From positions 744,001-808,000 of the forward strand of contig NZ_CP064653.1 of the NCBI RefSeq assembly GCF_015711015.1: a stretch of DNA of 64,000 nucleotides, written 5' to 3'. Position numbers and translations under genes: made by a program. The stretch is from Methylomonas sp. LL1 (GTDB lineage: Bacteria; Pseudomonadota; Gammaproteobacteria; Methylococcales; Methylomonadaceae). Under the pieces are notes generated by a model. It had not been told where the DNA came from. It did not search any database and was given only the letters and a program-made list of their open reading frames with translations. Positions 1-64,000 of the stretch are shown in pieces. The stretch's first letter is position 1; each line of letters starts with the position of its first letter.

Positions 1-142
1 ATGCGACATCCCAGTTTCAGCAAGTCAGGAGCATTATGGTAGAGCTAAAATGGTATATTACCAAGGGAAAAATGCAGCAAAAACGCGCGTTCCGGCAGTC
101 GGCGGAACAGGCGCAATTTTAGTCGGATTAAAGAGAACCGGT

Positions 143-802
143 ATGGCGGAAAATAGAGTGGTTATTAAGATAAATTACGACAAGGATAAACATAGAAAGG
201 AGCTCATCGATCCCAAAATGGTGACTGTCTGGCATACGAAGCGGATATTGGTGGCGGCTGTTATTCTGCTGCTATTAATAATACTGATTTTTTCCTGGTT
301 TTCCGTCGGTGAGACTAGCCGGCAAAATCAGTCGGTGCCGGAAGTTTCACCTAATCTCGCCGAGGCACTTCCGCAATCGGTGGCTGCCGATAGGTCCGCA
401 ATAAAACCGCTTCCTGGCGGGCAGGATACTCAAGCCACGCAAGGAAGTCGTCCGCCCGCTATTATTCTGGATAAGCGGGTTGTTAGGGCTTCTATTAATA
501 GCGTGATAAAAAACAATGAGCCAGGTGAACCGATTAAATCGCCGGTGACTATCGAACCGAATCAAACTCTTGAATTGTTTTATTTTAGTGAAATTAAAAA
601 CATGAAGGATAAGGTTTTATTCCATCATTGGTTTAAGAATGGCCAAGCGGTTTATAAAAAACAATTAGATATTAAAGCCAACAAATCCAAGCTTATATCC
701 AGCAGGAAACTAACGGCTAAAGATAGTGGTGATTGGCAGGTGGTGTTAATCGATAAAAAGGGCAAGTTGTTTAGCGAGGTTAATTTTTCAGTGAATCCTT
801 AA
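143..802 (+). CDS. DUF2914-type inner-membrane protein
   Basis: A 219-residue protein with a short basic cytoplasmic N-terminus, one hydrophobic membrane segment (about residues 35-54), a low-complexity linker and a C-terminal domain of about 100 residues. That domain has the look of DUF2914: an LFYFSEI stretch, HHWFKNGQ and a late GDWQVVLID strand. Family members usually sit in the periplasm behind a single anchor, and their function is unknown. The ATG at 143 has an AGAG-type ribosome site upstream. The same frame is open back to position 2, with another ATG at 50, so a longer product or one starting before the window cannot be excluded. No operon partner is visible. Confidence 0.6.
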   Translation: MAENRVVIKINYDKDKHRKELIDPKMVTVWHTKRILVAAVILLLLIILIFSWFSVGETSRQNQSVPEVSPNLAEALPQSVAADRSAIKPLPGGQDTQATQGSRPPAIILDKRVVRASINSVIKNNEPGEPIKSPVTIEPNQTLELFYFSEIKNMKDKVLFHHWFKNGQAVYKKQLDIKANKSKLISSRKLTAKDSGDWQVVLIDKKGKLFSEVNFSVNP

Positions 803-869
803 TAGTTGTTTATTATTATTTTGATTGAATGTTATAATTAATCCGCTTTTTTTGATTTACGAGGAAAAT

Positions 870-1187
870 ATGACTGATTTTAACAATCTCTCTGAGACTG
901 AAATACAGGCCCTTATTGAGAATGCAGGGAAGGCCTTGAAAGAAAGGCAATCTAGCAAACGTAAGGAAGTGATTGCGCAAATAAAAGATTTGGCTGCGTC
1001 GATTGGCGTGACGGTGGATATTCATGACGGCGATAAAAAAGCCGAAAGAAAAGCCGGTAAAGTGGCCGCCAGATACCGCAATCCGGCGGATGCGACGCAA
1101 ACCTGGACAGGTCGTGGCCTTGCGCCAAAATGGATGCAAGAATTATTGGCCGCCGGGCGCGATAAGTCCGAGTTTGAGATTAAATAG
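870..1187 (+). CDS. H-NS family histone-like nucleoid protein
   Basis: A 105-residue protein. The first half is predicted to be a coiled-coil oligomerisation region (residues 1-55). The C-terminus has the H-NS DNA-binding signature: YRNP, then TWTGRGLAPKWM and a terminal 'AAGRDKSEFEI' tail. Such proteins bind curved AT-rich DNA and silence genes, often horizontally acquired ones. The start at 870 follows a clear GAGGA ribosome site, and an in-frame upstream TTG/ATG is not needed. It is probably one of several paralogues. The 3' end overlaps the convergent hydrolase gene by 8 bp. The family call is firm; the target genes are unknown. Confidence 0.9.
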   Translation: MTDFNNLSETEIQALIENAGKALKERQSSKRKEVIAQIKDLAASIGVTVDIHDGDKKAERKAGKVAARYRNPADATQTWTGRGLAPKWMQELLAAGRDKSEFEIK

Positions 1188-1968
1188 TCCGCGCATCGTC
1201 GCGAAGTTGTTTGATCCAAGCTTCCAGACGATCCGCAACCCATGCGCCGTCGTCTAGTGTCAGATCGTGACCGGCCCAGGGATGAGTCTCCAGTTGCAGC
1301 TGCCATTTTTGTTGTAGGGCGCTAGAACAGGCCGGGGCGACCAAGCGGTCGCCCCGGCCGTTCAATAGTAAAATGGGTGGCTCGGGTTTTTCATCACCCG
1401 GACGATAATGGGCTGCGGCCGTTATTTGTCTTAGACTGTTGCGTAAACTGACAGGCCGAGCCCGCTGTATTTTTTCCCATTTCAACGCAATTTCTCGATC
1501 CCAATCTCGGCGATTGGCCACCCATTCGAGGATGGCTAATTCTCGTCGATACAGATTCGGCAACAGCATGATTTTGAAGAAATCGGGGTAACTCTGCCAA
1601 CGCATGCGCCGATAAAACGGACTTAGGCTGGCTAGACTGGTGTTAATCAACGCCGCGCCGCAAATATCGTCGGGATGCCGCAGCATCCATTCCCATGTCA
1701 GCATACCACCCAGCGACAAACCCACTACGGTCAAGGGTCGACTCAGTAAACCTTGTTCCAGAGCCTGTTTGCGCACGGATTCGGTGATTTCATCCATCCG
1801 GCATGGGCAGGTTTGCCGATAAAGCCGGCCGGTACCCGGTAAGTCCAGGGTAGTGATGCGAGCGCTTGGAAAGCGTGATTGCAACAAGGGTAAAAATGCT
1901 CCCCAATGCGCCGCTTCGCGAGATAGGCCTCGTAATAACAGCCAGTTTTGCCCGATATCGTTATGCAT
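1180..1968 (-). CDS. BioH-like alpha/beta hydrolase
   Basis: A 262-residue alpha/beta hydrolase with an apparently complete triad: Ser85 in G-L-S-L-G, Asp207 in NGRGDRLV and His234 in WAGHDL. The size and layout recall BioH-type carboxylesterases and other small-ester hydrolases. No bio genes are nearby, so pimeloyl-ACP esterase activity is not implied. It is the last gene of a leftward set and overlaps the upstream M14 peptidase gene by 8 bp, which suggests translational coupling. Its end also overlaps the convergent H-NS gene. The hydrolase fold is certain from motifs; the substrate is unknown. Confidence 0.75.
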   Translation of the reverse strand: MHNDIGQNWLLLRGLSREAAHWGAFLPLLQSRFPSARITTLDLPGTGRLYRQTCPCRMDEITESVRKQALEQGLLSRPLTVVGLSLGGMLTWEWMLRHPDDICGAALINTSLASLSPFYRRMRWQSYPDFFKIMLLPNLYRRELAILEWVANRRDWDREIALKWEKIQRARPVSLRNSLRQITAAAHYRPGDEKPEPPILLLNGRGDRLVAPACSSALQQKWQLQLETHPWAGHDLTLDDGAWVADRLEAWIKQLRDDARTI

Positions 1969-2977
1969 ACCAAAGTGCCAAGGCCTGCTGCCTGTTCATA
2001 TTGAGTTGCCCGGAATCCAATCGCGACCATTTTGCCGGATACAGCAGACTTCGATACAAAAAATCAAACAGGGTGAAATGCCGCCGCAAAATCCGTTGCT
2101 GCCGATGCGGTAACAATGGATGGAATAAACCGTGGCGTTGGAACAAATGCAAGGGACTTTTACGCAGCCAGAGCCAGGAGCCCATTTCCAGTGTCAACGG
2201 CAGAAACAGGCCTTGCCGGTTATCGGATTGACTAAAACTATCGTACAGATAATCCCACAAATCGCCGTTGATCACATATTCCTGGCTCATGGGTTCGATT
2301 TTATAAAAATGATTCGGATAGCAACGGTCAAACAGGCTTTTCAATGCATGGGCTTCGGCGATGTCGGGAAACGGTTGTTTGCGGGACGCATAGGGAAACC
2401 ATAAGCGGTCGTGAATACCAAAGCCTGAATGTAAATCCAATGCGATCGATAGCGGCGCGTTGGTTACATGGCGTTGCACCACTTGGCATAAGGCTTGGGC
2501 TTCGGCCTCCATTTGGGAGCCGTCACCGCGATACCAGGGTAACCTAGGGCTTAGGCGATGGCCACTATATAGTTTGGTGTTGCCCGAGCCCTCGATCGGC
2601 GCATTGCGCATCAAGTCGACGCCGTTAGCGTTACAGCGAGTGCCGCGGAAAACTCCAACCGGATTGACAATCGGCATAAACACCAACCGGGAGCGTTCAA
2701 GACGCTGGGCAAACTCTTCATCCCAGTCCAACAATTGAATGATGGTTTGCAGGTAAGACAAAATCACTTCCGAGCCGATTTTCTCCAAGCCATGCACGCC
2801 GCCGAAAAATGCCAGGACCGGCACATCGCTACGCATGGAACCCATCACGATGCTGTAAATCGGAAATTCACGGGCCTTAAATGGAATCAAGCCGACTGTC
2901 TCCACCCTCGCTCGATCACCGAGCTGCTGGATCACTGTTTCCAGTTGCTCCAGCTCGGTAAATGCTTGGTTCAGCAT
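1961..2977 (-). CDS. M14-type zinc carboxypeptidase-like protein
   Basis: A 338-residue cytoplasmic protein (no signal peptide) with zinc-carboxypeptidase motifs. There is an H-x-x-E zinc pair (His62, Glu65 in VHGLEKIG), an R/N substrate-carboxylate region (GTRCNANGVDLMRN, about residues 112-125), a third zinc His183 in DLHSGFG, and a late LEMGS with the expected catalytic glutamate. It falls with the M14 / succinylglutamate desuccinylase-like group rather than digestive carboxypeptidases. It follows the OlsF-like gene by 7 bp and overlaps the hydrolase gene, so the three are probably co-transcribed. Likely substrates are small amide-linked compounds or peptides; this is an inference. Confidence 0.75.
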   Translation of the reverse strand: MLNQAFTELEQLETVIQQLGDRARVETVGLIPFKAREFPIYSIVMGSMRSDVPVLAFFGGVHGLEKIGSEVILSYLQTIIQLLDWDEEFAQRLERSRLVFMPIVNPVGVFRGTRCNANGVDLMRNAPIEGSGNTKLYSGHRLSPRLPWYRGDGSQMEAEAQALCQVVQRHVTNAPLSIALDLHSGFGIHDRLWFPYASRKQPFPDIAEAHALKSLFDRCYPNHFYKIEPMSQEYVINGDLWDYLYDSFSQSDNRQGLFLPLTLEMGSWLWLRKSPLHLFQRHGLFHPLLPHRQQRILRRHFTLFDFLYRSLLYPAKWSRLDSGQLNMNRQQALALWYA

Positions 2978-2984
2978 ATCGGTA

Positions 2985-4709
2985 TTAATGGTCTGTTAAC
3001 GCGCTTTCGATATAGCGCAGGCGTTTTTTCGGGGCGATTTTGTCGATTTCGACCATGATCAGGCTGTCGATGCAGTTATTGAAATCGGGATCGATATTGA
3101 AGTCGATGAAATGGCAGCCTTTATCCACGCAGAGTTCTACATATTGTTTGTACAGCGTGGGGACTTTAACGCCGAGTTTTTTCAACTCACTATTCAGAAT
3201 TTTAAAGCTGGTCGAATAATCGCCATTAAATTCATGTGCGGCAAATTGCCGGCATTGCTCGGAAATCACAAACGGTGTCTTGGCATTGGCGCGGGGAAGG
3301 TCGGAGCCGAATTGCTGTTTATAAAAACCGATGATCAGTTCCTTGGCGAGTTGTGGATAGGCATTACTGATACTGACCGGGCCGAATAAGTACTTGATGT
3401 CCGGTTGTTCGCGCAGATAAGCGCCGATGCCGTACCAAAGATATTCCAGGCTATGTTGCCCCCAGTAACGAGGCTGAACGAAGCTGCGGCCTAATTCGAT
3501 GCTATAAGGCAAATAATCGGCAAATTCGCCGTGTAAATCGAACAAGGTGCTGCTGTAAAAGCCCTCTACGCCATGGCTGGCCATGATTTTCGGTCCTTCG
3601 CCGATCCGGTAAGCGCCGACGATCTCCAGCGCGAGGTCATCCCACAGCACGATATGGCTGTAATATACGTCGAATTTATCCAGATCCAATGCCTGGCCGG
3701 TACCTTCCTCCACGGTTCTGAAGGTTAATTCCCGCAGGCGGGCAATTTCGCGCATCACCGGACAATCATCCTGAAATTGGTACAGGAAAATTTTTTTACC
3801 GTCGCGGGTTTCGCCCAGCAGGCGAGACTGAAACAAGGCCTTCTTAACCGCTTTGACATCCAGCGGATGCAGCACGGTTTCGAAGGTTTCAAACAGCGGT
3901 GCCTTGTTCTTTTTACCCAGGTTTAAAACGTGTTTGCGAAAGCGTTGGCTAAGTTGCTTGTTGGTTTGCACGCTGTCGGCGATCACGCTATGCGGGATGG
4001 GGGCGCCTACCTTGAATTTGATCTCCTGATTTTTTTTGTTGAACATTTCCTTAACTAACAGCATGGTCCCCAGCGGTTTGTAAATAGTGGACATGCTGTA
4101 AAAAAAGGCCGAATTCTTGGCCTTGATATGAATCGGCAGAATCGGGCAGTGGGCTTTTTTTGCCAGTTTGATGAAACCGGTTTGCCATTTGCCGTCGCGT
4201 ATGCCTTTCGGCGTGATACGCGAGACTTCGCCGGCCGGAAACATGATCACCGCTTCTTCCTTTTCCAGCGCATCCAGCATGGCTTTATAACTGTCTTTCA
4301 AGCTTTTCTTGTCGGACAACACATCGACCGGCAGGAATATCGATTGCAGCGGTTGCATATGTGACAGCACACGATTGGCGACGATGCGCACATCCGGCCG
4401 CACCGAACGAATCAGTTTAACCAGCGCCAACCCGTCCAAGGTACCTATCGGGTGATTGGCTACGATCAGCAATCGGCCTTCGGAGGGAATGTTGCCATAG
4501 GAGTCGTTGCTGATCTGATAGTTGAAATTGAAGTAACTCAACAATTTATCCAGAAAGGCAAAGCCGCGCAGATGCTGGTTTTTGCCGATCACGTCGTTGA
4601 AGTCGTCTTCGTGTAGTAGCTTTTTCAAGGCTTTGACGGCTAGTTTATTATCCTTGCCGAATTTAAAGTCGGGGTAGGTTTCCTGCAATATGCGTTCGGC
4701 ATCAATCAT
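2985..4709 (-). CDS. OlsF-like bifunctional acyltransferase (PlsC-type plus GNAT-type)
   Basis: A protein of about 574 residues with two acyltransferase modules. The N-terminal half is a PlsC-type lysolipid O-acyltransferase with block I NHPIGTLDG and block III FPAGEVSR. The C-terminal half resembles the COG3176/OlsB-like N-acyltransferase ('putative hemolysin', GNAT-type), including VGAYRIGEG and a LGRSFV-QPRYWG stretch. This order is that of OlsF, which makes ornithine lipids by acylating ornithine and then the lyso-lipid. The ATG at 4709 is preferred; a GTG at 4751 would add 14 residues. It is first in a leftward operon with the M14 peptidase and hydrolase. Ornithine as substrate is inferred from architecture only. 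Confidence 0.7.
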   Translation of the reverse strand: MIDAERILQETYPDFKFGKDNKLAVKALKKLLHEDDFNDVIGKNQHLRGFAFLDKLLSYFNFNYQISNDSYGNIPSEGRLLIVANHPIGTLDGLALVKLIRSVRPDVRIVANRVLSHMQPLQSIFLPVDVLSDKKSLKDSYKAMLDALEKEEAVIMFPAGEVSRITPKGIRDGKWQTGFIKLAKKAHCPILPIHIKAKNSAFFYSMSTIYKPLGTMLLVKEMFNKKNQEIKFKVGAPIPHSVIADSVQTNKQLSQRFRKHVLNLGKKNKAPLFETFETVLHPLDVKAVKKALFQSRLLGETRDGKKIFLYQFQDDCPVMREIARLRELTFRTVEEGTGQALDLDKFDVYYSHIVLWDDLALEIVGAYRIGEGPKIMASHGVEGFYSSTLFDLHGEFADYLPYSIELGRSFVQPRYWGQHSLEYLWYGIGAYLREQPDIKYLFGPVSISNAYPQLAKELIIGFYKQQFGSDLPRANAKTPFVISEQCRQFAAHEFNGDYSTSFKILNSELKKLGVKVPTLYKQYVELCVDKGCHFIDFNIDPDFNNCIDSLIMVEIDKIAPKKRLRYIESALTDH

Positions 4710-4987
4710 TGATGTTGATCCAGTAATAAAGTTTCCACGAGTAACCCGCACAGCCTAATCCGGTAACATGACAGGAATATGACAGCAGCCTCGCCCTGAT
4801 TGGGCGCGGAGTAATTGGAAAAGGGAAACTAAAAAGGCTAATAATTGCGTGGCCGAATTATTAAAAATTTAATGTATAGGGGCGATGAGGTGTTGAGGTG
4901 TTGAGCGTGCATTCGCTCCGAACAACAAGCCGGGCGGGAAAGTAACAAGTAGGATAGGGGGAGAAACAAATCCTACTCGTTGGACCT

Positions 4988-4995
4988 TTGGGGGT
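4988..4995. repeat. Target-site duplication, left copy
   Basis: TTGGGGGT immediately outside the left inverted repeat of the IS256-family element. An identical copy lies at 6324-6331. Eight base pairs is within the usual 8-9 bp for this family. Confidence 0.88.
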
Positions 4996-5023
4996 GAAGG
5001 TGTCCTGAATTTTGTGTAAACGG
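4996..5023. repeat. Left terminal inverted repeat of IS256-family element
   Basis: It begins GAAGGTGTCC and ends TTTTGTGTAAACGG. It matches the reverse complement of 6296-6323 at most positions, with the mismatches concentrated in the middle. Confidence 0.88.
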
Positions 5024-5029
5024 GTTTAA

Positions 5030-6256
5030 TTAACGGTTTGGCATCCGGTCGTCGAACTGAATGCTAAACCGATTTAAAGCCGCTTTCCAGTCATGCAATG
5101 GCATGGTCCATTTTTTACTGATATTCATCAGCGCCAGATAAAACAGTTTCGATAATGCCTCGTCATTGGGGAAAGAGCCACGATTTTTGGTGATTTTCCT
5201 CAGGCTCATATTGACCGACTCAATGGCATTGGTGGTGTAGATGATTCGGCGTATTTCCGGCGGATAGTCGAAAAACGGGATGACCCGACTCCAGTTACGC
5301 CGCCATATCTGGGCAATCGAAGGATAATCGCCATTCCATTGTGCCTCGAACTCAGCCAATTGCTGCTCGGCTTCTGCAACGGTAGCCGATTGATAAATCC
5401 GCTTGAGGTCATCGGCAATCCGTTTGCGCATTTTCCAATTGACATAGTTCAGGCTGTTACGCACCAGATGGACGATGCAAAGCTGAACGGCGGTTTGCGG
5501 ATAAACGGTTTCGATGGCTTCGGGAAACCCTTTCAGCCCATCGACACAGGCGATAAAAATGTCCTGCACGCCGCGATTTTTCAGTTCGGTGACCACCTGT
5601 AACCAGAACTTAGCCCCTTCGGTTTGGGCGATCCATAACCCCAGAACTTCCTTCTCGCCATTCAGATTGATACCAATCGCCAGATAGACGGCTTTGACCC
5701 GCACAGCGCCGGTATCGCGCACTTTGACGTGTATGCAGTCGAGATAGACAATGGGATAAACCGGTTCCAGCGGGCGCGATTGCCAGGTTTTAACTTCATC
5801 GGCTACCGCATCGGTGACCGAGGAAATCAACGAAGGCGAAACCTCGGTGCCATACAGCTCTTCCAGATGACTCTGAATTTCTCGGACCGTCATTCCACGC
5901 GCATACAGCGAAATGATCTTGTCGTCGAAGCCAATCCAGCGCGTTTGATGTTTGGCGACGATTTGCGGCTCGAAGCTGCCATGACGGTCACGCGGAATCT
6001 CAATCGGTAATTCGCCGAAGTCGCCTTTCAGGTTTTTTCGGCTTTTGCCATTACGGGCATTGCCACTCGGATTGGTGATGGGGTCATGCTTGGCGTGGCC
6101 CAGATGTTCGGTCAGTTCGGCTTCCAACGCACGTTCCACCAGCGCCTTGGTTAATTGCTTCAACAGACCGTTTTCACCAATCAGGTCTTCGGGTTTTTGA
6201 TAACCCGATAGCAAGGTATCGAGCAATTCGGTTGGGATGGATTTTAATACGGTCAT
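5030..6256 (-). CDS. IS256-family transposase
   Basis: A 408-residue DDE (mutator-type) transposase that cuts and rejoins the element's ends. Candidate catalytic acidic residues lie in VYLDCIHVK, ACVDGLKGFPEA and TTNAIESVN, the normal IS256 positions. The cysteine/histidine C-x-x-H-L-x-R-N-S-L-N-Y-V motif of the family is also present. The ATG at 6256 has a strong AAGGAG ribosome site. The longer frame to 6307 would start inside the inverted repeat and is not used. The reading frame is full length with no frameshift, so it is probably active. Confidence 0.95.
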   Translation of the reverse strand: MTVLKSIPTELLDTLLSGYQKPEDLIGENGLLKQLTKALVERALEAELTEHLGHAKHDPITNPSGNARNGKSRKNLKGDFGELPIEIPRDRHGSFEPQIVAKHQTRWIGFDDKIISLYARGMTVREIQSHLEELYGTEVSPSLISSVTDAVADEVKTWQSRPLEPVYPIVYLDCIHVKVRDTGAVRVKAVYLAIGINLNGEKEVLGLWIAQTEGAKFWLQVVTELKNRGVQDIFIACVDGLKGFPEAIETVYPQTAVQLCIVHLVRNSLNYVNWKMRKRIADDLKRIYQSATVAEAEQQLAEFEAQWNGDYPSIAQIWRRNWSRVIPFFDYPPEIRRIIYTTNAIESVNMSLRKITKNRGSFPNDEALSKLFYLALMNISKKWTMPLHDWKAALNRFSIQFDDRMPNR

Positions 6257-6295
6257 TTTTGCTCCTTTAAGGATCGGCAGTTTCCCGCCTAATGG

Positions 6296-6323
6296 CCGTT
6301 TACACAAAAATTCTTACACCCTC
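6296..6323. repeat. Right terminal inverted repeat of IS256-family element
   Basis: Read on the minus strand it begins GAGGGTGTAAG and ends TTTTTGTGTAAACGG. It pairs with 4996-5023 at the other end of the element. Confidence 0.88.
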
Positions 6324-6331
6324 TTGGGGGT
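6324..6331. repeat. Target-site duplication, right copy
   Basis: TTGGGGGT, identical to 4988-4995. Its last base is also the last base of the stop codon of the leftward Fae-like gene. Confidence 0.88.
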
Positions 6332-6879
6332 TAGATTTTACCGTCCAAACCCATTTGAAAATATTTGTGAGTGATCTTGTCCTGGTTTTCCAATAGCCAG
6401 TCTATATCCGGAGCATGGGTCATGGCTTTGTGTATGGCTTGCGCCATGGCTTTACGATGAATATCAAACAAAATCCGGTGATCCAGGCTGTCGTCCTTGA
6501 TGACACTGGGATTGAGCCAAACCGAGCAAATAATCCCCAGATCGTTGGCTTTTTCCTTTGGAATATCGCCCGCGCGGACCGCATCCAGTACGCCGTTGGC
6601 TATCGCCGCTTGCACCGTACCCATCAAAATATTGGTATAGCGGCTGTTTTTAACCGTGACCTTACTGACCATTAGCGTCACCGGTCTGACTTGGATGTCG
6701 GTGTTTAACAGCGCAAACACCCGGCTGTGGCCTTTAACCTGGTCACCGGTCAGTGTTGCCAACGCCACGCCCACTGGACCATCGAGTTCGCCGATAATGA
6801 CTTCAGGCTCCGCCGCGGTACCCGGTGGCCCTCCGGCTACCAAGGCTTCACCCGTTCGCATGATGATTCGATTACTCAT
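6331..6879 (-). CDS. Formaldehyde-activating enzyme (Fae) paralogue
   Basis: A 182-residue cytoplasmic Fae-family protein. Authentic Fae condenses formaldehyde with tetrahydromethanopterin in methylotrophs. Family marks are GEALV near the N-terminus, HSRVFALLN, RPVTLMVSKVTV and a central A-x-x-x-GVLDAV segment. The stretch that normally holds the catalytic histidine (canonical E-V-A-H-I-D-L) reads A-A-E-P-E-V here, so the histidine appears replaced by glutamate. The C-terminus is also unlike canonical Fae. It therefore resembles the Fae2/Fae3-type homologues of unclear activity. The start at 6879 has a GGAG ribosome site. An IS256-type element sits directly at its stop codon. Confidence 0.8.
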   Translation of the reverse strand: MSNRIIMRTGEALVAGGPPGTAAEPEVIIGELDGPVGVALATLTGDQVKGHSRVFALLNTDIQVRPVTLMVSKVTVKNSRYTNILMGTVQAAIANGVLDAVRAGDIPKEKANDLGIICSVWLNPSVIKDDSLDHRILFDIHRKAMAQAIHKAMTHAPDIDWLLENQDKITHKYFQMGLDGKI

Positions 6880-7091
6880 ATATTCTCCAGGATTAATTTT
6901 TTTTATTCCCGCCGCTTGGGCGGATTGAAAGGAAAACTTACTATGTAGCGGATAACAGTACAACCGTTGATTCCGGTTTGATTGAATAAAATAGGCGCCA
7001 ATTTCCGCCACGTCGACCTTGTGTTGAAGCGCCATCATACTTTTTGCACATTCGCAAACAATACTAAAACATTCGATTAACGAGCCGCGCC

Positions 7092-8531
7092 GTGTACAAA
7101 TCCATTCGAGTCAAATTATTCCTAGCCTTTCTGTTAACGACATTACTGGTTGTGGGCGGGATGTATCTTTTCATGCGTTGGTCGCTGGACCGAGGCTTTA
7201 ATGAGCTTATCGAGTCTCGCCAAAGCGAACGGGTGGCTAATTTGGTGGAAAGTTTATCCGAATACTACGCCGATGCGGGCAGTTGGGAGCCGCTGGCCGA
7301 AAACAAGAAAAAATGGATCCAATTGCTTCTGCAATCGGATAGTCGTCGTCACCGGCATCCGAGGCCGTGGATGTTAAAGGCCATGTCGGAGCCTTCGAAT
7401 AGCTGGCCCCCCGCCGAAGCAGAGAACGGGAACGATAACAGGCGCTTCAAGCCCTTGGAGTTGCGGGTCATGTTATTGCGCCAGGATAGGTCAATTGTCT
7501 TCGGGCGGTCGGATACGCTATCTCAATTAAAGCTCGAGCCTATAAAATACCAGGATCAAGTCATTGGTTTTCTCGGGGTATTGCCGGGCAAACCGGACAA
7601 CCAGTTCGGAGAACTCAGATTCATGGAGCGGCAGGCGAAAGCCTTTGGCTGGATTGCGCTGTTAATGATCGCGCTTTCCGCCGGCTTGGCCGTGACTTTG
7701 GCTTATATCTTGGGGCGGCCGATCAAGCGCATTGCCGTAGCGGCCAAACAGCTGGCCGTGGGTCGCTATAATGTACGGCTGCCGGTCGAATCCGCCGACG
7801 AACTGGGTCAATTGGCCCGCGATTTTAACGAAATGGCAGCTGCCCTGGAGCAATCTGAACAAGCCAGGCGGCGTTGGGTTGCCGATATTTCACATGAATT
7901 ACGGACACCGATGGCCGTATTGCGCGGCGAATTGGAAGCTTTGCAGGACGGTATACGGCCCATGAACCGCGAAGCCATCGATTCATTGTTAAACGATGTG
8001 ATGCGTTTAAACCGGCTGACGGAAGACCTTTATCAACTGGCTCTTTCCGATCAGGGGGCGTTGACTTATCACAAGGCTATTGTCGATCCGGTGATGATCC
8101 TAAAAGATGACGTGGCCGCCCTGAGGCAGGAATTCGATAATAAGCGGATCAGCGTGAATTTGACGGACACTCTACCTCGGGCTGTCGGTCTTTATGCCGA
8201 CCCGGATCGGTTATCGCAATTGTTCCGAAATTTGCTGAACAATAGCGCCAACTATACCGACAGCGGCGGCCGTTTGGACATCAGCATCGGCAAAAGGGCG
8301 GATAGGTTGTTGATACAAATGGCCGACAGTGCGCCGGGGGTTTCCGAACAGGAAAGGGATAAACTATTCGATCGCTTTTATCGGGTCGAAAGTTCGCGCA
8401 GCAGGCATCACGGCGGTGCCGGCCTGGGCTTGGCCATTTGCCGAAACATAGTGGCCGCCCATAACGGCGGCATCGAAGCCCATGCTTCGGAACTGGGTGG
8501 GCTGTCCATAGAGATTGAATTACCGATCTAA
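7092..8531 (+). CDS. baeS: BaeS-like envelope-stress sensor histidine kinase
   Basis: A 479-residue membrane kinase: TM1 about residues 9-29, a periplasmic domain of about 140 residues, TM2 about 175-200, HAMP, then a dimerisation/phosphoacceptor domain with His268 in DISHELRTP, and an ATPase domain with an N-box ([14 protein letters not shown]) and G-rich lid ([13 protein letters not shown]). The sequence around the H-box ([14 protein letters not shown]) and the end (SIEIELPI) is very like E. coli BaeS, which senses envelope damage and toxic compounds. The start codon is GTG at 7092. The response regulator follows 8 bp downstream, then a Spy-like gene, which supports the assignment. Confidence 0.85.
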
Positions 8532-8539
8532 TCAGGATT

Positions 8540-9238
8540 ATGAACGACCTCATGCACATTTTGATCGTCGAAGATGAAGAAAAATTGGCCAAGCTGGCGG
8601 CCGATTATTTGCGTAATGCCGGTTTTTCCACCGAAACCTTGGAAAATGGCGACGCTGTCGTGCCTCGAGTCAAGCAACGGCCGCCCGATCTGATTTTGCT
8701 GGATTTGATGCTGCCCGGCCGCGACGGCTTGAGCCTTTGCGCTGAGATCCGACGTTTTAGCCGTGTACCCATCATTATGGTGACCGCGCGCATTGAGGAA
8801 ATCGATCGTCTGCTTGGCCTGGAAATGGGCGCCGACGACTATATTTGCAAACCCTACAGTCCGAGGGAAATGGTGGCTCGCGTCAAGGCGGTGCTGCGCC
8901 GATTGCAGCCTCAAGCAGGCGAAAATTACCATGCCGATGTTTTAACCCTTGATGCCAACAGTTTCCGGATACTGGCCGCCGGGCGTGAAATCGAACTGAC
9001 CTCGGTCGAGTTTCAACTGCTGCAAACCTTATACCGGCATCCCGGCCATATCTTTTCCCGCTCCAAACTAATGGATCTGATTTATCAAGATCAGCGTATC
9101 GTTTCGGATCGGACCATCGACAGCCACATCAAGAAACTACGGAAAAAACTGGAAGAACTATTGCCCGGCCAGGAACTGATTCATTCCGTCTATGGCGCCG
9201 GTTACCGATATGAGCGCTATCAAGCAGGCACGAATTGA
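8540..9238 (+). CDS. baeR: BaeR-like OmpR-family response regulator
   Basis: A 232-residue regulator with a receiver domain (acidic pocket Glu11/Asp12, phosphoacceptor Asp55 in LLDLMLPG, Lys in ICKPYSPRE) and a C-terminal winged helix ([22 protein letters not shown]). The stretch [21 protein letters not shown] is nearly that of E. coli BaeR. It is co-transcribed with the kinase 8 bp upstream. Known BaeR targets include spy and RND efflux genes; a Spy-like gene lies 114 bp downstream, while no efflux pump is in this window. The start may be 8540 or the in-frame ATG at 8552. Confidence 0.88.
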
Positions 9239-9352
9239 ATTTGCACAATCTTTCCTCAATTGCTCCAAAGTGTTTGCGATTTTCATGGTTAGAGTAGATA
9301 CCGAGAACGGAGATAAACCGTTTGAAAATCCTTAATCAATGAGAGACCTAAC

Positions 9353-9706
9353 ATGAACAAAAAAATCATAACCATCGCACTAGCCCTTGCCCTGCCTTTG
9401 ACAGTCGCCGCATTTCCGGGTGATAAAGGTGGAAACCATTTTGAAACTCACCGGGGCGAGAGAGTGGAGCGCCTGGTCAAGGAGCTGGATTTAAGCGCCG
9501 AACAAAAAACTCAATTGGAGGCCGTATTCGAGGAACAGCAGGCAAAACGCGAGGCGATCCGTCAGGAAACCCATCAGCGCATGCAGGCAATATTGAGTCC
9601 CGAGCAAATGACAAAGTTTGAAGACTTGCAAAAAAACCGCCATCAGAAATGGCAAAAACGCCATGGGCAAAGAAACGCCGATCAGCAAAGCGAAACGCAA
9701 AAATAA
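9353..9706 (+). CDS. Spy/CpxP-like periplasmic chaperone
   Basis: A 117-residue exported protein with a signal peptide (cleavage near residue 20, VAA/FPG) and two helical LTxxQ-type motifs (LDLSAEQKTQLEAV and ILSPEQMTKFEDL), the signature of Spy/CpxP. The mature protein is charged and all-helical, as expected for an ATP-independent periplasmic chaperone or stress sensor. It sits just after baeSR, whose E. coli counterpart controls spy, so regulation by this pair is likely. The 114-bp gap leaves room for its own promoter. A ribosome site (GAGA) precedes 9353. Confidence 0.8.
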   Translation: MNKKIITIALALALPLTVAAFPGDKGGNHFETHRGERVERLVKELDLSAEQKTQLEAVFEEQQAKREAIRQETHQRMQAILSPEQMTKFEDLQKNRHQKWQKRHGQRNADQQSETQK

Positions 9707-10205
9707 TGGCGTTTGATTAAAGGATTGCGTAGGTTCCAGGGATGGCCCGCGCTTTACATCACCAGCGTGGAGGAAAAGTAACTTGCTTACGAACGAGAAC
9801 CCAAGCCGGCCTAAATTGGCACTGCGCCATTATGCGGTCGGCTTGAATGAGTTTCGGGATATTGTTATTCCGAAGGATCGCAAACGAAGCCACCATATAT
9901 GAACATGTCGTCATCCAAGGGTTGCTCGATGAATATATGAGAATAAGTACGTGATTTTGGGACGGTAGGGCACGGTTGAACACCCCGTGCGCGGCGTAGA
10001 CCGGTAAGGCTGGCGCCGAGTTGTCTGATTACGGCATTGCGGTGTTTTACAGTTACATTCATGTAGATCGTAATGAATTTTCCCGCCTGACTGCTGCTGG
10101 CGCTATTTACCCAATTTTACGTTTTGCTAACGGCGCTTTACCTGTATGTTTGGCATCCTGAAAATTGTCGATTTTATGCCCGTTATTTTGCCGGAGCCGC
10201 AATAC
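9707..10205. other. Intergenic region without recognisable gene
   Basis: About 500 bp between the Spy-like gene and the lipoprotein gene. Short open frames on the minus strand have no recognisable domain or convincing ribosome site. The region may hold the promoter of the lipoprotein gene. I see no RNA gene or clear repeat. Confidence 0.5.
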
Positions 10206-11492
10206 ATGTTCACTAGCACATTTGCTCGATTGGCCTGCATGGCCCTGTTTATGCTGTTACTTGCCGCCTGTTCTGGTTTTCGTTTTTCGCCACCGGACCC
10301 GGAGGAGCAATCGGAAAAACTGGCCGAGCTGATGGAAAAAGGCGGGTATGCTCCGGCTAGCGGTCTGGCGATCGAGAGCAGTCGCGATATCTGGAACCAT
10401 GACCGAACCGAGTTGGAAGTGGTGATGACCGCACCGACGCTACCGGGCCGTTATCCGTTGATTATCTATTTGCCCGGCTTGGGCGAGGAGGCCAAGGCCG
10501 GCCATTTGTGGCGGGAAACCTGGGCCAAGGCGGGTTATGCGGTATTCAGTATGCAGCCATTGACGATAGCTCGGGCACTTAAGGATCTTCCGGGGATGGA
10601 GGGTGCTCCTGATGGACTGGATGACGAAGAACCGGGGCTGGCGGATCCATACAGCATGGAGCCGCCGGAGGATCGGGGAGGCGGATGGCTCGGTGAAAAA
10701 CGCCGCCGACCGTCGCGTACCGCCCGCAATAGCGAGATGCATTATCTGGGACACGAGTATTTTAGTCCCGATAATTTAAAAAATCGCATGGAACAATTAT
10801 TCTGGGCCTATCGGCAATTAAAGGCGCGGGCCGGGAAGGGCCTGCCCTTGTTTGCCTCGGTCGATTTTTCCAAGGTGGTCTTGGCCGGCTACGACTTGGG
10901 GGCGCAAACCGTGACGGCGGCACTGGGCGAAAATTTCGAGACCGCCCTGCCGGACAGCGGCGAGCTTAAACCAATTGCCGGCTTAGTATTGAGTCCGTCG
11001 GTCAATTTGGCGATGGGCAATGTTCGCAGCCGTTATCAGGCATTGAATCCGCCGTTGTTGGTCATTACCGGCACTGAAGATAACGACCCTTACGCGATCA
11101 GCTCGGGGGCGGTAAGAACAGCGGTCTGGGAATATGCGCCGGCTGGAGGCAAGTATTTGCTCCTGTTGAAGGAGGCCGGGCATCGAATATTGGCCGGCTC
11201 CGAAATGGGCGGGCGCTTCGGTCGGGACGAGCCGGACGGATTCGGTGGTGGCTCGTCAGGTGGTGGTGGACGGTCCGGAGGGCCTCGCGGCCCGGGAGGC
11301 ATGAACGGCGAACCGGGTGCGGCACGCCGGGTTAGAGATCCCGAGCTGGGTTACAAACATGTCGCCGCAGTCTTTAGCGCATCCACGGCTTTTCTGGATG
11401 CGGTGGTCAAAAACGACGAATTTGCCCGTTTTTGGCTGGACGATAAAGGAAACAAATGGTTAGGCAAGGCTGGTTCATTGAGAATTCGATGA
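10206..11492 (+). CDS. Lipoprotein with alpha/beta-hydrolase (dienelactone/PAF-hydrolase-like) fold
   Basis: A 428-residue protein with a lipobox LLAAC (Cys22). The remainder looks like a large alpha/beta hydrolase: a PLIIYLPGLG oxyanion strand, a TGTEDNDPY acid turn and an EAGHRI histidine turn. The usual G-x-S-x-G nucleophile elbow instead reads G-Y-D-L-G, placing Asp230 where serine is expected. A glycine/arginine-rich low-complexity loop (about residues 336-376) interrupts the C-terminal part. The ATG at 10206 gives a proper lipoprotein signal; the longer frame from 10146 would bury it. The gene stands alone. Whether it is catalytic is doubtful, and the substrate is unknown. Confidence 0.6.
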   Translation: MFTSTFARLACMALFMLLLAACSGFRFSPPDPEEQSEKLAELMEKGGYAPASGLAIESSRDIWNHDRTELEVVMTAPTLPGRYPLIIYLPGLGEEAKAGHLWRETWAKAGYAVFSMQPLTIARALKDLPGMEGAPDGLDDEEPGLADPYSMEPPEDRGGGWLGEKRRRPSRTARNSEMHYLGHEYFSPDNLKNRMEQLFWAYRQLKARAGKGLPLFASVDFSKVVLAGYDLGAQTVTAALGENFETALPDSGELKPIAGLVLSPSVNLAMGNVRSRYQALNPPLLVITGTEDNDPYAISSGAVRTAVWEYAPAGGKYLLLLKEAGHRILAGSEMGGRFGRDEPDGFGGGSSGGGGRSGGPRGPGGMNGEPGAARRVRDPELGYKHVAAVFSASTAFLDAVVKNDEFARFWLDDKGNKWLGKAGSLRIR

Positions 11493-11520
11493 TAGTTCGC
11501 GGACGGAAGCGACGAGGCAA

Positions 11521-13305
11521 TCATTCCGTTCGGAACTTCGCTGTCTCGCGCCTGACGTCTTCCACCGCCGACAGCAAGCGCTCCGAAAGCAGGTTGAGGT
11601 CGCGGGAAATATTCGCCGCTTGTTCCGCGTCCTGGGCGGCATCGCCGACACTAAAAGCAATGCCGTCGGCGAGACTGTCCTGCTCGATGGCGGAGCGTTT
11701 GACCTCCTCGATCTGCCGGAAGACGCTTTCGATACGAGCCTCCGCTGAATCGAGTTGATGCGCCGTGGCTCCCGAGGCATCGGCCACCGCCCGCATCAGG
11801 GAATTGGTGTCCTTCATGGTCTGGTTGGCGTTGGCTATGCCCTGGTTGAAACCGATCAGTATGTCATTGATCGATTGGGTTAAGGTGGTAGTGTTGGTGG
11901 CCAGGTTGCGCACCTCTTCGGCGACCACGGCAAAGCCGCGGCCGTGCTCGCCGGCGCGCGCCGCTTCGATGGTCGCATTCAGCGACAGCAAATTGGTCTG
12001 GTCGGCGATTTGATCGATGTGCCGTAACTGTTCGGCGACGGCGTGGGATTTTTCGATGATCTCGCCCATATTCCGCGAGGCAACGCTGATCTTGTCGACG
12101 ACTTGCAGGGTTAATTCCTGGTTTTTGTCCGAGGCCGCGCTGGATCGGCTCAACTCACCCATGACCTCGGTCATCGCGCCATGAATGTCTTGCACGTTAT
12201 GCGTCACCTGCGCCGATGAATGTTTCAGGTCGACGGCGTTACCGGCGGCGGTCTGCATGCGTTTGGCGATACGCTGATTGTTTTCCAGCATGCTACGGCT
12301 CTGCGAAGAGACTTGATTGGAAGCTTGGCCGACGACCAGCATGCGTGCCTTGACTTCGGTGACGATGGTGTGGATTTTGGCCAGGAACTGGTTGAATAGC
12401 CGCGACATCAGGCTCATCTCGTCGTGGCCGGACTCGTCGAGTTTGGCCAACAGGTTGCCTTGGCCCTGCGTCAGATCGTCGAAACCGACGATCAGACGGT
12501 CCAGAGGCCTAAATACCATCAAGCGCAAGACGATGATCATGACGATGACGACCGGGATCAAAACCGAGAGCACCGAAGCGGTGATGGTCAGCAAATTATC
12601 CCGGCGTTGTTCGGCACTGAAACGGTTACTGAGCACTACTTCCAGGTAGCCCGACGTTTCGCCGTTTTTCCAGTTGGCGTGGCAATGAACGCAGTCTTCG
12701 TTAGCCACCAGTTTTTGGATGAAACGCGGATTGCCGGTGCCGTCAACCATCGTGGCGCGGCCGTTGGCATCGAAAGCCATATCCTTGTCGAGTCGATAGT
12801 GGCAAGTGCTGCAAGGCTGGCCGGCTTCCTCCCTGCTTTTGATATGGGCCTTGGCGGCCGACGTTTCGTGGAGGTCGCGCAGATTCCAATCCTCCCGTTC
12901 GTAGCGTCCGGCCGTGGCGTCGTGGATGCCAAGATTAGGGTTGATGAATTGGCCGCCTTCATGGACAAAGGGTTTGCCGACGGTGACGACGCCGGACTTG
13001 TAAATCATCATCCCAATACGCGAATACAGTGCCGCGCTTTCGACTTCCGAATTCTGGGTGATGTTGTCGAGTGCTTGCTGGAAGGAGTTGCGTTGGCCTT
13101 TGTTGATGGATTCCTTGCTGTTTTCTATCAGCGTATCGAGTATGCCTTCGCCGCTTTGTTCCACCTGATGTTGCAGCTCAAAATTCTGCCATTGGTAAAG
13201 CAGGGTCAGCGCCACCAGTAATACCGCGCCAATGCCAAGCCCCAAGAAAAGCATCGCCCGAAACAGAATGGATTGAGAACGCTCGATGCGCCTATCGGAA
13301 TGCAT
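11521..13305 (-). CDS. Methyl-accepting chemotaxis protein with diheme c-type periplasmic sensor domain
   Basis: A 594-residue chemoreceptor. TM1 is about residues 17-37. A periplasmic domain of about 200 residues carries two c-type heme motifs, CSTCH (165-169) and CVHCH (205-209). TM2 is about 238-262, followed by HAMP and a signalling domain whose hairpin tip has [38 protein letters not shown]. The heme motifs lie on the periplasmic side, where cytochrome c maturation acts, so a DUF3365-like redox or gas sensor is likely. It starts 54 bp after the hydrogenase small-subunit gene on the same strand, probably as the last gene of that operon. The link to hydrogen oxidation is an inference. Confidence 0.88.
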
Positions 13306-13359
13306 GTTGCCGCCTTACTAAAACGCGAATATTGCTAAAAAACGAAAACCGGCTCGGTT

Positions 13360-14277
13360 TCACGAGTCCTCCGAGACACCCTGAGGGTCGCTTGCAATAT
13401 GAAACATGACCCGGCGCGGAAAGTGTTCGCTTGCACAGCCAATACAGGGGTGGCCGGCGCGGATGCAGATATTGGTATTGCCGTTGTGACCGATGATTAG
13501 GCAGTCGTTGCGGGTCAAAGGGCCCTGGCAGCCCAGTTTAAGCAAACAGCCCGCGTCGCCGATGTAGCGCGCATAGTGCTTTTCCTGGAAGTCGGCGTAA
13601 AAGATGCAGTGTTCGTGCACGGTGCGATCGAAAAACTTGAGTGGCCGCCCCTTGCTGTCGGTGCTCGGAAAACTGCCTTTATAGGCATAATGCAGCAAGG
13701 TGTAAACCAGGTGCTCGGGCTTGAGCGGGCAGTTGGGCAGGTTGATGACCGCTTGCGTGATGCCCTTGCGCGCATAAAAGGCATCGAGCGGAATAGAGCC
13801 GGTTTCCATGCCTTTCATGTTGGTGACGCCGCCGAACACGGCGCAAGTTCCTATCCCCACGGAGGCTATCGCCTTGCTGCCGAGTTTTTCCACCCAATAG
13901 GTAATCGGCTGATCGGCCATCAGGCAGGCGTGTGGCATCGCGGTCGGAATACCGCCCTCCAGCACGAACAGATACGGCATGCCGCTAGCCGAGACTTTGT
14001 CGAGGATCTCGGTAACCTGATCGCCGGTGGCCAGCGACAAATCGGGGTGAAAGATCAGGTTGGCGAACTTGGTCAGAATGTCGAGTACCGAGACATCTTC
14101 GATGTTCAGAAAGCTACATGAGCATCCGCTGCACGAACTGGCGTGCAACCAGACCAAGTTGATGCGCTTGTCCGGGTTGGCATCGGCGGCCAACAAGTCT
14201 TCGAATGACAGGAAACTGCTGGCGCCGGCGGCAACGATGGCCAGCCAGATGGTTTTCAGAGCTTCGCGGCGATTCAT
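13360..14277 (-). CDS. [NiFe]-hydrogenase small subunit, Tat-exported
   Basis: A 305-residue iron-sulfur subunit. The N-terminus has a twin-arginine signal (MNRREALK then a hydrophobic stretch), so it should be exported with its partner. Cluster ligands are recognisable: the proximal region C49-S-G-C52-S-C54 plus GTC and LPNCPLKPE, a distal HEHC and AGCLLKLGC, and a medial NDC...CIRAGHPCIGC. The extra Cys54 is unusual. There is no C-terminal membrane helix, and no cytochrome b gene lies beside it. The start at 14277 has an AGGAGG ribosome site, 16 bp after the large-subunit gene. Its natural electron partner may be the diheme chemoreceptor downstream. Confidence 0.9.
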   Translation of the reverse strand: MNRREALKTIWLAIVAAGASSFLSFEDLLAADANPDKRINLVWLHASSCSGCSCSFLNIEDVSVLDILTKFANLIFHPDLSLATGDQVTEILDKVSASGMPYLFVLEGGIPTAMPHACLMADQPITYWVEKLGSKAIASVGIGTCAVFGGVTNMKGMETGSIPLDAFYARKGITQAVINLPNCPLKPEHLVYTLLHYAYKGSFPSTDSKGRPLKFFDRTVHEHCIFYADFQEKHYARYIGDAGCLLKLGCQGPLTRNDCLIIGHNGNTNICIRAGHPCIGCASEHFPRRVMFHIASDPQGVSEDS

Positions 14278-14293
14278 GATGGCCTCCTGGGGA

Positions 14294-15847
14294 TTAGTGC
14301 ACGGAACAAGCCATGCAGGGATCAGTGGAGCGGATGATGCGGGCCAGTTCCATGGGATTATCGGCATCGGCGACGCGCGTACCGATCAGCATTTTTTCGA
14401 CCGCGCCTGGCCGGCCGCTGGCATCCCGTGGCGACATGTTCCAGGTGGTGGGCACGATCATTTCATAATTCTTGATCAGGCCTTTATCGTCGGTTTCTAT
14501 CCAATGCGCCAGCGCGCCGCGCGTGGCTTCGGTGAGGCCGACCCCGCTGGCGTTGCGTGGCAGGGAGCGCTCGATGAAGCCGGATTCTTCCGGGACGACT
14601 TGTTCGAGTTGTTCCTCGAGTTTTTCCAGGGTCACCAGCGCGCTGACCAAGCGGGACAAGTGACGCCCCATCACCGAGTTGTAATCGTGTATAGTCAAGC
14701 CCAGCGCATTGTTGTATTTGTCGACCCTCTGGGTCAGCGCGGGATTGCTCTTGGCAAAATAGGTGTTGACGACACGGGCAACCGGGCCCACTTCCATGAT
14801 CTCGTTGCCGTAGCGCGGCGCCCGCGTCCAGGTGTATTTGCCGCCTTCCTTTTTCTTTTCGCTCAGGTATTCTTCGTAGCCGAGCGGATGCAGATTATTC
14901 AATTGCAGAGGTTTGATGGTCTTATCGGGTTTTGCCGTGTAGTAGGCATAAGTGTGATCCTCGGTGATTTTGCCAATATCCAGCGCCGCGTATTGACCAT
15001 TGATGGTGGCGCCGCCGGTGAAGCTGTGATCCTTGCCGTTGCGATCAATCAGCCAGGGATAAGAGAGCAAATTGCCGTAGCCGCGTCCTTCCTTGAAATA
15101 GCCTGGGAAGGCCTTGGCGACGCCCAATACGTCGTTCTGGAAATTGTTGCGGATGAACTGGCCAGCTTGACCCAGCCATTGCCGGTAGCGCGCCAAACGC
15201 TCTATGGTCGGCATCGTGGTTACGCCGCCGGCTTCGATGGCGACCGGATGTGGCGCCTTGGCGCCGAATATGGCGACCATCTTATGCAAGGTAGACATCA
15301 TCGGTAAGGCACCGAGATAGTTTTGGATCACCGTCAGATTCAGTTCGCGGTCGTCGCTGTAGGCGGCTTGATAGCGCGGCAGAAAAGGGGATGCCGGAAA
15401 CACCTTGCCGCTATTGAGCTCTTGCCCTATCCAGTCTTTGAGTTGCAACATGCCGGCATCCCGCCCTTGGTAGCTGGTGATGGCGGTAACATCGATAAAG
15501 TCCAGCGCGCACAGCGCGTAAAAATGAAGCAGATAATCGTACAGATGATAGGCGCCAACGGTCAGGTTGCGCAGCAAGCGGCCGTTTTCGTTGATCTGCA
15601 GGCCCATGGCCGACTCCAGCGCGCGCGCGGCGGCATCGGCGTGCGCATAAGGACAAACGCCGCAAACCCGTTGGGTAATCTGTTGCGCGGTACGGGCATC
15701 GTAGCCTATCAAGGCCTTTTCGATACCACGGTACATATCCCCCGAGCATTTGCTGTCGACCACGATCCCGTCTTCCATCCGCGTCTCGAAACGCAAATGC
15801 CCTTCGATCCTTGTCATCGGATCAACGACTACTCGTCTTGCTTCCAT
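14294..15847 (-). CDS. [NiFe]-hydrogenase large (catalytic) subunit without C-terminal extension
   Basis: A 517-residue catalytic subunit with the two nickel-binding motifs: L1 RVCGVCPYAH (Cys62, Cys65) and L2 DPCMACSVH (Cys511, Cys514). The protein ends exactly at the L2 histidine. Most respiratory large subunits carry about 15 further residues that a dedicated endopeptidase removes after nickel insertion; sensor-type HoxC/HupV and CooH lack them. It is the first gene of the leftward operon, with large before small, the reverse of the common order. The ATG at 15847 has an AGGAGA ribosome site. No hyp maturation genes are in the window. Subgroup assignment is left open. Confidence 0.9.
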   Translation of the reverse strand: MEARRVVVDPMTRIEGHLRFETRMEDGIVVDSKCSGDMYRGIEKALIGYDARTAQQITQRVCGVCPYAHADAAARALESAMGLQINENGRLLRNLTVGAYHLYDYLLHFYALCALDFIDVTAITSYQGRDAGMLQLKDWIGQELNSGKVFPASPFLPRYQAAYSDDRELNLTVIQNYLGALPMMSTLHKMVAIFGAKAPHPVAIEAGGVTTMPTIERLARYRQWLGQAGQFIRNNFQNDVLGVAKAFPGYFKEGRGYGNLLSYPWLIDRNGKDHSFTGGATINGQYAALDIGKITEDHTYAYYTAKPDKTIKPLQLNNLHPLGYEEYLSEKKKEGGKYTWTRAPRYGNEIMEVGPVARVVNTYFAKSNPALTQRVDKYNNALGLTIHDYNSVMGRHLSRLVSALVTLEKLEEQLEQVVPEESGFIERSLPRNASGVGLTEATRGALAHWIETDDKGLIKNYEMIVPTTWNMSPRDASGRPGAVEKMLIGTRVADADNPMELARIIRSTDPCMACSVH

Positions 15848-16105
15848 TTCACTTCTCCTATGGCAATCTATGGGCAAACCCTAGATCAAAACTAACCATT
15901 AATGATAACAGTAGCTCATTTTTGGCTAAGGGCAAATCCATCTGGAATTGAATCGCCTCATGGATCAAGGGAATTCGAAGTTAAAATCCTTCCCGTGGGG
16001 GAATAGCCGGTCCGCCGGGGTTGGAGGAAGGTGCCCGATACGCCGATACAATTTTGGTTAGCTTGTTATAATGCCTAGCTTTTCCAATTGATTGGGTCGT
16101 TAAAG

Positions 16106-17362
16106 GTGGACGTTAAACAATACATGCAGCAGTTGGGCCGGCAGGCCAGGCGGGCGGGTCGGGAAATCAGCAAAGCCGACAGCGGCCGGAAAAATAATGC
16201 TTTATTGAAAATCGCCGAGGCTATCGGCGCCGGTAGCGCCGATTTGGCAATCGAAAATCGCAAGGATTTACTGGCCGGCAAGGACAACGGCATGGATTCG
16301 GCATCGCTGGACCGCTTGGAACTGACGCCGGCCCGGATCGAGGCGATGATCGAAGGCCTAAAACAGGTTGCGGCCTTGCCCGATCCGGTTGGCGAAATCA
16401 CTAATCTCGGCTATCGGCCCAGCGGCATTCAAGTCGGGCAGATGCGGGTGCCTTTGGGCGTGATTGGCATTATTTACGAATCTCGGCCCAACGTTACCGT
16501 CGATGCGGCGGCACTGTGCTTGAAGGCCGGTAATGCCTGTATTCTGCGCGGCGGATCGGAATCGATTCATTCCAACCGGGCGATTGCCGCTTGTATTGCC
16601 AAGGGTTTGGCCGAAGCAGGTTTGCCGCAACTGGCGGTGCAGGTGGTGGAAACTACCGACCGGACGGCTGTTGGCGAGTTGATTACGATGAAAGACTATG
16701 TTGACGTGATCGTGCCGCGTGGCGGCAAGAGCCTGATCGAGCGCATCAGTAGCGAGGCAACGATTCCGGTGATCAAACATCTGGACGGTATTTGTCATGT
16801 CTATATCGACGGCAAGGCTGACCTCGACAAGGCGGTGGCTATTGCGATGAATGCCAAAACCCATCGCTACGGGGTTTGCAATGCAATGGAAACATTACTG
16901 GTGGCGGAATCCATCGCTCCCACGGTGTTGCCGAGATTGGCCGAACAATACGCCGAAAAAGGCGTGGAATTGCGTGGCTGTTTGAAAACCTGTTCGTTGG
17001 TTAAGAACGCCGTGCGCGCGACCGAGGAAGATTGGCATAGCGAATATTTGGCGCCTATTTTGTCCATCAAGATTGTTACCGATATGGACGAGGCGATCGA
17101 TCATATCAACAGCTACAGCTCGGCGCATACCGAAGCCATTGTCACCGAGGACTACACGCTGGCGCGGCGATTCCTGCGCGAGGTGGATTCCAGTTCGGTG
17201 ATGGTGAATGCATCGACCCGTTTCGCCGATGGTTTCGAGTACGGCCTGGGCGCGGAAATCGGTATCAGTACCGATAAATTGCACGCCCGTGGTCCGGTCG
17301 GATTGCACGGTCTAACGTCATTGAAATACATCGTGCTGGGTGACGGGCATATCCGGCAATAA
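16106..17362 (+). CDS. proA: Gamma-glutamyl phosphate reductase
   Basis: ProA reduces gamma-glutamyl phosphate to glutamate semialdehyde with NADPH, the second step of proline synthesis. About 418 residues, normal for the family, with catalytic Cys258 in [32 protein letters not shown] and the C-terminal [20 protein letters not shown] motif. The N-terminus is uncertain: TTG at 16088, GTG at 16106 (chosen, giving [11 protein letters not shown] as in relatives) and ATG at 16124 are all in frame. Its stop overlaps the nadD start by one base, so the two are translationally coupled. Confidence 0.93.
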
Positions 17363-18018
17363 TGATCGGAATTTATGGTGGTACCTTTAATCCGGTGCAT
17401 TACGGCCATTTACGCACGGCGCTGGAAGTCAAGGAACTGTTCGAATTGGATCAACTGCGTCTGATTCCTTGCCGTTTGCCTCCGCACCGTGATCAACCGG
17501 ACGTGGATGGCGAAATGCGATTAGCCATGTTGCATTTGGCCGTTGCCGATTCGCCTGGGTTACAGGTCGATCGGCGCGAGCTGGATAGGGCCGGGCCATC
17601 CTATATGGTCGATACGCTGCAAGCCCTCCGCGCCGAAAATCCTGACACCAGGCTGATACTGTTCATCGGTGCCGATGCCTTTGCCGGCTTGGAGAGTTGG
17701 CATCAATGGCAGCGCTTGTTCGATTATGCGCATCTGGTGGTCATGACTCGGCCGGCTTATGGCCTACCGGATATGCCGGCTTTTTTATGCCAACGGTTAT
17801 GCGAAGATCGTCGCCAGCTACGGCAACAATTCGGTGGGCGGCTATTTTTTCAAGCGGTGACCGGGCTGGATATTTCCGCCACTCAGATCCGAAACCTGAT
17901 CAGGGCCGGCCGCGATCCGCAATTTTTACTGCCGGATCGCGTCATTGCTTATATCCGGCAACATCAACTTTATCTATCCTCAACACAGGACATTGAATGC
18001 AAGCAGAACAACTGTTAA
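17362..18018 (+). CDS. nadD: Nicotinate-nucleotide adenylyltransferase
   Basis: NadD adenylates nicotinate mononucleotide to deamido-NAD in NAD synthesis. The 218-residue protein has the nucleotidyltransferase motifs GGTFNPVHYGHL (residues 5-16) and ISATQIRNLIR near the C-terminus, plus FIGADAFAGLESWHQW in the middle. It overlaps the proA stop (TAATG) at its start and rsfS by 22 bp at its end. The proA-nadD-rsfS order is common in gammaproteobacteria. Confidence 0.95.
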   Translation: MIGIYGGTFNPVHYGHLRTALEVKELFELDQLRLIPCRLPPHRDQPDVDGEMRLAMLHLAVADSPGLQVDRRELDRAGPSYMVDTLQALRAENPDTRLILFIGADAFAGLESWHQWQRLFDYAHLVVMTRPAYGLPDMPAFLCQRLCEDRRQLRQQFGGRLFFQAVTGLDISATQIRNLIRAGRDPQFLLPDRVIAYIRQHQLYLSSTQDIECKQNNC

Positions 18019-18347
18019 AACTGGTCGAGAACGAACTCGACGAGCGTAAAGCTCATCAGGTCACAATTCTCGATGTGCGCGGCAAAACCAGTATTACCGA
18101 TTACATGATTGTCGCCACCGCCACATCCACTCGCCACGCCAAATCCCTGTGCGATTATGTGGTCGAAAAAATCAAGGAAAACGGCCTGCAGCCCTTGGGG
18201 TTGGAAGGCGAACTCGGTTCGGATTGGGTGTTGCTGGATTTGGGTGACGTGGTATTACACGTGATGACCGGCCAGGCACGCGAGTTTTATCAATTGGAGA
18301 AGCTCTGGTCCGTGAGCGGCGACCAACAGAGCCGCCAGCGAGTGTAG
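17997..18347 (+). CDS. rsfS: Ribosomal silencing factor RsfS
   Basis: A 116-residue member of the RsfS/YbeB/Iojap family, which binds ribosomal protein L14 and blocks 50S-30S joining during starvation. Signature segments are LDVRGKTSITDYMIVATATSTRH and LEGELGSDWVLLDLGDVVLHVM. It begins inside the nadD end, so the two are coupled. The usual next gene rlmH is not present here; the operon ends and the next gene is convergent. Confidence 0.95.
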   Translation: MQAEQLLKLVENELDERKAHQVTILDVRGKTSITDYMIVATATSTRHAKSLCDYVVEKIKENGLQPLGLEGELGSDWVLLDLGDVVLHVMTGQAREFYQLEKLWSVSGDQQSRQRV

Positions 18348-18440
18348 TTACAATAAATCACCCTGTTAACCGTCCGGCGGGCTTGTTCCAGGCCTGAATT
18401 CACTGTCGACCAGCCATTCTGTGATCGTCGGTTCGAGGGA

Positions 18441-18944
18441 CTAATAAAGCGAACCGACGCGATCAAGGTAGGTTAGGTAAAGCCGCATGTCGAATTCCAG
18501 TTGGTGATAATCGGGTTCCATGTACTCGCATAGTTTGTAGAAGGCCTTGTTGTGCTGTTTTTCGCGTAAATGCGCCAGTTCATGCACGGCAATCATGCGT
18601 AAAAATTCAATCGGCGCGGTTTTAAATACCGCGCCGATGCGGATTTCGTTTTTGGCTTTCAGGTTGCCGCCCTGAACTCTGGATACGAAGGAATGTAAGC
18701 CCAAGGCTTGATGAAGCAGATCGATTTTGTCGTCGTACACGACTTTGCTTAGTGGAGCGGATTGGCGAAGAAATTGGTTTTTGATGGCGACGACATAGAG
18801 ATAAAGCGCTTTGTCGGTTCGAATGTCATGGCTTGCCGGATATTTTGTTAGCAGCATTTGCCCCAGTTTTCCGCTCTCAATCAGCCGTTCAATTTGCTCG
18901 GTAATGCTTGCCGGATAAGCGGCCAGATATTTTAATGCCGTCAT
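18441..18944 (-). CDS. YgjP-like M48-type metallopeptidase domain protein
   Basis: A 167-residue cytoplasmic protein with a zinc-protease helix HELAHLREKQHNKAFY. This matches the H-E-x-x-H...H-x-x-x-F/W pattern of YgjP/DUF45 family proteins (WLM/SprT-like). Activity in this family is largely untested. The gene stands alone, convergent with rsfS. The ATG at 18944 is the natural start; the DNA upstream of it (minus strand) has a GAGGA-like ribosome site. Confidence 0.75.
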   Translation of the reverse strand: MTALKYLAAYPASITEQIERLIESGKLGQMLLTKYPASHDIRTDKALYLYVVAIKNQFLRQSAPLSKVVYDDKIDLLHQALGLHSFVSRVQGGNLKAKNEIRIGAVFKTAPIEFLRMIAVHELAHLREKQHNKAFYKLCEYMEPDYHQLEFDMRLYLTYLDRVGSLY

Positions 18945-19314
18945 TGGAGGAGGGGCTTTATCAAAATTGCTTATTCTACCGTCTGATTAGTCGAATGGTT
19001 TCTCGCAATCCTAAATGCCGGTATTACCGGCTTTTCTGTTTGGTGCGAGGCTGGGAATCCCTGGTTGATGATGGCTGTCATGCTCCAGCGTGGTCGCGCG
19101 GTTTAAGGCTTGGTCGGTAATAACGTGGCTTTTTGGCTGATGGAATGTCGCCGGTGTAGGTCTTTAGCTGCGGCTAAAGCTCCTTCCACGCAGCCCATCG
19201 GAGAAGTGATTTATACAAAGTTGTTATTCGCTCTGGTGTCGAATGGATTAGTCGGTGCGCATACCCGAGGTAAGTCCCCCCATCCCATCCGACGGGGGCG
19301 ACAAACCAATCGGT
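18945..19314. other. Intergenic region with palindromic repeat fragment
   Basis: About 370 bp without a convincing gene. It contains a short stem-loop (TTTAGC-x-GCTAAA) embedded in a copy of the GTCGCCGGTGTAGG repeat described separately. Confidence 0.5.
19147..19193. repeat. Partial copy of palindromic intergenic repeat
   Basis: It starts GTCGCCGGTGTAGG, identical over 14 bases to the start of the longer element at 56681. It continues as a small inverted repeat TCTTTAGCTGCGGCTAAAG and ends CTTCCACGCAG. It looks like a shortened or decayed member of the same family. Confidence 0.7.
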
Positions 19315-19521
19315 TTAGGCGCTATGGCAAGTCGTTGCGCATTGGGGGCAGCCGTTGACTTGCTTGAAGGACTCGGCGGCTTTTTTCACCGCGCTGGCGC
19401 AACTTGCGATAGAGCCTAAATAACGTATTGCGTCCTTGGCGGGCAATAGAGAGCAATTTGCGTTGTGGACGATATGGTCGCCGTTGGGCTGGGCATTCGT
19501 TTCGATGTAAAACTCGGCCAT
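19315..19521 (-). CDS. Small conserved cysteine-containing hypothetical protein
   Basis: A 68-residue protein: MAEFYIETNAQPNGDHIVHN, a central CSLLP, and a C-terminal C-P-Q-C-A-T-T-C-H cluster. Similar short proteins with a 'GDHxVH...C' start and a late multi-cysteine tail occur in scattered bacteria; their function is unknown. Five cysteines and several histidines suggest metal or disulfide binding. The ATG at 19521 has a GAGAGG ribosome site. It stands alone and was kept because of the family-like pattern and start signals. Confidence 0.65.
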   Translation of the reverse strand: MAEFYIETNAQPNGDHIVHNANCSLLPAKDAIRYLGSIASCASAVKKAAESFKQVNGCPQCATTCHSA

Positions 19522-19907
19522 GATAGATACCTCTCTTTAGTTAGTTTTGGGTGGATGGCTCGGATAATGGTTCGCCAGTGACTGATTTATCGGTCGTTGA
19601 TCCAACACACTGTATTGATAATGTATCGAACCTGACAGACAAAACCGGCAATTTCCATGGTTTGCGAGCTCCGATCCAGAATCAGCAATACATGTGCCAC
19701 GTTTAATGCAGGATTTCCGGCCCCCAGCGTCCCGCTGGCATGGCGAGACAGTTTTGTAGGCCACAACGAGCAAAAAGCCTCGTTATCCGGATTACTTTTC
19801 GGGCCTTGGAGGATAGCCGGTGGGTCCATTGGTCGAACCTCCATGTTGGGCGGTACGTTAACATCAGGTGTCGAATTGATTATCAATAGGTTAAGTTTCC
19901 ATTTCGT
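19522..19907. other. Intergenic region without recognisable gene
   Basis: About 385 bp between two divergently read small genes. Open frames on both strands are short and show no family pattern. It probably contains the promoters of both neighbours; no specific site could be defended. Confidence 0.45.
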
Positions 19908-20273
19908 ATGGCAAAAGTAAAAAAATCGAAAACCAAGGGCGCCGGCAAAGAGACGAGTAAAGGCACGGCAATGGATTCGTTCTGCGGCTGGGAGGGCGAA
20001 GTCCTGGTGCTGAATATTCTCGGTACGCCCAGTGCCAAGCAGGATGCCATCGGCAAACCGAAGGGCCATCAACTGAAGGTCAGTGTCACCGCCGCGCCGG
20101 TTGGCGGCAAGGCAACCGATCACATGGTGCGTTTCCTGGCGAAAGAGTTCGGGGTGGCGGCCGGCGATATCGAAGTGGTGTTTGGCCGGTTTAACGTCAA
20201 TAAGCAATTGCGGATTAAATCGCCCAAGCAGTTGCCGGCCGTGATCAGCAAGGAATTGGCCCAAGCCGGGTAG
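19908..20273 (+). CDS. DUF167 / YggU family protein (UPF0235)
   Basis: A 121-residue protein with the DUF167 core: LKVSVTAAPVGGKATDHMVRFLAKEF followed by GRFNVNKQLRI. The family is small, widespread and of unknown function. The first 25 residues are lysine-rich and absent from shorter relatives; an in-frame ATG at 19971 is an alternative start. It is a single gene between intergenic regions. Confidence 0.8.
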   Translation: MAKVKKSKTKGAGKETSKGTAMDSFCGWEGEVLVLNILGTPSAKQDAIGKPKGHQLKVSVTAAPVGGKATDHMVRFLAKEFGVAAGDIEVVFGRFNVNKQLRIKSPKQLPAVISKELAQAG

Positions 20274-20453
20274 CCGTTCGCCGTGGCCCGGTAAGCGGAT
20301 TCATCTGTTTTATAACGGTCATCCATGCCGCCGTTAGCGTCGATAGAGAAGCTAATTGGCTGTTTCCCGGCTATTCAGCCTGCTTGGTTGTCCCTTATTG
20401 CCCGCATCGCGTAAAATCCTGAATAAACGATCTTCAACCCATGGAGTTATACA

Positions 20454-20837
20454 ATGAAATATTCTTTAATCGCTGTGCTGTTGTTAGCCGCCAATCTGGC
20501 TTTCGCCGAAGAAGCAGCCAAGGATGAGTGGAATGAAACCACTTTGTCCGAAGAAACCATTCAGAAAATTCAGCAAGCGCAATTCACTTATAAAAAATGC
20601 GTGGTCGATACCATGCAAAAACCGGAATTTTCCAAACTGGAAAGCCGGAATGCCACCGATGCGATCATCAAACTGTGCGAACCCACGCTGGCGGACATGC
20701 GCAAGGTCTATACCGATGCCGAGGTGCCGGGCGTGATTGCCGATCGGCATTTGAAAAAACTCAGAATCCAAGTCACCCGCAATCTATTGCAGGAACTGAT
20801 GTATGTCGAAGCGGCTAAAAAAGCCGGCCAACCTTAA
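20454..20837 (+). CDS. Exported hypothetical protein upstream of DUF2760/Hsp70 pair
   Basis: A 127-residue protein with a clear signal peptide (cleavage after LAFA, residue 18) and a helical mature part with two cysteines that could form a disulfide. I do not recognise a named family. It lies 18 bp before the DUF2760 gene on the same strand, so the three genes down to the Hsp70-like gene may form one operon. A ribosome site (GGAG) precedes 20454. Confidence 0.65.
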   Translation: MKYSLIAVLLLAANLAFAEEAAKDEWNETTLSEETIQKIQQAQFTYKKCVVDTMQKPEFSKLESRNATDAIIKLCEPTLADMRKVYTDAEVPGVIADRHLKKLRIQVTRNLLQELMYVEAAKKAGQP

Positions 20838-20855
20838 CGAATTTAAACCTAACCC

Positions 20856-21509
20856 ATGAATACCTATACCATTGATTTAAGCCTGCGTCCGACCACATTC
20901 GATTTATGGCATGTGTGTCTGGCCGGCACGGTGGCCGTGTTGGCACTGCTGCTAATCGTCGTTTTAATCTCGGTTGTGCTGGGCATGCGCCGCTGCAAAC
21001 GCATGGAACCCGCGCCCCAATTGGCGCCAGTGCAAAGGCCGGAACCGGAAGTGAATATTGTCGAGAAAATCGTTGAGGTTGAAAAAGTCGTGCAAGCCCC
21101 GGCGCCGGAGCCGGTGATTTTGAAGGAAGCCACGCCCGACGCGGCCCTGCAATTACTGAGCCTGTTGCAAAAAGAGGCCCGTTTCATCGACTTCATCAAG
21201 GAAGATGTCAGCGTGTTTTCCGATGCAGACATCGGCGCGGCGGCACGGGTGGTGCATCAAGGTTGCGGCAAGGCCATCAATGAGCATTTCACCCTGGCGC
21301 CGGTCAGTCAGGATCAGGAAGGCAGTCGGGTGACCTTAAGCAAGGGTTTCGATGCGGCGTCCTATCGTTTGACCGGCAACATCGTCGGCGAAGCGCCGTT
21401 TACCGGTACCTTGGTGCATAAAGGCTGGCAAGTTACCGATTTGCGCCTGCCCAAATTGACCGAAGGCCATAACGCCAAAATTATCGCCGCCGCCGAGGTG
21501 GAATTATGA
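20856..21509 (+). CDS. DUF2760 membrane-anchored protein
   Basis: A 217-residue protein: one membrane helix (about residues 20-43), a proline/valine-rich linker, and a C-terminal DUF2760 domain (LSLLQKEARFIDFIKED...DADIGAAARVVH...GTLVHKGWQ). DUF2760 genes typically sit next to Hsp70-like genes, and here the stop overlaps the Hsp70-like start (ATGA). This arrangement suggests that the two proteins work together. The function is unknown. Confidence 0.85.
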   Translation: MNTYTIDLSLRPTTFDLWHVCLAGTVAVLALLLIVVLISVVLGMRRCKRMEPAPQLAPVQRPEPEVNIVEKIVEVEKVVQAPAPEPVILKEATPDAALQLLSLLQKEARFIDFIKEDVSVFSDADIGAAARVVHQGCGKAINEHFTLAPVSQDQEGSRVTLSKGFDAASYRLTGNIVGEAPFTGTLVHKGWQVTDLRLPKLTEGHNAKIIAAAEVEL

Positions 21510-23347
21510 GTACCGAGGTTCGCTACTCGGTCGGTATCGACTTGGGCACCACGCACTGTGTATTGTCCTATGTCGATCTTGAGGCCGGCGATGACCAAGT
21601 GGTGTTGACTGTGCTACCGATTCCGCAACTGACCGGACCCGGAACGATAGAAGACCAGGCTCAATTGCCGTCGTTTACCTATTTGCCGCACGCGGCCGAG
21701 ATCGCGGAAGGCGCTACCGCGTTGCCGTGGTCGGCCAAGCCGGAGCATCTGGTCGGCGAGATTGCCCGTAATATGGGCAGCAAGACCCCGATCAGGTTGG
21801 TGGCCAGCGCCAAGAGCTGGCTGTGCCATGCCGGCGTCGATTGCAAGCAAGCCATTCTGCCGGCCGATGCGCCGGATGATGTGGCGCGGATTTCGCCTTT
21901 CTCGGCCACTAGGGCCTATTTGCAACATTTACGCGATGCCTGGAATCATCGGTTTCCCGATCATAGTCTGGAGCATCAGGATGTAACCATCACCGTACCG
22001 GCCTCGTTCGACCCGGCCGCGCGTGAACTGACCGTGGAAGCGGCGCGCTCCCTGGGCTTGGGGCAGGCCGTGCTGTTGGAAGAGCCGCAGGCGGCTTTGT
22101 ATAGCTGGATCGAAAATAGCGAGGGCGACTGGCGCAATCATGTCCAAGTCGGCGATGTGATCTTGGTGATCGACATTGGCGGTGGCACCACCGACTTGTC
22201 GTTGATCGCGGTGACCGAACAGGACGGTAATCTGCAATTGACCAGGGTGGCGGTGGGTGACCACATTCTGCTGGGCGGCGATAACATGGATTTGGCGCTG
22301 GCTTACACGGTCAAGGCCAAGATGGAACAGGATAGCGGTAAGAAGCTCGAATCCTGGCAGTTGCAATCGCTGACCCATGCTTGCCGCGAAGCCAAGGAAA
22401 AATTGTTCAATCATGCCGAGTTGGGCAGTATGCCCATCGTCGTCGCCAGCCGGGGTTCGTCATTGATCGGCGGTACCTTGCGTACCGAATTGACCCGCGA
22501 CGAATTGAACCGGGTGTTGGTCGAGGGCTTCTTGCCTCAAGTGCCCGTCAGTGAAAAACCGGTGGCCAGACCGCGTAGCGGTCTCAGATCGGCCGGTTTG
22601 CCGTATGCGCAGGATGCCGGGATTACCCGGCATCTGGCGGCTTTTCTGTCCAGGCAAAAAGACGCCACCAGCGAATTTGCCCACGCAGCCAATGCCGAAC
22701 ATGCCAGCTTCCTGCATCCGACCGCCGTATTGTTCAACGGCGGGGTGTTGAAGGCCGAAGCGTTGTCCGAGCGTTTGATGGGGATTTTGAATACCTGGTT
22801 GCAAACCGAACAGGCGCCCGGCGCCCGCTTGTTGCAAGGTGCCGATCTTGATTTGGCGGTGGCTCGCGGTGCGGCTTATTACGGTTTTGTGCGTAAGGGC
22901 AAGGGAGTGCGGATCAAGGGTGGTACCGCCGCGTCTTATTACGTGGGGGTGGAAAGCGCCATGCCGGCCGTGCCCGGATTGCCGCCGGAAATCGAGGCGT
23001 TGTGCATCGCGCCGTTCGGGATGGAAGAGGGCACCGAACAGGAGTTACCCAATGACGAGTTTGGTTTGATCATCGGTGAACCGGTGCGGTTTCGGTTTTT
23101 TGCTTCCAAGACCCGCCGCGAGGATCAGGTTGGCTCGCGTCTGGAAAGCTGGAGCGACGAGGAGTTGGAAGAGTTGGACGAAATCGAGATCACTTTGCCG
23201 GAGGAAGGCAGAAGTCCCGGAGAAATTGTGCCGGTGCATTTGTCGTCGGCCGTGACCGAGGTCGGCACCCTGGAATTGAAAGCCGTATCCAATCGCGATG
23301 GTAAACGCTGGAAAATCGAATTCGAGGTCAGGGCTGGAGAGGCCTGA
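21506..23347 (+). CDS. Hsp70-like (DnaK-related) ATPase partnered with DUF2760
   Basis: A 613-residue Hsp70-type protein. The actin-like ATPase domain has phosphate motif 1 (GIDLGTTHCVLSYV), phosphate motif 2 (VIDIGGGTTDLSLI) and a late adenosine-type segment (LFNGGVLKAEAL). The region after about residue 400 diverges from the canonical peptide-binding domain and lacks the DnaK EEVD-type end. It is therefore not DnaK itself but a specialised relative. The start overlaps DUF2760 by 4 bp. A convergent inverted repeat marks its end. Confidence 0.9.
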   Translation: MSTEVRYSVGIDLGTTHCVLSYVDLEAGDDQVVLTVLPIPQLTGPGTIEDQAQLPSFTYLPHAAEIAEGATALPWSAKPEHLVGEIARNMGSKTPIRLVASAKSWLCHAGVDCKQAILPADAPDDVARISPFSATRAYLQHLRDAWNHRFPDHSLEHQDVTITVPASFDPAARELTVEAARSLGLGQAVLLEEPQAALYSWIENSEGDWRNHVQVGDVILVIDIGGGTTDLSLIAVTEQDGNLQLTRVAVGDHILLGGDNMDLALAYTVKAKMEQDSGKKLESWQLQSLTHACREAKEKLFNHAELGSMPIVVASRGSSLIGGTLRTELTRDELNRVLVEGFLPQVPVSEKPVARPRSGLRSAGLPYAQDAGITRHLAAFLSRQKDATSEFAHAANAEHASFLHPTAVLFNGGVLKAEALSERLMGILNTWLQTEQAPGARLLQGADLDLAVARGAAYYGFVRKGKGVRIKGGTAASYYVGVESAMPAVPGLPPEIEALCIAPFGMEEGTEQELPNDEFGLIIGEPVRFRFFASKTRREDQVGSRLESWSDEELEELDEIEITLPEEGRSPGEIVPVHLSSAVTEVGTLELKAVSNRDGKRWKIEFEVRAGEA

Positions 23348-23362
23348 TTGATGTCGAACATG

Positions 23363-23390
23363 AGATTGGGCATGTCCTTATGCCCAATCT
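23363..23390. terminator. Bidirectional hairpin between convergent genes
   Basis: Perfect 11-bp inverted repeat AGATTGGGCAT / ATGCCCAATCT with a 6-base loop, lying between the Hsp70-like stop and the OmpA-like stop. There is no long T-run on either side, so it may be a weak or factor-assisted terminator. Confidence 0.65.
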
Positions 23391-23399
23391 TGGTTAAGG

Positions 23400-24356
23400 C
23401 TACCGATTATATGGGTAGTTTTGTTGCTGATACGGTTGTTGTTGCGGATACTGCTGCTGGTATTGTTGTTGCTGTTGTGGATATTGTTGCTGCGGATAGC
23501 CTTGCTGTTGAGGGTAACCTTGTTGATAGTTAGGTTGTTGGTATCCTTGAGGCTGCTGGTAGCCTTGGGGTTGTTGGTATCCTTGTGGCTGTTGATAGCC
23601 TTGGGGTTGCTGGTATCCCTGCGGCTGTTGATAGCCTTGGGGTTGTTGGTATCCTTGCGGCTGCTGATAACCTTGAGGTTGTTGTTGGTTGGCGCCGGCG
23701 TTGGGGTTAGCAATGATAGACAATTCTACCCGGCGATTGATGGCACGATTGGTATCGTTGGTGTTGGGTGCCTTTGGCTGACTTTCACCCATGCCTTGTT
23801 TGGAAATCCGTATGGGATTGACTCCGCGTTGCGCTAAATAGTTGGCAACGCTGGTGGCGCGGGCTTCGGATAACACTTGGTTGTCGGCATCGGAACCCAC
23901 GTCATCGGTATGGCCCGTGACCATGATGGTGGAATCAGGGTAGTTATTCAACACTTGGGCAACCGAATTCAGCGCATTTTGTGCTTCGAAACTTAAGTCC
24001 GACTTGGCAAAGGCAAAGGTTACGTTACTGGTACTGGGCATGTTCAGGGTCAAGGTGTTTTCGGCGGTACGTTGCACTTGGATGCCGGTGCCTTGCAACG
24101 ATTGCTGCATTTCCTGTTCCTGTTGATCCATGTAATAACCGATACCGGCACCGACCGCGGCGCCGGCCAGCGCGCCCAAACCGGCATTTTTCAGATCGTT
24201 GCCGCCGAACAATGTACCGGCGCCTGCGCCGACCGCGGCGCCTATGCCGGTGCCTTTGCCTAGATTGCTGATGCTGGATTGGCCGGTATAGGGATTAGTG
24301 GTACAGCCCGCCAGCAAGCCCACGCCGATACCCATTGCTAGTAATTTTTTTTTCAT
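23400..24356 (-). CDS. OmpA-family outer-membrane lipoprotein with YQQPQG repeat tail
   Basis: A 318-residue lipoprotein: lipobox LLAGC (Cys18), a glycine-zipper region ([16 protein letters not shown]...), then an OmpA C-terminal peptidoglycan-binding domain ([49 protein letters not shown]). The last 100 residues are a Gln/Pro/Tyr/Gly tail with eight 6-residue repeats (YQQPQG) followed by irregular YPQQQ runs. The OmpA domain ties it to the cell wall; the tail is likely disordered. It is read leftward, convergent to the Hsp70-like gene. Confidence 0.9.
23541..23684 (-). repeat. Eight tandem 18-bp repeats coding YQQPQG
   Basis: Eight in-frame 18-bp units inside the OmpA-like gene. The units differ mainly at third codon positions, with alternating GGTATCC and GATAGCC variants, so they have drifted while keeping the peptide. 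Copy number may vary between strains. Confidence 0.85.
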
Positions 24357-24888
24357 TGTATAAGTCCTGTTTAGGTGTTTAAAAACAGCTCAAGTCGTGC
24401 AATTGTCCATATATTCAGCGGAAATTGCGAGTGGCTGAGTTGAGGGAATTTTTATCTTGATTGGCTTAACTCGAGCTTAATCATCGGTTAGCGGAGGTGG
24501 TTTTGATCTTGGCTGAATCGCATGCTTAACAAAACCGCCTTCCGTGCCACCTTGGTGTACACCCGATTAAAAGTCAAAATCAATGGTTAACGTCGAAATT
24601 TTTATGCCATCAGTCGATAATTTTGCAAGAGGCTTTGTCGTGAAGTTTTAAGTTGATTCTATTCCACGATCCCGCAAATTGTTAAAAACAGCACAACGTG
24701 GTTGATTGTAGCAATTACGACAAAATAACCGTTTTATTTGTAGGTAAAATTTATTAGTGCTTATGCTGTATTTGCATAAGATATTGTTTTTAATAAATAA
24801 TATTATCGAATTGCAAGGTTGGCAGTGATTTTGCTTTATGGTTATACGGATATTATATCCGCTATTCAGACTTATCACGGAGTTATCA
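24357..24888. other. AT-rich intergenic region
   Basis: About 530 bp. The part from 24640 to 24840 is notably AT-rich compared with the flanks. Minus-strand open frames here are short and unconvincing. It should contain the promoters of the OmpA-like and Nif11-like genes. No RNA gene was recognised. Confidence 0.5.
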
Positions 24889-25107
24889 ATGTCAATCAAG
24901 GTAATAAAAGAATTTTCCGAAAAAGCCAAAAGCGATGAAGTTCTTAAAGAAAAATTAAAAGCGTGCGTGAAACTGAAGGAACTACTCATGCTTGCCAAGG
25001 AATATGGTTTTGAAATCGATGAAGTAGAACTCTATCCGCCCAATGAACCGCAATTTGTCGAAGAGCAACTCTCTGAAAAAATGGCTAAGGCGTTGTTGAG
25101 GGTATAA
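24889..25107 (+). CDS. Nif11-like small protein (orphan)
   Basis: A 72-residue protein: MSIKVIKEFSEKAKSDEVLKEKLKA..KLKELLMLAKEYGFEID, which fits the Nif11 domain. That domain is found both in a nitrogen-fixation-associated protein and as the leader of many ribosomally made peptide precursors. After the domain there are only about 20 residues (NEPQFVEEQLSEKMAKALLRV), with no Cys/Ser/Thr-rich core, no Gly-Gly site, and no modification or export gene nearby. It is likely a solitary Nif11 protein. The start at 24889 has a GGAG ribosome site; an AT-rich region lies upstream. Confidence 0.65.
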   Translation: MSIKVIKEFSEKAKSDEVLKEKLKACVKLKELLMLAKEYGFEIDEVELYPPNEPQFVEEQLSEKMAKALLRV

Positions 25108-25118
25108 ATCCTTACTGT

Positions 25119-25148
25119 CGTTTCCCGGTGGTTTTATGCCGGGAAACG
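25119..25148 (+). terminator. Hairpin after the Nif11-like gene
   Basis: Perfect 10-bp stem CGTTTCCCGG / CCGGGAAACG with a 10-base loop, 11 bases past the stop codon. No T-run follows, so it is only a possible terminator or RNA-stabilising hairpin. Confidence 0.5.
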
Positions 25149-25682
25149 GTGCCAAGGATGCCGTCAAAAATAACCTCTTGAAATCAAACGTCTTGAGGTA
25201 TAGCGTGCTAATTCCAACCTGACAAATGATCATCGAAAACGATTCGCCTGTTTTGATGAAGTCAGCGGCACACTTTATTCCAATCAGGTAAACGAAACGC
25301 CGGCCGGAATATCCAGTCAGAATTTCAAAACGGTAGAGGTCTTTGCCTTAGGTAATTTTTGAGAAAGTTTGTACCCATTGCCAATGTCAAATATGTGTCG
25401 TTCGCTGAGCGGAGCCGAAGCGAACGACAAATTGCTTGAATTGGGTACATTTATTGCCATAAATCGCCTTAATCCTCAAGCATTTGGCAATGTCGACCGT
25501 ATGAAAACGACAACCTGGCAAATGCGGGGTCATCGATTGACGACTTCTGCCTCCGCTTGGATTCAGTCAAAAATAAGTTCCCGTTATTCGAATGTCCCGG
25601 GGAGAAGTTATTGCCAACCAAATTCTTAGCAATAACAGCCTCCCGAATCGTTCCCGCCAAGATAAAAAGGATTGGAGCGAGA
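25149..25682. other. Intergenic region with a palindromic repeat
   Basis: About 530 bp without a supported gene. It includes the inverted repeat at 25396-25429. Open frames on both strands are short and of poor composition. Confidence 0.45.
25396..25429. repeat. Palindromic element around TGAGCGGAGCCGAAG
   Basis: Eleven-base arms TGTCGTTCGCT / AGCGAACGACA flank the core GAGCGGAGCCGA. The 15-base segment TGAGCGGAGCCGAAG also occurs at 38072-38086, so it belongs to a dispersed short repeat. Confidence 0.7.
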
Positions 25683-25928
25683 TTAGTTTAATCCCGCTAA
25701 AACATCCTGAGCCCGACTCGCCATTTGCGCAGCCTGCAAATCTTCGGTGCCGACCTCGCCGCTGTCATTCAACTCTGCCAGTTCTTCCGCTGACAATATT
25801 CGGTTTTTGGCCTTTGTTTGTCACCAGCCTCGGCTTTTCGGTTGGCCGTCGAAAAACAATGGGGTTTTACGACGGCCTCCGGTTAACCAAAATTCAGTGC
25901 ATTTTTCGATACGGATTTCGTTTGTCAT
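25683..25928 (-). pseudogene. Small decayed gene with one in-frame TGA
   Basis: Reading leftward from ATG at 25928, 35 codons (MTNEIRIEKCTEFWLTGG...SRGW) are followed by TGA. The same frame then runs on for 45 codons to TAA at 25683 (...SAEELAELNDSGEVGTEDLQ...DVLAGLN). Both halves have protein-like composition and share one frame, so a single nonsense change in a gene of about 81 codons is the simplest reading. No good ribosome site is visible at 25928, and I cannot name the family. Chance open frame remains possible. Confidence 0.35.
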
Positions 25929-26009
25929 AAAAGCTTAAAAAACGAGTCATAAAATGGCTGGCTAGCGGTTTTCATCGGGAAATCCGTTTTTCTAGGAAAA
26001 AAAGCATAC

Positions 26010-27650
26010 ATGCAGTTAATCCACACCCCATTGGCAAGGACATTGTTCCTATTGACATGCAGTGTAGTCGTTCCGGTTGGCGAAGCCTGGAGTCAGGAGG
26101 TCGAAGCGGAAACCGGTACGCAAGAGCAGCAATCGAACAACGCTGCTGCACCGGCGACTTTCGACATGCTGGAATTGCGGGTCAAGGGCAATAGCTTGCT
26201 CGATAAAAAGCAGCTGGAGCGCACGGTTTATCCTTTTTTGGGTCCGAAAAAAAGCATCGACAATGTGGAGTCGGCCCGCTCCGCCTTGGAGGAACTGTAC
26301 CGCAATCAAGGTTATCAGACCGTTTCCGTGGATATTCCGGAACAGGATGTCAAAAACGGAGTGGTTTACTTGCAGGTGGTGGAAGGCAAGGTTTCGCGCT
26401 TGCGGGTCAAGGATTCGCGCTATTTTTCGCTGGGAAAAATCAAGGCCGGCGTACCGGAACTGGCGGAAGGCAATGTGCCCAATTTGCCGAAAATGCAGAA
26501 ACAGCTGGCCGAACTGGCTGGGGAAAGTACGGATAGGCAAATCGTACCGGTTTTACGCGCTGGCGAAACGCCGGGCACACTGGAAGTCGATTTGAAAGTT
26601 AAGGACGAACTGCCGTTACATGGCAAAGTGGAATTGAACGGCCGCAATACCGCGACAACCTCGCGCTTACGCTTGGTGTCTTCGCTGCGATACGACAATC
26701 TATGGCAGCAAATGCACAGTGCATCATTGATGTATCAGGTCTCGCCCGAAAACAACGAAGAAGTGGATGTCTGGGCCGGTACCTATGCGATGCCGCTGTT
26801 CGATGACGGCACCCGGTTGGCGGTATATGGGGTCGGATCTTCGTCAACATCTCAGATAGCCAGTGCCGGCGCATTGTCGGTGATCGGTATCGGTAATATT
26901 TACGGTGCCCGTCTGGTCAAGCCTCTAAAACCGTTAACGAATTATTTTCATAGCGCAACGCTGGGCGTCGATTACAAGGATTTTCAGGAAGATTTGGCCT
27001 TAATTGGCTCCGATAGTTTGAAAACCCCGATTACCTATTTACCCTTCACGGCGCAATACAGCGGAACGGCGAAGAACGCGGAATCGATGACTACATTCGA
27101 TCTAGGCATGCATTTTTCGGTTCGTGGCTTGGGTAACGATCAAACCGAGTTCGAGAACAAGCGTTATAAGGCCAAGGCTAATTACATTTACCTGACCGGC
27201 GATTTGAAGCATCAGCATAATTTGCCGTTGGGCATGGAACTGGTTGGCCGGTTTTCCGGCCAGGTGGCGGATACGCCCTTGATCAGTAACGAACAATTTT
27301 CGCTGGGTGGCGCTCAAAGCGTGCGCGGTTATTTCGAAACTCAATCCCTGGCCGATGACGGGGTGTTCGGTTCGCTGGAACTGTACTCGCCGCATTTGGG
27401 TATGACTGACTGGGACTATCTTGACCAACTGAAGGTGCTGGCCTTTTTCGATGCGGCCAAGGGCTGGATCAAGGAAGCGTTGCCCGGCAATTCCAAGGGT
27501 GATTTTTTGAGCAGTGCCGGCGTGGGTTTGCATTTCCAGTTATGGAAACACTTGAGTGGCGGATTGGATGTGGGCTTCCCCTTCACCTCGCTGGAACCGG
27601 TCAAGAGCGGCGATCCCAAGGTGCATTTTAATATCGCTACCGAGTTTTAG
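26010..27650 (+). CDS. Two-partner secretion transporter (TpsB, ShlB/FhaC family)
   Basis: A 546-residue outer-membrane pore that exports the adhesin encoded next. It has a signal peptide (about residues 1-28), POTRA-type domains (VKGNSLLDKKQLERTVYPFLG..., RNQGYQTVSVDIPEQDVKNGVVYLQVVEGKV) and a 16-strand barrel region ending in phenylalanine. The family's loop-6 motif is present as SLGGAQSVRGY. It lies 257 bp upstream of the giant TpsA gene in the same direction, the usual order for such pairs. Confidence 0.92.
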   Translation: MQLIHTPLARTLFLLTCSVVVPVGEAWSQEVEAETGTQEQQSNNAAAPATFDMLELRVKGNSLLDKKQLERTVYPFLGPKKSIDNVESARSALEELYRNQGYQTVSVDIPEQDVKNGVVYLQVVEGKVSRLRVKDSRYFSLGKIKAGVPELAEGNVPNLPKMQKQLAELAGESTDRQIVPVLRAGETPGTLEVDLKVKDELPLHGKVELNGRNTATTSRLRLVSSLRYDNLWQQMHSASLMYQVSPENNEEVDVWAGTYAMPLFDDGTRLAVYGVGSSSTSQIASAGALSVIGIGNIYGARLVKPLKPLTNYFHSATLGVDYKDFQEDLALIGSDSLKTPITYLPFTAQYSGTAKNAESMTTFDLGMHFSVRGLGNDQTEFENKRYKAKANYIYLTGDLKHQHNLPLGMELVGRFSGQVADTPLISNEQFSLGGAQSVRGYFETQSLADDGVFGSLELYSPHLGMTDWDYLDQLKVLAFFDAAKGWIKEALPGNSKGDFLSSAGVGLHFQLWKHLSGGLDVGFPFTSLEPVKSGDPKVHFNIATEF

Positions 27651-27907
27651 AAGGTTTTGTTTTGGGGGATTTACCGGGGTGACCGGTGGCCCGGAAACCG
27701 GGTCGATTCAAGGGTATGGAGTTCGCCTCTCCGAAATTACACAGGGTGCCATCGCGTCAGCGTTTAGCACCATTACAAACAGATCGTTTCGATGTGTCGA
27801 CGCCAAACCCGTTGCGAGGCGGGGAGGGCAAGCCGAGGGTCTTGAAATCTCAAGGCGGCCTGGTTAGCGCATACAGTCAAGATTAAACATTGAGTAAAGG
27901 CAGCAGT

Positions 27908-30900
27908 ATGGTCAGTAGAAGGCAATCAAACATAATTCATTCATCGGACATTCGTTTTCGCTTGAAACCCCTGGTTGCGGGTATGCGTATCGTAGTGGCC
28001 GGCGGTATGTTCGTTGGCGCCGTTGCCCGTGCTGAATTGCCGATACCCGCTCAGGCATGGGTTAGCTCCGGTAGTGCCACCAATCAAGTGTTGGGGAATA
28101 CCTTGCGCATTGATCAGCAAACCGATAAAGCCATACTCAACTGGGAAAGCTTCAATGTCGGCCAGCAAAATGTCGTTCAGTTCGTACAGCCGAACGCCAC
28201 CTCAATTGCGCTTAACCGGATTCAGCAGCAGGACCCTAGCCGGATATTCGGCCAAATCATCGCCAACGGTCAGATTTATTTGTATAACAAAAACGGTTTC
28301 GTGTTTGGCAAGGATTCGGTGGTCAATGCCAACAGTGTGCTGGCCAGTACCCTGAATATTACCGATGAAGTATTCAATCGCGGCATTACCAGGGTCTTCG
28401 ACGAGGATGGGCGCGCGGCGCTGGCGGTTGATGGCGCTTTTGATGCTAGCACCTCGAAAATATTGATCGAGGCCGGCGCCAAGATCAACGTGGATAAGGC
28501 TGGCCGGATCATCCTGGCGGCACCGACCATCGAAAATAAAGGTTCCTTAACCGCCGATGCGCAAGGTCAAATCATCATGGCAGCCAGCCAGGACAAGGTT
28601 TACCTACAGGCCGCCGATAGTGAAAGCCCGTTTGCAGGATTAGTGGTCGAAGTCGAAACCGGCGGCAAAGTGACCAACGCCGGCGATATTTTGGCGCGCC
28701 AGGGCAACGTGACGTTGGCCGGTTTTGCGGTCAATCAGCAAGGCCGCATTAGCGCGACGACTTCGGTTAGCGTGAATGGTTCGATTCGGCTGTTGGCGCA
28801 AGAAAAACACGATACCGTGGGCGGCAAATTGGTGGGAACCAAAACCACCCGCGATAACGATTTGGGCGATGGTTTGGGCACCGAGGCCAAACTTAATTTT
28901 GCCGGCGGCAGTGTCACTCAGGTGGTCGCCGATAGCGATGGCGGATCGGCGATCGACGAACAGGAACAACCTCAATCCTATATCGAGGCTAGCGGCCACA
29001 CAGTCAGCATGCAATCCGGTTCCGCCATCGTGGCGCCGGCGGGCAAGGTCAATATTACCGCTACCGATAAACCACAAAGTCCCTTGCAAGGCACGAGCGG
29101 CCGTATTTTCATGGATACTGGAGCCGTAATCGATGTCTCGGGTTCAGCCAATGTGGCGGTTCCGATAGAACGCAATGTGGCGGAAATCTCGGTGCAAAGT
29201 TTTGAGCTGCGCGATGCGCCCTTGCAAAAGACCGGGCCGTTGAAGGGCGAGACCGTCAAAATCGACTTGCGCAAAGGCAGTAAAATAGTAGACACCAGTG
29301 GCGCCGAATCCAGGATTAGCCGCAGTATCGAGGAGCGGCTGGGTACCGGTGGTGAAATCAATCTGACATCGAGCGGCGACGTGGTGATAAACAGTGGCGC
29401 TAAAATCGACATATCCGGAGGATCGGTCGATTATCAGGATGGCTATATCAGCACCACCAAGTTATTGACCGAATACGGACGTGTCGTCGATATCAGTGAT
29501 GCCGATCCCAATGAACGATATGTGGGCATCTTTGGTATTGTCAATGAGGATCATGAGAAATGGGGCGTGTACAAGGAATGGAACATCCTCGACCAATTCG
29601 CCTCGGCCCAATTCGAAGCCGGTTATGCGGAAGGTCTAGCAGCCGGTAGTCTGAATATCAAGGCGCCCAATTTAGCCTGGAATGGGCGGTTGATCGCCGG
29701 TTCGGGCAATGGGATTTATCAGCGCCGGCCCGGTAATCGGGCCGATGGCGGGCATTTTTTGTTCGATTCGACCGCCTTCGTGACCGCGCTGCAAAAGGTA
29801 CGGTTTCAGACCGACAAAAACAGCCTCGATATAGGCCAGGATGAGCCGTTTCCGCAAGATCAAGAAGATCAGCCGCAAGCCTTGATATTGTCGACTGAAT
29901 TAACCAATCGCTCGGAAGTCCAGCATGTGCTGATCAAAACCCTGGCGGAGGTCGAAGTGGCGGCCGATGCCAATATCAACATGGTGCCGGGCGGCGAATT
30001 CAACATTCAGGCCGCCGGCATCGATATACAAGGGAAGGTGCATGCGGCCGGCGGTGAAATTACGCTGGCAATCGCCGATTCCCTGGCCGAGTTGAATCTG
30101 GGCGAAGGTTCTGAACTGGATGTAGCGGGCCAATGGGTTAACGATTATATGCTGGGTTATACCCAAACGCCGACCGATTCTTTATATGTCGATGGCGGCA
30201 AGGTCAAAGTCAATTCGGTGGGTGACCTATATTTGCGCGCGGGCGGTAAAATCAACGCCGACGGTGGTGCATGGTTGGCACAGAACGGTAAATTGACGCC
30301 GGGCAAGGGCGGTAGTATTGAATTGATCGCCGATGGACAGGGTTTTGCCAGCCCAAGCCGCTTGCATCTGGACGGAAGCCTGTCGGCGGCGTCGTTAAGC
30401 GAAGGAGGCACACTAACCCTGGGCAGTGCGGAAATCGTCGTGGGTGATGGCGTAGCCAAATCAATCGATCCATTAAGGCTTGGGGTCAGCAATGGCCGAT
30501 TCGATTTCGATCAGGACGGTGGTTTTGCCGAAATCAATTTGATAGGTAACCTGGAAGGTGTCACGGTTTCCGAAGGTACGGAACTGAACCTAAAGACCGC
30601 CAATTTGCTGCTGGATGATGACTATAGAGACCATGCCAGCGGTGACCGTCCGCGCGACTTTGCCCAAATGACCTTGCTGGAAGAGCATTTGCGTTCCGGC
30701 AATAGCCTGAATCTGTTGGGACGCGGCGATGTCATTTTGGCGACCGGTAGCACGGTGACGATGGATACACAAGGTAGCGTTGGCTTGGTTTCCTCCCAGG
30801 GTGGTGTCTATGTCGACGGTAGCATCAATACGCCGGGCGGTAGTATTCGTCTAGCGATAGAATCCTCCGCTAACGCCGAATTCGATGATAGCCAAAGTGT

Positions 30901-33900
30901 TAGGCTTGGCCCGAACGCACGCTTACTGGCGCGGGGTGCTACCCGTCTGAATCCTCCGGATAGCTTGGGCCGGCAAACCGGCGAAGTCCTGGACGGCGGC
31001 CTGGTTAGCTTTGATTTGCAACGCGGCAGCCTGATTTTCGAGCAAGGATCATTGGTGGACGTTTCCGGCACCCATACCGTGTTGGATTTACCCAAGCAAG
31101 GCGATAGCGCCGACATCACCACCCCAACCCAGGTATTTGGCGATGCCGGCAAGGTTGACATCTCGGTGGCCGAAGGCGCGGTTTTCGACGGCAAGATCAT
31201 TGGTCTGGTCGGCTCGGATAGTGCGCGCGGCGGTCGGTTTTCGTTTGCGTTGGATCGGACCCGGCGATCGCCGCCCCAGGAACCGGTGGCGCCTTTTCCC
31301 AATAACCCGCTGGTGGTACGGCTCAGAAACGACCAGGAACCGCTATTCGATAGCGATGTTGAGTTCGGCGAGAGCATACCAGAGGTGTACGAGGGGCAGG
31401 GCTTCCTTTCGGCCAGCATGTTACAGGATGGAGGGTTTACCGACATTCGGTTGAAATCCCCCGATACCATTCGTTTTGAAGGTAATGTGACTTTAAACGC
31501 CAAGGCGCGTATCGATCTGGATGCGGCGGTCATTGACTGGGTGGGGTTGAATGGCGAGGCGAACGGTGTGGTTAATCTGAATAGCGCATTGATTCGGATG
31601 GGGTCGAGTCTGCAGCGCGAAGTTAGCGGATTACCGGCCACCGGTGCGGCGATTTTTACCGCCCAAGCTAAATGGATTGAATTGTTCGGCGCTACGCGTT
31701 GGGATAAATTCAACGCCATCAGCTTGAATAGCGCTTACGATTTGCGCACGGTCGGTTTGCGCTTCGGCGCCCAGCGCGAGTTTCTAGGCGCGATGGTGAC
31801 GGCCGCCAACCTGAACCTGAAGGCCGGTCAAATTTATCCGAGTACGCTGAGCAAGTTTACTTTTGCAGTCAGAAACAATGTGCTAGGCCGAATCAATATC
31901 TCATCCAGCGGCAATAGCGTTGAAACGCCGCTGTCGGCGGCGGGTAGCCTGAATTTCGAAGCCTCGGCGATAGAGCAGGGTGGCGTGATCAGGGCTCCGC
32001 TAGGCGTCATCAATCTGACCGCGGCCGATCATCTAACCTTGCACAATGGCAGCCTGACCTCGGTATCCGGTCAAGGACTGATTATTCCATTCGGCGTGAC
32101 TCAAGCCGGACTGGATTGGTTGTATCCACTGGATAGCATTCGCAATTTAGTCTTTAACACGCCGCCGGAGAAAAAACTGGTTCTAAACGCGCCGGAACTG
32201 ATTTTGGAAAAAGGCAGCACGGTTGATGTTTCCGGTGGAGGCGATTTATATGGTTACGAATTCTTGCCGGGTTCCGGTGGTTCGTATGACTATCTCAATA
32301 CCGGTAGCCAGTCATATCAAGGCGGCTTTGCCATTTTGCCAAGTCTGGGTTCGGAACTGTCGCCTTTCGACCATTACGAATACAACACCCTCGGCTGGTC
32401 GCGCGAAATCGGCAGCAAGGTCTATTTGAGCGGTGACAATGATATGGGCTTGGCCGCCGGCGAATATACCATCCTGCCGGCGCACTATGCCTTACTGCCG
32501 GGGGCATTTCTGGTAACGCCGCAAACCGGTACGCGGGATCAAACGATTACGACATTCAATACCCAGGGTTTGCCGATAGTCACCGGCTATTATACCGAGG
32601 CTGGAGCCGGTACCCGCGACGCGCGCCGAACCGGCTTTCGTATCGAAAACGGTGCCGACGTGCGTTTACGCTCGGAGTACGAAGAGCACTTGGCCAACGA
32701 TTATTATCCGGCACAGGCCTTGAAAAACGAGACCGTGGCGCCGTTCTTGCCGATGGACAGCGGCCAGATTTCGCTCGTGGCTCAGAATAAACTGGTACTG
32801 GAAAGCACTTTCATGGTCGATGCCCTCGCGGGTGGTCGCGGCGCTAGAATGGATATAGCCGCCGATAAGATTCACGTGGTCAGTGGTTTGAGTCAATCGC
32901 CGCAAACCGGGGTTTTGGAAGTGCTGGCTAGCGATTTGAACAATCTGAGCGTGGATAGTTTGATGCTCGGTGGTGATCGCGCGCGTAGCGCCAGTACCGG
33001 CGAAACCGATATTACGGTGAGGGCGGAAGAAGTGATCTTCACTAGCGGCACTCGTCTCGGCGTCAAGGATTTGATTGCAGTGGCGACCGATAAGGTCGAG
33101 GTACAAAGCGGCGCGGCGTTATCGGCCCAAGGTCCGGTCGACACGGGTGACAGGGTTCTTAATGTTACTGGCGACGGGGCCTTACTGCGGTTGTCGGGCG
33201 ATGAGCAAATAACGTTGAACAGAAGCAATGCGGACGAAGTAAATGGTCAATTGATCATTGCCGCCGGCGCGACACTGTCGGCTTCGGATTCGATGTTGTT
33301 GGATGCCACTGATTCGACCATTTTACAAGGCGACATTTTGATGAGCCAAGGTTCGTTGAGTCTGAGCGCCAAAAGAATCAATCTGGGCGAGGTCGACAAT
33401 CTGGGGGGGAATGCGCTGAATCTGTCCAATCGCAAATTGCTGAATCTGTCGGTGGATGAATTGATTCTGTCGGCCCGGGATAGTATAGGAATTTACGGTA
33501 ATCTAGGCCTACAAGAAGCGGTTGCTTTCAAGCGCTTAGTTATCGACAGCGCCGGTTTCACCGGGCACGGCCAGTCCGGCAACCGAGGGCGAATCCAGGC
33601 CGATACCCTGCGTTTGCAAAACAGCCGAGGCGTCTCCAGTCAGCAGGTTGCGGATGGGTTGGGTAGTTTCGATTTGATCGGCGACAACATTGAATTCGGT
33701 AGCGGTAACCTGGTTATGCAAGGCTTTGATGCCGTCAACATTCTGGCCGGCAAGCAATTGCGCGCCGACGGCATTAGCGTATTGGACATTAGGACGGATT
33801 TGAATCTATCCACCCCGGTACTGACCGCGTCAGGCGGCGCCGATTTGACTATCGATTCAACCGGGTACAATGTTCAATTTAATGCGTTGTCTTCCACCGA

Positions 33901-36900
33901 GGAAGTCGCCAGTGGTTTTGGTGCCGCGTTGTCGGTGATTGCCGACAGTATTGCTTTTAACACCCGGGTCTTGCTGCCGTCGGGTCGATTGAGCCTTCAT
34001 GCCCTATCCGGCGATGTCAGCTTGGGCGGTCAAGCCGAACTGGATTTGGCGGGGCGGGCGGTCAAGTTTGCCGATATTTACGATTACACGCCGGGCGGCA
34101 ATTTTACCGCCGTCTCGGATCACGGTAAGGTGATATTGGCGGCGGGTTCCCTGGTCGATCTCGACAGCGGCGGCGGCAATAGTGCCGGGGGGCTGTTGAA
34201 ATTGCAAGCGGCCGAGCAATCGCTGGTGTTGGCCGGTCAAGTCCAAGCCAGGGCCGGTAGTGCCTATGTCGAAGTCGACGGTTTCAGCGCCGGCATCGGT
34301 TTTGATGCCCTGATGCAAACGCTGTACGGTGCCGGTGTTAACCAATCGGTTTATTTTCGATCTCATAGCGCTGATATCGCACAGGGTGCAAACTCCATCA
34401 TCAACGCGCATGACATAACGCTGGTGGCGGATAGCGGCGCGATTGATTTATCGGGTAGTCTGAATGCCAACGGCGGCAGTGAAGGTGGAACAATTGCTTT
34501 ATACGCCGGTGACGGCATTACCTTGAGCGACGGCGCGAGTCTGACGGCTAAAGGCGATAAGGGCGGCAAGGTATTGTTGTCGTCAACCGACAGCGACAAC
34601 GACACTATCGGAGGTATCGACATCAAAGCCGGCTCGTTGATCGATGTCAGCGGCAATACCAACGAGCAGGGCGGCGAAGTCACCTTGCGCGCTTTACGTG
34701 ACGGTAACGGCATCAAGATTCAGCCGATTGCAGGCAACGTGCAAGGTTTTGCCCAACGGAATGCGGTTTACGACGACAGTAACAACTTGGTTGAATACGG
34801 CTACAGCGAGTTTTTCGCCGAAGGGGTTCTGAAATATATCGATGCTAATGGTTTGCTGACCAGTGATGACTATGCGGCAATAAAAGCCGATACCGACGCT
34901 TACATGACGGCCGGCAATATGCAGGCGGTGACGGCATTATTGGGAGCCCGATTGCGGGCCGGGGTCGAAGTCGATTACAACGGTAATTTAACCGTCAGCG
35001 ATCGTTGGGACTTGGCCGATTGGCGTTATAGTGACGGTAGCGATTTGGTGATGATGCCGGGCACGCTGACTATCCGCGCCGGAGGAGACCTGCGTTTCGA
35101 CCAGTCGCTGACGGACGGTTTCAAGGATGGGGTGATTTCGTCGATATTCGGCGATATTCCGTTTAGCGATATGCTGCAAGCCGGTGCCTCCTGGTCTTAC
35201 CGCCTGACCGCCGGCGCCGACTTGAGCAGCGCCGATATAGCCGCCACCGGCACGATCGGTAATCTAAAAGTCGGCTCGAATACCGCGATACGTACCGGTA
35301 GCGGCGACATGCAACTGGTTGCCGGCGGCGACATCGAGTTGGCCGATGCCAGTTCGACGATCTACAACGCCGGCCGTATTGCCGATAGCAATCCTTACGG
35401 CAGCCTGGCGTTGCATATGGCAATCGGATCAGCCCCTTATGTCTATTATCCGGTTGACGGTGGCGATCTGCTGCTTCGGGCCGGCGGCGATATTAAAGGC
35501 GCCAATACCAGCCAGTTTATCAACGATTGGTTGATCAGGCAGGGTAGCGCGGATTTCGTCACGGATCAGCCGTATCTGCTGCCGGTCGCACAGACTTTGG
35601 AGTCGCTGAAAAACGACGCGGCCGGATTGGCGGCCTATAAGGCAAGTTTGCCGGCCGCGGTTCAGGCCCGCATCGTCGACGGTTATCGACTCGATTCACG
35701 GGCCTATGCCGAACCGACCAGTTGGGGATTGTTGCTAACTAATTTCCAACAAAATATCGGTTCGTTCGGCGGCGGCGATGTGACTATCAGCGCCGGTAAC
35801 GACATCGTCGACTTATCGGTGATGATGCCGACTACCGGCAAACAAACCGGCGATCCCGCCTTCGATCCGAATAATCCCGAAACTCTGGCATTGTTCAGCA
35901 ATAGCCTGGAGATCAGTGCCAGCGGCGACATGCGGGTGGCAGCCGGCGGCGATATCAAGGGCGGCGCCTATTTAATCGGTCAAGGCCAGGCTAGTTTGGT
36001 GGCGGGGGGCGAGATTGGCGGCGGTAGCCAATTTAGCACCGGTCCGCAGCTGTTGCTGGGCGACGGTCAAATCAGCCTGTTGGCCAACCGGCAATTGAGC
36101 GTGGCCGGGGTGTCGGACCCGATGATTCTGCACGGTGGCGAAACCAACTTCTTTAGTTATACCGACGATAGTGCAATTGCCGCGCGTTCGTTATCCGGCG
36201 ATGTGCATTTAGGTGCCAGTATTGCCGCGATTGCACCGATTCTGAATCCGGGCAGTAATCAAACCGCCTTGGCCCAAGTTTATCCCGGCACGTTGGCGGC
36301 GACCGCGTTTGGCGGCAGCGTGGTACTCGATAGCGACCTGGTGTTGTTCCCGGCGCCGCTCGCGAATGTCAATATATTGGCCGAACAGGATTTCAAATCA
36401 CAAGGCGCGGCCAGCCGTCTGGCGATGTCCGATGCCGATCGCGGCTTGCTGCCTACTGCATTGACACCATTGGCGCGCAGTAATATGAGCGATGCCAGTG
36501 CCAGAATCAATCCGTTCGGTCTGGCCAGTTTTGTGCATGCCGCCACGCCGGTTCACGCCGACGACACCACGCCCGTCAGATTGGTGGCACGGACCGGCAA
36601 TATCGAAAATGTCCAGATCAATTTGGCGAAAAAAGCACTGGTACAGACCGGCAACGATTTCAAGAACACTTTGTTATGGATTCAACACGCCAACGCCGAC
36701 GACGGCACTGTATTCGACATTGGCCGCGATTTGAAATACACCAGTAATCGAGATGTCAATGGTCAGTTAGCGCCGAACATCAATGAAATCAAAGTGGCCG
36801 GCTCGGGTGAAGTGCTGATCAAAACCGGCCGCCATCTGGATTTGGGCGCTGCGGTCGGAATTTCGACGGTCGGCGACTTGGGCAATCCCGCCTTGGCCGA

Positions 36901-37999
36901 TAGCGGCGCCGCTCTGACTACGCTAGTCGGCCTGAACGGCAAGCAACCCGCCTACGTTGATTTCATCGAAAAATATCTGCAAACCGACAGTGTCTATCCA
37001 ACCGATGCGCTGCTGGTCGGCGAATTGATTACTGAATACATGCGCGATAAATTCAACGATCCTAACTTGAGTAACGATCAAGCCTGGTCCGCCTTCAAAG
37101 CCTTGGAGGCCAATGATTATCTGGCGCTACAACCCAAACTGAATGCCATGCTGGTGTCGGTGTACATGAATGAGATTAGGGCGGCCGGCAGGGCCGCCGC
37201 AAAAGCGCCAGATTCGGAAAAAATGGACGCCTATCAACGTGGCTTGAATGCCATAGAGACACTGTTTCCAGACCAGGACTGGCGCGGCGATTTGAGTATG
37301 TTCTTCAGCAAGATACATACACTGGACGACGGTACTATTAACTTGTTGGTGCCGGGTGGTGGAATCAACGCCGGTCTGGCGGCCGGAACCGACGCCAAAC
37401 AACCGTCCGAACTGGGCATCGTGGTGCAGCGCGCCGGCGACATTAATGCGGTGATACGCGACGATTTTCTGGTGAACCAGTCGCGGGTATTTGCACTGGC
37501 CGGCGGCGATATCATGTTGTGGTCATCAAAGGGCGATCTCAACGCCGGTGCCGGCGCCAAATCGTCGATCGCCGCGCCGCCGCCGCAAATCACCTTTGAC
37601 GAAAATGGCAACATGGTTGTCGTGTTCCCGCCTATCGTCTCGGGCAGCGGGATTCGTACCGCGGCGGAAGCCGGCGATATTCCGGGTGATGTCGATTTAT
37701 TTGCTCTTGAAGGGGTGGTCGATGCCGGCGAGGCGGGTATCAGCGGTACCGGCGTCACCATTTCGGCCACAGCCGTTTTGGGGGCTAAAAATATTGAAGT
37801 CGGCGGTATCGCAACCGGTGTTCCGGTGGCCTCGACCGGCAGCCTGGCGGCGGGTTTGACCGGCGCCGGCAATCTGACCGCCGGTGTCAGTCAAATGGCG
37901 GAAAGTTCGGTAGGCAATAGTACGGATAAGGATTCAAATCAAGCGGCCAATGCCGTGCTCGGGATGTTGAGCGTGGAGGTGGTAGGCCATGGCGACTAG
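27908..37999 (+). CDS. Giant filamentous hemagglutinin-family exoprotein (TpsA)
   Basis: A secreted protein of about 3,363 residues. It has a long N-terminal signal (cleavage about residue 42, AVARA/ELP), then the TPS/haemagglutination-activity domain needed for recognition by TpsB (NQVLGNTLRIDQQTDKAILNWESF...DPSRIFGQIIANGQIYLYNKNG). The usual NPNG is NKNG here. The middle is a long beta-helix of irregular repeats rich in AGGDI, GSLS and DVSG steps. Near residues 2880-3000 is a DUF3739-like segment (VRLVARTGNIENVQINLAKKAL..., GEVLIKTGRHLDLGA). Likely an adhesin or surface fibre. The ATG at 27908 has an AAGG site; the TTG at 27890 is less likely. Confidence 0.9.
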   Translation: MVSRRQSNIIHSSDIRFRLKPLVAGMRIVVAGGMFVGAVARAELPIPAQAWVSSGSATNQVLGNTLRIDQQTDKAILNWESFNVGQQNVVQFVQPNATSIALNRIQQQDPSRIFGQIIANGQIYLYNKNGFVFGKDSVVNANSVLASTLNITDEVFNRGITRVFDEDGRAALAVDGAFDASTSKILIEAGAKINVDKAGRIILAAPTIENKGSLTADAQGQIIMAASQDKVYLQAADSESPFAGLVVEVETGGKVTNAGDILARQGNVTLAGFAVNQQGRISATTSVSVNGSIRLLAQEKHDTVGGKLVGTKTTRDNDLGDGLGTEAKLNFAGGSVTQVVADSDGGSAIDEQEQPQSYIEASGHTVSMQSGSAIVAPAGKVNITATDKPQSPLQGTSGRIFMDTGAVIDVSGSANVAVPIERNVAEISVQSFELRDAPLQKTGPLKGETVKIDLRKGSKIVDTSGAESRISRSIEERLGTGGEINLTSSGDVVINSGAKIDISGGSVDYQDGYISTTKLLTEYGRVVDISDADPNERYVGIFGIVNEDHEKWGVYKEWNILDQFASAQFEAGYAEGLAAGSLNIKAPNLAWNGRLIAGSGNGIYQRRPGNRADGGHFLFDSTAFVTALQKVRFQTDKNSLDIGQDEPFPQDQEDQPQALILSTELTNRSEVQHVLIKTLAEVEVAADANINMVPGGEFNIQAAGIDIQGKVHAAGGEITLAIADSLAELNLGEGSELDVAGQWVNDYMLGYTQTPTDSLYVDGGKVKVNSVGDLYLRAGGKINADGGAWLAQNGKLTPGKGGSIELIADGQGFASPSRLHLDGSLSAASLSEGGTLTLGSAEIVVGDGVAKSIDPLRLGVSNGRFDFDQDGGFAEINLIGNLEGVTVSEGTELNLKTANLLLDDDYRDHASGDRPRDFAQMTLLEEHLRSGNSLNLLGRGDVILATGSTVTMDTQGSVGLVSSQGGVYVDGSINTPGGSIRLAIESSANAEFDDSQSVRLGPNARLLARGATRLNPPDSLGRQTGEVLDGGLVSFDLQRGSLIFEQGSLVDVSGTHTVLDLPKQGDSADITTPTQVFGDAGKVDISVAEGAVFDGKIIGLVGSDSARGGRFSFALDRTRRSPPQEPVAPFPNNPLVVRLRNDQEPLFDSDVEFGESIPEVYEGQGFLSASMLQDGGFTDIRLKSPDTIRFEGNVTLNAKARIDLDAAVIDWVGLNGEANGVVNLNSALIRMGSSLQREVSGLPATGAAIFTAQAKWIELFGATRWDKFNAISLNSAYDLRTVGLRFGAQREFLGAMVTAANLNLKAGQIYPSTLSKFTFAVRNNVLGRINISSSGNSVETPLSAAGSLNFEASAIEQGGVIRAPLGVINLTAADHLTLHNGSLTSVSGQGLIIPFGVTQAGLDWLYPLDSIRNLVFNTPPEKKLVLNAPELILEKGSTVDVSGGGDLYGYEFLPGSGGSYDYLNTGSQSYQGGFAILPSLGSELSPFDHYEYNTLGWSREIGSKVYLSGDNDMGLAAGEYTILPAHYALLPGAFLVTPQTGTRDQTITTFNTQGLPIVTGYYTEAGAGTRDARRTGFRIENGADVRLRSEYEEHLANDYYPAQALKNETVAPFLPMDSGQISLVAQNKLVLESTFMVDALAGGRGARMDIAADKIHVVSGLSQSPQTGVLEVLASDLNNLSVDSLMLGGDRARSASTGETDITVRAEEVIFTSGTRLGVKDLIAVATDKVEVQSGAALSAQGPVDTGDRVLNVTGDGALLRLSGDEQITLNRSNADEVNGQLIIAAGATLSASDSMLLDATDSTILQGDILMSQGSLSLSAKRINLGEVDNLGGNALNLSNRKLLNLSVDELILSARDSIGIYGNLGLQEAVAFKRLVIDSAGFTGHGQSGNRGRIQADTLRLQNSRGVSSQQVADGLGSFDLIGDNIEFGSGNLVMQGFDAVNILAGKQLRADGISVLDIRTDLNLSTPVLTASGGADLTIDSTGYNVQFNALSSTEEVASGFGAALSVIADSIAFNTRVLLPSGRLSLHALSGDVSLGGQAELDLAGRAVKFADIYDYTPGGNFTAVSDHGKVILAAGSLVDLDSGGGNSAGGLLKLQAAEQSLVLAGQVQARAGSAYVEVDGFSAGIGFDALMQTLYGAGVNQSVYFRSHSADIAQGANSIINAHDITLVADSGAIDLSGSLNANGGSEGGTIALYAGDGITLSDGASLTAKGDKGGKVLLSSTDSDNDTIGGIDIKAGSLIDVSGNTNEQGGEVTLRALRDGNGIKIQPIAGNVQGFAQRNAVYDDSNNLVEYGYSEFFAEGVLKYIDANGLLTSDDYAAIKADTDAYMTAGNMQAVTALLGARLRAGVEVDYNGNLTVSDRWDLADWRYSDGSDLVMMPGTLTIRAGGDLRFDQSLTDGFKDGVISSIFGDIPFSDMLQAGASWSYRLTAGADLSSADIAATGTIGNLKVGSNTAIRTGSGDMQLVAGGDIELADASSTIYNAGRIADSNPYGSLALHMAIGSAPYVYYPVDGGDLLLRAGGDIKGANTSQFINDWLIRQGSADFVTDQPYLLPVAQTLESLKNDAAGLAAYKASLPAAVQARIVDGYRLDSRAYAEPTSWGLLLTNFQQNIGSFGGGDVTISAGNDIVDLSVMMPTTGKQTGDPAFDPNNPETLALFSNSLEISASGDMRVAAGGDIKGGAYLIGQGQASLVAGGEIGGGSQFSTGPQLLLGDGQISLLANRQLSVAGVSDPMILHGGETNFFSYTDDSAIAARSLSGDVHLGASIAAIAPILNPGSNQTALAQVYPGTLAATAFGGSVVLDSDLVLFPAPLANVNILAEQDFKSQGAASRLAMSDADRGLLPTALTPLARSNMSDASARINPFGLASFVHAATPVHADDTTPVRLVARTGNIENVQINLAKKALVQTGNDFKNTLLWIQHANADDGTVFDIGRDLKYTSNRDVNGQLAPNINEIKVAGSGEVLIKTGRHLDLGAAVGISTVGDLGNPALADSGAALTTLVGLNGKQPAYVDFIEKYLQTDSVYPTDALLVGELITEYMRDKFNDPNLSNDQAWSAFKALEANDYLALQPKLNAMLVSVYMNEIRAAGRAAAKAPDSEKMDAYQRGLNAIETLFPDQDWRGDLSMFFSKIHTLDDGTINLLVPGGGINAGLAAGTDAKQPSELGIVVQRAGDINAVIRDDFLVNQSRVFALAGGDIMLWSSKGDLNAGAGAKSSIAAPPPQITFDENGNMVVVFPPIVSGSGIRTAAEAGDIPGDVDLFALEGVVDAGEAGISGTGVTISATAVLGAKNIEVGGIATGVPVASTGSLAAGLTGAGNLTAGVSQMAESSVGNSTDKDSNQAANAVLGMLSVEVVGHGD

Positions 38000-38398
38000 C
38001 ATAACTAGACTGTCTGTCGTCCTAGGCTGACGAGGCCGATCCATGCCGCAAGCCTATCAAGGGGCGTTGATTGAGCGGAGCCGAAGTCGGATGTTTTTAG
38101 CAGCAGCTTGGTCCGGCAAATGAGTTCGGTTGGAATAGGTTGTAGGCGGAGAAATTGGTTGTTTTGCTAAATCAAACCCTTACCGGCAATGTTCCGCCTC
38201 GTGGCCGAGAGGCTGGCATATTCTCGGGGCATCTGCGGGTATGAGCGACAGGCCACATTGGCTCGGGCCTCGAGGAAACATCTCCAATTTTCAGCGCCGA
38301 GGCTTGTAGGATAAATACTGCAAAAATTCGCCATCTTGTCATAAAAATGTAAAAAACGGCTGCGATAATTCAGTAAGTATCCTGAATTGAGAATTAGC
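38000..38398. other. Intergenic region upstream of the ExbB-fusion operon
   Basis: About 400 bp with no supported gene. It holds the TGAGCGGAGCCGAAG repeat at 38072 and probably the promoter for the operon starting at 38399, since the last 60 bases are AT-rich. Confidence 0.5.
38072..38086. repeat. Second copy of TGAGCGGAGCCGAAG repeat
   Basis: Fifteen bases identical to the core of the palindrome at 25406-25420. The flanking arms are not conserved here. Confidence 0.6.
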
Positions 38399-40186
38399 AT
38401 GAAGCGTATCGTTACATTAATTTTGATGCTGTCGATGGTGCCGGGTTTGGCCCTGGCTTGGTGGAATGACGAATGGGGTTATAAGAAGAAAATCACTATC
38501 GATGCCCAACGGTTGCAGCAAGAAGGCGTCAAGCTGGTAGCCGAAGGCTTGGTGCCGGTGCGTTTGCATACCGGCAATTTTGCTTACTTTGCGGATCTGG
38601 CTGAAAACGGCAAGGATTTACGTTTTCTGGCGGCCGACGATAAAACGCCGCTGAAGTTCTATGTCGAAAAATTGGATCCGGTCAATGAAATGGCGTTGAT
38701 CTGGGTCAAATTGCCCAAGGACATCGCCAACGCGGCCGAGCCGATGATCTGGATGTATTACGGCAATCCGAAAGCGGTCGATGCTCAGGATGCCGGCGGT
38801 ATATTCGATGTCGCGCAGTCGGTGGTTTATCACTTTGGCCAAGGTCCGGTCACGGACGCCACAGCCTATGCCAATCAGCCCGCCGCGGCAAGCAATACTA
38901 TCGTCGACGGCGGCGCGGTGGGCGATGCGGCCGCATTCGACGGCAATCAATCGATTCGTATTGCCGCCTCTCCGGCTATCCAGATGATGGCCGAATTTGG
39001 TTGGACGGTTTCCGCTTGGGTCAAAATCGATCAAGCGCAGGACGATGGTGTGATATTTGAACGCGATGGACTTATTTTATCCGTTAGGGGTCAGGCGCCG
39101 GTTTTGGATTTAAATCGAAAGGAAATCGTCAGTCCGATTAGTTTGAATTTGGCGGCATGGCATCACTTGGCCGTTTCCGGAACCAAGGAAGGTTATACCT
39201 TCTATGTCGATGGCAAGGCGGCCGGTATGTTGCCGGCCAGTGTGTCCGTTTTTCAGGGCGACATTAGTATAGGCTCGGCATTGAGCGGTTCACGCGGTTT
39301 TGTCGGCGCGATCGACGAGTTCGGTATTGCCAAGGTAGCCAGGGATCAGAATTACTTGCAGTTTGCGGCGATGATGCAGGGGCAAAGTTCGGCGTTGTTG
39401 AACTACGGCGAAGACAGTACTCCCGATAGTGAAGGCGAAAGCGAATCCTATCTGGTATCGACGTTGAACAACGTCACCATCGACGGCTGGGTGATCATCG
39501 GTATTTTGGGGGTGATGTTTGTGATCAGTACCCTGGTGATGATCGTTAAAGCTATCGTGTTGAGTCGTACCAGTCGCGAAAACAAGAAGTTTGAAGAAGC
39601 CTTCAGCAAGCTGGGAACCATGAATATCAGCAAGCTGGATCATCAGGACGAGGAAGGGCAGGCCGATTTCGACGAATCCCCCTTGTTGCTGTCGTTGACC
39701 GGTAACCATGCGGCATTCGCCGGTTCTTCCATCTACCGCATCTATCATATGGGGGTGCAGGAAATGAACAAACGTCTGCCGAAAGGCGTGGGTGCCGATG
39801 CCGCCGACCAAATTTTGTCGGCCCAAGGCTTGAATGCGGTCAAGGCTTCGATGGATGGCGTGCTGGTGCGCGAGCTACAGAAACTGAATTCGCAAATGGT
39901 GCTGCTAACTATCGCCATCTCCGGCGGCCCGTTCCTGGGGCTACTGGGTACCGTGGTCGGGGTCATGATTACCTTTGCCGCAATCGCGGCCAGCGGGGAA
40001 GTCAATGTCAACGCAATCGCGCCGGGTATTGCCGCCGCGTTGGTGGCGACGGTAGCCGGTCTGGGCGTGGCGATTCCGGCCCTGTTTGGCTACAACTATT
40101 TGGGTAGTCAGATCAAGATGGTGACCGCCGACATGCATGTGTTTGTCGACGAGTTCGTCGCCAAGCTGGCCGAGCAGCATAGCTGA
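38399..40186 (+). CDS. ExbB/TolQ-type proton channel fused to periplasmic DUF2341 and LamG-like domains
   Basis: A 595-residue protein. The signal sequence ends about residue 20 (ALA/WWNDEW). A DUF2341 domain follows (WGYKKKITIDAQRLQ..., GNPKAVDAQDAGGIFD), then a concanavalin/LamG-like region (VSAWVKIDQAQDDGVIFERDGL..., WHHLAVSGTKEGYTFYVDGK). After about residue 365 come three membrane helices of a MotA/TolQ/ExbB channel (GGPFLGLLGTVVGVMITFAAIA, AALVATVAGLGVAIPALFGYNY). A sugar- or polymer-binding front end on an energising channel is unusual. ExbD, TonB, a porin and a coiled-coil protein follow in the same direction. The ATG at 38399 is preferred. Confidence 0.85.
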   Translation: MKRIVTLILMLSMVPGLALAWWNDEWGYKKKITIDAQRLQQEGVKLVAEGLVPVRLHTGNFAYFADLAENGKDLRFLAADDKTPLKFYVEKLDPVNEMALIWVKLPKDIANAAEPMIWMYYGNPKAVDAQDAGGIFDVAQSVVYHFGQGPVTDATAYANQPAAASNTIVDGGAVGDAAAFDGNQSIRIAASPAIQMMAEFGWTVSAWVKIDQAQDDGVIFERDGLILSVRGQAPVLDLNRKEIVSPISLNLAAWHHLAVSGTKEGYTFYVDGKAAGMLPASVSVFQGDISIGSALSGSRGFVGAIDEFGIAKVARDQNYLQFAAMMQGQSSALLNYGEDSTPDSEGESESYLVSTLNNVTIDGWVIIGILGVMFVISTLVMIVKAIVLSRTSRENKKFEEAFSKLGTMNISKLDHQDEEGQADFDESPLLLSLTGNHAAFAGSSIYRIYHMGVQEMNKRLPKGVGADAADQILSAQGLNAVKASMDGVLVRELQKLNSQMVLLTIAISGGPFLGLLGTVVGVMITFAAIAASGEVNVNAIAPGIAAALVATVAGLGVAIPALFGYNYLGSQIKMVTADMHVFVDEFVAKLAEQHS

Positions 40187-40225
40187 TCGATACGAAACTA
40201 TCATCGAAAAATGCCGAGGATTCGT

Positions 40226-40299
40226 AGGGTACGCACTGCGTACCTTTTCGACCGGCTCTTGATCGAAATGGTTGCCGGTACGCAATGCGTACCCTACCG
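40226..40299. repeat. Intergenic inverted-repeat element between exbB and exbD
   Basis: Twenty-one-base arms beginning GTAGGGTACGCA and ending TGCGTACCCTAC match at 20 of 21 positions, separated by 32 bases. It resembles the GTAGGGTGCGCA-type palindromes common in bacterial genomes. It sits in an otherwise tight operon, where it could form a strong mRNA hairpin. Confidence 0.8.
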
Positions 40300-40322
40300 A
40301 GCTTGACCTACGAGAATATACA

Positions 40323-40727
40323 ATGAAAGTTCAAGAAGAAAACGCCGCGTACGACGAAATCAACGTCACGCCGATGCTGGATTTGGCATACGTGCTGCTG
40401 GTGGTATTTATTTTGATGACTACCGCCGCGGTACAGGGCGTCCAAGTCAATTTACCCAAGGCCAGCAACACCCCCAGTTTGGCCAAGCCGCAAACCAAGG
40501 CGATTACCGTGACCGCCGACGGCACTATTTTCCTGGATACTTTTCCGGTCACGATGGAGCAACTGGAGTCGACCCTGATGCAGTATAAGGCCGCCAATCC
40601 GGAGTTGCCGGTGGTGGTGAAGGGCGATTCCACAGTGCAGTATCAAAGCGTGATCGATATTTTGGCCTTGCTGGGCAAACTGGAAATCACCCAGGTTGGT
40701 TTGGTGACGCAAAGTCTTACCAAATAG
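40323..40727 (+). CDS. exbD: ExbD/TolR-family biopolymer transport protein
   Basis: A 134-residue protein with one N-terminal membrane helix (ITP-like motif NVTPMLDLAYVLLVVFILMTTAAVQGVQVNLPKA; the conserved Asp after MLD is the proton-path residue) and a periplasmic ExbD domain (ITVTADGTIFLDTFPVT...VVVKGDSTVQYQSVIDILALLG). It partners the ExbB-type channel upstream and the TonB-like protein 11 bp downstream. The start at 40323 has a GAGAAT ribosome site; the longer frame from 40272 would begin inside the inverted repeat. Confidence 0.92.
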   Translation: MKVQEENAAYDEINVTPMLDLAYVLLVVFILMTTAAVQGVQVNLPKASNTPSLAKPQTKAITVTADGTIFLDTFPVTMEQLESTLMQYKAANPELPVVVKGDSTVQYQSVIDILALLGKLEITQVGLVTQSLTK

Positions 40728-40738
40728 CGTATTCAGCC

Positions 40739-41401
40739 ATGTCCGAAACAAAGCATTTCCGGGTGTATATCCCCAGAATCATAGGTGGTTTGCTGGCGGC
40801 GCTGGCGATTTTTTACGTGGTCAAGGTCATCGTGGATTTCATCGATAAAAAACCGGCCAAAAATGAGAAAAAAATTCAGCCGATCACCTTAATGAAACCT
40901 CCGCCACCACCACCACCTCCTCCTCCCAAGGTGGAAAAGCCACCCGAGCCCGAGATCAAGGAGAAAATCGAAGAGCCGGAACCCGAGCCGGAGCCGATGC
41001 CCGAATCGCCACCGGATGAAGCGCCAGCACGCGACTTGGGACTGGATGCCGAAGGCACGGCCGGCACCGACGGTTTCGGTCTGGCCGCGCGCAAGGGCGG
41101 CAACGGTTTGTTCGGTGGCGGCGGCAATCCCTATGCCAGGTACGACGGATTGGTCTCGAAAGGCATTCTGAACTTTTTGAGCAGCCACGAAGAACTGCGG
41201 CGTAAGGGTTATACGGCCATCGTCAAGGTTTGGCTGAAAGCCGACGGTTCGGTCGAACGGGTCGAGTTCACCAAGGGCAGCAACGATGCCGACATTGACG
41301 AATTGATCAGCCGCTTGTTGAACAAATTCGACAAAGTCGCCGAGGCGCCACCTCCGGGCATGCAACAACCTATCAAGCTCAAAATTTCATCACGAATTTA
41401 A
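40739..41401 (+). CDS. tonB: TonB-family energy transducer
   Basis: A 220-residue protein: a cytoplasmic tip, one membrane helix (about residues 10-32), a proline block of ten consecutive prolines, a Glu-Pro/Lys-Pro spacer (EPEPEPEPMPESPP), and a C-terminal TonB-like domain (ILNFLSSHEELRRKGYTAIVKVWLKADGSVERVEF...KLKISSRI). It transmits proton-motive force from the ExbBD pair to an outer-membrane receptor or porin. It follows exbD by 11 bp and precedes a porin gene by 19 bp. Confidence 0.92.
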   Translation: MSETKHFRVYIPRIIGGLLAALAIFYVVKVIVDFIDKKPAKNEKKIQPITLMKPPPPPPPPPPKVEKPPEPEIKEKIEEPEPEPEPMPESPPDEAPARDLGLDAEGTAGTDGFGLAARKGGNGLFGGGGNPYARYDGLVSKGILNFLSSHEELRRKGYTAIVKVWLKADGSVERVEFTKGSNDADIDELISRLLNKFDKVAEAPPPGMQQPIKLKISSRI

Positions 41402-41420
41402 TCATCCAACGGGTAAACAA

Positions 41421-43115
41421 ATGGCGAATAACAAACAGCTGATGGCCTTGGCGCTGTCCGGGCTGATCGGCGTCGCGCACGCCGGTGAAAAGGAAGAATT
41501 GCTCAAGTTGCGCAATACCACGACCAGTTTGATCAAACAATTGGTCAAGCAGGGCGTGATTACCGACCAGATGGCTAATGAGATGATCAAGCAGGCTGAA
41601 GCCGATGCCGAGCAGCAAGTGGCTGAAGCCAAGGCGGCCGGCGTTAAGGAAGCGGTGCCGGCCGATGAAGTGCGGGTGGCGTATGTGCCTGATTTTGTCA
41701 AGGATGAGATTCGCCAGCAAGTGCGTAGCGAATTGCGCGAGGAAGTGGTTGGCGACGTGATGCAAAAAGCCAAGAACGAACAATGGGGCTTGCCGAATGC
41801 GTTGCCGGAATGGACCAAGCGCTTCAAATTGTCGGGCGATATACGGTTGCGCTCGCAGCATGAGTTCATGGCCAAGGATAATATCGCCAACTCATACTTC
41901 GATTATTCGGCTATCAATGATGCCGGCGGTTTTTTCAGTGCGGGCCAGGATGCGTTTTTGAACACAACCCACGACAGACAGAGATTCAGGGAACGTTTTC
42001 GCCTGGGTATCGATGCCAAGATTACCGATGGCTTGAGCGCCGGTATGCGTCTGGCAACCGGCAATCTGCGCGATCCGGTTTCCACCAATCAGACCTTGGG
42101 CAACACCGGTCAAAAATACGAATTCGACGTCGACAGAGCTTACTTGAAATACGAAAACTTAGATGACAACAAGTTTAAATGGCTCGAATTGGCGGGCGGC
42201 CGCATCAAAAACCCTTGGTATACGGGAGGGGGAGAGTTCACCGGCGGTAGCGAAATGGTTTGGGATACCGACTTGTCATTCGAAGGGGCGGCCGGCACCA
42301 TCCGCTATAATTTACAAGATACCGATGGCTTGGTTTCCGCCGGCGATGCGGCAAGATCCTTATTCCTGACCGCGGGAGCATTTCCCTTGCAGGAATTTGC
42401 GCGGACTAACGACAAATGGTTGTTTGGCGGTCAGGCCGGTATCGATTGGGGATTCGACAATCAAGATAACTTGAAAGTCGGTGTGGCCTATTACGATTAT
42501 GTCAATATCCAAGCCCAGCAGAATAAAACCAAGATCGGCACTTGCGATCTGAATACGTTTGATAATAATGCCTCCAGGCCGGAGTTTATGCAGGGAGGCA
42601 ACACCTTGGCAACTATTTGCCGCGAGGGTGACAGGGATAATCCTTTAACCAGTCCGGGCATGGTTGGCTTGGCATCGGATTTTAATATTGTCAATCTGAA
42701 TGCTTCTTATGATATAGCCCTGTTTGCGCCTTATCATCTAAGATTCAGCGGCGATTATGCCAAAAACATCGGTTTCGATAAGACAGAAGTTAGCCGGCTC
42801 TACGGTCAAACTGTCGAGGATAAAACCAGCGCTTGGCAGTTTCGCGCTGATTTCGGTTGGCCGAAGGTTCAACTAGCGGGCAATTGGAATCTGTTTGCAG
42901 CCTATAAATATGTCGAGCGCGATGCGGTGCTGGATGCTTTTACCGACTCCGATTTTCATTTGGGCGGCACCAATACCAAGGGTTGGTTTGTCGGTGCTAA
43001 CTACGGCTTGATGAAAAACGTCTGGTTGAGCGGCCGCTGGTTGACTGCCGACATCATTACAGGTCCGCCGTATGGCGTCGATGTGCTGCAAATCGACATC
43101 AATACTCAATTCTAG
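41421..43115 (+). CDS. Outer-membrane porin of the ExbB-fusion operon
   Basis: A 564-residue protein with a signal peptide (cleavage after AHA, residue 21), a short helical segment (EELLKLRNTTTSLIKQLVKQGVIT...), then a beta-barrel of alternating residues ending in DINTQF, the terminal Phe typical of outer-membrane proteins. It is a 'putative porin' type barrel, not a TonB receptor with a plug domain: no TonB box or plug signature was found. The function may be outer-membrane passage of a polymer handled by the DUF2341/LamG domains. Same operon as tonB. Confidence 0.75.
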   Translation: MANNKQLMALALSGLIGVAHAGEKEELLKLRNTTTSLIKQLVKQGVITDQMANEMIKQAEADAEQQVAEAKAAGVKEAVPADEVRVAYVPDFVKDEIRQQVRSELREEVVGDVMQKAKNEQWGLPNALPEWTKRFKLSGDIRLRSQHEFMAKDNIANSYFDYSAINDAGGFFSAGQDAFLNTTHDRQRFRERFRLGIDAKITDGLSAGMRLATGNLRDPVSTNQTLGNTGQKYEFDVDRAYLKYENLDDNKFKWLELAGGRIKNPWYTGGGEFTGGSEMVWDTDLSFEGAAGTIRYNLQDTDGLVSAGDAARSLFLTAGAFPLQEFARTNDKWLFGGQAGIDWGFDNQDNLKVGVAYYDYVNIQAQQNKTKIGTCDLNTFDNNASRPEFMQGGNTLATICREGDRDNPLTSPGMVGLASDFNIVNLNASYDIALFAPYHLRFSGDYAKNIGFDKTEVSRLYGQTVEDKTSAWQFRADFGWPKVQLAGNWNLFAAYKYVERDAVLDAFTDSDFHLGGTNTKGWFVGANYGLMKNVWLSGRWLTADIITGPPYGVDVLQIDINTQF

Positions 43116-43127
43116 GTGGGTATCGGG

Positions 43128-43754
43128 ATGCGTAAATGGGTAATCAATTCGTTGGTCGTGCTGTTGCTAGGAAGTCTATGTCACCCGATAGCGTTGGCGG
43201 CCCCGCGCGAAGCCAACAAAAACGATGGCGCGATATTAAAACTGCAAGCCATGGTCAAAAGCCTGACCGGCGAGCGAGACGCCGCCAAGTCCGAGGCCGC
43301 TCGATTGGCGGCGGAAGTCGAGCAGCTGAAGCAGGACCATGCGCGGGCGGTTGCGGCCAAGGAGCAACTGGGTAGCGAATTATCGGCCCAAAAAAACAGC
43401 AATGGCGAAGTGCGCGGCAGGTTGGATCAAGCTCACGCCAAATTGCTGGAGATGATCGAAAAACATAAGCAAATCAGCCAGGATAAATCCGAACTTGGTA
43501 ACCAACTGACTCAATTAAAGGCCAAACAGGAAGCCACCGACCAGCAATTGTCGGTATGCGGTCAACATAATGTTAAACTCTACCAGTCAGGTAAGGAATT
43601 GTTGGAACGGTATCAGAACAAAGGCACTTTAGCCGGTTTGTTGCAGGATGAGCCGCTGCTGCAATTCAATAGCGTGGAGATGGAAACTATCATGCAGGAT
43701 TATCAGGACAAGCTGAATGACGGTCGGTATAGACTGGATGCCGAAGTGAATTGA
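43128..43754 (+). CDS. Exported coiled-coil protein of the ExbB-fusion operon
   Basis: A 208-residue protein with a signal peptide (cleavage after LAA, about residue 25) and a long coiled coil (about residues 35-140, Lys/Glu/Ala/Leu heptads), ending in a shorter globular tail with one cysteine. It starts 12 bp after the porin stop, with an AGGTGG ribosome site. It is likely a periplasmic partner in the ExbBD-TonB-porin assembly. The family was not recognised by name. Confidence 0.75.
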   Translation: MRKWVINSLVVLLLGSLCHPIALAAPREANKNDGAILKLQAMVKSLTGERDAAKSEAARLAAEVEQLKQDHARAVAAKEQLGSELSAQKNSNGEVRGRLDQAHAKLLEMIEKHKQISQDKSELGNQLTQLKAKQEATDQQLSVCGQHNVKLYQSGKELLERYQNKGTLAGLLQDEPLLQFNSVEMETIMQDYQDKLNDGRYRLDAEVN

Positions 43755-43821
43755 TTTTCTTTGCGGATGTGTTTCGATACAATATTTATTCATCAATAGA
43801 TCAATGGCTTAGGAAAAAATC

Positions 43822-44028
43822 ATGTCTTCGGATGATTCAAAAAACAGCAGAAAAAAGATTGCCTTGACCGAGCATACCTATGACCGATTAAAGACATTCT
43901 CAAGATTTAATGGCTTGAAGACTCGCGTTTTTATCGACGCCATGGTCGATGTCGTGTTGCAGGACGAAGAGTTGAGTAAACGGGTCGTTGAGATGACATT
44001 GGAAAATCAGGCTAGCGATAAGGAATAA
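43822..44028 (+). CDS. Small ribbon-helix-helix-like protein
   Basis: A 68-residue protein. Its N-terminal half, KKIALTEHTYDRLKTFSRFNGLKTRVFIDAMVDVVLQ, has the look of a ribbon-helix-helix domain (beta strand, then two helices). It could bind DNA as an antitoxin-like or autoregulating repressor, but no toxin gene is beside it. It lies 67 bp after the ExbB-fusion operon. Confidence 0.55.
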   Translation: MSSDDSKNSRKKIALTEHTYDRLKTFSRFNGLKTRVFIDAMVDVVLQDEELSKRVVEMTLENQASDKE

Positions 44029-44332
44029 AGCGTAAGCGATTGAAACATAATAATTTCTTAAATTATCGCCATCCTGGCGGCTGTACGCCCGTACCTTGGC
44101 CGCCAAGTTTTGAACCCTAAGCGGTAAACCTTCATTTGCCATTTTGGCTTTCATGTCCCGCAAGTCAATCTGACTACAAGCACGTCAGCCTTGTATTACA
44201 TTTCTTGAAAAATTAACCGAGCTGTAAAATTCATTTCTTATGAGCTGGTTAACATTCTTTCCGCAAATCCTGTGAATCAGCTATTTGCGGAACACACAAA
44301 ACTTAACCCATTTTGCTCAGGAATGTATAACC
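44029..44332. promoter_or_regulatory. Upstream region of the PhoX-like gene with a leader hairpin
   Basis: About 300 bp without a gene. A perfect 10-bp inverted repeat TTCCGCAAAT / ATTTGCGGAA (44259-44268 and 44283-44292, 14-base loop) lies 40 bp before the start codon and could be a leader hairpin or operator. The RBS is AGGA near 44320. A small CGCCA/TGGCG repeat occurs near 44070. Confidence 0.45.
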
Positions 44333-45796
44333 ATGAAGGCTTTTAAATTAACTCTGATTGCCGCGGCAGTGGCATCTCTGGTGTCGCCCTTGGCGGCGCA
44401 AGCGGCTGATACCGAGTTTGACAATTTCACCCCCATGACCGGTGATACCACACCGATGAACCCCGGCTCGGCCACACCGTACAAATTGTCTTCGCCTAAT
44501 TTCAGCCAACAAACCATTGCCGACCGTGCGACCCAAAACGCTTTAGTGCCAGGATCAAATTCCGGCAACTGGGATATGATTGCCGCCAACGAAACGGGCC
44601 CTAACGCCGGCCGTTACTTGTTCATGCCATGGGAAATATTTTCTACCACGGCGCCTACTAAAGCCGGTGTTCAACGTATCGATTTGCAGGATAGCAACTA
44701 TAACACCCGCACCACCACTATCGTGGCTGCCGGTACACAGAATTTCTCTTCCGGCGATGCTTCCCGCTGGACACCCTGGGGCGGTTATCTGACCGCTGAA
44801 GAAAGCTGGGGAACAGGTAGCACTGCCGGTCGCCTGTTTGAAATCACCGATCCAACCACGGCGGCGGCTAATAGCGCCAATTTCGTGCAACGTAGCGTGA
44901 TTCCACGCGTTTCACATGAAGGCTTGGCTTTCGACAGCAACAATAGTCTGTATTTCGTCGACGAATTGAACGGCGGTTCGATCTATAAATATGTTTCGGC
45001 CAATCCTTTCGCTAGCACCGGTAATGACTTTTTCGCGGCCGGTCAAACCTTTGCGATGAAAGTGGGTAATGGCGGCCAGTTCGAAGGCAACAATGCCGCG
45101 GCAATTACTGGTTTGGCTTCTTGGGAGGCTATCACTGACCTAACTGGCGCCGCGCTGGCTGGCGTTTCCACCGTATTGGCCGATGGAACCATCGATGGTC
45201 GCGCGTCGGCGGACAATGCCAATGTGTTGGGCACTGGCTTCAACCGTCCCGAAGACCTGGAAATCCAGACTCTGGCTAACGGTGATCAATTCCTGTACTT
45301 CACCACCACCGATTCCGATGACAATGCCAACAGCGGTGACGGACGCGGCCGGGTGTATTCATTTAATCTGACCAGCTATGAGGTCAAACTGTTTGCCGAT
45401 AGCCACACCACGGACGCAGCCACGGGCCTTGAGGCCGGAGTGGCTTTCAAAAACCCCGACAATCTGGCCATTGATTCCGAAGGTAACATCTATATCGTCG
45501 AAGATCAGGATGGCGGTGTCGAAGATGTCTGGTACGCTCTGGATGCCGACCGTGACGGTGTTGCCGAATCCGTTTCCAAATGGATCAGCCTGACGACTCA
45601 AGGCGCTGAAAGCACCGGTCTGTATTTTGACAAGTTCAATGCTAATAAAGCCTATATCAACGTTCAGCATCCCGCCGATGGTATCGACCGGACGATTGAA
45701 CTGACTGCCGCGCCGGTTCCTGTTCCTGGCGCCGCCTGGTTGTTCGGAAGCGCGATCATGGGCTTTCTGGGCGTTAAACGTCGTAACAAAGCCTGA
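44333..45796 (+). CDS. PhoX-like (DUF839) exported protein with PEP-CTERM-type sorting tail
   Basis: A 487-residue exported protein: a signal peptide (cleavage after AAQA, residue 24), a beta-propeller-like DUF839/PhoX-type region (HEGLAFDSNNSLYFVDELNGGSIYKY..., NPDNLAIDSEGNIYIVEDQDGG) and a C-terminal PEP-CTERM-like tail: PVPVPGAAWLFGSA, a hydrophobic segment, then KRRNKA. Such tails are cut by an exosortase that anchors proteins to exopolysaccharide-producing surfaces; the exosortase is not in the window. Related PhoX proteins are calcium-dependent phosphatases, but active-site residues were not confirmed here. A strong terminator follows. Confidence 0.8.
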   Translation: MKAFKLTLIAAAVASLVSPLAAQAADTEFDNFTPMTGDTTPMNPGSATPYKLSSPNFSQQTIADRATQNALVPGSNSGNWDMIAANETGPNAGRYLFMPWEIFSTTAPTKAGVQRIDLQDSNYNTRTTTIVAAGTQNFSSGDASRWTPWGGYLTAEESWGTGSTAGRLFEITDPTTAAANSANFVQRSVIPRVSHEGLAFDSNNSLYFVDELNGGSIYKYVSANPFASTGNDFFAAGQTFAMKVGNGGQFEGNNAAAITGLASWEAITDLTGAALAGVSTVLADGTIDGRASADNANVLGTGFNRPEDLEIQTLANGDQFLYFTTTDSDDNANSGDGRGRVYSFNLTSYEVKLFADSHTTDAATGLEAGVAFKNPDNLAIDSEGNIYIVEDQDGGVEDVWYALDADRDGVAESVSKWISLTTQGAESTGLYFDKFNANKAYINVQHPADGIDRTIELTAAPVPVPGAAWLFGSAIMGFLGVKRRNKA

Positions 45797-45835
45797 TTGA
45801 TAAACGGGCAAGGACGTCCGTCAAATCAATTACCG

Positions 45836-45871
45836 AAAGCGGCGGCAAGTGAGTCTTGTCGCCGCTTTTTT
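45836..45871 (+). terminator. Rho-independent terminator after the PhoX-like gene
   Basis: Thirteen-base stem AAAGCGGCGGCAA / TTGTCGCCGCTTT with one G-T type mismatch, an 7-base loop region, and a run of six T's at the end. This is a classic intrinsic terminator, 40 bp after the stop codon. Confidence 0.9.
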
Positions 45872-46009
45872 GTATGGCATAGGCTGCGATAGCCATTAAC
45901 CCCCACAGCCTCGGCCACGGACGGAGTCACCATCACCACAATTGCCACTGTAGAACCCGGACCAAGCAAAACCGAACAGGATGATAGGGAGATTCGTGAT
46001 TACACCAGG

Positions 46010-47398
46010 CTAACTCCAGTGCGATTTATGCACGTTAAAGTTGCGGCCTTTGATCTTGCCGTTTCTTAAACAAGTCAGCGCCTTATCGGCACTTTCGCGT
46101 TTTATGGCAACGTAGGCTTGTTTGTCGAATATATCGATTTTGCCGACTTCACTGCCGGCTATGCCCGCCGTGCCGGTCAATGCGCCCAAAATATCGCCTG
46201 GACGAACTTTCTGCTTGCGGCCGCCATCGATCCACAACGTCACCATTGGCGGCTGGAAGCGTTGTTCATAGGCCAATTTAAAAGGCGCCACTTCGTCCCA
46301 GCGGGCGGATAGGGTTTGAAAGTCTTCAATGGCCTTAACCCGATTCAGTTCCGCCTCGGTACAAAGACTGAGCGCCAGTCCTTTTTTGCCGGCCCGGCCG
46401 GTTCGGCCGATACGGTGCAAGTAAACTTCCGCGTCCCAGGGCAGTTCGTAATTGATCACGGCTTGCATGTCGTGAATATCCAACCCTCTAGCGGCTACAT
46501 CGGTCGCGACGAGTACCGAGCAACTCTTGTTGGCGAAGCGAACCAGTATCTGGTCACGGTCTTTTTGTTCCAAATCGCCATGCAAGGCTTGCACCGAAAA
46601 ACCGCAATTGGCCAGCGTATCGGCCACGTCCTGGCATTCGCGCTTGGTGTTGCAAAACACCACGGTCGATTCAGGACGATGATAGGCCAGTAAATAACCC
46701 AATGCGTTCAGTCTGTGGGCTTTGTCTATTTTGTGAAAACGTTGTTCGATCACATTGTCGTGATGGCTGGTGTCGATGCTGACCGAAACCGGTTTGAACT
46801 GAAACCTTTGGCTCATTTCTCGGATAGGGTCGGCATAAGTCGCCGAAAACAGCAGGGTTTGCCGGTGGCTGGGGGCGTGGGAAATGACATCGGTGACGAT
46901 GTCGGAAAAGCCCATGTCCAACATACGGTCGGCCTCGTCCAGCACCAAGACTTTCAAATGATCCAGACGCAGGCTGTGTTTTTGCAGATGTTCCTGCAAG
47001 CGGCCCGGCGTGCCTACCACCACATGCACGCCATGTTCCAGCGAGTCGCGTTGTGGAGCAAACGGCGTTCCGCCACTCAAGGCCAATATTTTGATGTTTT
47101 GGGTAAAACGGGCCAGCCGGCGAATCTCCTTGCAGACCTGGTCGGCCAGTTCGCGGGTGGGGCATACCACCAGGGCTTGCACTTTAAAGCGGCTTAAATC
47201 CAACCGGGATAACAGGCCGATGGCAAAGGCCGCGGTTTTACCGCTCCCGGTTTTGGCTTGGGCAATCACATCGCGGCCTTCCAGGATGTGCGGCAGACTT
47301 TCGGCTTGTATCGGCGTTTGCCGGCTGTAACCCAGCGATTCGATGTTTTCGAGCAGGGCGGGTTTTAACGGCAAACAGGAAAATTCAGGAGTATTCAC
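46010..47398 (-). CDS. dbpA: DEAD-box RNA helicase DbpA
   Basis: A 462-residue helicase of the RNA-dependent type that acts on 23S rRNA hairpin 92 during 50S assembly. Motifs in order: Q motif (SRQTPIQAESLP), AKTGSGKT (I), PTRELADQV, GTPGRL, DEAD (II), SAT (III), and HRIGRTGRAG (VI). The C-terminal DbpA RNA-binding domain (KVRPGDILGALTGTAGI...VAIKRESADKAL) is present, which separates it from other DEAD proteins. The start codon is GTG at 47398; the gene is read leftward, divergent from the minor pilins. Confidence 0.95.
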   Translation of the reverse strand: MNTPEFSCLPLKPALLENIESLGYSRQTPIQAESLPHILEGRDVIAQAKTGSGKTAAFAIGLLSRLDLSRFKVQALVVCPTRELADQVCKEIRRLARFTQNIKILALSGGTPFAPQRDSLEHGVHVVVGTPGRLQEHLQKHSLRLDHLKVLVLDEADRMLDMGFSDIVTDVISHAPSHRQTLLFSATYADPIREMSQRFQFKPVSVSIDTSHHDNVIEQRFHKIDKAHRLNALGYLLAYHRPESTVVFCNTKRECQDVADTLANCGFSVQALHGDLEQKDRDQILVRFANKSCSVLVATDVAARGLDIHDMQAVINYELPWDAEVYLHRIGRTGRAGKKGLALSLCTEAELNRVKAIEDFQTLSARWDEVAPFKLAYEQRFQPPMVTLWIDGGRKQKVRPGDILGALTGTAGIAGSEVGKIDIFDKQAYVAIKRESADKALTCLRNGKIKGRNFNVHKSHWS

Positions 47399-47629
47399 AA
47401 AGGTTCTAATTTCAAGGAGATACGGCGGATTGCCGTTATTCGATTGGCAATCATATCAGGGATGCATCACAGGGAGGCTAAAGTGATCAATTTTTTCATC
47501 AACTCGCCCCGACTGTGCCTATGCATTTTTGCATAGTGTGTAAGGACCGTTTGGAAAGAAGAGGGCAGAGCAATGCTGTTTTGAGAACGCAGCGGCGTAT
47601 ACAAATAACTAGTAATTTATGTTTGTAAC
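47399..47629. other. Intergenic region between dbpA and the first FimT-like gene
   Basis: Together with the box at 47630-47675 this forms a gap of about 375 bp. It includes a short palindrome CTATGCA-TTTT-TGCATAG (47519-47536). No gene was recognised. Confidence 0.45.
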
Positions 47630-47675
47630 TTTCATTAACGATTGCCTGTGTCTATACTAAAAGCCTGTTCAGGAA
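47630..47675 (+). promoter_or_regulatory. Promoter/operator-like box before the first FimT-like gene
   Basis: A TATACT hexamer (47653-47658) is followed by AAAAGCCTGTTCAGGAA containing the palindrome CCTGTTCAGG. The same order (CTATACTA, then CCTGTTCCAGGA) recurs at 48547-48570. The -35 side is weak (TTTCAT at 17 bp spacing), so a standard sigma-70 promoter is only a suggestion. Confidence 0.45.
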
Positions 47676-47775
47676 TACCAAATATGAGCTTTAATCAAGG
47701 TGTTTCTGCAATGTCATGCCAAATAGATCGGGGGACGTTTGGCGTTAATTACCTAGTTAATTAAGTGATTCAATT

Positions 47776-48351
47776 ATGACTATGCGCTCCCATCGTTTGT
47801 TCGGCTTCAGCCTGATTGAGCTGATAATCACCATGACCATTGGCGTGATACTTTTAGGCAGTGCCATGCCCAGTCTGACTTCCGGCATTGTCAGCAACCG
47901 ATTGACCTCAAACGCCAACGATCTGGTGGTTGCGTTGAATTTCGCCCGCAGCGAGGCGATCAAGCGTGGTCAGCATGTAGTCATTCGGAAAACCGGTGAA
48001 AATTGGGAAAATGGCTGGCAGGTGTTTGTCGATATTGATCGAACAAGCGACGCAAGAAAAAACCTGTTAGATGCCGGCACGGATGTAGAACTGAGAACGA
48101 GTTCGGCGCTTCCCGATAGATATACCTTGAGAGGCAATAACAATTTTGTCAGCTTCATCCGTTATCAACCGGACGGAACCAGTAATAGATTCGGTAGTTT
48201 CGCCATTTGCGAAGGTGGTAACATCCGAGGAGCCAAACTCGTCATAGTCAATTCAGTCGGTCGGGCACGGATGGCGCCCGATGCCGATCATGACGGTGTT
48301 CCGGAAAAAGAAGATGGCAGCGAAATCGGCTCATGTACCAGCGGGTTCTAA
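47776..48351 (+). CDS. fimT: GspH/FimT-family minor pseudopilin
   Basis: A 191-residue type IV pseudopilin with a prepilin leader (MTMRSHRLFG/FSLIELIITM; Glu at +5) and the GspH domain (SNRLTSNANDLVVALNFARSEAIKRGQHVVIRKTG, FVSFIRYQPDGTSNRFGSFAICEG). In type IV pili, FimT/FimU-like proteins prime pilus assembly with PilV, PilW and PilX, which follow. A related second copy starts at 48740. The symbol is assigned by analogy. Confidence 0.8.
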   Translation: MTMRSHRLFGFSLIELIITMTIGVILLGSAMPSLTSGIVSNRLTSNANDLVVALNFARSEAIKRGQHVVIRKTGENWENGWQVFVDIDRTSDARKNLLDAGTDVELRTSSALPDRYTLRGNNNFVSFIRYQPDGTSNRFGSFAICEGGNIRGAKLVIVNSVGRARMAPDADHDGVPEKEDGSEIGSCTSGF

Positions 48352-48739
48352 TAAAGTAGTCTAAAAAACAGGGTTTTTAGGATTGGTCCTGGAGAGCCAT
48401 GCTATGCTAACAGCGTGCTTGGTTAGCCGATGTCCAATTTGGATAAGAGCTAAAAACTATCACTTATCAGCTATGTTGATACGATGAGCTAAACCTGTCC
48501 GCTATAAATCCATTATGTGTTGCTCTTCACATTCATCGACTAGCGCCTATACTAGCATCCTGTTCCAGGATTTAGACGAATAAGGCATGGGTTGTGTTTC
48601 TTATTCGATTTTCAGGGGGCATGGTTTAAAACTTTTCAAGACGTGGCCGTCCGGCTCAATATTCTGGCAACACATGCAGATTAGGATCGATAACAATGTT
48701 TCCCCGGCGCATAGCGCGTGCTCAGGAGATTTGCCCATT
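48352..48739. promoter_or_regulatory. Intergenic region with repeat of the promoter-like box
   Basis: About 390 bp. It contains the second copy of the TATACT...CCTGTTCCAGGA box (48548-48570) and no gene of its own. The long open frame starting at 48587 runs into the pilin gene at 48740 and is not a separate protein. Confidence 0.5.
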
Positions 48740-49303
48740 ATGAATAAACAGCACGGTGTTACCTTGATCGAGCTGATGATCGCTCTAGCGGTGCTATCAA
48801 TATTATTGAGCATTGCCGTGCCTAGCTTTCGCCAGTCCATCATTAGTAATCGATTGACCACGGTGACCAATGAATTCATGGCTGCGATCAACTTTGCCCG
48901 TTCAGAAGCGATCAAATTAGGTCAAAGCGTCACCTTGTGTAAAAGCACTGATGGCAGTTCTTGCTCGACGGTGAATACGGTTTATTGGGAAGACGGCTGG
49001 ATCGTTTTTGCCGATGCCAATGCGGACGGCGACTTGGATGTCGGTGAAACTCTATTAAGGGTATGGCCGGCGCTTCAACCCCCTTATAGCTTGCGATCTT
49101 CTGCATTCCCCAATTTTCTACGCTATAACCCGCAAGGCGCGGCCAGTAACAACGGCAACTTTGCCGCTTGTCACGATAGTGCGGAAGTGGGAGCCAAGGC
49201 GGTGATTATCACCCGTGTCCGTCCAAGGCAGGGAGTCGATGGCAATAACGATCGAATCCCCGAAACCGACAGTGGTAATATTAGCTCGTGTGAAAGCCCA
49301 TGA
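48740..49303 (+). CDS. fimU: Second GspH/FimT (FimU-like) minor pseudopilin
   Basis: A 187-residue pseudopilin with a very short leader (MNKQHG/VTLIELMIALAV). The GspH domain is similar to the first copy (SNRLTTVTNEFMAAINFARSEAIKLGQSVTLCKSTDG; NFLRYNPQGAASNNGNFAACH), with four added cysteines. It is the first member of the fimU-pilV-pilW-pilX-pilY1 set and overlaps the next gene by ATGA. The start at 48740 has a GGAG ribosome site; the upstream extension to 48587 is not credible. Confidence 0.85.
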   Translation: MNKQHGVTLIELMIALAVLSILLSIAVPSFRQSIISNRLTTVTNEFMAAINFARSEAIKLGQSVTLCKSTDGSSCSTVNTVYWEDGWIVFADANADGDLDVGETLLRVWPALQPPYSLRSSAFPNFLRYNPQGAASNNGNFAACHDSAEVGAKAVIITRVRPRQGVDGNNDRIPETDSGNISSCESP

Positions 49304-49743
49304 AATCCTTATCCATTTCCCGTAATAGCGGTTTTTCCATGATCGAAGTGCTGATTGCCGTCTTGATCCTGGCCGTCGGCTTGCTGGGCGTTGCGGCACT
49401 ACAGACTAACGCCCTGAAAAATAACCAGAGCGCCTTGCAACGCAGTCAAGCCACCATGTTGAGTTATTACATGATGGATGCGATGCGCGCCAACCGAGCA
49501 GTCGCCTTGCTGGGTTCCTATAATCTAACCAAGACCTGTTCGGCACCTTCGGCCGGAACGCTGATTACCAACGACCAAATAGCCTGGATCAATGCCTTGA
49601 AAGCGAATTTGGGCAATCAGTCCAGTACCTGCGGCGAAATTACCTGCAATACCAACTCCTGCACCGTCAAGGTTTACTGGGATGATAGCCGAAGTGTTGG
49701 CGGTGGAAGTAGTCAGGTCGTCGAAATTGCGAGTCGCATATGA
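49300..49743 (+). CDS. pilV: Minor pilin PilV
   Basis: A 147-residue pseudopilin with leader MKSLSISRNSG/FSMIEVLIAVLILAVGLLG (Glu at +5) and PilV-type GxxGVAALQTNALKNNQSALQRSQATMLSYYMMDAMRAN. The C-terminus has several cysteine pairs. It belongs to the priming complex at the pilus base. It overlaps the FimU-like gene at its start and pilW at its end (4 bp each), which indicates tight translational coupling. Confidence 0.88.
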   Translation: MKSLSISRNSGFSMIEVLIAVLILAVGLLGVAALQTNALKNNQSALQRSQATMLSYYMMDAMRANRAVALLGSYNLTKTCSAPSAGTLITNDQIAWINALKANLGNQSSTCGEITCNTNSCTVKVYWDDSRSVGGGSSQVVEIASRI

Positions 49744-50744
49744 ACTTACATTCAATAAACTTGCGCAAAAATAGCGGTTTTAGCCTGGTTGAGCTGATGA
49801 TAGCCTTGCTATTGGGTTTATTTCTGATTGGCGGCGTAATTAGCGTGTTTCTGTCTAATCGGGTCGCTTACCGGCAAAACGAAAATCTGGCCCGGATTCA
49901 AGAGAACGCCCGTTATGCCTTCGAAGTAATGGGAAGGGACATTCGGGAAGCCGGCGGAATTGCCTGCGGCAGCAACCTGTTGACCGCCAACGTGCTGAAT
50001 GACAAAAGCACTACTTGGTGGGCCAACTGGGGCGATGGCCTGCAGGGTTATGAAGGCGATGAAACCTTGCCGGCCAAGGCAAACGGTACCGGCGCCACCG
50101 ACAGAGTAGCGGGTACCGATGCCGTCGTCATTCACACTGGCACCGATGATAATGGCGTTACCATCACCGAGCACAACCCAGCATCAGCACAATTCAAGGT
50201 TAATACCACCGCTCATGGCATCGTGGATGGCGATGTGTTGCTGGTCTGCGATTACAAGCAGGCGGCAATTTTTCAGACCACCAACGCCAGCAGCACCAAT
50301 GTCACTATTGTGCACAACACGGGTACTGGTACGCCTGGCAACTGCAGCAAGGGTTTGGGATACCCCACCGTTTGCACCGCGCTTGGCACGCCTTATACCT
50401 TTGAGGGGGGAGGCTTGATGACCAAGCTGGCCGCTAATGCTTGGTACATCGGTTTCAACGGTCGCGGCGGACGATCGTTGTATCGGGTCAGCGGCACACC
50501 GACTCCCGTAGCCGAGGAAATCGCCGAAGGCGTCACCGATCTTCAAATCCAGTACCTTGCCAAGGACGCAGGCGGTAGTTTGCCGGCCAGTTATGTCGAT
50601 GCCGACGCTATCACCGACTGGACGCGAGTCGTGGCAACGCGGCTGGTTTTTACCATTCAGTCCTTGGAAAACGTCGGTACCGACGCTCAACCGTTGGAGC
50701 GTACCTGGAATGTCGTGGTCAGTTTAAGGAACCGAGTATCATGA
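49740..50744 (+). CDS. pilW: Minor pilin PilW
   Basis: A 334-residue protein with leader MNLHSINLRKNSG/FSLVELMIALLLGLFLIGG. After the helix, NARYAFEVMGRDIREAGGIACG and late NGRGGRSLYRVSG are PilW-like. It is a minor pilin needed for type IV pilus assembly together with PilV, PilX and PilY1. It overlaps pilV and pilX by 4 bp each. Confidence 0.88.
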   Translation: MNLHSINLRKNSGFSLVELMIALLLGLFLIGGVISVFLSNRVAYRQNENLARIQENARYAFEVMGRDIREAGGIACGSNLLTANVLNDKSTTWWANWGDGLQGYEGDETLPAKANGTGATDRVAGTDAVVIHTGTDDNGVTITEHNPASAQFKVNTTAHGIVDGDVLLVCDYKQAAIFQTTNASSTNVTIVHNTGTGTPGNCSKGLGYPTVCTALGTPYTFEGGGLMTKLAANAWYIGFNGRGGRSLYRVSGTPTPVAEEIAEGVTDLQIQYLAKDAGGSLPASYVDADAITDWTRVVATRLVFTIQSLENVGTDAQPLERTWNVVVSLRNRVS

Positions 50745-51307
50745 AAGCCCTAACTCCCTCGCCAATAGCGCAACAAGGCGTCGCATTATTTGTTTCGTTG
50801 ATGATGTTGATACTGGTCACACTGATCGGAGTGGCCGGGGTACGCATGGTCAGCCTGGAGGAAAAAATGGCTGGTAATAGCTACGACCGTAATTTGGCAT
50901 TTCAGGCGGCGGAGGCGGCACTACGCGAAGCTGAAAAATATGCGGAAGATAACAAGCCCACGCCCGCGTATACCGATGCCGACGCTACTTGTCCAACCAG
51001 TCCCAGCTCCATCGATAATTGCACCAGTGGGGTCTGTCCCACACCTGACCATGATTGTGTCTCGCGCTGGGAGGACTCGACCTTTACCGGTTGGACTGAT
51101 ATCAGCAGCAGTCTGGAAACTCTACTGGGCACAATGGCCGGAGATGCGCCGCAATATTTCATCGAATACCTGGGCAATACGTTTAACTGTAGCGATGGCG
51201 GTGCCTCGGATCCTAAAAACTGTAAACGTTACCGGGTCACGGCACGCAGTCATCCTGCTACCGGACGCGCCACGGTGGTTTTGCAATCGGTATATGCCAC
51301 CAATTAA
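50741..51307 (+). CDS. pilX: Minor pilin PilX
   Basis: A 188-residue protein with a PilX-type N-terminus: QQG/VALFVSLMMLILVTLIGVAGVRMVSLEEKMAGNSYDRNLAFQAAEAALREAE. This lacks the +5 Glu of standard pilins, as is normal for PilX. It has several cysteines. It follows pilW with a 4-bp overlap and precedes pilY1 by 17 bp. Confidence 0.88.
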   Translation: MKALTPSPIAQQGVALFVSLMMLILVTLIGVAGVRMVSLEEKMAGNSYDRNLAFQAAEAALREAEKYAEDNKPTPAYTDADATCPTSPSSIDNCTSGVCPTPDHDCVSRWEDSTFTGWTDISSSLETLLGTMAGDAPQYFIEYLGNTFNCSDGGASDPKNCKRYRVTARSHPATGRATVVLQSVYATN

Positions 51308-51324
51308 TTCAAGAGGAAGCCATC

Positions 51325-54300
51325 ATGAAACCGCATAACTCCTCGCATATTTTCGCTTGGCTGACTAGCCTTCTCGGTTGCTGTTTTATTTTGTTGACTG
51401 CGCCGGCCCATGCCGAATTAATTTTGCCGAACACCCCGCTGGCGGTCAGCGTGTCAGCCACGCCCTTGACGCTGCTGACGGCTAGCCGAGATCACAAACT
51501 CTATTACGAGGCCTACAACGATGCTTCCGATTTGAACGGCGACGGTTTTCTGGATATTGGCTATAAGCCGGCCATTACCTATTACGGCTACTTCGATTCG
51601 TATAAATGTTACAACTACAACTCTGGCGTATTCGAACCGGTTTATCTGACCATCACTAAAACCTGCAGTCTGAATACTGGCGAATGGAGTGGCGACTACC
51701 TGAATTATCTGACCATGACCCGGATGGATGCCTTACGCCGGGTTTTGTATGGCGGCTATCGCAGTACCGACGATGCCGGAGTCACCATCCTGGAACGCGC
51801 ATTCATTCCTCAAGACGCCCATAGCTGGGGTAAGGAATATACCAGCACCACCTTGGATGGTTACAACATTAGCGACTATACCCCGCTGTCGCAACCTAGC
51901 AGCGGCAAGCGGCATATTTTCGCCAACACCACCTTGTACGGTACCTCCGCCCCTTTGTTGCGGGTTTTGACCAATAGCTCCTATCGGGTCTGGGAATGGC
52001 TTTCGATAGAACGGCCAGTGGCAGGCACCCAATGCGCCACCGGAAACAACAGCCGGGCTGACTGTGCCGGAGCAGCAAGCACCGTCAATACTTCGCATCC
52101 GTCCAACCATGATACATTCGCGACATTAGTTTCTACCTTTGCCAATGCCGACCACTTAACCAGCACTGGCTCGATCTCGACTATCAATGTTAATGCAAAC
52201 TCGGGCGATAACTACATCACCGTGATTAGCGGAACGCTGACCATTAAAAGCGGTGAGCAAGGCGACTATGAGTTTGCAGTCGACGGTGACGATGCCGTGG
52301 AAGTCAGTATCGATGGGAGTGTAGTGGTGGGTTGGTACGATGGCCATGGCAAGTGCAATTGCAAAACCCATACAGCGACTGTTACTTTAACTAGAGGTGT
52401 TCATACCATCACGTTTTGGCATGAAGAAGTGTTCGGAGATGACAATTATTACTTATATTGGAAGAGACCTAGCCAAGATTGGGCGATTGTTCCAGCCTTG
52501 GATGATGGTCGAGGGCTTTCGAATTTAACCCGATCCACCTACAACAGAACTACCTCGTCTGGTTCGGTCATGACTGACTACACGGTCCGGGTCAAAACCT
52601 GCGTATCCGGCTTGTTGGAGCCTGAATGCCGTGGCTATCCGACCGGTGCTCCAACCGCCTACAAACCCATCGGCATCCTGCAACAATACGGCGAAGACGA
52701 CAGCATGGCCTTCGGCTTGATGACAGGCTCTTATGCCAAAAATACCTCGGGCGGGGTGCTGCGTAAAAATCTGTCGTCACTAACAGACGAAATTAATCTG
52801 ACCAGCGGGCGCCTGAGTGCCACGGTGGGCGTGATTAAGACGCTGAATCAATTGAAAATCACCGGATTTGGCTCCGGCTACTCTTATGATCAAAATTGCG
52901 GCGTGCCTGAAGTTACCGATAGCTTGAGCGAAGGCCGCTGCCGGATGTGGGGTAACCCGATTGCCGAGATCATGTACGAAGGCGTGCGCTATCTGGCCGG
53001 TAAGACTACACCAACGGCGGCTTTCGCTATTGCCGACTCCGGCAATGACGATGCCGACCTGGGCTTGCCGAAACCGGCCTGGCTAGACCCTTATCGAACC
53101 GAGGGCGGTTATCCCTATTGCGCTAAACCTTCGCAAATTGTCATTAGCGATATTGATCCCAATTTTGATACTGATCAAATGCCCGGCCGTTACGAGTATA
53201 CGGCCCCGGCTACCATGGCCAGTTTCAGTGGGGATACCAGTTTAAATACTCATGCCATCAATGTCAGCGGATTGGGCGACCTGATCTGGACTGGCGAATT
53301 CGGTAGCGGTGTCAGCAAGAATTTATTCATAGGCCAGTCGCAAAATAACTACGATGGCGCGCCTACCGCTAAATCCGCCAATAGTTTTGGCAATATCCGC
53401 GGTCTTGCGCCGGAGGAGCCTTCGCAGCAAGGGGGATACTATGCCGCCAGCATTGCACACTTTGCCAAAAACAACGACATTCACGCTATCACGGGTTCGC
53501 AGAAAGTCGACACTTACAGCATCGCCCTAGCGTCGCCCAAGCCTCGCATAGAGTTTCCGATTGGTGACCATGTTGTTTCCTTGGTACCCTTTGGTAAAAC
53601 AGTAGGTGGAATACCGGATGAGTGTAAAACCACCAAGCCACCCGAGGAACCTCTTCCTATCGACCGAACTGCGGGGGCTTATCAGCCAACCAACACCATC
53701 GTGGATTTTTATGTATTGGCGTTCAAGAACACCAATGCCGGCAATCAAGACGCTAGCGTCAATAGCGGCAGGCCGTATGCCAAGTTCAGGATTAATTACG
53801 AGGATTCCGAATATGGCTCCGACCACGACATGGATGCGATCGTCGAATATGAACTGACCGCCACCTCCAACCACACACTCGATGTCAAGTTGACTTCGGA
53901 TTATGCGGCGGGTGGCTGTATTCAGCACATGGGGTATGTGATCTCCGGTACTACCGCCGATGGGACTTACCTGGATGTGCGTGATTCGGATACATCGGAA
54001 GCACAAGACCTGGATTATTTTCTGGATACACCTAATACGGCGGGTGTCGCTTTGCCGTTAACCAATACACGCACCTTTACGGCGGGAACCTCGGCATCGG
54101 CGCAGTTCGTGCCGCATGATCCGCTTTGGTATGCATCCAAGTGGGGTAGTTTTACCGACAGGAATGAAAACGATTTGCCCGATCTGGTTCCCGAGTGGGA
54201 TGGGAATGCCGATGGGGTGCCCGACACCTATTTTCTGGTGCAAAACCCGTTGAAACTGAAGGAGGCACTAAAGAGGGCTTTCGATAATATTATCGAGCGC

Positions 54301-56094
54301 ACCGGTAGCGCCGGTAACGTAACCTCGAACAGCACCTCGATCTCCACCGATACCCAGGTATTTCAATCGTTGTTCAACACCGCCACCTGGTCGGGTAATT
54401 TGTTGGCCTATCCCGTCAGTAGTGCCGGCGTGGGAAGCACGCCGAATTGGCAGGCCAACCAAAACATCCCCATTGAGACCGCTCGTAAAATATTCACTAT
54501 AAGCAATGGTTCCGCCACTGAGTTTAAGTGGGATCTACTCTCCGCGGCCGACAAAACCGCCTTGGTTAGTGCTAATGTGGTGAGTTTCTTACGTGGCGAT
54601 CGGAATGGGGAATTACAAAATGGCGGTGCTTTACGTAATCGCACCACCCATGTACTAGGCGACATCGTTCATTCCTCGCCTTATTACGTAAAGGACAATA
54701 ATACTGTGTTCGTCGGTGCCAATGACGGTATGTTGCATGCTTTCAATGCAGCTACAGGGGTGGAAAGTTTTGCCTATATCCCCAGCGCATTACTGTCGAA
54801 GTTGAAAAATTTAAGCGATGTTAATTATGGCTCAACTACCGTGCCGCATGATTATTTTGTCGATGGCGATATCGCTGTTTCGACTCTAGCGGAAACGGCT
54901 TCGCATAATTATTTGGTCAGTACCTTGGGTCAGGGCGGCAAGGGCTTGTTCGGCCTGGATGTCACGAGTCCAGGCACTTTTGGCACGAGTAAGGTTTTAT
55001 GGGAATATTTCAGCACAACGGATCTTGATCTCGGCTATATGCTTGGGCGCCCTGTAATAGCCAAGATGAATAAGGCTAATACAACTGCTGTTATTGTCGG
55101 TAATGGCTATAACAGTGCCAGTGGTAAGGCGGTGCTCTATATTTTTAATCTTTCCACCGGCGCCCTCATTAAAAAAATAGATACTCTGGTGTCGGGCGAT
55201 AACGGCATGGCCTCCCCTGCGGTGTATGACAGCGATAATGACGGCAAGGTCGATGTGATCTATGCCGGTGATTTGAAAGGCAATGTCTGGAAGTTCGATG
55301 TCAGCAGCAACAATGAGAATAGTTGGGATGTAGCCTTCAAATCGGGTACCACGCCTGAACCGTTTTTTATTGCCAAGGATGCTTCGGATAACGTCCAACC
55401 GATTACGGCACAAATCACCGTCTCGCTCGACAATGTCGCTAGTGATGTGAATGTTGGCAAGCGTTTCATTTTCTTCGGCACCGGTAGTTATCTGCGCACC
55501 GCCGATCCCAATGACGAGCATGTGCAAAGCTGGTATGGTTTAATCGATGAAAACCTACAAATTGCCGATCGAAGTGTACTCAAACAACGTACGGTTGTAG
55601 ATGAAGGAACATTTGCCAGTACCCCTGTGCGTACTTTTTCTGAATCCGTTGCCAATGACATGACGGGTAAAAAAGGTTGGTATACCGATCTGACCGAAAC
55701 CGATGGCACGGCCGTGGGCGAGCGTATGGTAACGTCCTCCAGGGTGTACCAATTCGCGGAACCGACACTGATTGCCAGCTCCATTATTCCTGTTATCGAT
55801 CCGTGCATTCCAGGGGGCAGGGGTTATCTGAATGCGGTTAATCCCTGGACCGGTGCCAGACTGGCAATTGGTTTCTTTGATGTCAATGGTAATTCACAGT
55901 TCACCGATGACAAGCTAAACGATAATTTGATTGGCTCAGTCGACCTGGGTGTCGGCATGCCCAGCGAGGCCGTAGTGGTGGGTGATCGTTTGGTAGTGGG
56001 TGGTTCCGCGGGGCTTATTGAAGATATCAAAATTAATACGGGTATTGTTCCTAACAAGGGCCGGATTTCCTGGCGAGAGTTGATATCGGATTAG
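51325..56094 (+). CDS. pilY1: Type IV pilus tip/biogenesis protein PilY1
   Basis: A 1,589-residue exported protein (signal peptide to about residue 30). The N-terminal part has an EF-hand-like DLNGDGFLD (residues 69-77). A PA14-like segment lies about residues 303-383 (DYEFAVDGDDAVEVSIDGSVVVGW). The C-terminal half is a PilY1 beta-propeller (GANDGMLHAFNAATGVESFAYIP...) with a calcium-type loop D-S-D-N-D-G-K-V-D (residues 1302-1310). PilY1 binds calcium to regulate pilus retraction and adhesion. It is co-transcribed with pilX upstream and followed by a PilE-type pilin. Confidence 0.93.
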   Translation: MKPHNSSHIFAWLTSLLGCCFILLTAPAHAELILPNTPLAVSVSATPLTLLTASRDHKLYYEAYNDASDLNGDGFLDIGYKPAITYYGYFDSYKCYNYNSGVFEPVYLTITKTCSLNTGEWSGDYLNYLTMTRMDALRRVLYGGYRSTDDAGVTILERAFIPQDAHSWGKEYTSTTLDGYNISDYTPLSQPSSGKRHIFANTTLYGTSAPLLRVLTNSSYRVWEWLSIERPVAGTQCATGNNSRADCAGAASTVNTSHPSNHDTFATLVSTFANADHLTSTGSISTINVNANSGDNYITVISGTLTIKSGEQGDYEFAVDGDDAVEVSIDGSVVVGWYDGHGKCNCKTHTATVTLTRGVHTITFWHEEVFGDDNYYLYWKRPSQDWAIVPALDDGRGLSNLTRSTYNRTTSSGSVMTDYTVRVKTCVSGLLEPECRGYPTGAPTAYKPIGILQQYGEDDSMAFGLMTGSYAKNTSGGVLRKNLSSLTDEINLTSGRLSATVGVIKTLNQLKITGFGSGYSYDQNCGVPEVTDSLSEGRCRMWGNPIAEIMYEGVRYLAGKTTPTAAFAIADSGNDDADLGLPKPAWLDPYRTEGGYPYCAKPSQIVISDIDPNFDTDQMPGRYEYTAPATMASFSGDTSLNTHAINVSGLGDLIWTGEFGSGVSKNLFIGQSQNNYDGAPTAKSANSFGNIRGLAPEEPSQQGGYYAASIAHFAKNNDIHAITGSQKVDTYSIALASPKPRIEFPIGDHVVSLVPFGKTVGGIPDECKTTKPPEEPLPIDRTAGAYQPTNTIVDFYVLAFKNTNAGNQDASVNSGRPYAKFRINYEDSEYGSDHDMDAIVEYELTATSNHTLDVKLTSDYAAGGCIQHMGYVISGTTADGTYLDVRDSDTSEAQDLDYFLDTPNTAGVALPLTNTRTFTAGTSASAQFVPHDPLWYASKWGSFTDRNENDLPDLVPEWDGNADGVPDTYFLVQNPLKLKEALKRAFDNIIERTGSAGNVTSNSTSISTDTQVFQSLFNTATWSGNLLAYPVSSAGVGSTPNWQANQNIPIETARKIFTISNGSATEFKWDLLSAADKTALVSANVVSFLRGDRNGELQNGGALRNRTTHVLGDIVHSSPYYVKDNNTVFVGANDGMLHAFNAATGVESFAYIPSALLSKLKNLSDVNYGSTTVPHDYFVDGDIAVSTLAETASHNYLVSTLGQGGKGLFGLDVTSPGTFGTSKVLWEYFSTTDLDLGYMLGRPVIAKMNKANTTAVIVGNGYNSASGKAVLYIFNLSTGALIKKIDTLVSGDNGMASPAVYDSDNDGKVDVIYAGDLKGNVWKFDVSSNNENSWDVAFKSGTTPEPFFIAKDASDNVQPITAQITVSLDNVASDVNVGKRFIFFGTGSYLRTADPNDEHVQSWYGLIDENLQIADRSVLKQRTVVDEGTFASTPVRTFSESVANDMTGKKGWYTDLTETDGTAVGERMVTSSRVYQFAEPTLIASSIIPVIDPCIPGGRGYLNAVNPWTGARLAIGFFDVNGNSQFTDDKLNDNLIGSVDLGVGMPSEAVVVGDRLVVGGSAGLIEDIKINTGIVPNKGRISWRELISD

Positions 56095-56192
56095 GATTTT
56101 CACTGCTGCTATAGCATGATCAATCAAACGGCATGTATGCAAGTTGTTCGGCATGAGGCATAGAGATGTACGATTTTAATAGGATTTTTCAA

Positions 56193-56615
56193 ATGCAAAG
56201 AAATGTGCTTAAGCCTTCCGGCTTTACACTGGTTGAATTGATGATCGTGGTAGCGATTATCGGTATTCTGGCGGCGATCGCTTACCCATCTTATACTGAA
56301 CATGTGCGCAAAACCCGGCGTACTACCGCCGAGGCTTGTCTGTTGGAACTGGGTCAGTATATGGAACGTTATTACACGACTAATATGAGTTATGCCAGCG
56401 CGACTTTGCCGTCGACCCAGTGCAGAACCGATCTGACCGATTTTTATACATTTGCATTCTCCACCGGCGAGCCGACCGGTTCCACCTATATTATCGAATC
56501 CGGTCCAACCGGTGCCCAAGCCAATGATAGATGCGGCACATTGATATTAGATAATACGGGCGACAAAAATATAGTCGATGCTGAAACAGGCCTCACCGCA
56601 GCCGATTGTTGGTAG
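56193..56615 (+). CDS. pilE: PilE-like type IV minor pilin
   Basis: A 140-residue pilin with leader [34 protein letters not shown], and PilE-like [29 protein letters not shown]. Cysteines near 70 and 140 could form the D-loop disulfide. The ATG at 56193 has an AGGATT ribosome site; an in-frame ATG at 56166 is weaker. It closes the cluster begun by fimU. Confidence 0.9.
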
Positions 56616-57106
56616 CCAGTCGATCGCTATTCAGTATAATAGCGAAGCCGTTTCATACTCTGTTGGGGAAACTTAGATAGGTCGCCGGTGTAGGAAGGGG
56701 CTTTAGCCGCGACCTAGGGCTTATCGTAGCGGCTAAAGCCCCTCCTACACAGACATTCCGGGAAGTTATTTGTTGTCGAATCCTAAGGTAATATCACAAA
56801 ATCAAAAGGATAGGTTTTGCTTTTTCGTTACTGTTCAGCGCGAAGCACAACTTACCTTCTCCCGCTGGACAAGAGATCGTGCATCATACTGAATAGTTAC
56901 GTTTTTCTATTAAGCCCGTCTTTCGAGGCGTCAATGAAGACGCGCTCTTATCGCTTTCATTATTAATTTTCGTCCAGGATGATTCCAAGTTGGCTGGCTG
57001 TACCGGCCAGCGTAACTGTTGTCAATCGAAATTAAACTATGGTTTCGGATGAAAGATGAGGTAAGATTTTTCGATATATTTTTGGTCAATTTTTTAGGAG
57101 TTAATT
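56616..57106. other. Intergenic region between pilE and the chemotaxis operon
   Basis: About 490 bp with no gene. It contains the strong palindromic element at 56681-56755 and presumably the promoter of cheY; the ribosome site for cheY is AGGAG at 57096. Confidence 0.6.
56681..56755. repeat. Palindromic intergenic element
   Basis: Starts GTCGCCGGTG, then arms TGTAGGAAGGGGCTTTAGCC and GGCTAAAGCCCCTCCTACA around a 24-base centre (GCGACCTAGGGCTTATCGTAGC). The arms pair with one extra A on one side. The first 14 bases match the element at 19147. This form is REP/MITE-like and would make a strong hairpin in either transcript. Confidence 0.85.
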
Positions 57107-57469
57107 GTGGCAACGATTCTTGCAGTCGATGATTCTGCATCCATGAGACAGATGGTTTCTTTTACCTTGAAGGGGGCCGGATACAATGTAGTCGAAGCGG
57201 TTGATGGCGTGGATGCCTTGAATAAGGCTAAGGCCCAAGCGTTTGATTGTGTTGTTACCGACGTCAATATGCCCAACAAGGACGGCATTCAGTTGATCAA
57301 GGAATTGCGGGCATTACCCAACTACAAGTTCACGCCGATGTTGATGCTGACCACCGAGTCGGGCATGGACAAAAAGCAACAAGGTAAGGAAGCCGGCGCC
57401 ACGGGCTGGATAGTAAAACCGTTTAATCCCGATCAGTTATTAAAAACCATCAACAAAGTCATGGGCTAA
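57107..57469 (+). CDS. cheY: CheY chemotaxis response regulator
   Basis: A 120-residue single-domain receiver with the acidic pocket Asp8/Asp9, phosphoacceptor Asp52 in VVTDVNMPN, Thr in MLTTES and Lys in IVKPFNPDQ. It carries phosphoryl from CheA to the motor. The start is GTG at 57107 with AGGAG. First gene of the operon, 43 bp before cheA. Confidence 0.93.
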   Translation: MATILAVDDSASMRQMVSFTLKGAGYNVVEAVDGVDALNKAKAQAFDCVVTDVNMPNKDGIQLIKELRALPNYKFTPMLMLTTESGMDKKQQGKEAGATGWIVKPFNPDQLLKTINKVMG

Positions 57470-57512
57470 TTCCCTGAAGCCATCAGAACAGACAATGCGC
57501 GGGTAGGGGTCT

Positions 57513-59585
57513 ATGTCAATCGATATGGCGCAATTTCATCAGGTATTCTTCGAGGAAAGTTTCGAGGGCCTGGATGCGATGGAGTCCGGTTTGCTCAATC
57601 TTGACATGGGCGATGTAGATGCCGATGAAATCAATACCATTTTTCGAGCGGCCCACTCGATCAAAGGCGGTAGTGGAACTTTTGGATTTACCGCGGTTTC
57701 CGACTTTACCCATGTGATGGAAACCTTGCTGGATGAGATGCGCGATGGACGCAGGCAAGTGACTCAGCCGGCGGTGAACGTCTTGCTGGGTTCGGTCGAT
57801 TGCCTGAGAGAAATGTTGCAAGCCATTCAGAATGGCGGAGAGATCGACCGGCAAACTGTCGATATACATAAGCGGGCTCTGGACCGGGAGCTAAATCATG
57901 CCGCTAGCGCCGGCGAAAATGCATCCTCGGAAATTGATCAGGTTGCGTCCGCGCTAAGCGTTTCACGGCATCCATCGGATAGTGCCGAACAGATTTGCGG
58001 ATGGTCGATTGCCTTTAGCCCTCATCTGCATTTACTGAAAACCGGAAACGAGCCGGTCAGAATGTTCAGGGAGTTGGCAACCCTGGGTGATTTGACCGTG
58101 ACCGCCGACTTGCATGGGCTTCCCGACATTTATCAGTTGGACCCAGAAGAATGCCATCTTTCATGGAAGCTGGATTTACAAGGCGATGTACCGGCCAGCG
58201 AGATTGATGAAATTTTCGATTGGGTGGAGGACGATTGCGATTTAGCCAAACAACCGGTTTTTTCGTCGGTAAATGCCGAACTAGGTCCGCTTGTGGCCGA
58301 ACCCGCTACAAACCTCGCCGAACCGGTTGCCGCTCCATCGGTTCAAACTCGTCCCGAATCGGTTACGGCGGAAGTCAAGGAACCGAAAAAAGACGAGCAA
58401 AAAGCCCCGGCGAAAAGCTCCAGTTCAATCCGGGTGGATACAAGTAAAATCGATACCTTGATCAATATGGTCGGCGAATTGGTGATTACTCAGTCCATGC
58501 TGAGTCTGGTCGGCGAGCATTTTGAACTGAGTAAGCTCGATCAGCTGAAAAACGGCCTTTCGCAACTCGAACGCCACACGCGTGAATTGCAAGAAAGCGT
58601 GATGAATATACGCATGTTGCCGATCAGTTTTGTGTTTAGCCGTTTTCCGCGCTTGGCGCATGACATTAGCAGCAAACTGGGCAAAAAGATTGAACTGAAA
58701 TTGGTGGGTGAACATACCGAGGTGGATAAAACCGTGGTGGAGTTGCTCAGCGATCCCCTAGTGCATCTGGTCAGAAATAGTCTGGATCATGGCATTGAAA
58801 TGCCGGACGTGCGTGTCGCCGCCGGCAAGCCGGAAACCGGCACCGTGACGCTGGAAGCCTATCATCGCGGTGGTAATATTGTGATCGAAGTCAGTGATGA
58901 CGGTAAAGGTTTGGATAAGGACAAACTTAAAGCCAAAGCCATCGAAAAAGGCCTGATCGAGCCCGATGCCATTCTGACCGACAAGCAAACCTTCGAACTG
59001 ATTTTCATGCCGGGTTTTTCCACCGCCGAAAAGCTCACGGATATTTCCGGCCGCGGCGTAGGCATGGATGTGGTAAGGCGCAATATTCAGGCTTTGGGGG
59101 GCAATATCGAAATTATTTCTACCCTGGGGAAAGGCTCGACTATTTCGATACATCTGCCATTAACCCTGGCGATTCTGGATGGGCAATCGATAGCCGTTGG
59201 CGACGAAACCTATATCGTACCGCTGGGTTCCATTATCGAGTCGCTGAATATCAAGGAAGACAGGGTCAATCGGGTAATAGGCAAGGGCGAGACTTTTTTG
59301 TTGCGGGGCCAATATCTGCCAATCATACGCATGCACGAAATTTTCAATGTCACTACGGCTAAACACACCAAACTCTCGGAAGGTCTGTTGGTGGTGGTGG
59401 AAGGGCAGGGCGTGCGTTGCGGCTTGTTTGTGGATGATTTGTTGGGTCAGCAGCAAGTGGTGATCAAATCGTTGGAGGCCAATTACCGCCGGGTTGAAGG
59501 TGTATCGGGGGCAACCATACTGGGCGATGGCTCGGTGGCGCTCATTCTTGATATACCCGGTTTAGTTCGCTTGGCAAACCAGTAA
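57513..59585 (+). CDS. cheA: CheA chemotaxis histidine kinase
   Basis: A 690-residue kinase. P1 Hpt domain with His48 in AAHSIKGGSGTFGF; a P2-like region (about 160-250); P3 dimerisation (VDTSKIDTLINMVGELVITQSML); P4 ATPase (HLVRNSLDHGIE N-box, DDGKGL, FMPGFSTAE, GRGVGMDVVRRNI); P5 CheW-like domain (about 545-690). Two CheW genes sit downstream. It phosphorylates CheY and depends on the chemoreceptors encoded next and elsewhere. Confidence 0.95.
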   Translation: MSIDMAQFHQVFFEESFEGLDAMESGLLNLDMGDVDADEINTIFRAAHSIKGGSGTFGFTAVSDFTHVMETLLDEMRDGRRQVTQPAVNVLLGSVDCLREMLQAIQNGGEIDRQTVDIHKRALDRELNHAASAGENASSEIDQVASALSVSRHPSDSAEQICGWSIAFSPHLHLLKTGNEPVRMFRELATLGDLTVTADLHGLPDIYQLDPEECHLSWKLDLQGDVPASEIDEIFDWVEDDCDLAKQPVFSSVNAELGPLVAEPATNLAEPVAAPSVQTRPESVTAEVKEPKKDEQKAPAKSSSSIRVDTSKIDTLINMVGELVITQSMLSLVGEHFELSKLDQLKNGLSQLERHTRELQESVMNIRMLPISFVFSRFPRLAHDISSKLGKKIELKLVGEHTEVDKTVVELLSDPLVHLVRNSLDHGIEMPDVRVAAGKPETGTVTLEAYHRGGNIVIEVSDDGKGLDKDKLKAKAIEKGLIEPDAILTDKQTFELIFMPGFSTAEKLTDISGRGVGMDVVRRNIQALGGNIEIISTLGKGSTISIHLPLTLAILDGQSIAVGDETYIVPLGSIIESLNIKEDRVNRVIGKGETFLLRGQYLPIIRMHEIFNVTTAKHTKLSEGLLVVVEGQGVRCGLFVDDLLGQQQVVIKSLEANYRRVEGVSGATILGDGSVALILDIPGLVRLANQ

Positions 59586-59597
59586 ACACGGATCAAT

Positions 59598-60110
59598 ATG
59601 TCACAGACAGCCGAAATCAGTGAAACAGAACAGGAAAAGAAAACGCAAGCCGCTAGCGCGCAATTTTTGAGTTTTACGCTGGGCAACGAGGAATATGGTG
59701 TTGATATTCTGCGGGTTCAGGAAATTCGTAGTTGGGAGCCGGTTTCGCGTATTCCCAATGTGCCGCATTATGAAAAAGGCGTGGTCAATTTGCGCGGTGC
59801 CATCGTACCTATCATTGATCTTAGAGAGCGTTTTGATTTGGGCTATAGTCGATACACGCCGTTGACGGTGGTTGTGGTGCTTCAGGCGCGGATTGGCGGC
59901 AAATGCCGGGTGATGGGCGTTGTAGTGGATGCGGTGTCGGATGTGATCGATGTCGATAAAAAAAACATCCAGAGCTCGCCTAATTTCGGCGCCAAGGTCA
60001 GTACCGAGTTTATCAACGGTTTGGTTGCGGTGAACCAGCGCATGGTGATGTTGTTGGATGTAGACAAATTATTAAAATTAGATGGCGTGGATGAAGACGA
60101 TGAAAGTTGA
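59598..60110 (+). CDS. cheW: CheW coupling protein, copy 1
   Basis: A 170-residue CheW domain protein (FLSFTLGNEEYGVDILRVQEIRSWEPVSRIPNVPHYEKGVVNLRG, then IVPIIDLRERF) that couples receptors to CheA. It starts 12 bp after cheA. A second CheW lies after the receptor gene; the two differ at many positions, so they may serve different receptors. Confidence 0.93.
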   Translation: MSQTAEISETEQEKKTQAASAQFLSFTLGNEEYGVDILRVQEIRSWEPVSRIPNVPHYEKGVVNLRGAIVPIIDLRERFDLGYSRYTPLTVVVVLQARIGGKCRVMGVVVDAVSDVIDVDKKNIQSSPNFGAKVSTEFINGLVAVNQRMVMLLDVDKLLKLDGVDEDDES

Positions 60111-60248
60111 AAAATCTGGTAGGAATAGGGTCGGAAATAGTTGCTCGACATCAAGACGTATAGTTGCCGTAATTAGCCTGGGAAACCTACGCGGACTTGG
60201 TTTTGGGCGAAACACTGAGTATGGCCGGGATTTATCGGAGAATTTACA

Positions 60249-60623
60249 ATGAAAATCAATCATCCCGTGACCGATCGTGAAGTGATGATGAAGCCGGGTA
60301 CCATATTGGTGACCCGCACCAATTTAAAAGGCATCATTACCTACGCCAATGATGCTTTCATCGAAATCAGCGGTTTCACCAAAGACGAATTGATAGGGGT
60401 CAATCATAATATCGTCCGCCATCCCGATATGCCGCCGGCTGCTTTCGAGGATTTGTGGCAGTGCCTTAAAAATCAGAAACCCTGGTCCGCGCCGGTTAAA
60501 AACAGGACTAAATCCGGCGACTATTATTGGGTCGAAGCCAACGTTACACCGGTTTATAAAAATGCCAAGGCGACGAAATCGGTGATTTCAATCGGGCCTT
60601 GTATGGCATGCAAGTCAAGTTGA
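60249..60623 (+). pseudogene. N-terminal PAS part of a frameshifted, deleted chemoreceptor
   Basis: The first 100 codons encode an Aer-type PAS domain (GTILVTRTNLKGIITYANDAFIEISGFTKDELIGVNHNIVRHPDMPP...[19 protein letters not shown]). After VYKNAK the frame runs into unrelated residues and stops at 60621. In intact relatives the PAS is followed by two membrane helices and HAMP. Here a HAMP-end motif (GDEIG...ALYGMQ) appears immediately in the other frame, from about 60566. The simplest reading is a deletion with a frameshift at about 60565-60572, so the receptor is broken. A ribosome site precedes 60249, and this half could still be translated. Confidence 0.75.
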
Positions 60624-62197
60624 ATGCCGACATGGCCTATACCAAGCAAGTCGCGGCCGAAGCCACCCGCATCAGACAGGCTCTGGATAATGTGCAATCG
60701 TGCGTGATGGTGGCGAATAATGATCTCGACATCATTTATATGAACCGCACCGTAGCGGAGATGTTCAAACATGCCGAGTCCGATATTCGCACCCAGTTGC
60801 CGAATTTCGATTCCGGCAAATTAATGGGGGCCAATATCGATCAATTTCATCGGAATCCGGCTCATCAACGTGGATTACTGGCCGGTTTGAATACTACCTT
60901 CAGTTCCGAACTGGTGATTGGCGGGCGTCACATGAATATCGTCGCCAATCCGGTTAAAAACGACGATGGCGAACGTATTGGCGTGGTGGTTGAGTGGCTT
61001 GACAGAACCAATGAAGTCAAAGTCGAACAGGAAATCGAGGATATCGTCGAAAGCGTCAAAGTCGGACGTCTGGATAAACGTTTATCGTTGGCGGACAAAC
61101 AGGGCTTCTTCGCCAAATTGAGCGAGGGGATCAATGAACTGACCGATGTGATCGAACGCGTGTTCAAGGATGTAGGCAGCACCATGGAAAGCATGGCCGA
61201 GGGTGATTTGACCAATCGGATTCATAGCGATTACCAAGGGGTCTATCTCAACTGCAAAAACGACATCAATGCCACGATTGATAAATTGAGCGAGATTTTT
61301 GGCCAAGTCAACGAATCGGCCATTTTCATCAATAATTCGTCTCAGGAAATCGCCAGCGGTAATAACAATCTATCGCAGCGCGCCGAACAGCAGGCAGCCA
61401 ATCTGGAGCAAACCGCCGCCAGCATGGAAGAGTTGACCGCGACGGTAAAAAATAACGCGGATAACGCCCAGCAGGCCAATTTAGTTGCCAGCAATGCCAG
61501 GGAACTGGCCGAAAAAGGCGGCACCGTGGTTACCGCGGCGGTGGCGGCGATGCAGGAAATCAATGAAAGCAGCAATAAGATCGCGGATATTATCAGCGTA
61601 ATCGATGAAATCGCCTTTCAAACCAATCTGTTGGCGCTAAACGCCTCGGTGGAAGCCGCCCGGGCCGGCGAGCAAGGCCGCGGTTTTTCGGTGGTGGCCA
61701 CCGAAGTTAGAAATCTGGCTCAACGCAGTGCGACTGCCGCCCGCGAAAGTAAAGAGCTTATCCAGACCAGTGTGCAGAAAGTTCGCACCGGTACCGAGTT
61801 CGTCAACGAAACCGGAAAGGCGTTGAGTGAAATTGTGGCGGGTGTTAAGAAAGTAGGCGACATCGTCGCCGGGATTGCAAATGCCAGCGTCGAACAATCG
61901 GCCGGGATCGCGCAGGTCAATCAGGCCGTGGCTCAAATGGATGAAATCACCCAGCAAAATGCGGCCTTGGCGGAGCAAGCTTCGGCCGCAAGCGTGTCGA
62001 TGAGTGATCTTTCCACCAACATGGTTGAATTGCTGTCGTTTTTCAATCTGGGCAATGAAGGCAAAAAAAACGAGTCGCCCACCCATTACCAAACGCGCGC
62101 GGATACTCGTGTTTCCGCCGAACCTAAGACCGCTGCTCATGCGCGCCAGCCCAGCTATAAAAGCGTTGCCAGCGACGAGGAATGGCAGGATTTTTAA
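60599..62197 (+). CDS. Cytoplasmic remainder of the broken chemoreceptor (PAS2 plus MCP signalling domain)
   Basis: A 532-residue frame (TTG at 60599; ATG at 60608 is an alternative) that begins with the end of a HAMP region ([17 protein letters not shown]), then a second PAS domain ([16 protein letters not shown]...[12 protein letters not shown]...[11 protein letters not shown]). It ends with a full MCP signalling domain ([42 protein letters not shown]). No membrane helix remains, so if expressed alone the product would be soluble. The C-terminal tail SDEEWQDF is similar to a CheR/CheB-tether-type end. The gene lies between two cheW genes. Confidence 0.8.
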
Positions 62198-62343
62198 GTT
62201 TTTATAACGATTCAAAACATTGTGTTGGCGCGAATTTTTTTGCCCATTGAATTTCGATACCTCCGCCTACTGGGTAATCAGCTTCCCACGGGATGGCGTT
62301 ATCGTGTTAAAACCTCCCGATCTGACCGCCTGGAACAGCCGTA

Positions 62344-62847
62344 ATGACAGCCGATATAAAGTCTGAAACACATATAGAGCAATTCCTGACTTTTGAGTTG
62401 GCGGACGAGGCTTATGGAATTGAAATTCTTAAAGTACAGGAAATCAGAGGTTGGGAACCTATTAGAAAAATTCCTAATACACCGGCCTATGTCAAAGGCG
62501 CCTTGAATCTTAGGGGAACCATCGTGCCCATCGTCGATTTGCGCGAACGATTCAATATGGAAACAGTGGAATATACGCCGGTCACGGTCGTGATCGTGGT
62601 CTGTATTCAGACCGAAAATGCAGGCCCGGCGGTGATGGGTATCGTGGCCGACGCGGTTTCGGATGTTTTGGATATCAATCCGGCGGAGATCAAACACAGT
62701 CCTAATCTGGGGGCCAAGATCAATACCCGTTATATCCGCGGCATGTTCGTGGCTAAGAAAAACATGGTGATGTTGCTGGATGTGGACAAGCTGTTGAATC
62801 CGGATGAATTTGTCGAGATTACCGATTTGTCCGGTTCCAAAGACTAA
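62344..62847 (+). CDS. cheW: CheW coupling protein, copy 2
   Basis: A 167-residue CheW domain protein (FLTFELADEAYGIEILKVQEIRGWEPIRKIPNTPAYVKGALNLRG, IVPIVDLRERF), similar in layout to copy 1 but distinct in sequence. It links a receptor array to CheA. It is followed directly by a ParA gene (no gap). Confidence 0.93.
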   Translation: MTADIKSETHIEQFLTFELADEAYGIEILKVQEIRGWEPIRKIPNTPAYVKGALNLRGTIVPIVDLRERFNMETVEYTPVTVVIVVCIQTENAGPAVMGIVADAVSDVLDINPAEIKHSPNLGAKINTRYIRGMFVAKKNMVMLLDVDKLLNPDEFVEITDLSGSKD

Positions 62848-63609
62848 ATGAGTGCCAGGATCGTAGCTGTTTTGAATCAGAAGGGCGGTGTCGGAAAAAC
62901 CACTACCTCCGTTAACTTGACTCATGCCTTGGCTCGGCTTGGCAAAAAGATCACTGTCATCGATCTCGATCCACAAAGTCATCTGTCGGTTGCATTGGGG
63001 GTGGTGTCGAGGCAGCAAAGCGGAATAGACCAGGTCATGCTAGGCCAAAGTTCGCTTACGCAACAATTGATTCCGGTCAGGGAGAACCTGAACTTGGTGC
63101 CGGCCGGCCCCCGGTTGCAGGAAATAGAACAGCTCAACCAGGGTGGTTCTCACCGTGGTGATTTGCTCCGAAATGCCCTGATACAGGGAGTGGAAAATCA
63201 GGACTTTGTGTTTATCGATTGCCCGCCTTCTTCGGGTATTTTGGTGGCGAATGCCTTGTTTGCGGCAGAAGAATTGTTGGTGCCAATGACCAGCGATTAC
63301 CTGGCGCTGCAGGGGTTGTCGCATTTGATGGGCACGATCAAGAAATTTGACGCGGCCTTGAATAAACGCTACCGCATGCAATTGATTATGTCCCGCTACA
63401 TCCCTAATCGCCGGCTGTCCAAGGATGTTCTCGATACCATAAAGAAATATTTTCCCGGCCAAATTCTGGCAACCCCGATCAGGGAAACCGCCGCGCTGGC
63501 CGAGTGCCCCAGTTTTGGCAAAACTATTTTTGAATATCGTCCCGGCTGGCGTTCCGCGCAAGATTTTTCCGCGTTGGCTGGAGACTTTTTAGCAGGCAAG
63601 GTAATGTGA
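62848..63609 (+). CDS. ParA/ParC-type ATPase of the chemotaxis operon
   Basis: A 253-residue ParA-family ATPase with deviant Walker A KGGVGKTTTS (residues 11-20), DLDPQSHLS and DCPPSSGIL. In polar-array gammaproteobacteria a ParC/ParP-type protein with cheW positions chemotaxis arrays at the pole; here it follows cheW directly. Its stop overlaps the next gene (TGATG). Confidence 0.88.
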   Translation: MSARIVAVLNQKGGVGKTTTSVNLTHALARLGKKITVIDLDPQSHLSVALGVVSRQQSGIDQVMLGQSSLTQQLIPVRENLNLVPAGPRLQEIEQLNQGGSHRGDLLRNALIQGVENQDFVFIDCPPSSGILVANALFAAEELLVPMTSDYLALQGLSHLMGTIKKFDAALNKRYRMQLIMSRYIPNRRLSKDVLDTIKKYFPGQILATPIRETAALAECPSFGKTIFEYRPGWRSAQDFSALAGDFLAGKVM

Positions 63610-64000
63610 TGTCGGAAAACGATGATAACAGTTTGATTGGTTACGATCCCCTGGCCTGGATGCATGACCCCGATCAACAGAAAAGCGAAGCGCCTGCCTG
63701 GGTTGATGAGCCGACGGCCGAGGAGCTGGTCGAACCAGACCAAAACGCATCGATTGACAATAGTGTCGATGATTCGACTGCCGGCACCGAGGAGGTTCTT
63801 GACGTAGTGCAAGAATGGCCCACGGCAGGCTCGGCGGACACGATTCAACGGATTGCGTTGGAGCCGGCGCAAAACATCCAGAATGTTGCCCAATTACATG
63901 AACAATTACTGCACATGCTCAATACCGGTAACAAAATAGAGATTGATGCCTCCGCCGTGACCCAGATCGATACGGCAACCTTGCAATTGCTGTTGATATT
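63609..64000 (+). CDS. STAS-domain protein, cut by window end
   Basis: The first 130 codons of a longer gene. The N-terminal 95 residues are acidic and low in structure. From about residue 100 on, IEIDASAVTQIDTATLQLLLI is the start of a STAS domain, as found in anti-sigma-factor antagonists and in MlaB-like or chemotaxis-linked proteins. The gene overlaps parA (TGATG). The 3' end lies beyond the window. Confidence 0.75.
   Translation, partial: MSENDDNSLIGYDPLAWMHDPDQQKSEAPAWVDEPTAEELVEPDQNASIDNSVDDSTAGTEEVLDVVQEWPTAGSADTIQRIALEPAQNIQNVAQLHEQLLHMLNTGNKIEIDASAVTQIDTATLQLLLI

Follow-up and report, generated by a model that had tools for sequence, protein, structure and literature searches.

The locus described here raises the question of why a [NiFe] hydrogenase with a predicted export signal should be encoded next to a chemoreceptor with two c-type heme motifs. 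It lies in a 64,000-nucleotide stretch of the Methylomonas sp. LL1 genome (contig NZ_CP064653.1, positions 744,001 to 808,000; hereafter the window), in which the hydrogenase large subunit (LSU), a Tat-signal small subunit (SSU) and the chemoreceptor stand in a row on the minus strand, separated by gaps of 16 and 54 bp (Table 1). The gene order, strand and spacing had been given in the original prediction for this DNA, and the coordinates were reproduced exactly. The answer that we favor, and consider on balance probable, is that these proteins form an H2-sensing pair, in which the exported hydrogenase would be the ligand-sensing subunit and the diheme receptor would read its output. What was observed for the pair comprises the order of the genes, their conservation and co-occurrence, the correlated divergence of LSU and sensor, the conserved cluster ligands of the small subunit, the homology of the sensor, and its predicted fold.

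Table 1. Features of the hydrogenase-chemoreceptor locus, in window coordinates
Feature	Position	Strand	Basis
[NiFe] hydrogenase large subunit (LSU), 517 aa	14294..15847	-	PF00374, 439.8 bits
C-terminal motif DPCMACSVH, stop directly after, no maturation peptide	14297..14323	-	tail comparison
[NiFe] hydrogenase small subunit (SSU), 305 aa	13360..14277	-	PF14720 + PF01058
Tat-type signal region of SSU, MNRREALK..., about 32 aa	14182..14277	-	read by eye
Terminator-like hairpin + T-rich tail, SSU-receptor gap	13345..13361	-	sequence
Diheme chemoreceptor, 594 aa, TM - sensor - TM - HAMP - MCPsignal	11521..13305	-	PF00015 1.5e-30, PF00672 2.4e-05
Periplasmic diheme sensor domain, residues 46-235	12601..13170	-	alignment A2 (14 relatives), hhalign, AlphaFold2 model
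Met100, candidate redox-switched heme ligand	13006..13008	-	column conserved at 90% or more
First CxxCH, CSTCH, residues 165-169	12799..12813	-	alignment
Second CxxCH, CVHCH, residues 205-209	12679..12693	-	alignment
MCP signalling domain	11638..12099	-	Pfam match

The large subunit carries both active-site cysteine motifs, RVCGVC (read by eye) and DPCxxC; its only HMM family match is PF00374 [NiFe], with no [FeFe] H-cluster domain, and among solved structures it comes closest to [NiFeSe] and [NiFe] hydrogenases of the periplasm. Termination at the C-terminal active-site motif is shared by 118 of the 120 listed LSU homologs, whereas the conventional LSU tails extend 15-23 residues beyond the motif in all 34 cases read. 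The motif has cysteine, with no selenocysteine, in the window LSU and in all 118 tails read. The family comprises 958 scored proteins in the protein database at E<=1e-100, 120 of them listed; where its members are named, the name is plain hydrogenase large subunit, with uptake in one row. Two Sulfurospirillum enzymes that have no sensor likewise lack the maturation peptide, and the absence is therefore a family trait rather than proof of sensing, which weakens it as a mark of sensing. In the small subunit, the RR start and the 12 expected Fe-S ligand positions, which we take to belong to three Fe-S clusters, are invariant in 17/17 family members. A Tat signal without a membrane anchor had been predicted for this subunit, in agreement with its N-terminal sequence as read by eye and with the lack of any stretch above the hydropathy threshold.

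The receptor has hydrophobic stretches at residues 11-39 and 236-273, and the two CxxCH motifs at residues 165 and 205 lie between them, in the periplasmic domain, as originally predicted. With its MCP signalling domain, HAMP domain, and transmembrane helices it is a methyl-accepting chemotaxis protein. Both CxxCH motifs are kept in every sensor row that covers them. In the comparison with nine single-heme sensors (hhalign probability 96.8, E 2.3e-10), the second motif aligns with the lone heme motif of these relatives, and the first one sits in a gapped stretch that has no counterpart in them. The AlphaFold2 model of residues 12-268 places the second motif between two strands, and by structure comparison its predicted fold resembles the single-heme MCP sensors; GSU0935 was rejected as the nearest fold, coming up only at Foldseek rank 25. 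No PF11845 match at E<=1 was obtained for the window receptor or its sensor domain, and among five single-heme relatives scanned against this family four match below its cut-off and one does not match. As judged by sequence, the sensor is related to the single-heme Tll0287-like (Cache-type) domains, with a second heme motif apparently gained. This relationship to single-heme periplasmic sensors makes a redox input to the receptor plausible. The near-invariant Met100 is a candidate for a redox-switched heme ligand by its likeness to Met60 of GSU0935, the model for this assignment (PMC8396549).

The same domain might be regarded mainly as an electron conduit or an anchor for an uptake hydrogenase, with signalling secondary; the anchorless small subunit would fit such a role, as would the weak resemblance of the diheme stretch to the cytochrome c3/c7 and NapC families, with all matches below cut-offs. 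However, each of the 13 complete hydrogenase-adjacent sensor proteins has a cytoplasmic part (MCPsignal in 12, another output in L036), and no quinone-linked part is seen next to the three window genes, so that we leave this role only a slight chance. The sensor of L121 has a hybrid histidine kinase output. The sensor thus stays constant while the output varies, which we count in favor of the H2-sensing pair.

The original prediction, which our analysis supports in part, had named the lack of a conserved neighbourhood in relatives as its refutation. This refutation failed, as the sensor adjoins the hydrogenase at 15 of the 17 readable loci, these 15 belonging to Gammaproteobacteria, Campylobacterota, and SAR324-like bacteria. 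The 17 exclude contigs ending at the LSU (L031/L002, which are one contig, L032, identical to L073, and L041), and L034, on the same contig as L043, is counted once with it. Thirteen loci are collinear in the order LSU-SSU-sensor; the SSU-sensor gap measures -4 to 21 bp at 11 of these loci, whereas the 296 bp found in L067 are a point against the pair. At the two remaining loci, which also count against it and are both from Sulfurospirillum (L037 and, apparently, L069), the hydrogenase stands after a molybdopterin oxidoreductase operon and no sensor was found beside it or elsewhere in these genomes; the fork around Sulfurospirillum in the rooted LSU tree does not separate loss of the sensor from its late gain. 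At 34 conventional hydrogenase loci, most with only about 1.5-kb flanks, the sensor was found in none. A plasmid-borne element was considered and rejected, since no tblastn match was obtained among 72,556 plasmids at 1e-80. The recurrence of the pair in several distant bacterial groups suggests that the enzyme serves as the hydrogen-sensing part of the receptor.

The distribution of the two proteins over genomes follows the same pattern. In 369 gammaproteobacterial genomes LSU and sensor occur in the same four, at the thresholds used. Among 347 Campylobacterota, eight genomes have the LSU and seven a full sensor; both are present in six, the hydrogenase only in two, and the sensor only in one. 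The p values for co-occurrence, 1.3e-9 and 8.4e-11, ignore both relatedness and the selection of the profile. Since the genomes behind the sensor profile A2 carry the LSU, the counts are informative as an absence of matches in the other genomes. The seven full-sensor genomes leave out weak partial matches (E 2.7e-7 to 8.2e-6) in seven further Campylobacterota genomes and, for a second time, in G560, all of which we read as probable single-heme sensors. Some genomes speak against the pair. The full sensor of G560 has no SSU in the 361 nt up to the contig end, and this genome gave no LSU match at 1e-110; in G062, one of two sensors lies on a contig that has no SSU. The draft genomes G029 and G069, in both of which the LSU stands at the end of a contig, showed no sensor anywhere. 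In favor of the pair, for 15 of 35 database sensor proteins the longest contig equals in length that of one of the 120 listed LSUs, against 0 to 2 in shifted controls, and LSU and sensor distances are correlated over 14 loci (Mantel r 0.81, p 0.0001).

These data bear on the alternative that the genes are accidental neighbours with no functional link. In the window genome, SSU and receptor might be transcribed separately owing to the hairpin in their 54-bp gap; the fold of the gap as a whole is no more stable than those of shuffled versions (z -0.19). Against this stand the tight gaps in most relatives, the co-occurrence, and the correlated divergence. We reject the alternative on conservation and co-occurrence, the comparative data making it very unlikely, with a chance close to nil.

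A further possibility is that the electrons of the hydrogenase go to a general pool of cytochrome c in the periplasm, and that the receptor reads the redox state of this pool or a respiratory input (energy taxis), under shared regulation and without docking. Soluble c-type cytochromes are common acceptors for hydrogenases of the periplasm, and sensors without an adjacent SSU do exist (L120 and L121). Moreover, the single-heme relatives of the sensor belong to a kind for which redox or NO sensing is described with no hydrogenase involved (PMC12889525, PMC8396549). On the other hand, the full-length sensor is confined to hydrogenase genomes with one exception in our two genome samples, and no further multi-CxxCH protein is encoded near the window genes or at the loci of relatives. 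No cytochrome c had been noted beside the window hydrogenase, and indeed the receptor is the sole CxxCH-containing product among open frames of at least 80 aa at window positions 3000-26000. At 16 relatives' loci no protein other than the sensor was found to have more than one CxxCH motif, L043 and L067 being short and the L043 sensor being cut before its motifs. On these two surveys we also rejected an ordinary uptake hydrogenase whose partner, a cytochrome c encoded at the locus, had been overlooked. We regard the cytochrome pool as unlikely, though by no means negligible, as an explanation.

Single-CxxCH frames are present in L036, L040, L066, and L072, the last one being HypF. On one flank of the window locus lie the genes of a histidine kinase paired with a response regulator, of a small protein that matches Metal_resist/LTXXQ weakly, and of a secreted protein that has no Pfam match and was read as hydrolase-like; the other flank has an aldehyde dehydrogenase-family gene (read as proA) and genes read as housekeeping.

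Under the favored H2-sensing pair, the soluble exported hydrogenase would oxidize H2 in the periplasm, and the electrons would run along its three [4Fe-4S] clusters and on to both c-type hemes of the receptor encoded next to it. It is from this electron transfer that the hydrogenase would obtain its role as ligand-sensing subunit and the receptor its role as reader. The added first heme is probably the entry point, and the second heme, which corresponds in position to the sensor heme of single-heme relatives, is probably the switch. On reduction, the ligand of the heme would change and the sensor domain would alter its shape; from there the signal would travel via TM2 and HAMP to affect CheA activity. 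Export, heme loading, docking, the direction of electron flow, the ligand switch, and the swimming response are steps that we infer. For single-heme c-type MCP sensors, midpoint potentials are reported at -156 and -251 mV, together with a Met ligand that switches with redox state (PMC8396549); these potentials would put such sensors within reach of H2 as a donor.

Direct contact could replace electron transfer, if H2 turnover reshaped the hydrogenase and the receptor felt this change, the hemes serving some other purpose, for example gating by NO or O2. HoxBC-type H2 sensors do act on a kinase partner. Where sCache_heme domains are joined to signalling modules, they resemble NO sensors in their behaviour (PMC12889525). 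Yet the ligands of the entire electron-transfer chain are invariant (17/17), and no sensor row covering the CxxCH motifs has lost either of them; signalling by contact alone therefore seems quite unlikely to us.

Known H2-sensing systems differ from the proposed pair in several respects. The [FeFe] hydrogenases of group C2 are not known to be exported or to have a c-heme receptor, and the [NiFe] groups 2b/2c are cytoplasmic, with a signalling partner that is either a histidine kinase or a diguanylate cyclase. Group C2 is labelled 'Chemotactic (putative)' in HydDB, being proposed, as here, to sense H2 via methyl-accepting chemotaxis proteins (PMC5037454); it belongs to another metal class than the window's [NiFe] pair with its Tat-like signal and transmembrane diheme receptor. 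The H2-sensing enzymes of [NiFe] groups 2b/2c (HupUV/HoxBC kind) are tied to a signalling protein (PMC5037454), as in the proposed window pair; however, the window LSU resembles the periplasmic enzymes of group 1 far more closely. A group 2b hydrogenase is described as lacking the C-terminal peptide (PMC12134894), and the absence of a maturation peptide in the H2-sensing groups 2b and 2d is the same as in the window LSU, whereas the regulatory type 2b has no Tat signal and a histidine kinase link in place of the window's Tat-like signal and MCP partner. The periplasmic [NiFe] group 1a, which includes [NiFeSe] enzymes (group table of PMC5037454), provides the closest solved structures and shares with the window enzyme a Tat-like signal and the lack of an anchor. 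A medial-cluster cysteine of the window SSU aligns with one in the [NiFeSe] enzyme, but the window LSU has cysteine instead of selenocysteine. Because the maturation peptide is absent, we do not class the window enzyme with the ordinary members of group 1a; moreover, it has a sensor partner instead of a respiratory acceptor. On the receptor side, DcrA, GSU0582, GSU0935, and sCache_heme/Tll0287 (PF11845) share a periplasmic c-heme MCP domain with a similar predicted fold. They have one heme motif where the window receptor has two and no PF11845 match, and, unlike these single-heme sensors, the window type is almost confined to hydrogenase genomes in our samples. In the literature searched, no published description of this hydrogenase-diheme receptor pair was found, in line with the original claim that no such system had been described, although related ideas are in print.

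Chemoreceptors are known that obtain their input by binding a ligand, from a cofactor bound to them, or through a binding protein. An input delivered as electrons by an exported enzyme, if true, would be of a different mode. Possibly, although we put this a little short of an even chance, there is a whole class of extracytoplasmic H2 receptors, in which an exported redox enzyme hands over electrons via an added relay heme, with swimming as the output in some bacteria and kinases or other outputs elsewhere. To our knowledge, no molecular basis for H2 taxis in bacteria has been established. H2 can be an energy source for vent Campylobacterota and for methanotrophs, and for both the pair, if real, would offer a candidate basis for such taxis. 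At least part of this hydrogenase family may be sensors, which bears on the reading of H2 metabolism from genomes.

The earlier description of the window proved correct as to arrangement: a [NiFe] hydrogenase large subunit (LSU), its small subunit (SSU) and a 594-aa chemoreceptor with two CxxCH motifs in its periplasmic domain (hereafter the diheme sensor) follow each other leftward in this order, with spacers of 16 and 54 bp at the positions listed in the table. The closest kin of the LSU (95% identity) is in G029, another Methylomonas genome. Homologs of the LSU (E<=1e-110) were found in 4/369 gammaproteobacterial genomes, 8/347 Campylobacterota and 3/52 genomes of a SAR324-like phylum.

Conservation of the neighbourhood in relatives, a check set beforehand, was borne out: among 17 readable loci (the window, L033, L035-L040, L043 and L065-L072), the diheme sensor adjoins the hydrogenase in 15. 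The collinear order LSU-SSU-sensor is found in 13 loci, and in 11 of these the SSU-sensor spacer is -4 to 21 bp, the other two being the window (54) and L067 (296). In L040 the sensor lies immediately upstream on the same strand, and in L036 it is divergently oriented to the hydrogenase; contig ends truncate the sensor gene in L043 (before the heme motifs) and L067. Some hyp genes adjoin the trio in L068 and L072. No diheme sensor was seen at 34 conventional hydrogenase loci, where the flanks mostly span only about 1.5 kb.

The same association is seen at the genome level. Sensors occur in the same 4/369 gammaproteobacteria as the LSU, and full-length sensors in 7/347 Campylobacterota, six of which have the LSU. 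For 15 of 35 database sensor proteins the longest contig equals in size that of one of 120 listed LSUs, versus 0 to 2 matches when the lengths are shifted. Both CxxCH motifs are present in 33 of the 35 proteins, the other two being shorter and starting past the first motif. Across the 14 loci compared, LSU distances and sensor distances are correlated (Mantel r 0.81, p 0.0001), as shared descent of two linked genes would yield.

Both exceptions among the readable loci, L037 and L069, belong to Sulfurospirillum, and no sensor was found elsewhere in these genomes either. There the hydrogenase pair comes after genes for a DsbB-like protein, a molybdopterin oxidoreductase, a 4Fe-4S protein and a NarJ-type chaperone; its position behind molybdopterin oxidoreductase genes suggests that the hydrogenase of this branch may serve respiration. 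A genome search also found no sensor in G029 (78% complete) and G069, where the LSU is at a contig end. Conversely, the sensors of L120 and L121 have no neighbouring SSU. The latter, from the Halorhodospira MAG G062, has PAS, HisKA, HATPase and Hpt domains and two receivers fused to it, and on a separate contig of this MAG the LSU and SSU genes are accompanied by the beginning of a sensor gene. The sensor of L036 likewise has a non-MCP output with a weak receiver match; by our own reading, its unmatched C-terminal part is an RsbW-like ATPase.

Coordinates of the genes, sites and loci discussed (window positions unless a locus is named)
Feature	Location	Strand	Match or basis
LSU	14294-15847	minus	PF00374
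SSU	13360-14277	minus	PF01058 + PF14720
Chemoreceptor	11521-13305	minus	HAMP + MCPsignal
SSU expected [4Fe-4S] ligands, three clusters	C49 C52 C145 C183; H221 C224 C244 C250; C259 C271 C278 C281		
CheA-like gene	57513-59585		
Mutator-family transposase	5030-7038	minus	
Outer-membrane transporter-like gene	26010-27650		
c-di-GMP-I riboswitch	27792-27871	plus	RF01051 (Rfam)
Repeat-rich exported protein, 3369 aa	27890-37999		
Sulfurospirillum hydrogenase context	L037 2824-10482		Pfam
Sulfurospirillum hydrogenase context	L069 2165-9803		gene order read
Second hydrogenase pair, G464	L071 13670-15686		PF00374 (LSU)
112-aa frame, G301	L065 13403-13741	plus	
Sensor kinase fusion, G062	L121 1283-4669	minus	
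Sensor with non-MCP output	L036 5573-7942	minus	

The 12 expected cluster-ligand residues of the SSU are invariant in 17/17 family members; their sorting into three [4Fe-4S] clusters rests on what is established for this family. In the alignment, C271 pairs with a [NiFeSe] small-subunit Cys that supplies the medial cluster with its fourth ligand. NCBIfam NF033181 scores 524 bits against the LSU, under its 600-bit cut-off. The LSU ends with DPCMACSVH, and the same terminal motif is found in 118 of 120 LSU homologs listed (one of the others ends in SVQ, one is partial), versus 15 to 23 extra residues past the motif in 34/34 conventional LSUs from the window's own and other genomes examined. By sequence, the nearest solved structures to both subunits are periplasmic [NiFeSe] and [NiFe] enzymes, a type assigned to group 1a in HydDB (PMC5037454). 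According to a review, the maturation peptide is absent in groups 2b and 2d (H2-sensing), 4c and 4e among others; its passage on peptide-less enzymes names no natural group 1 case, and an engineered group 1 enzyme lacking the peptide is still active (PMC12134894). Close to the trio and to a gene that we read as HypA-like, L071 holds another small/large subunit pair of high divergence (identities of 27% and 22%), whose LSU also stops at the motif (DICAVCMSH). Downstream of the receptor, the L065 frame ends nearly as the receptor C-terminus, as if from a partial receptor duplication.

Besides this trio, the Methylomonas genome has genes for a conventional hydrogenase accompanied by cytochrome b, as well as for HypC, HypD, HypF and a HycI-type protease; thus maturation enzymes are present. 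Among its 20 MCPsignal matches, only the receptor has two CxxCH motifs, and two others have one: L077, with a clear PF11845 match (102 bits), and L079, for which a heme-sensor family match was sought and none found. A CheA-like gene lies in the window. A terminator-like hairpin separates SSU from receptor, the sole minus-strand one of seven such sites in the region (5.9 expected). Elsewhere in the window, the riboswitch just upstream of the repeat-rich protein gene, which follows the transporter-like gene, looks to us like c-di-GMP control of a two-partner secretion adhesin; the transposase is immediately downstream of a homolog of Fae (formaldehyde-activating enzyme) whose called frame has a long N-terminal extension.

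HydDB lists [FeFe] C2 as putatively chemotactic and [NiFe] 2c as diguanylate cyclase-linked (PMC5037454), and H2 taxis was reported in the archaeon Methanococcus maripaludis (cited in PMC4266047). A study of [NiFe] hydrogenase neighbourhoods has a table entry for an 87-gene MCP cluster, which the passages available do not discuss (PMC12727194), and those describing the soluble periplasmic 'NiFeSe' hydrogenase of Nautilia profundicola name no adjoining receptor (PMC2628731). The literature searched, with subscription journals sparsely covered, yielded no description of a hydrogenase-diheme receptor pair, in agreement with the earlier description, which knew of no such system.

In the proposed mechanism, the hydrogenase would split H2 in the periplasm and its electrons would pass through the Fe-S clusters to heme 1 and then heme 2 of the receptor (at the first and second CxxCH), whose redox change would be transmitted via TM2 and HAMP to CheA. 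Near-invariant Met100 of the diheme sensor could be a switched heme ligand by analogy with Met60 of GSU0935, heme-bound in the reduced state and released in the oxidised one (PMC8396549). Electron transfer from the hydrogenase to a taxis receptor, as a genomic prediction, now has more support than could be known when it was first proposed.
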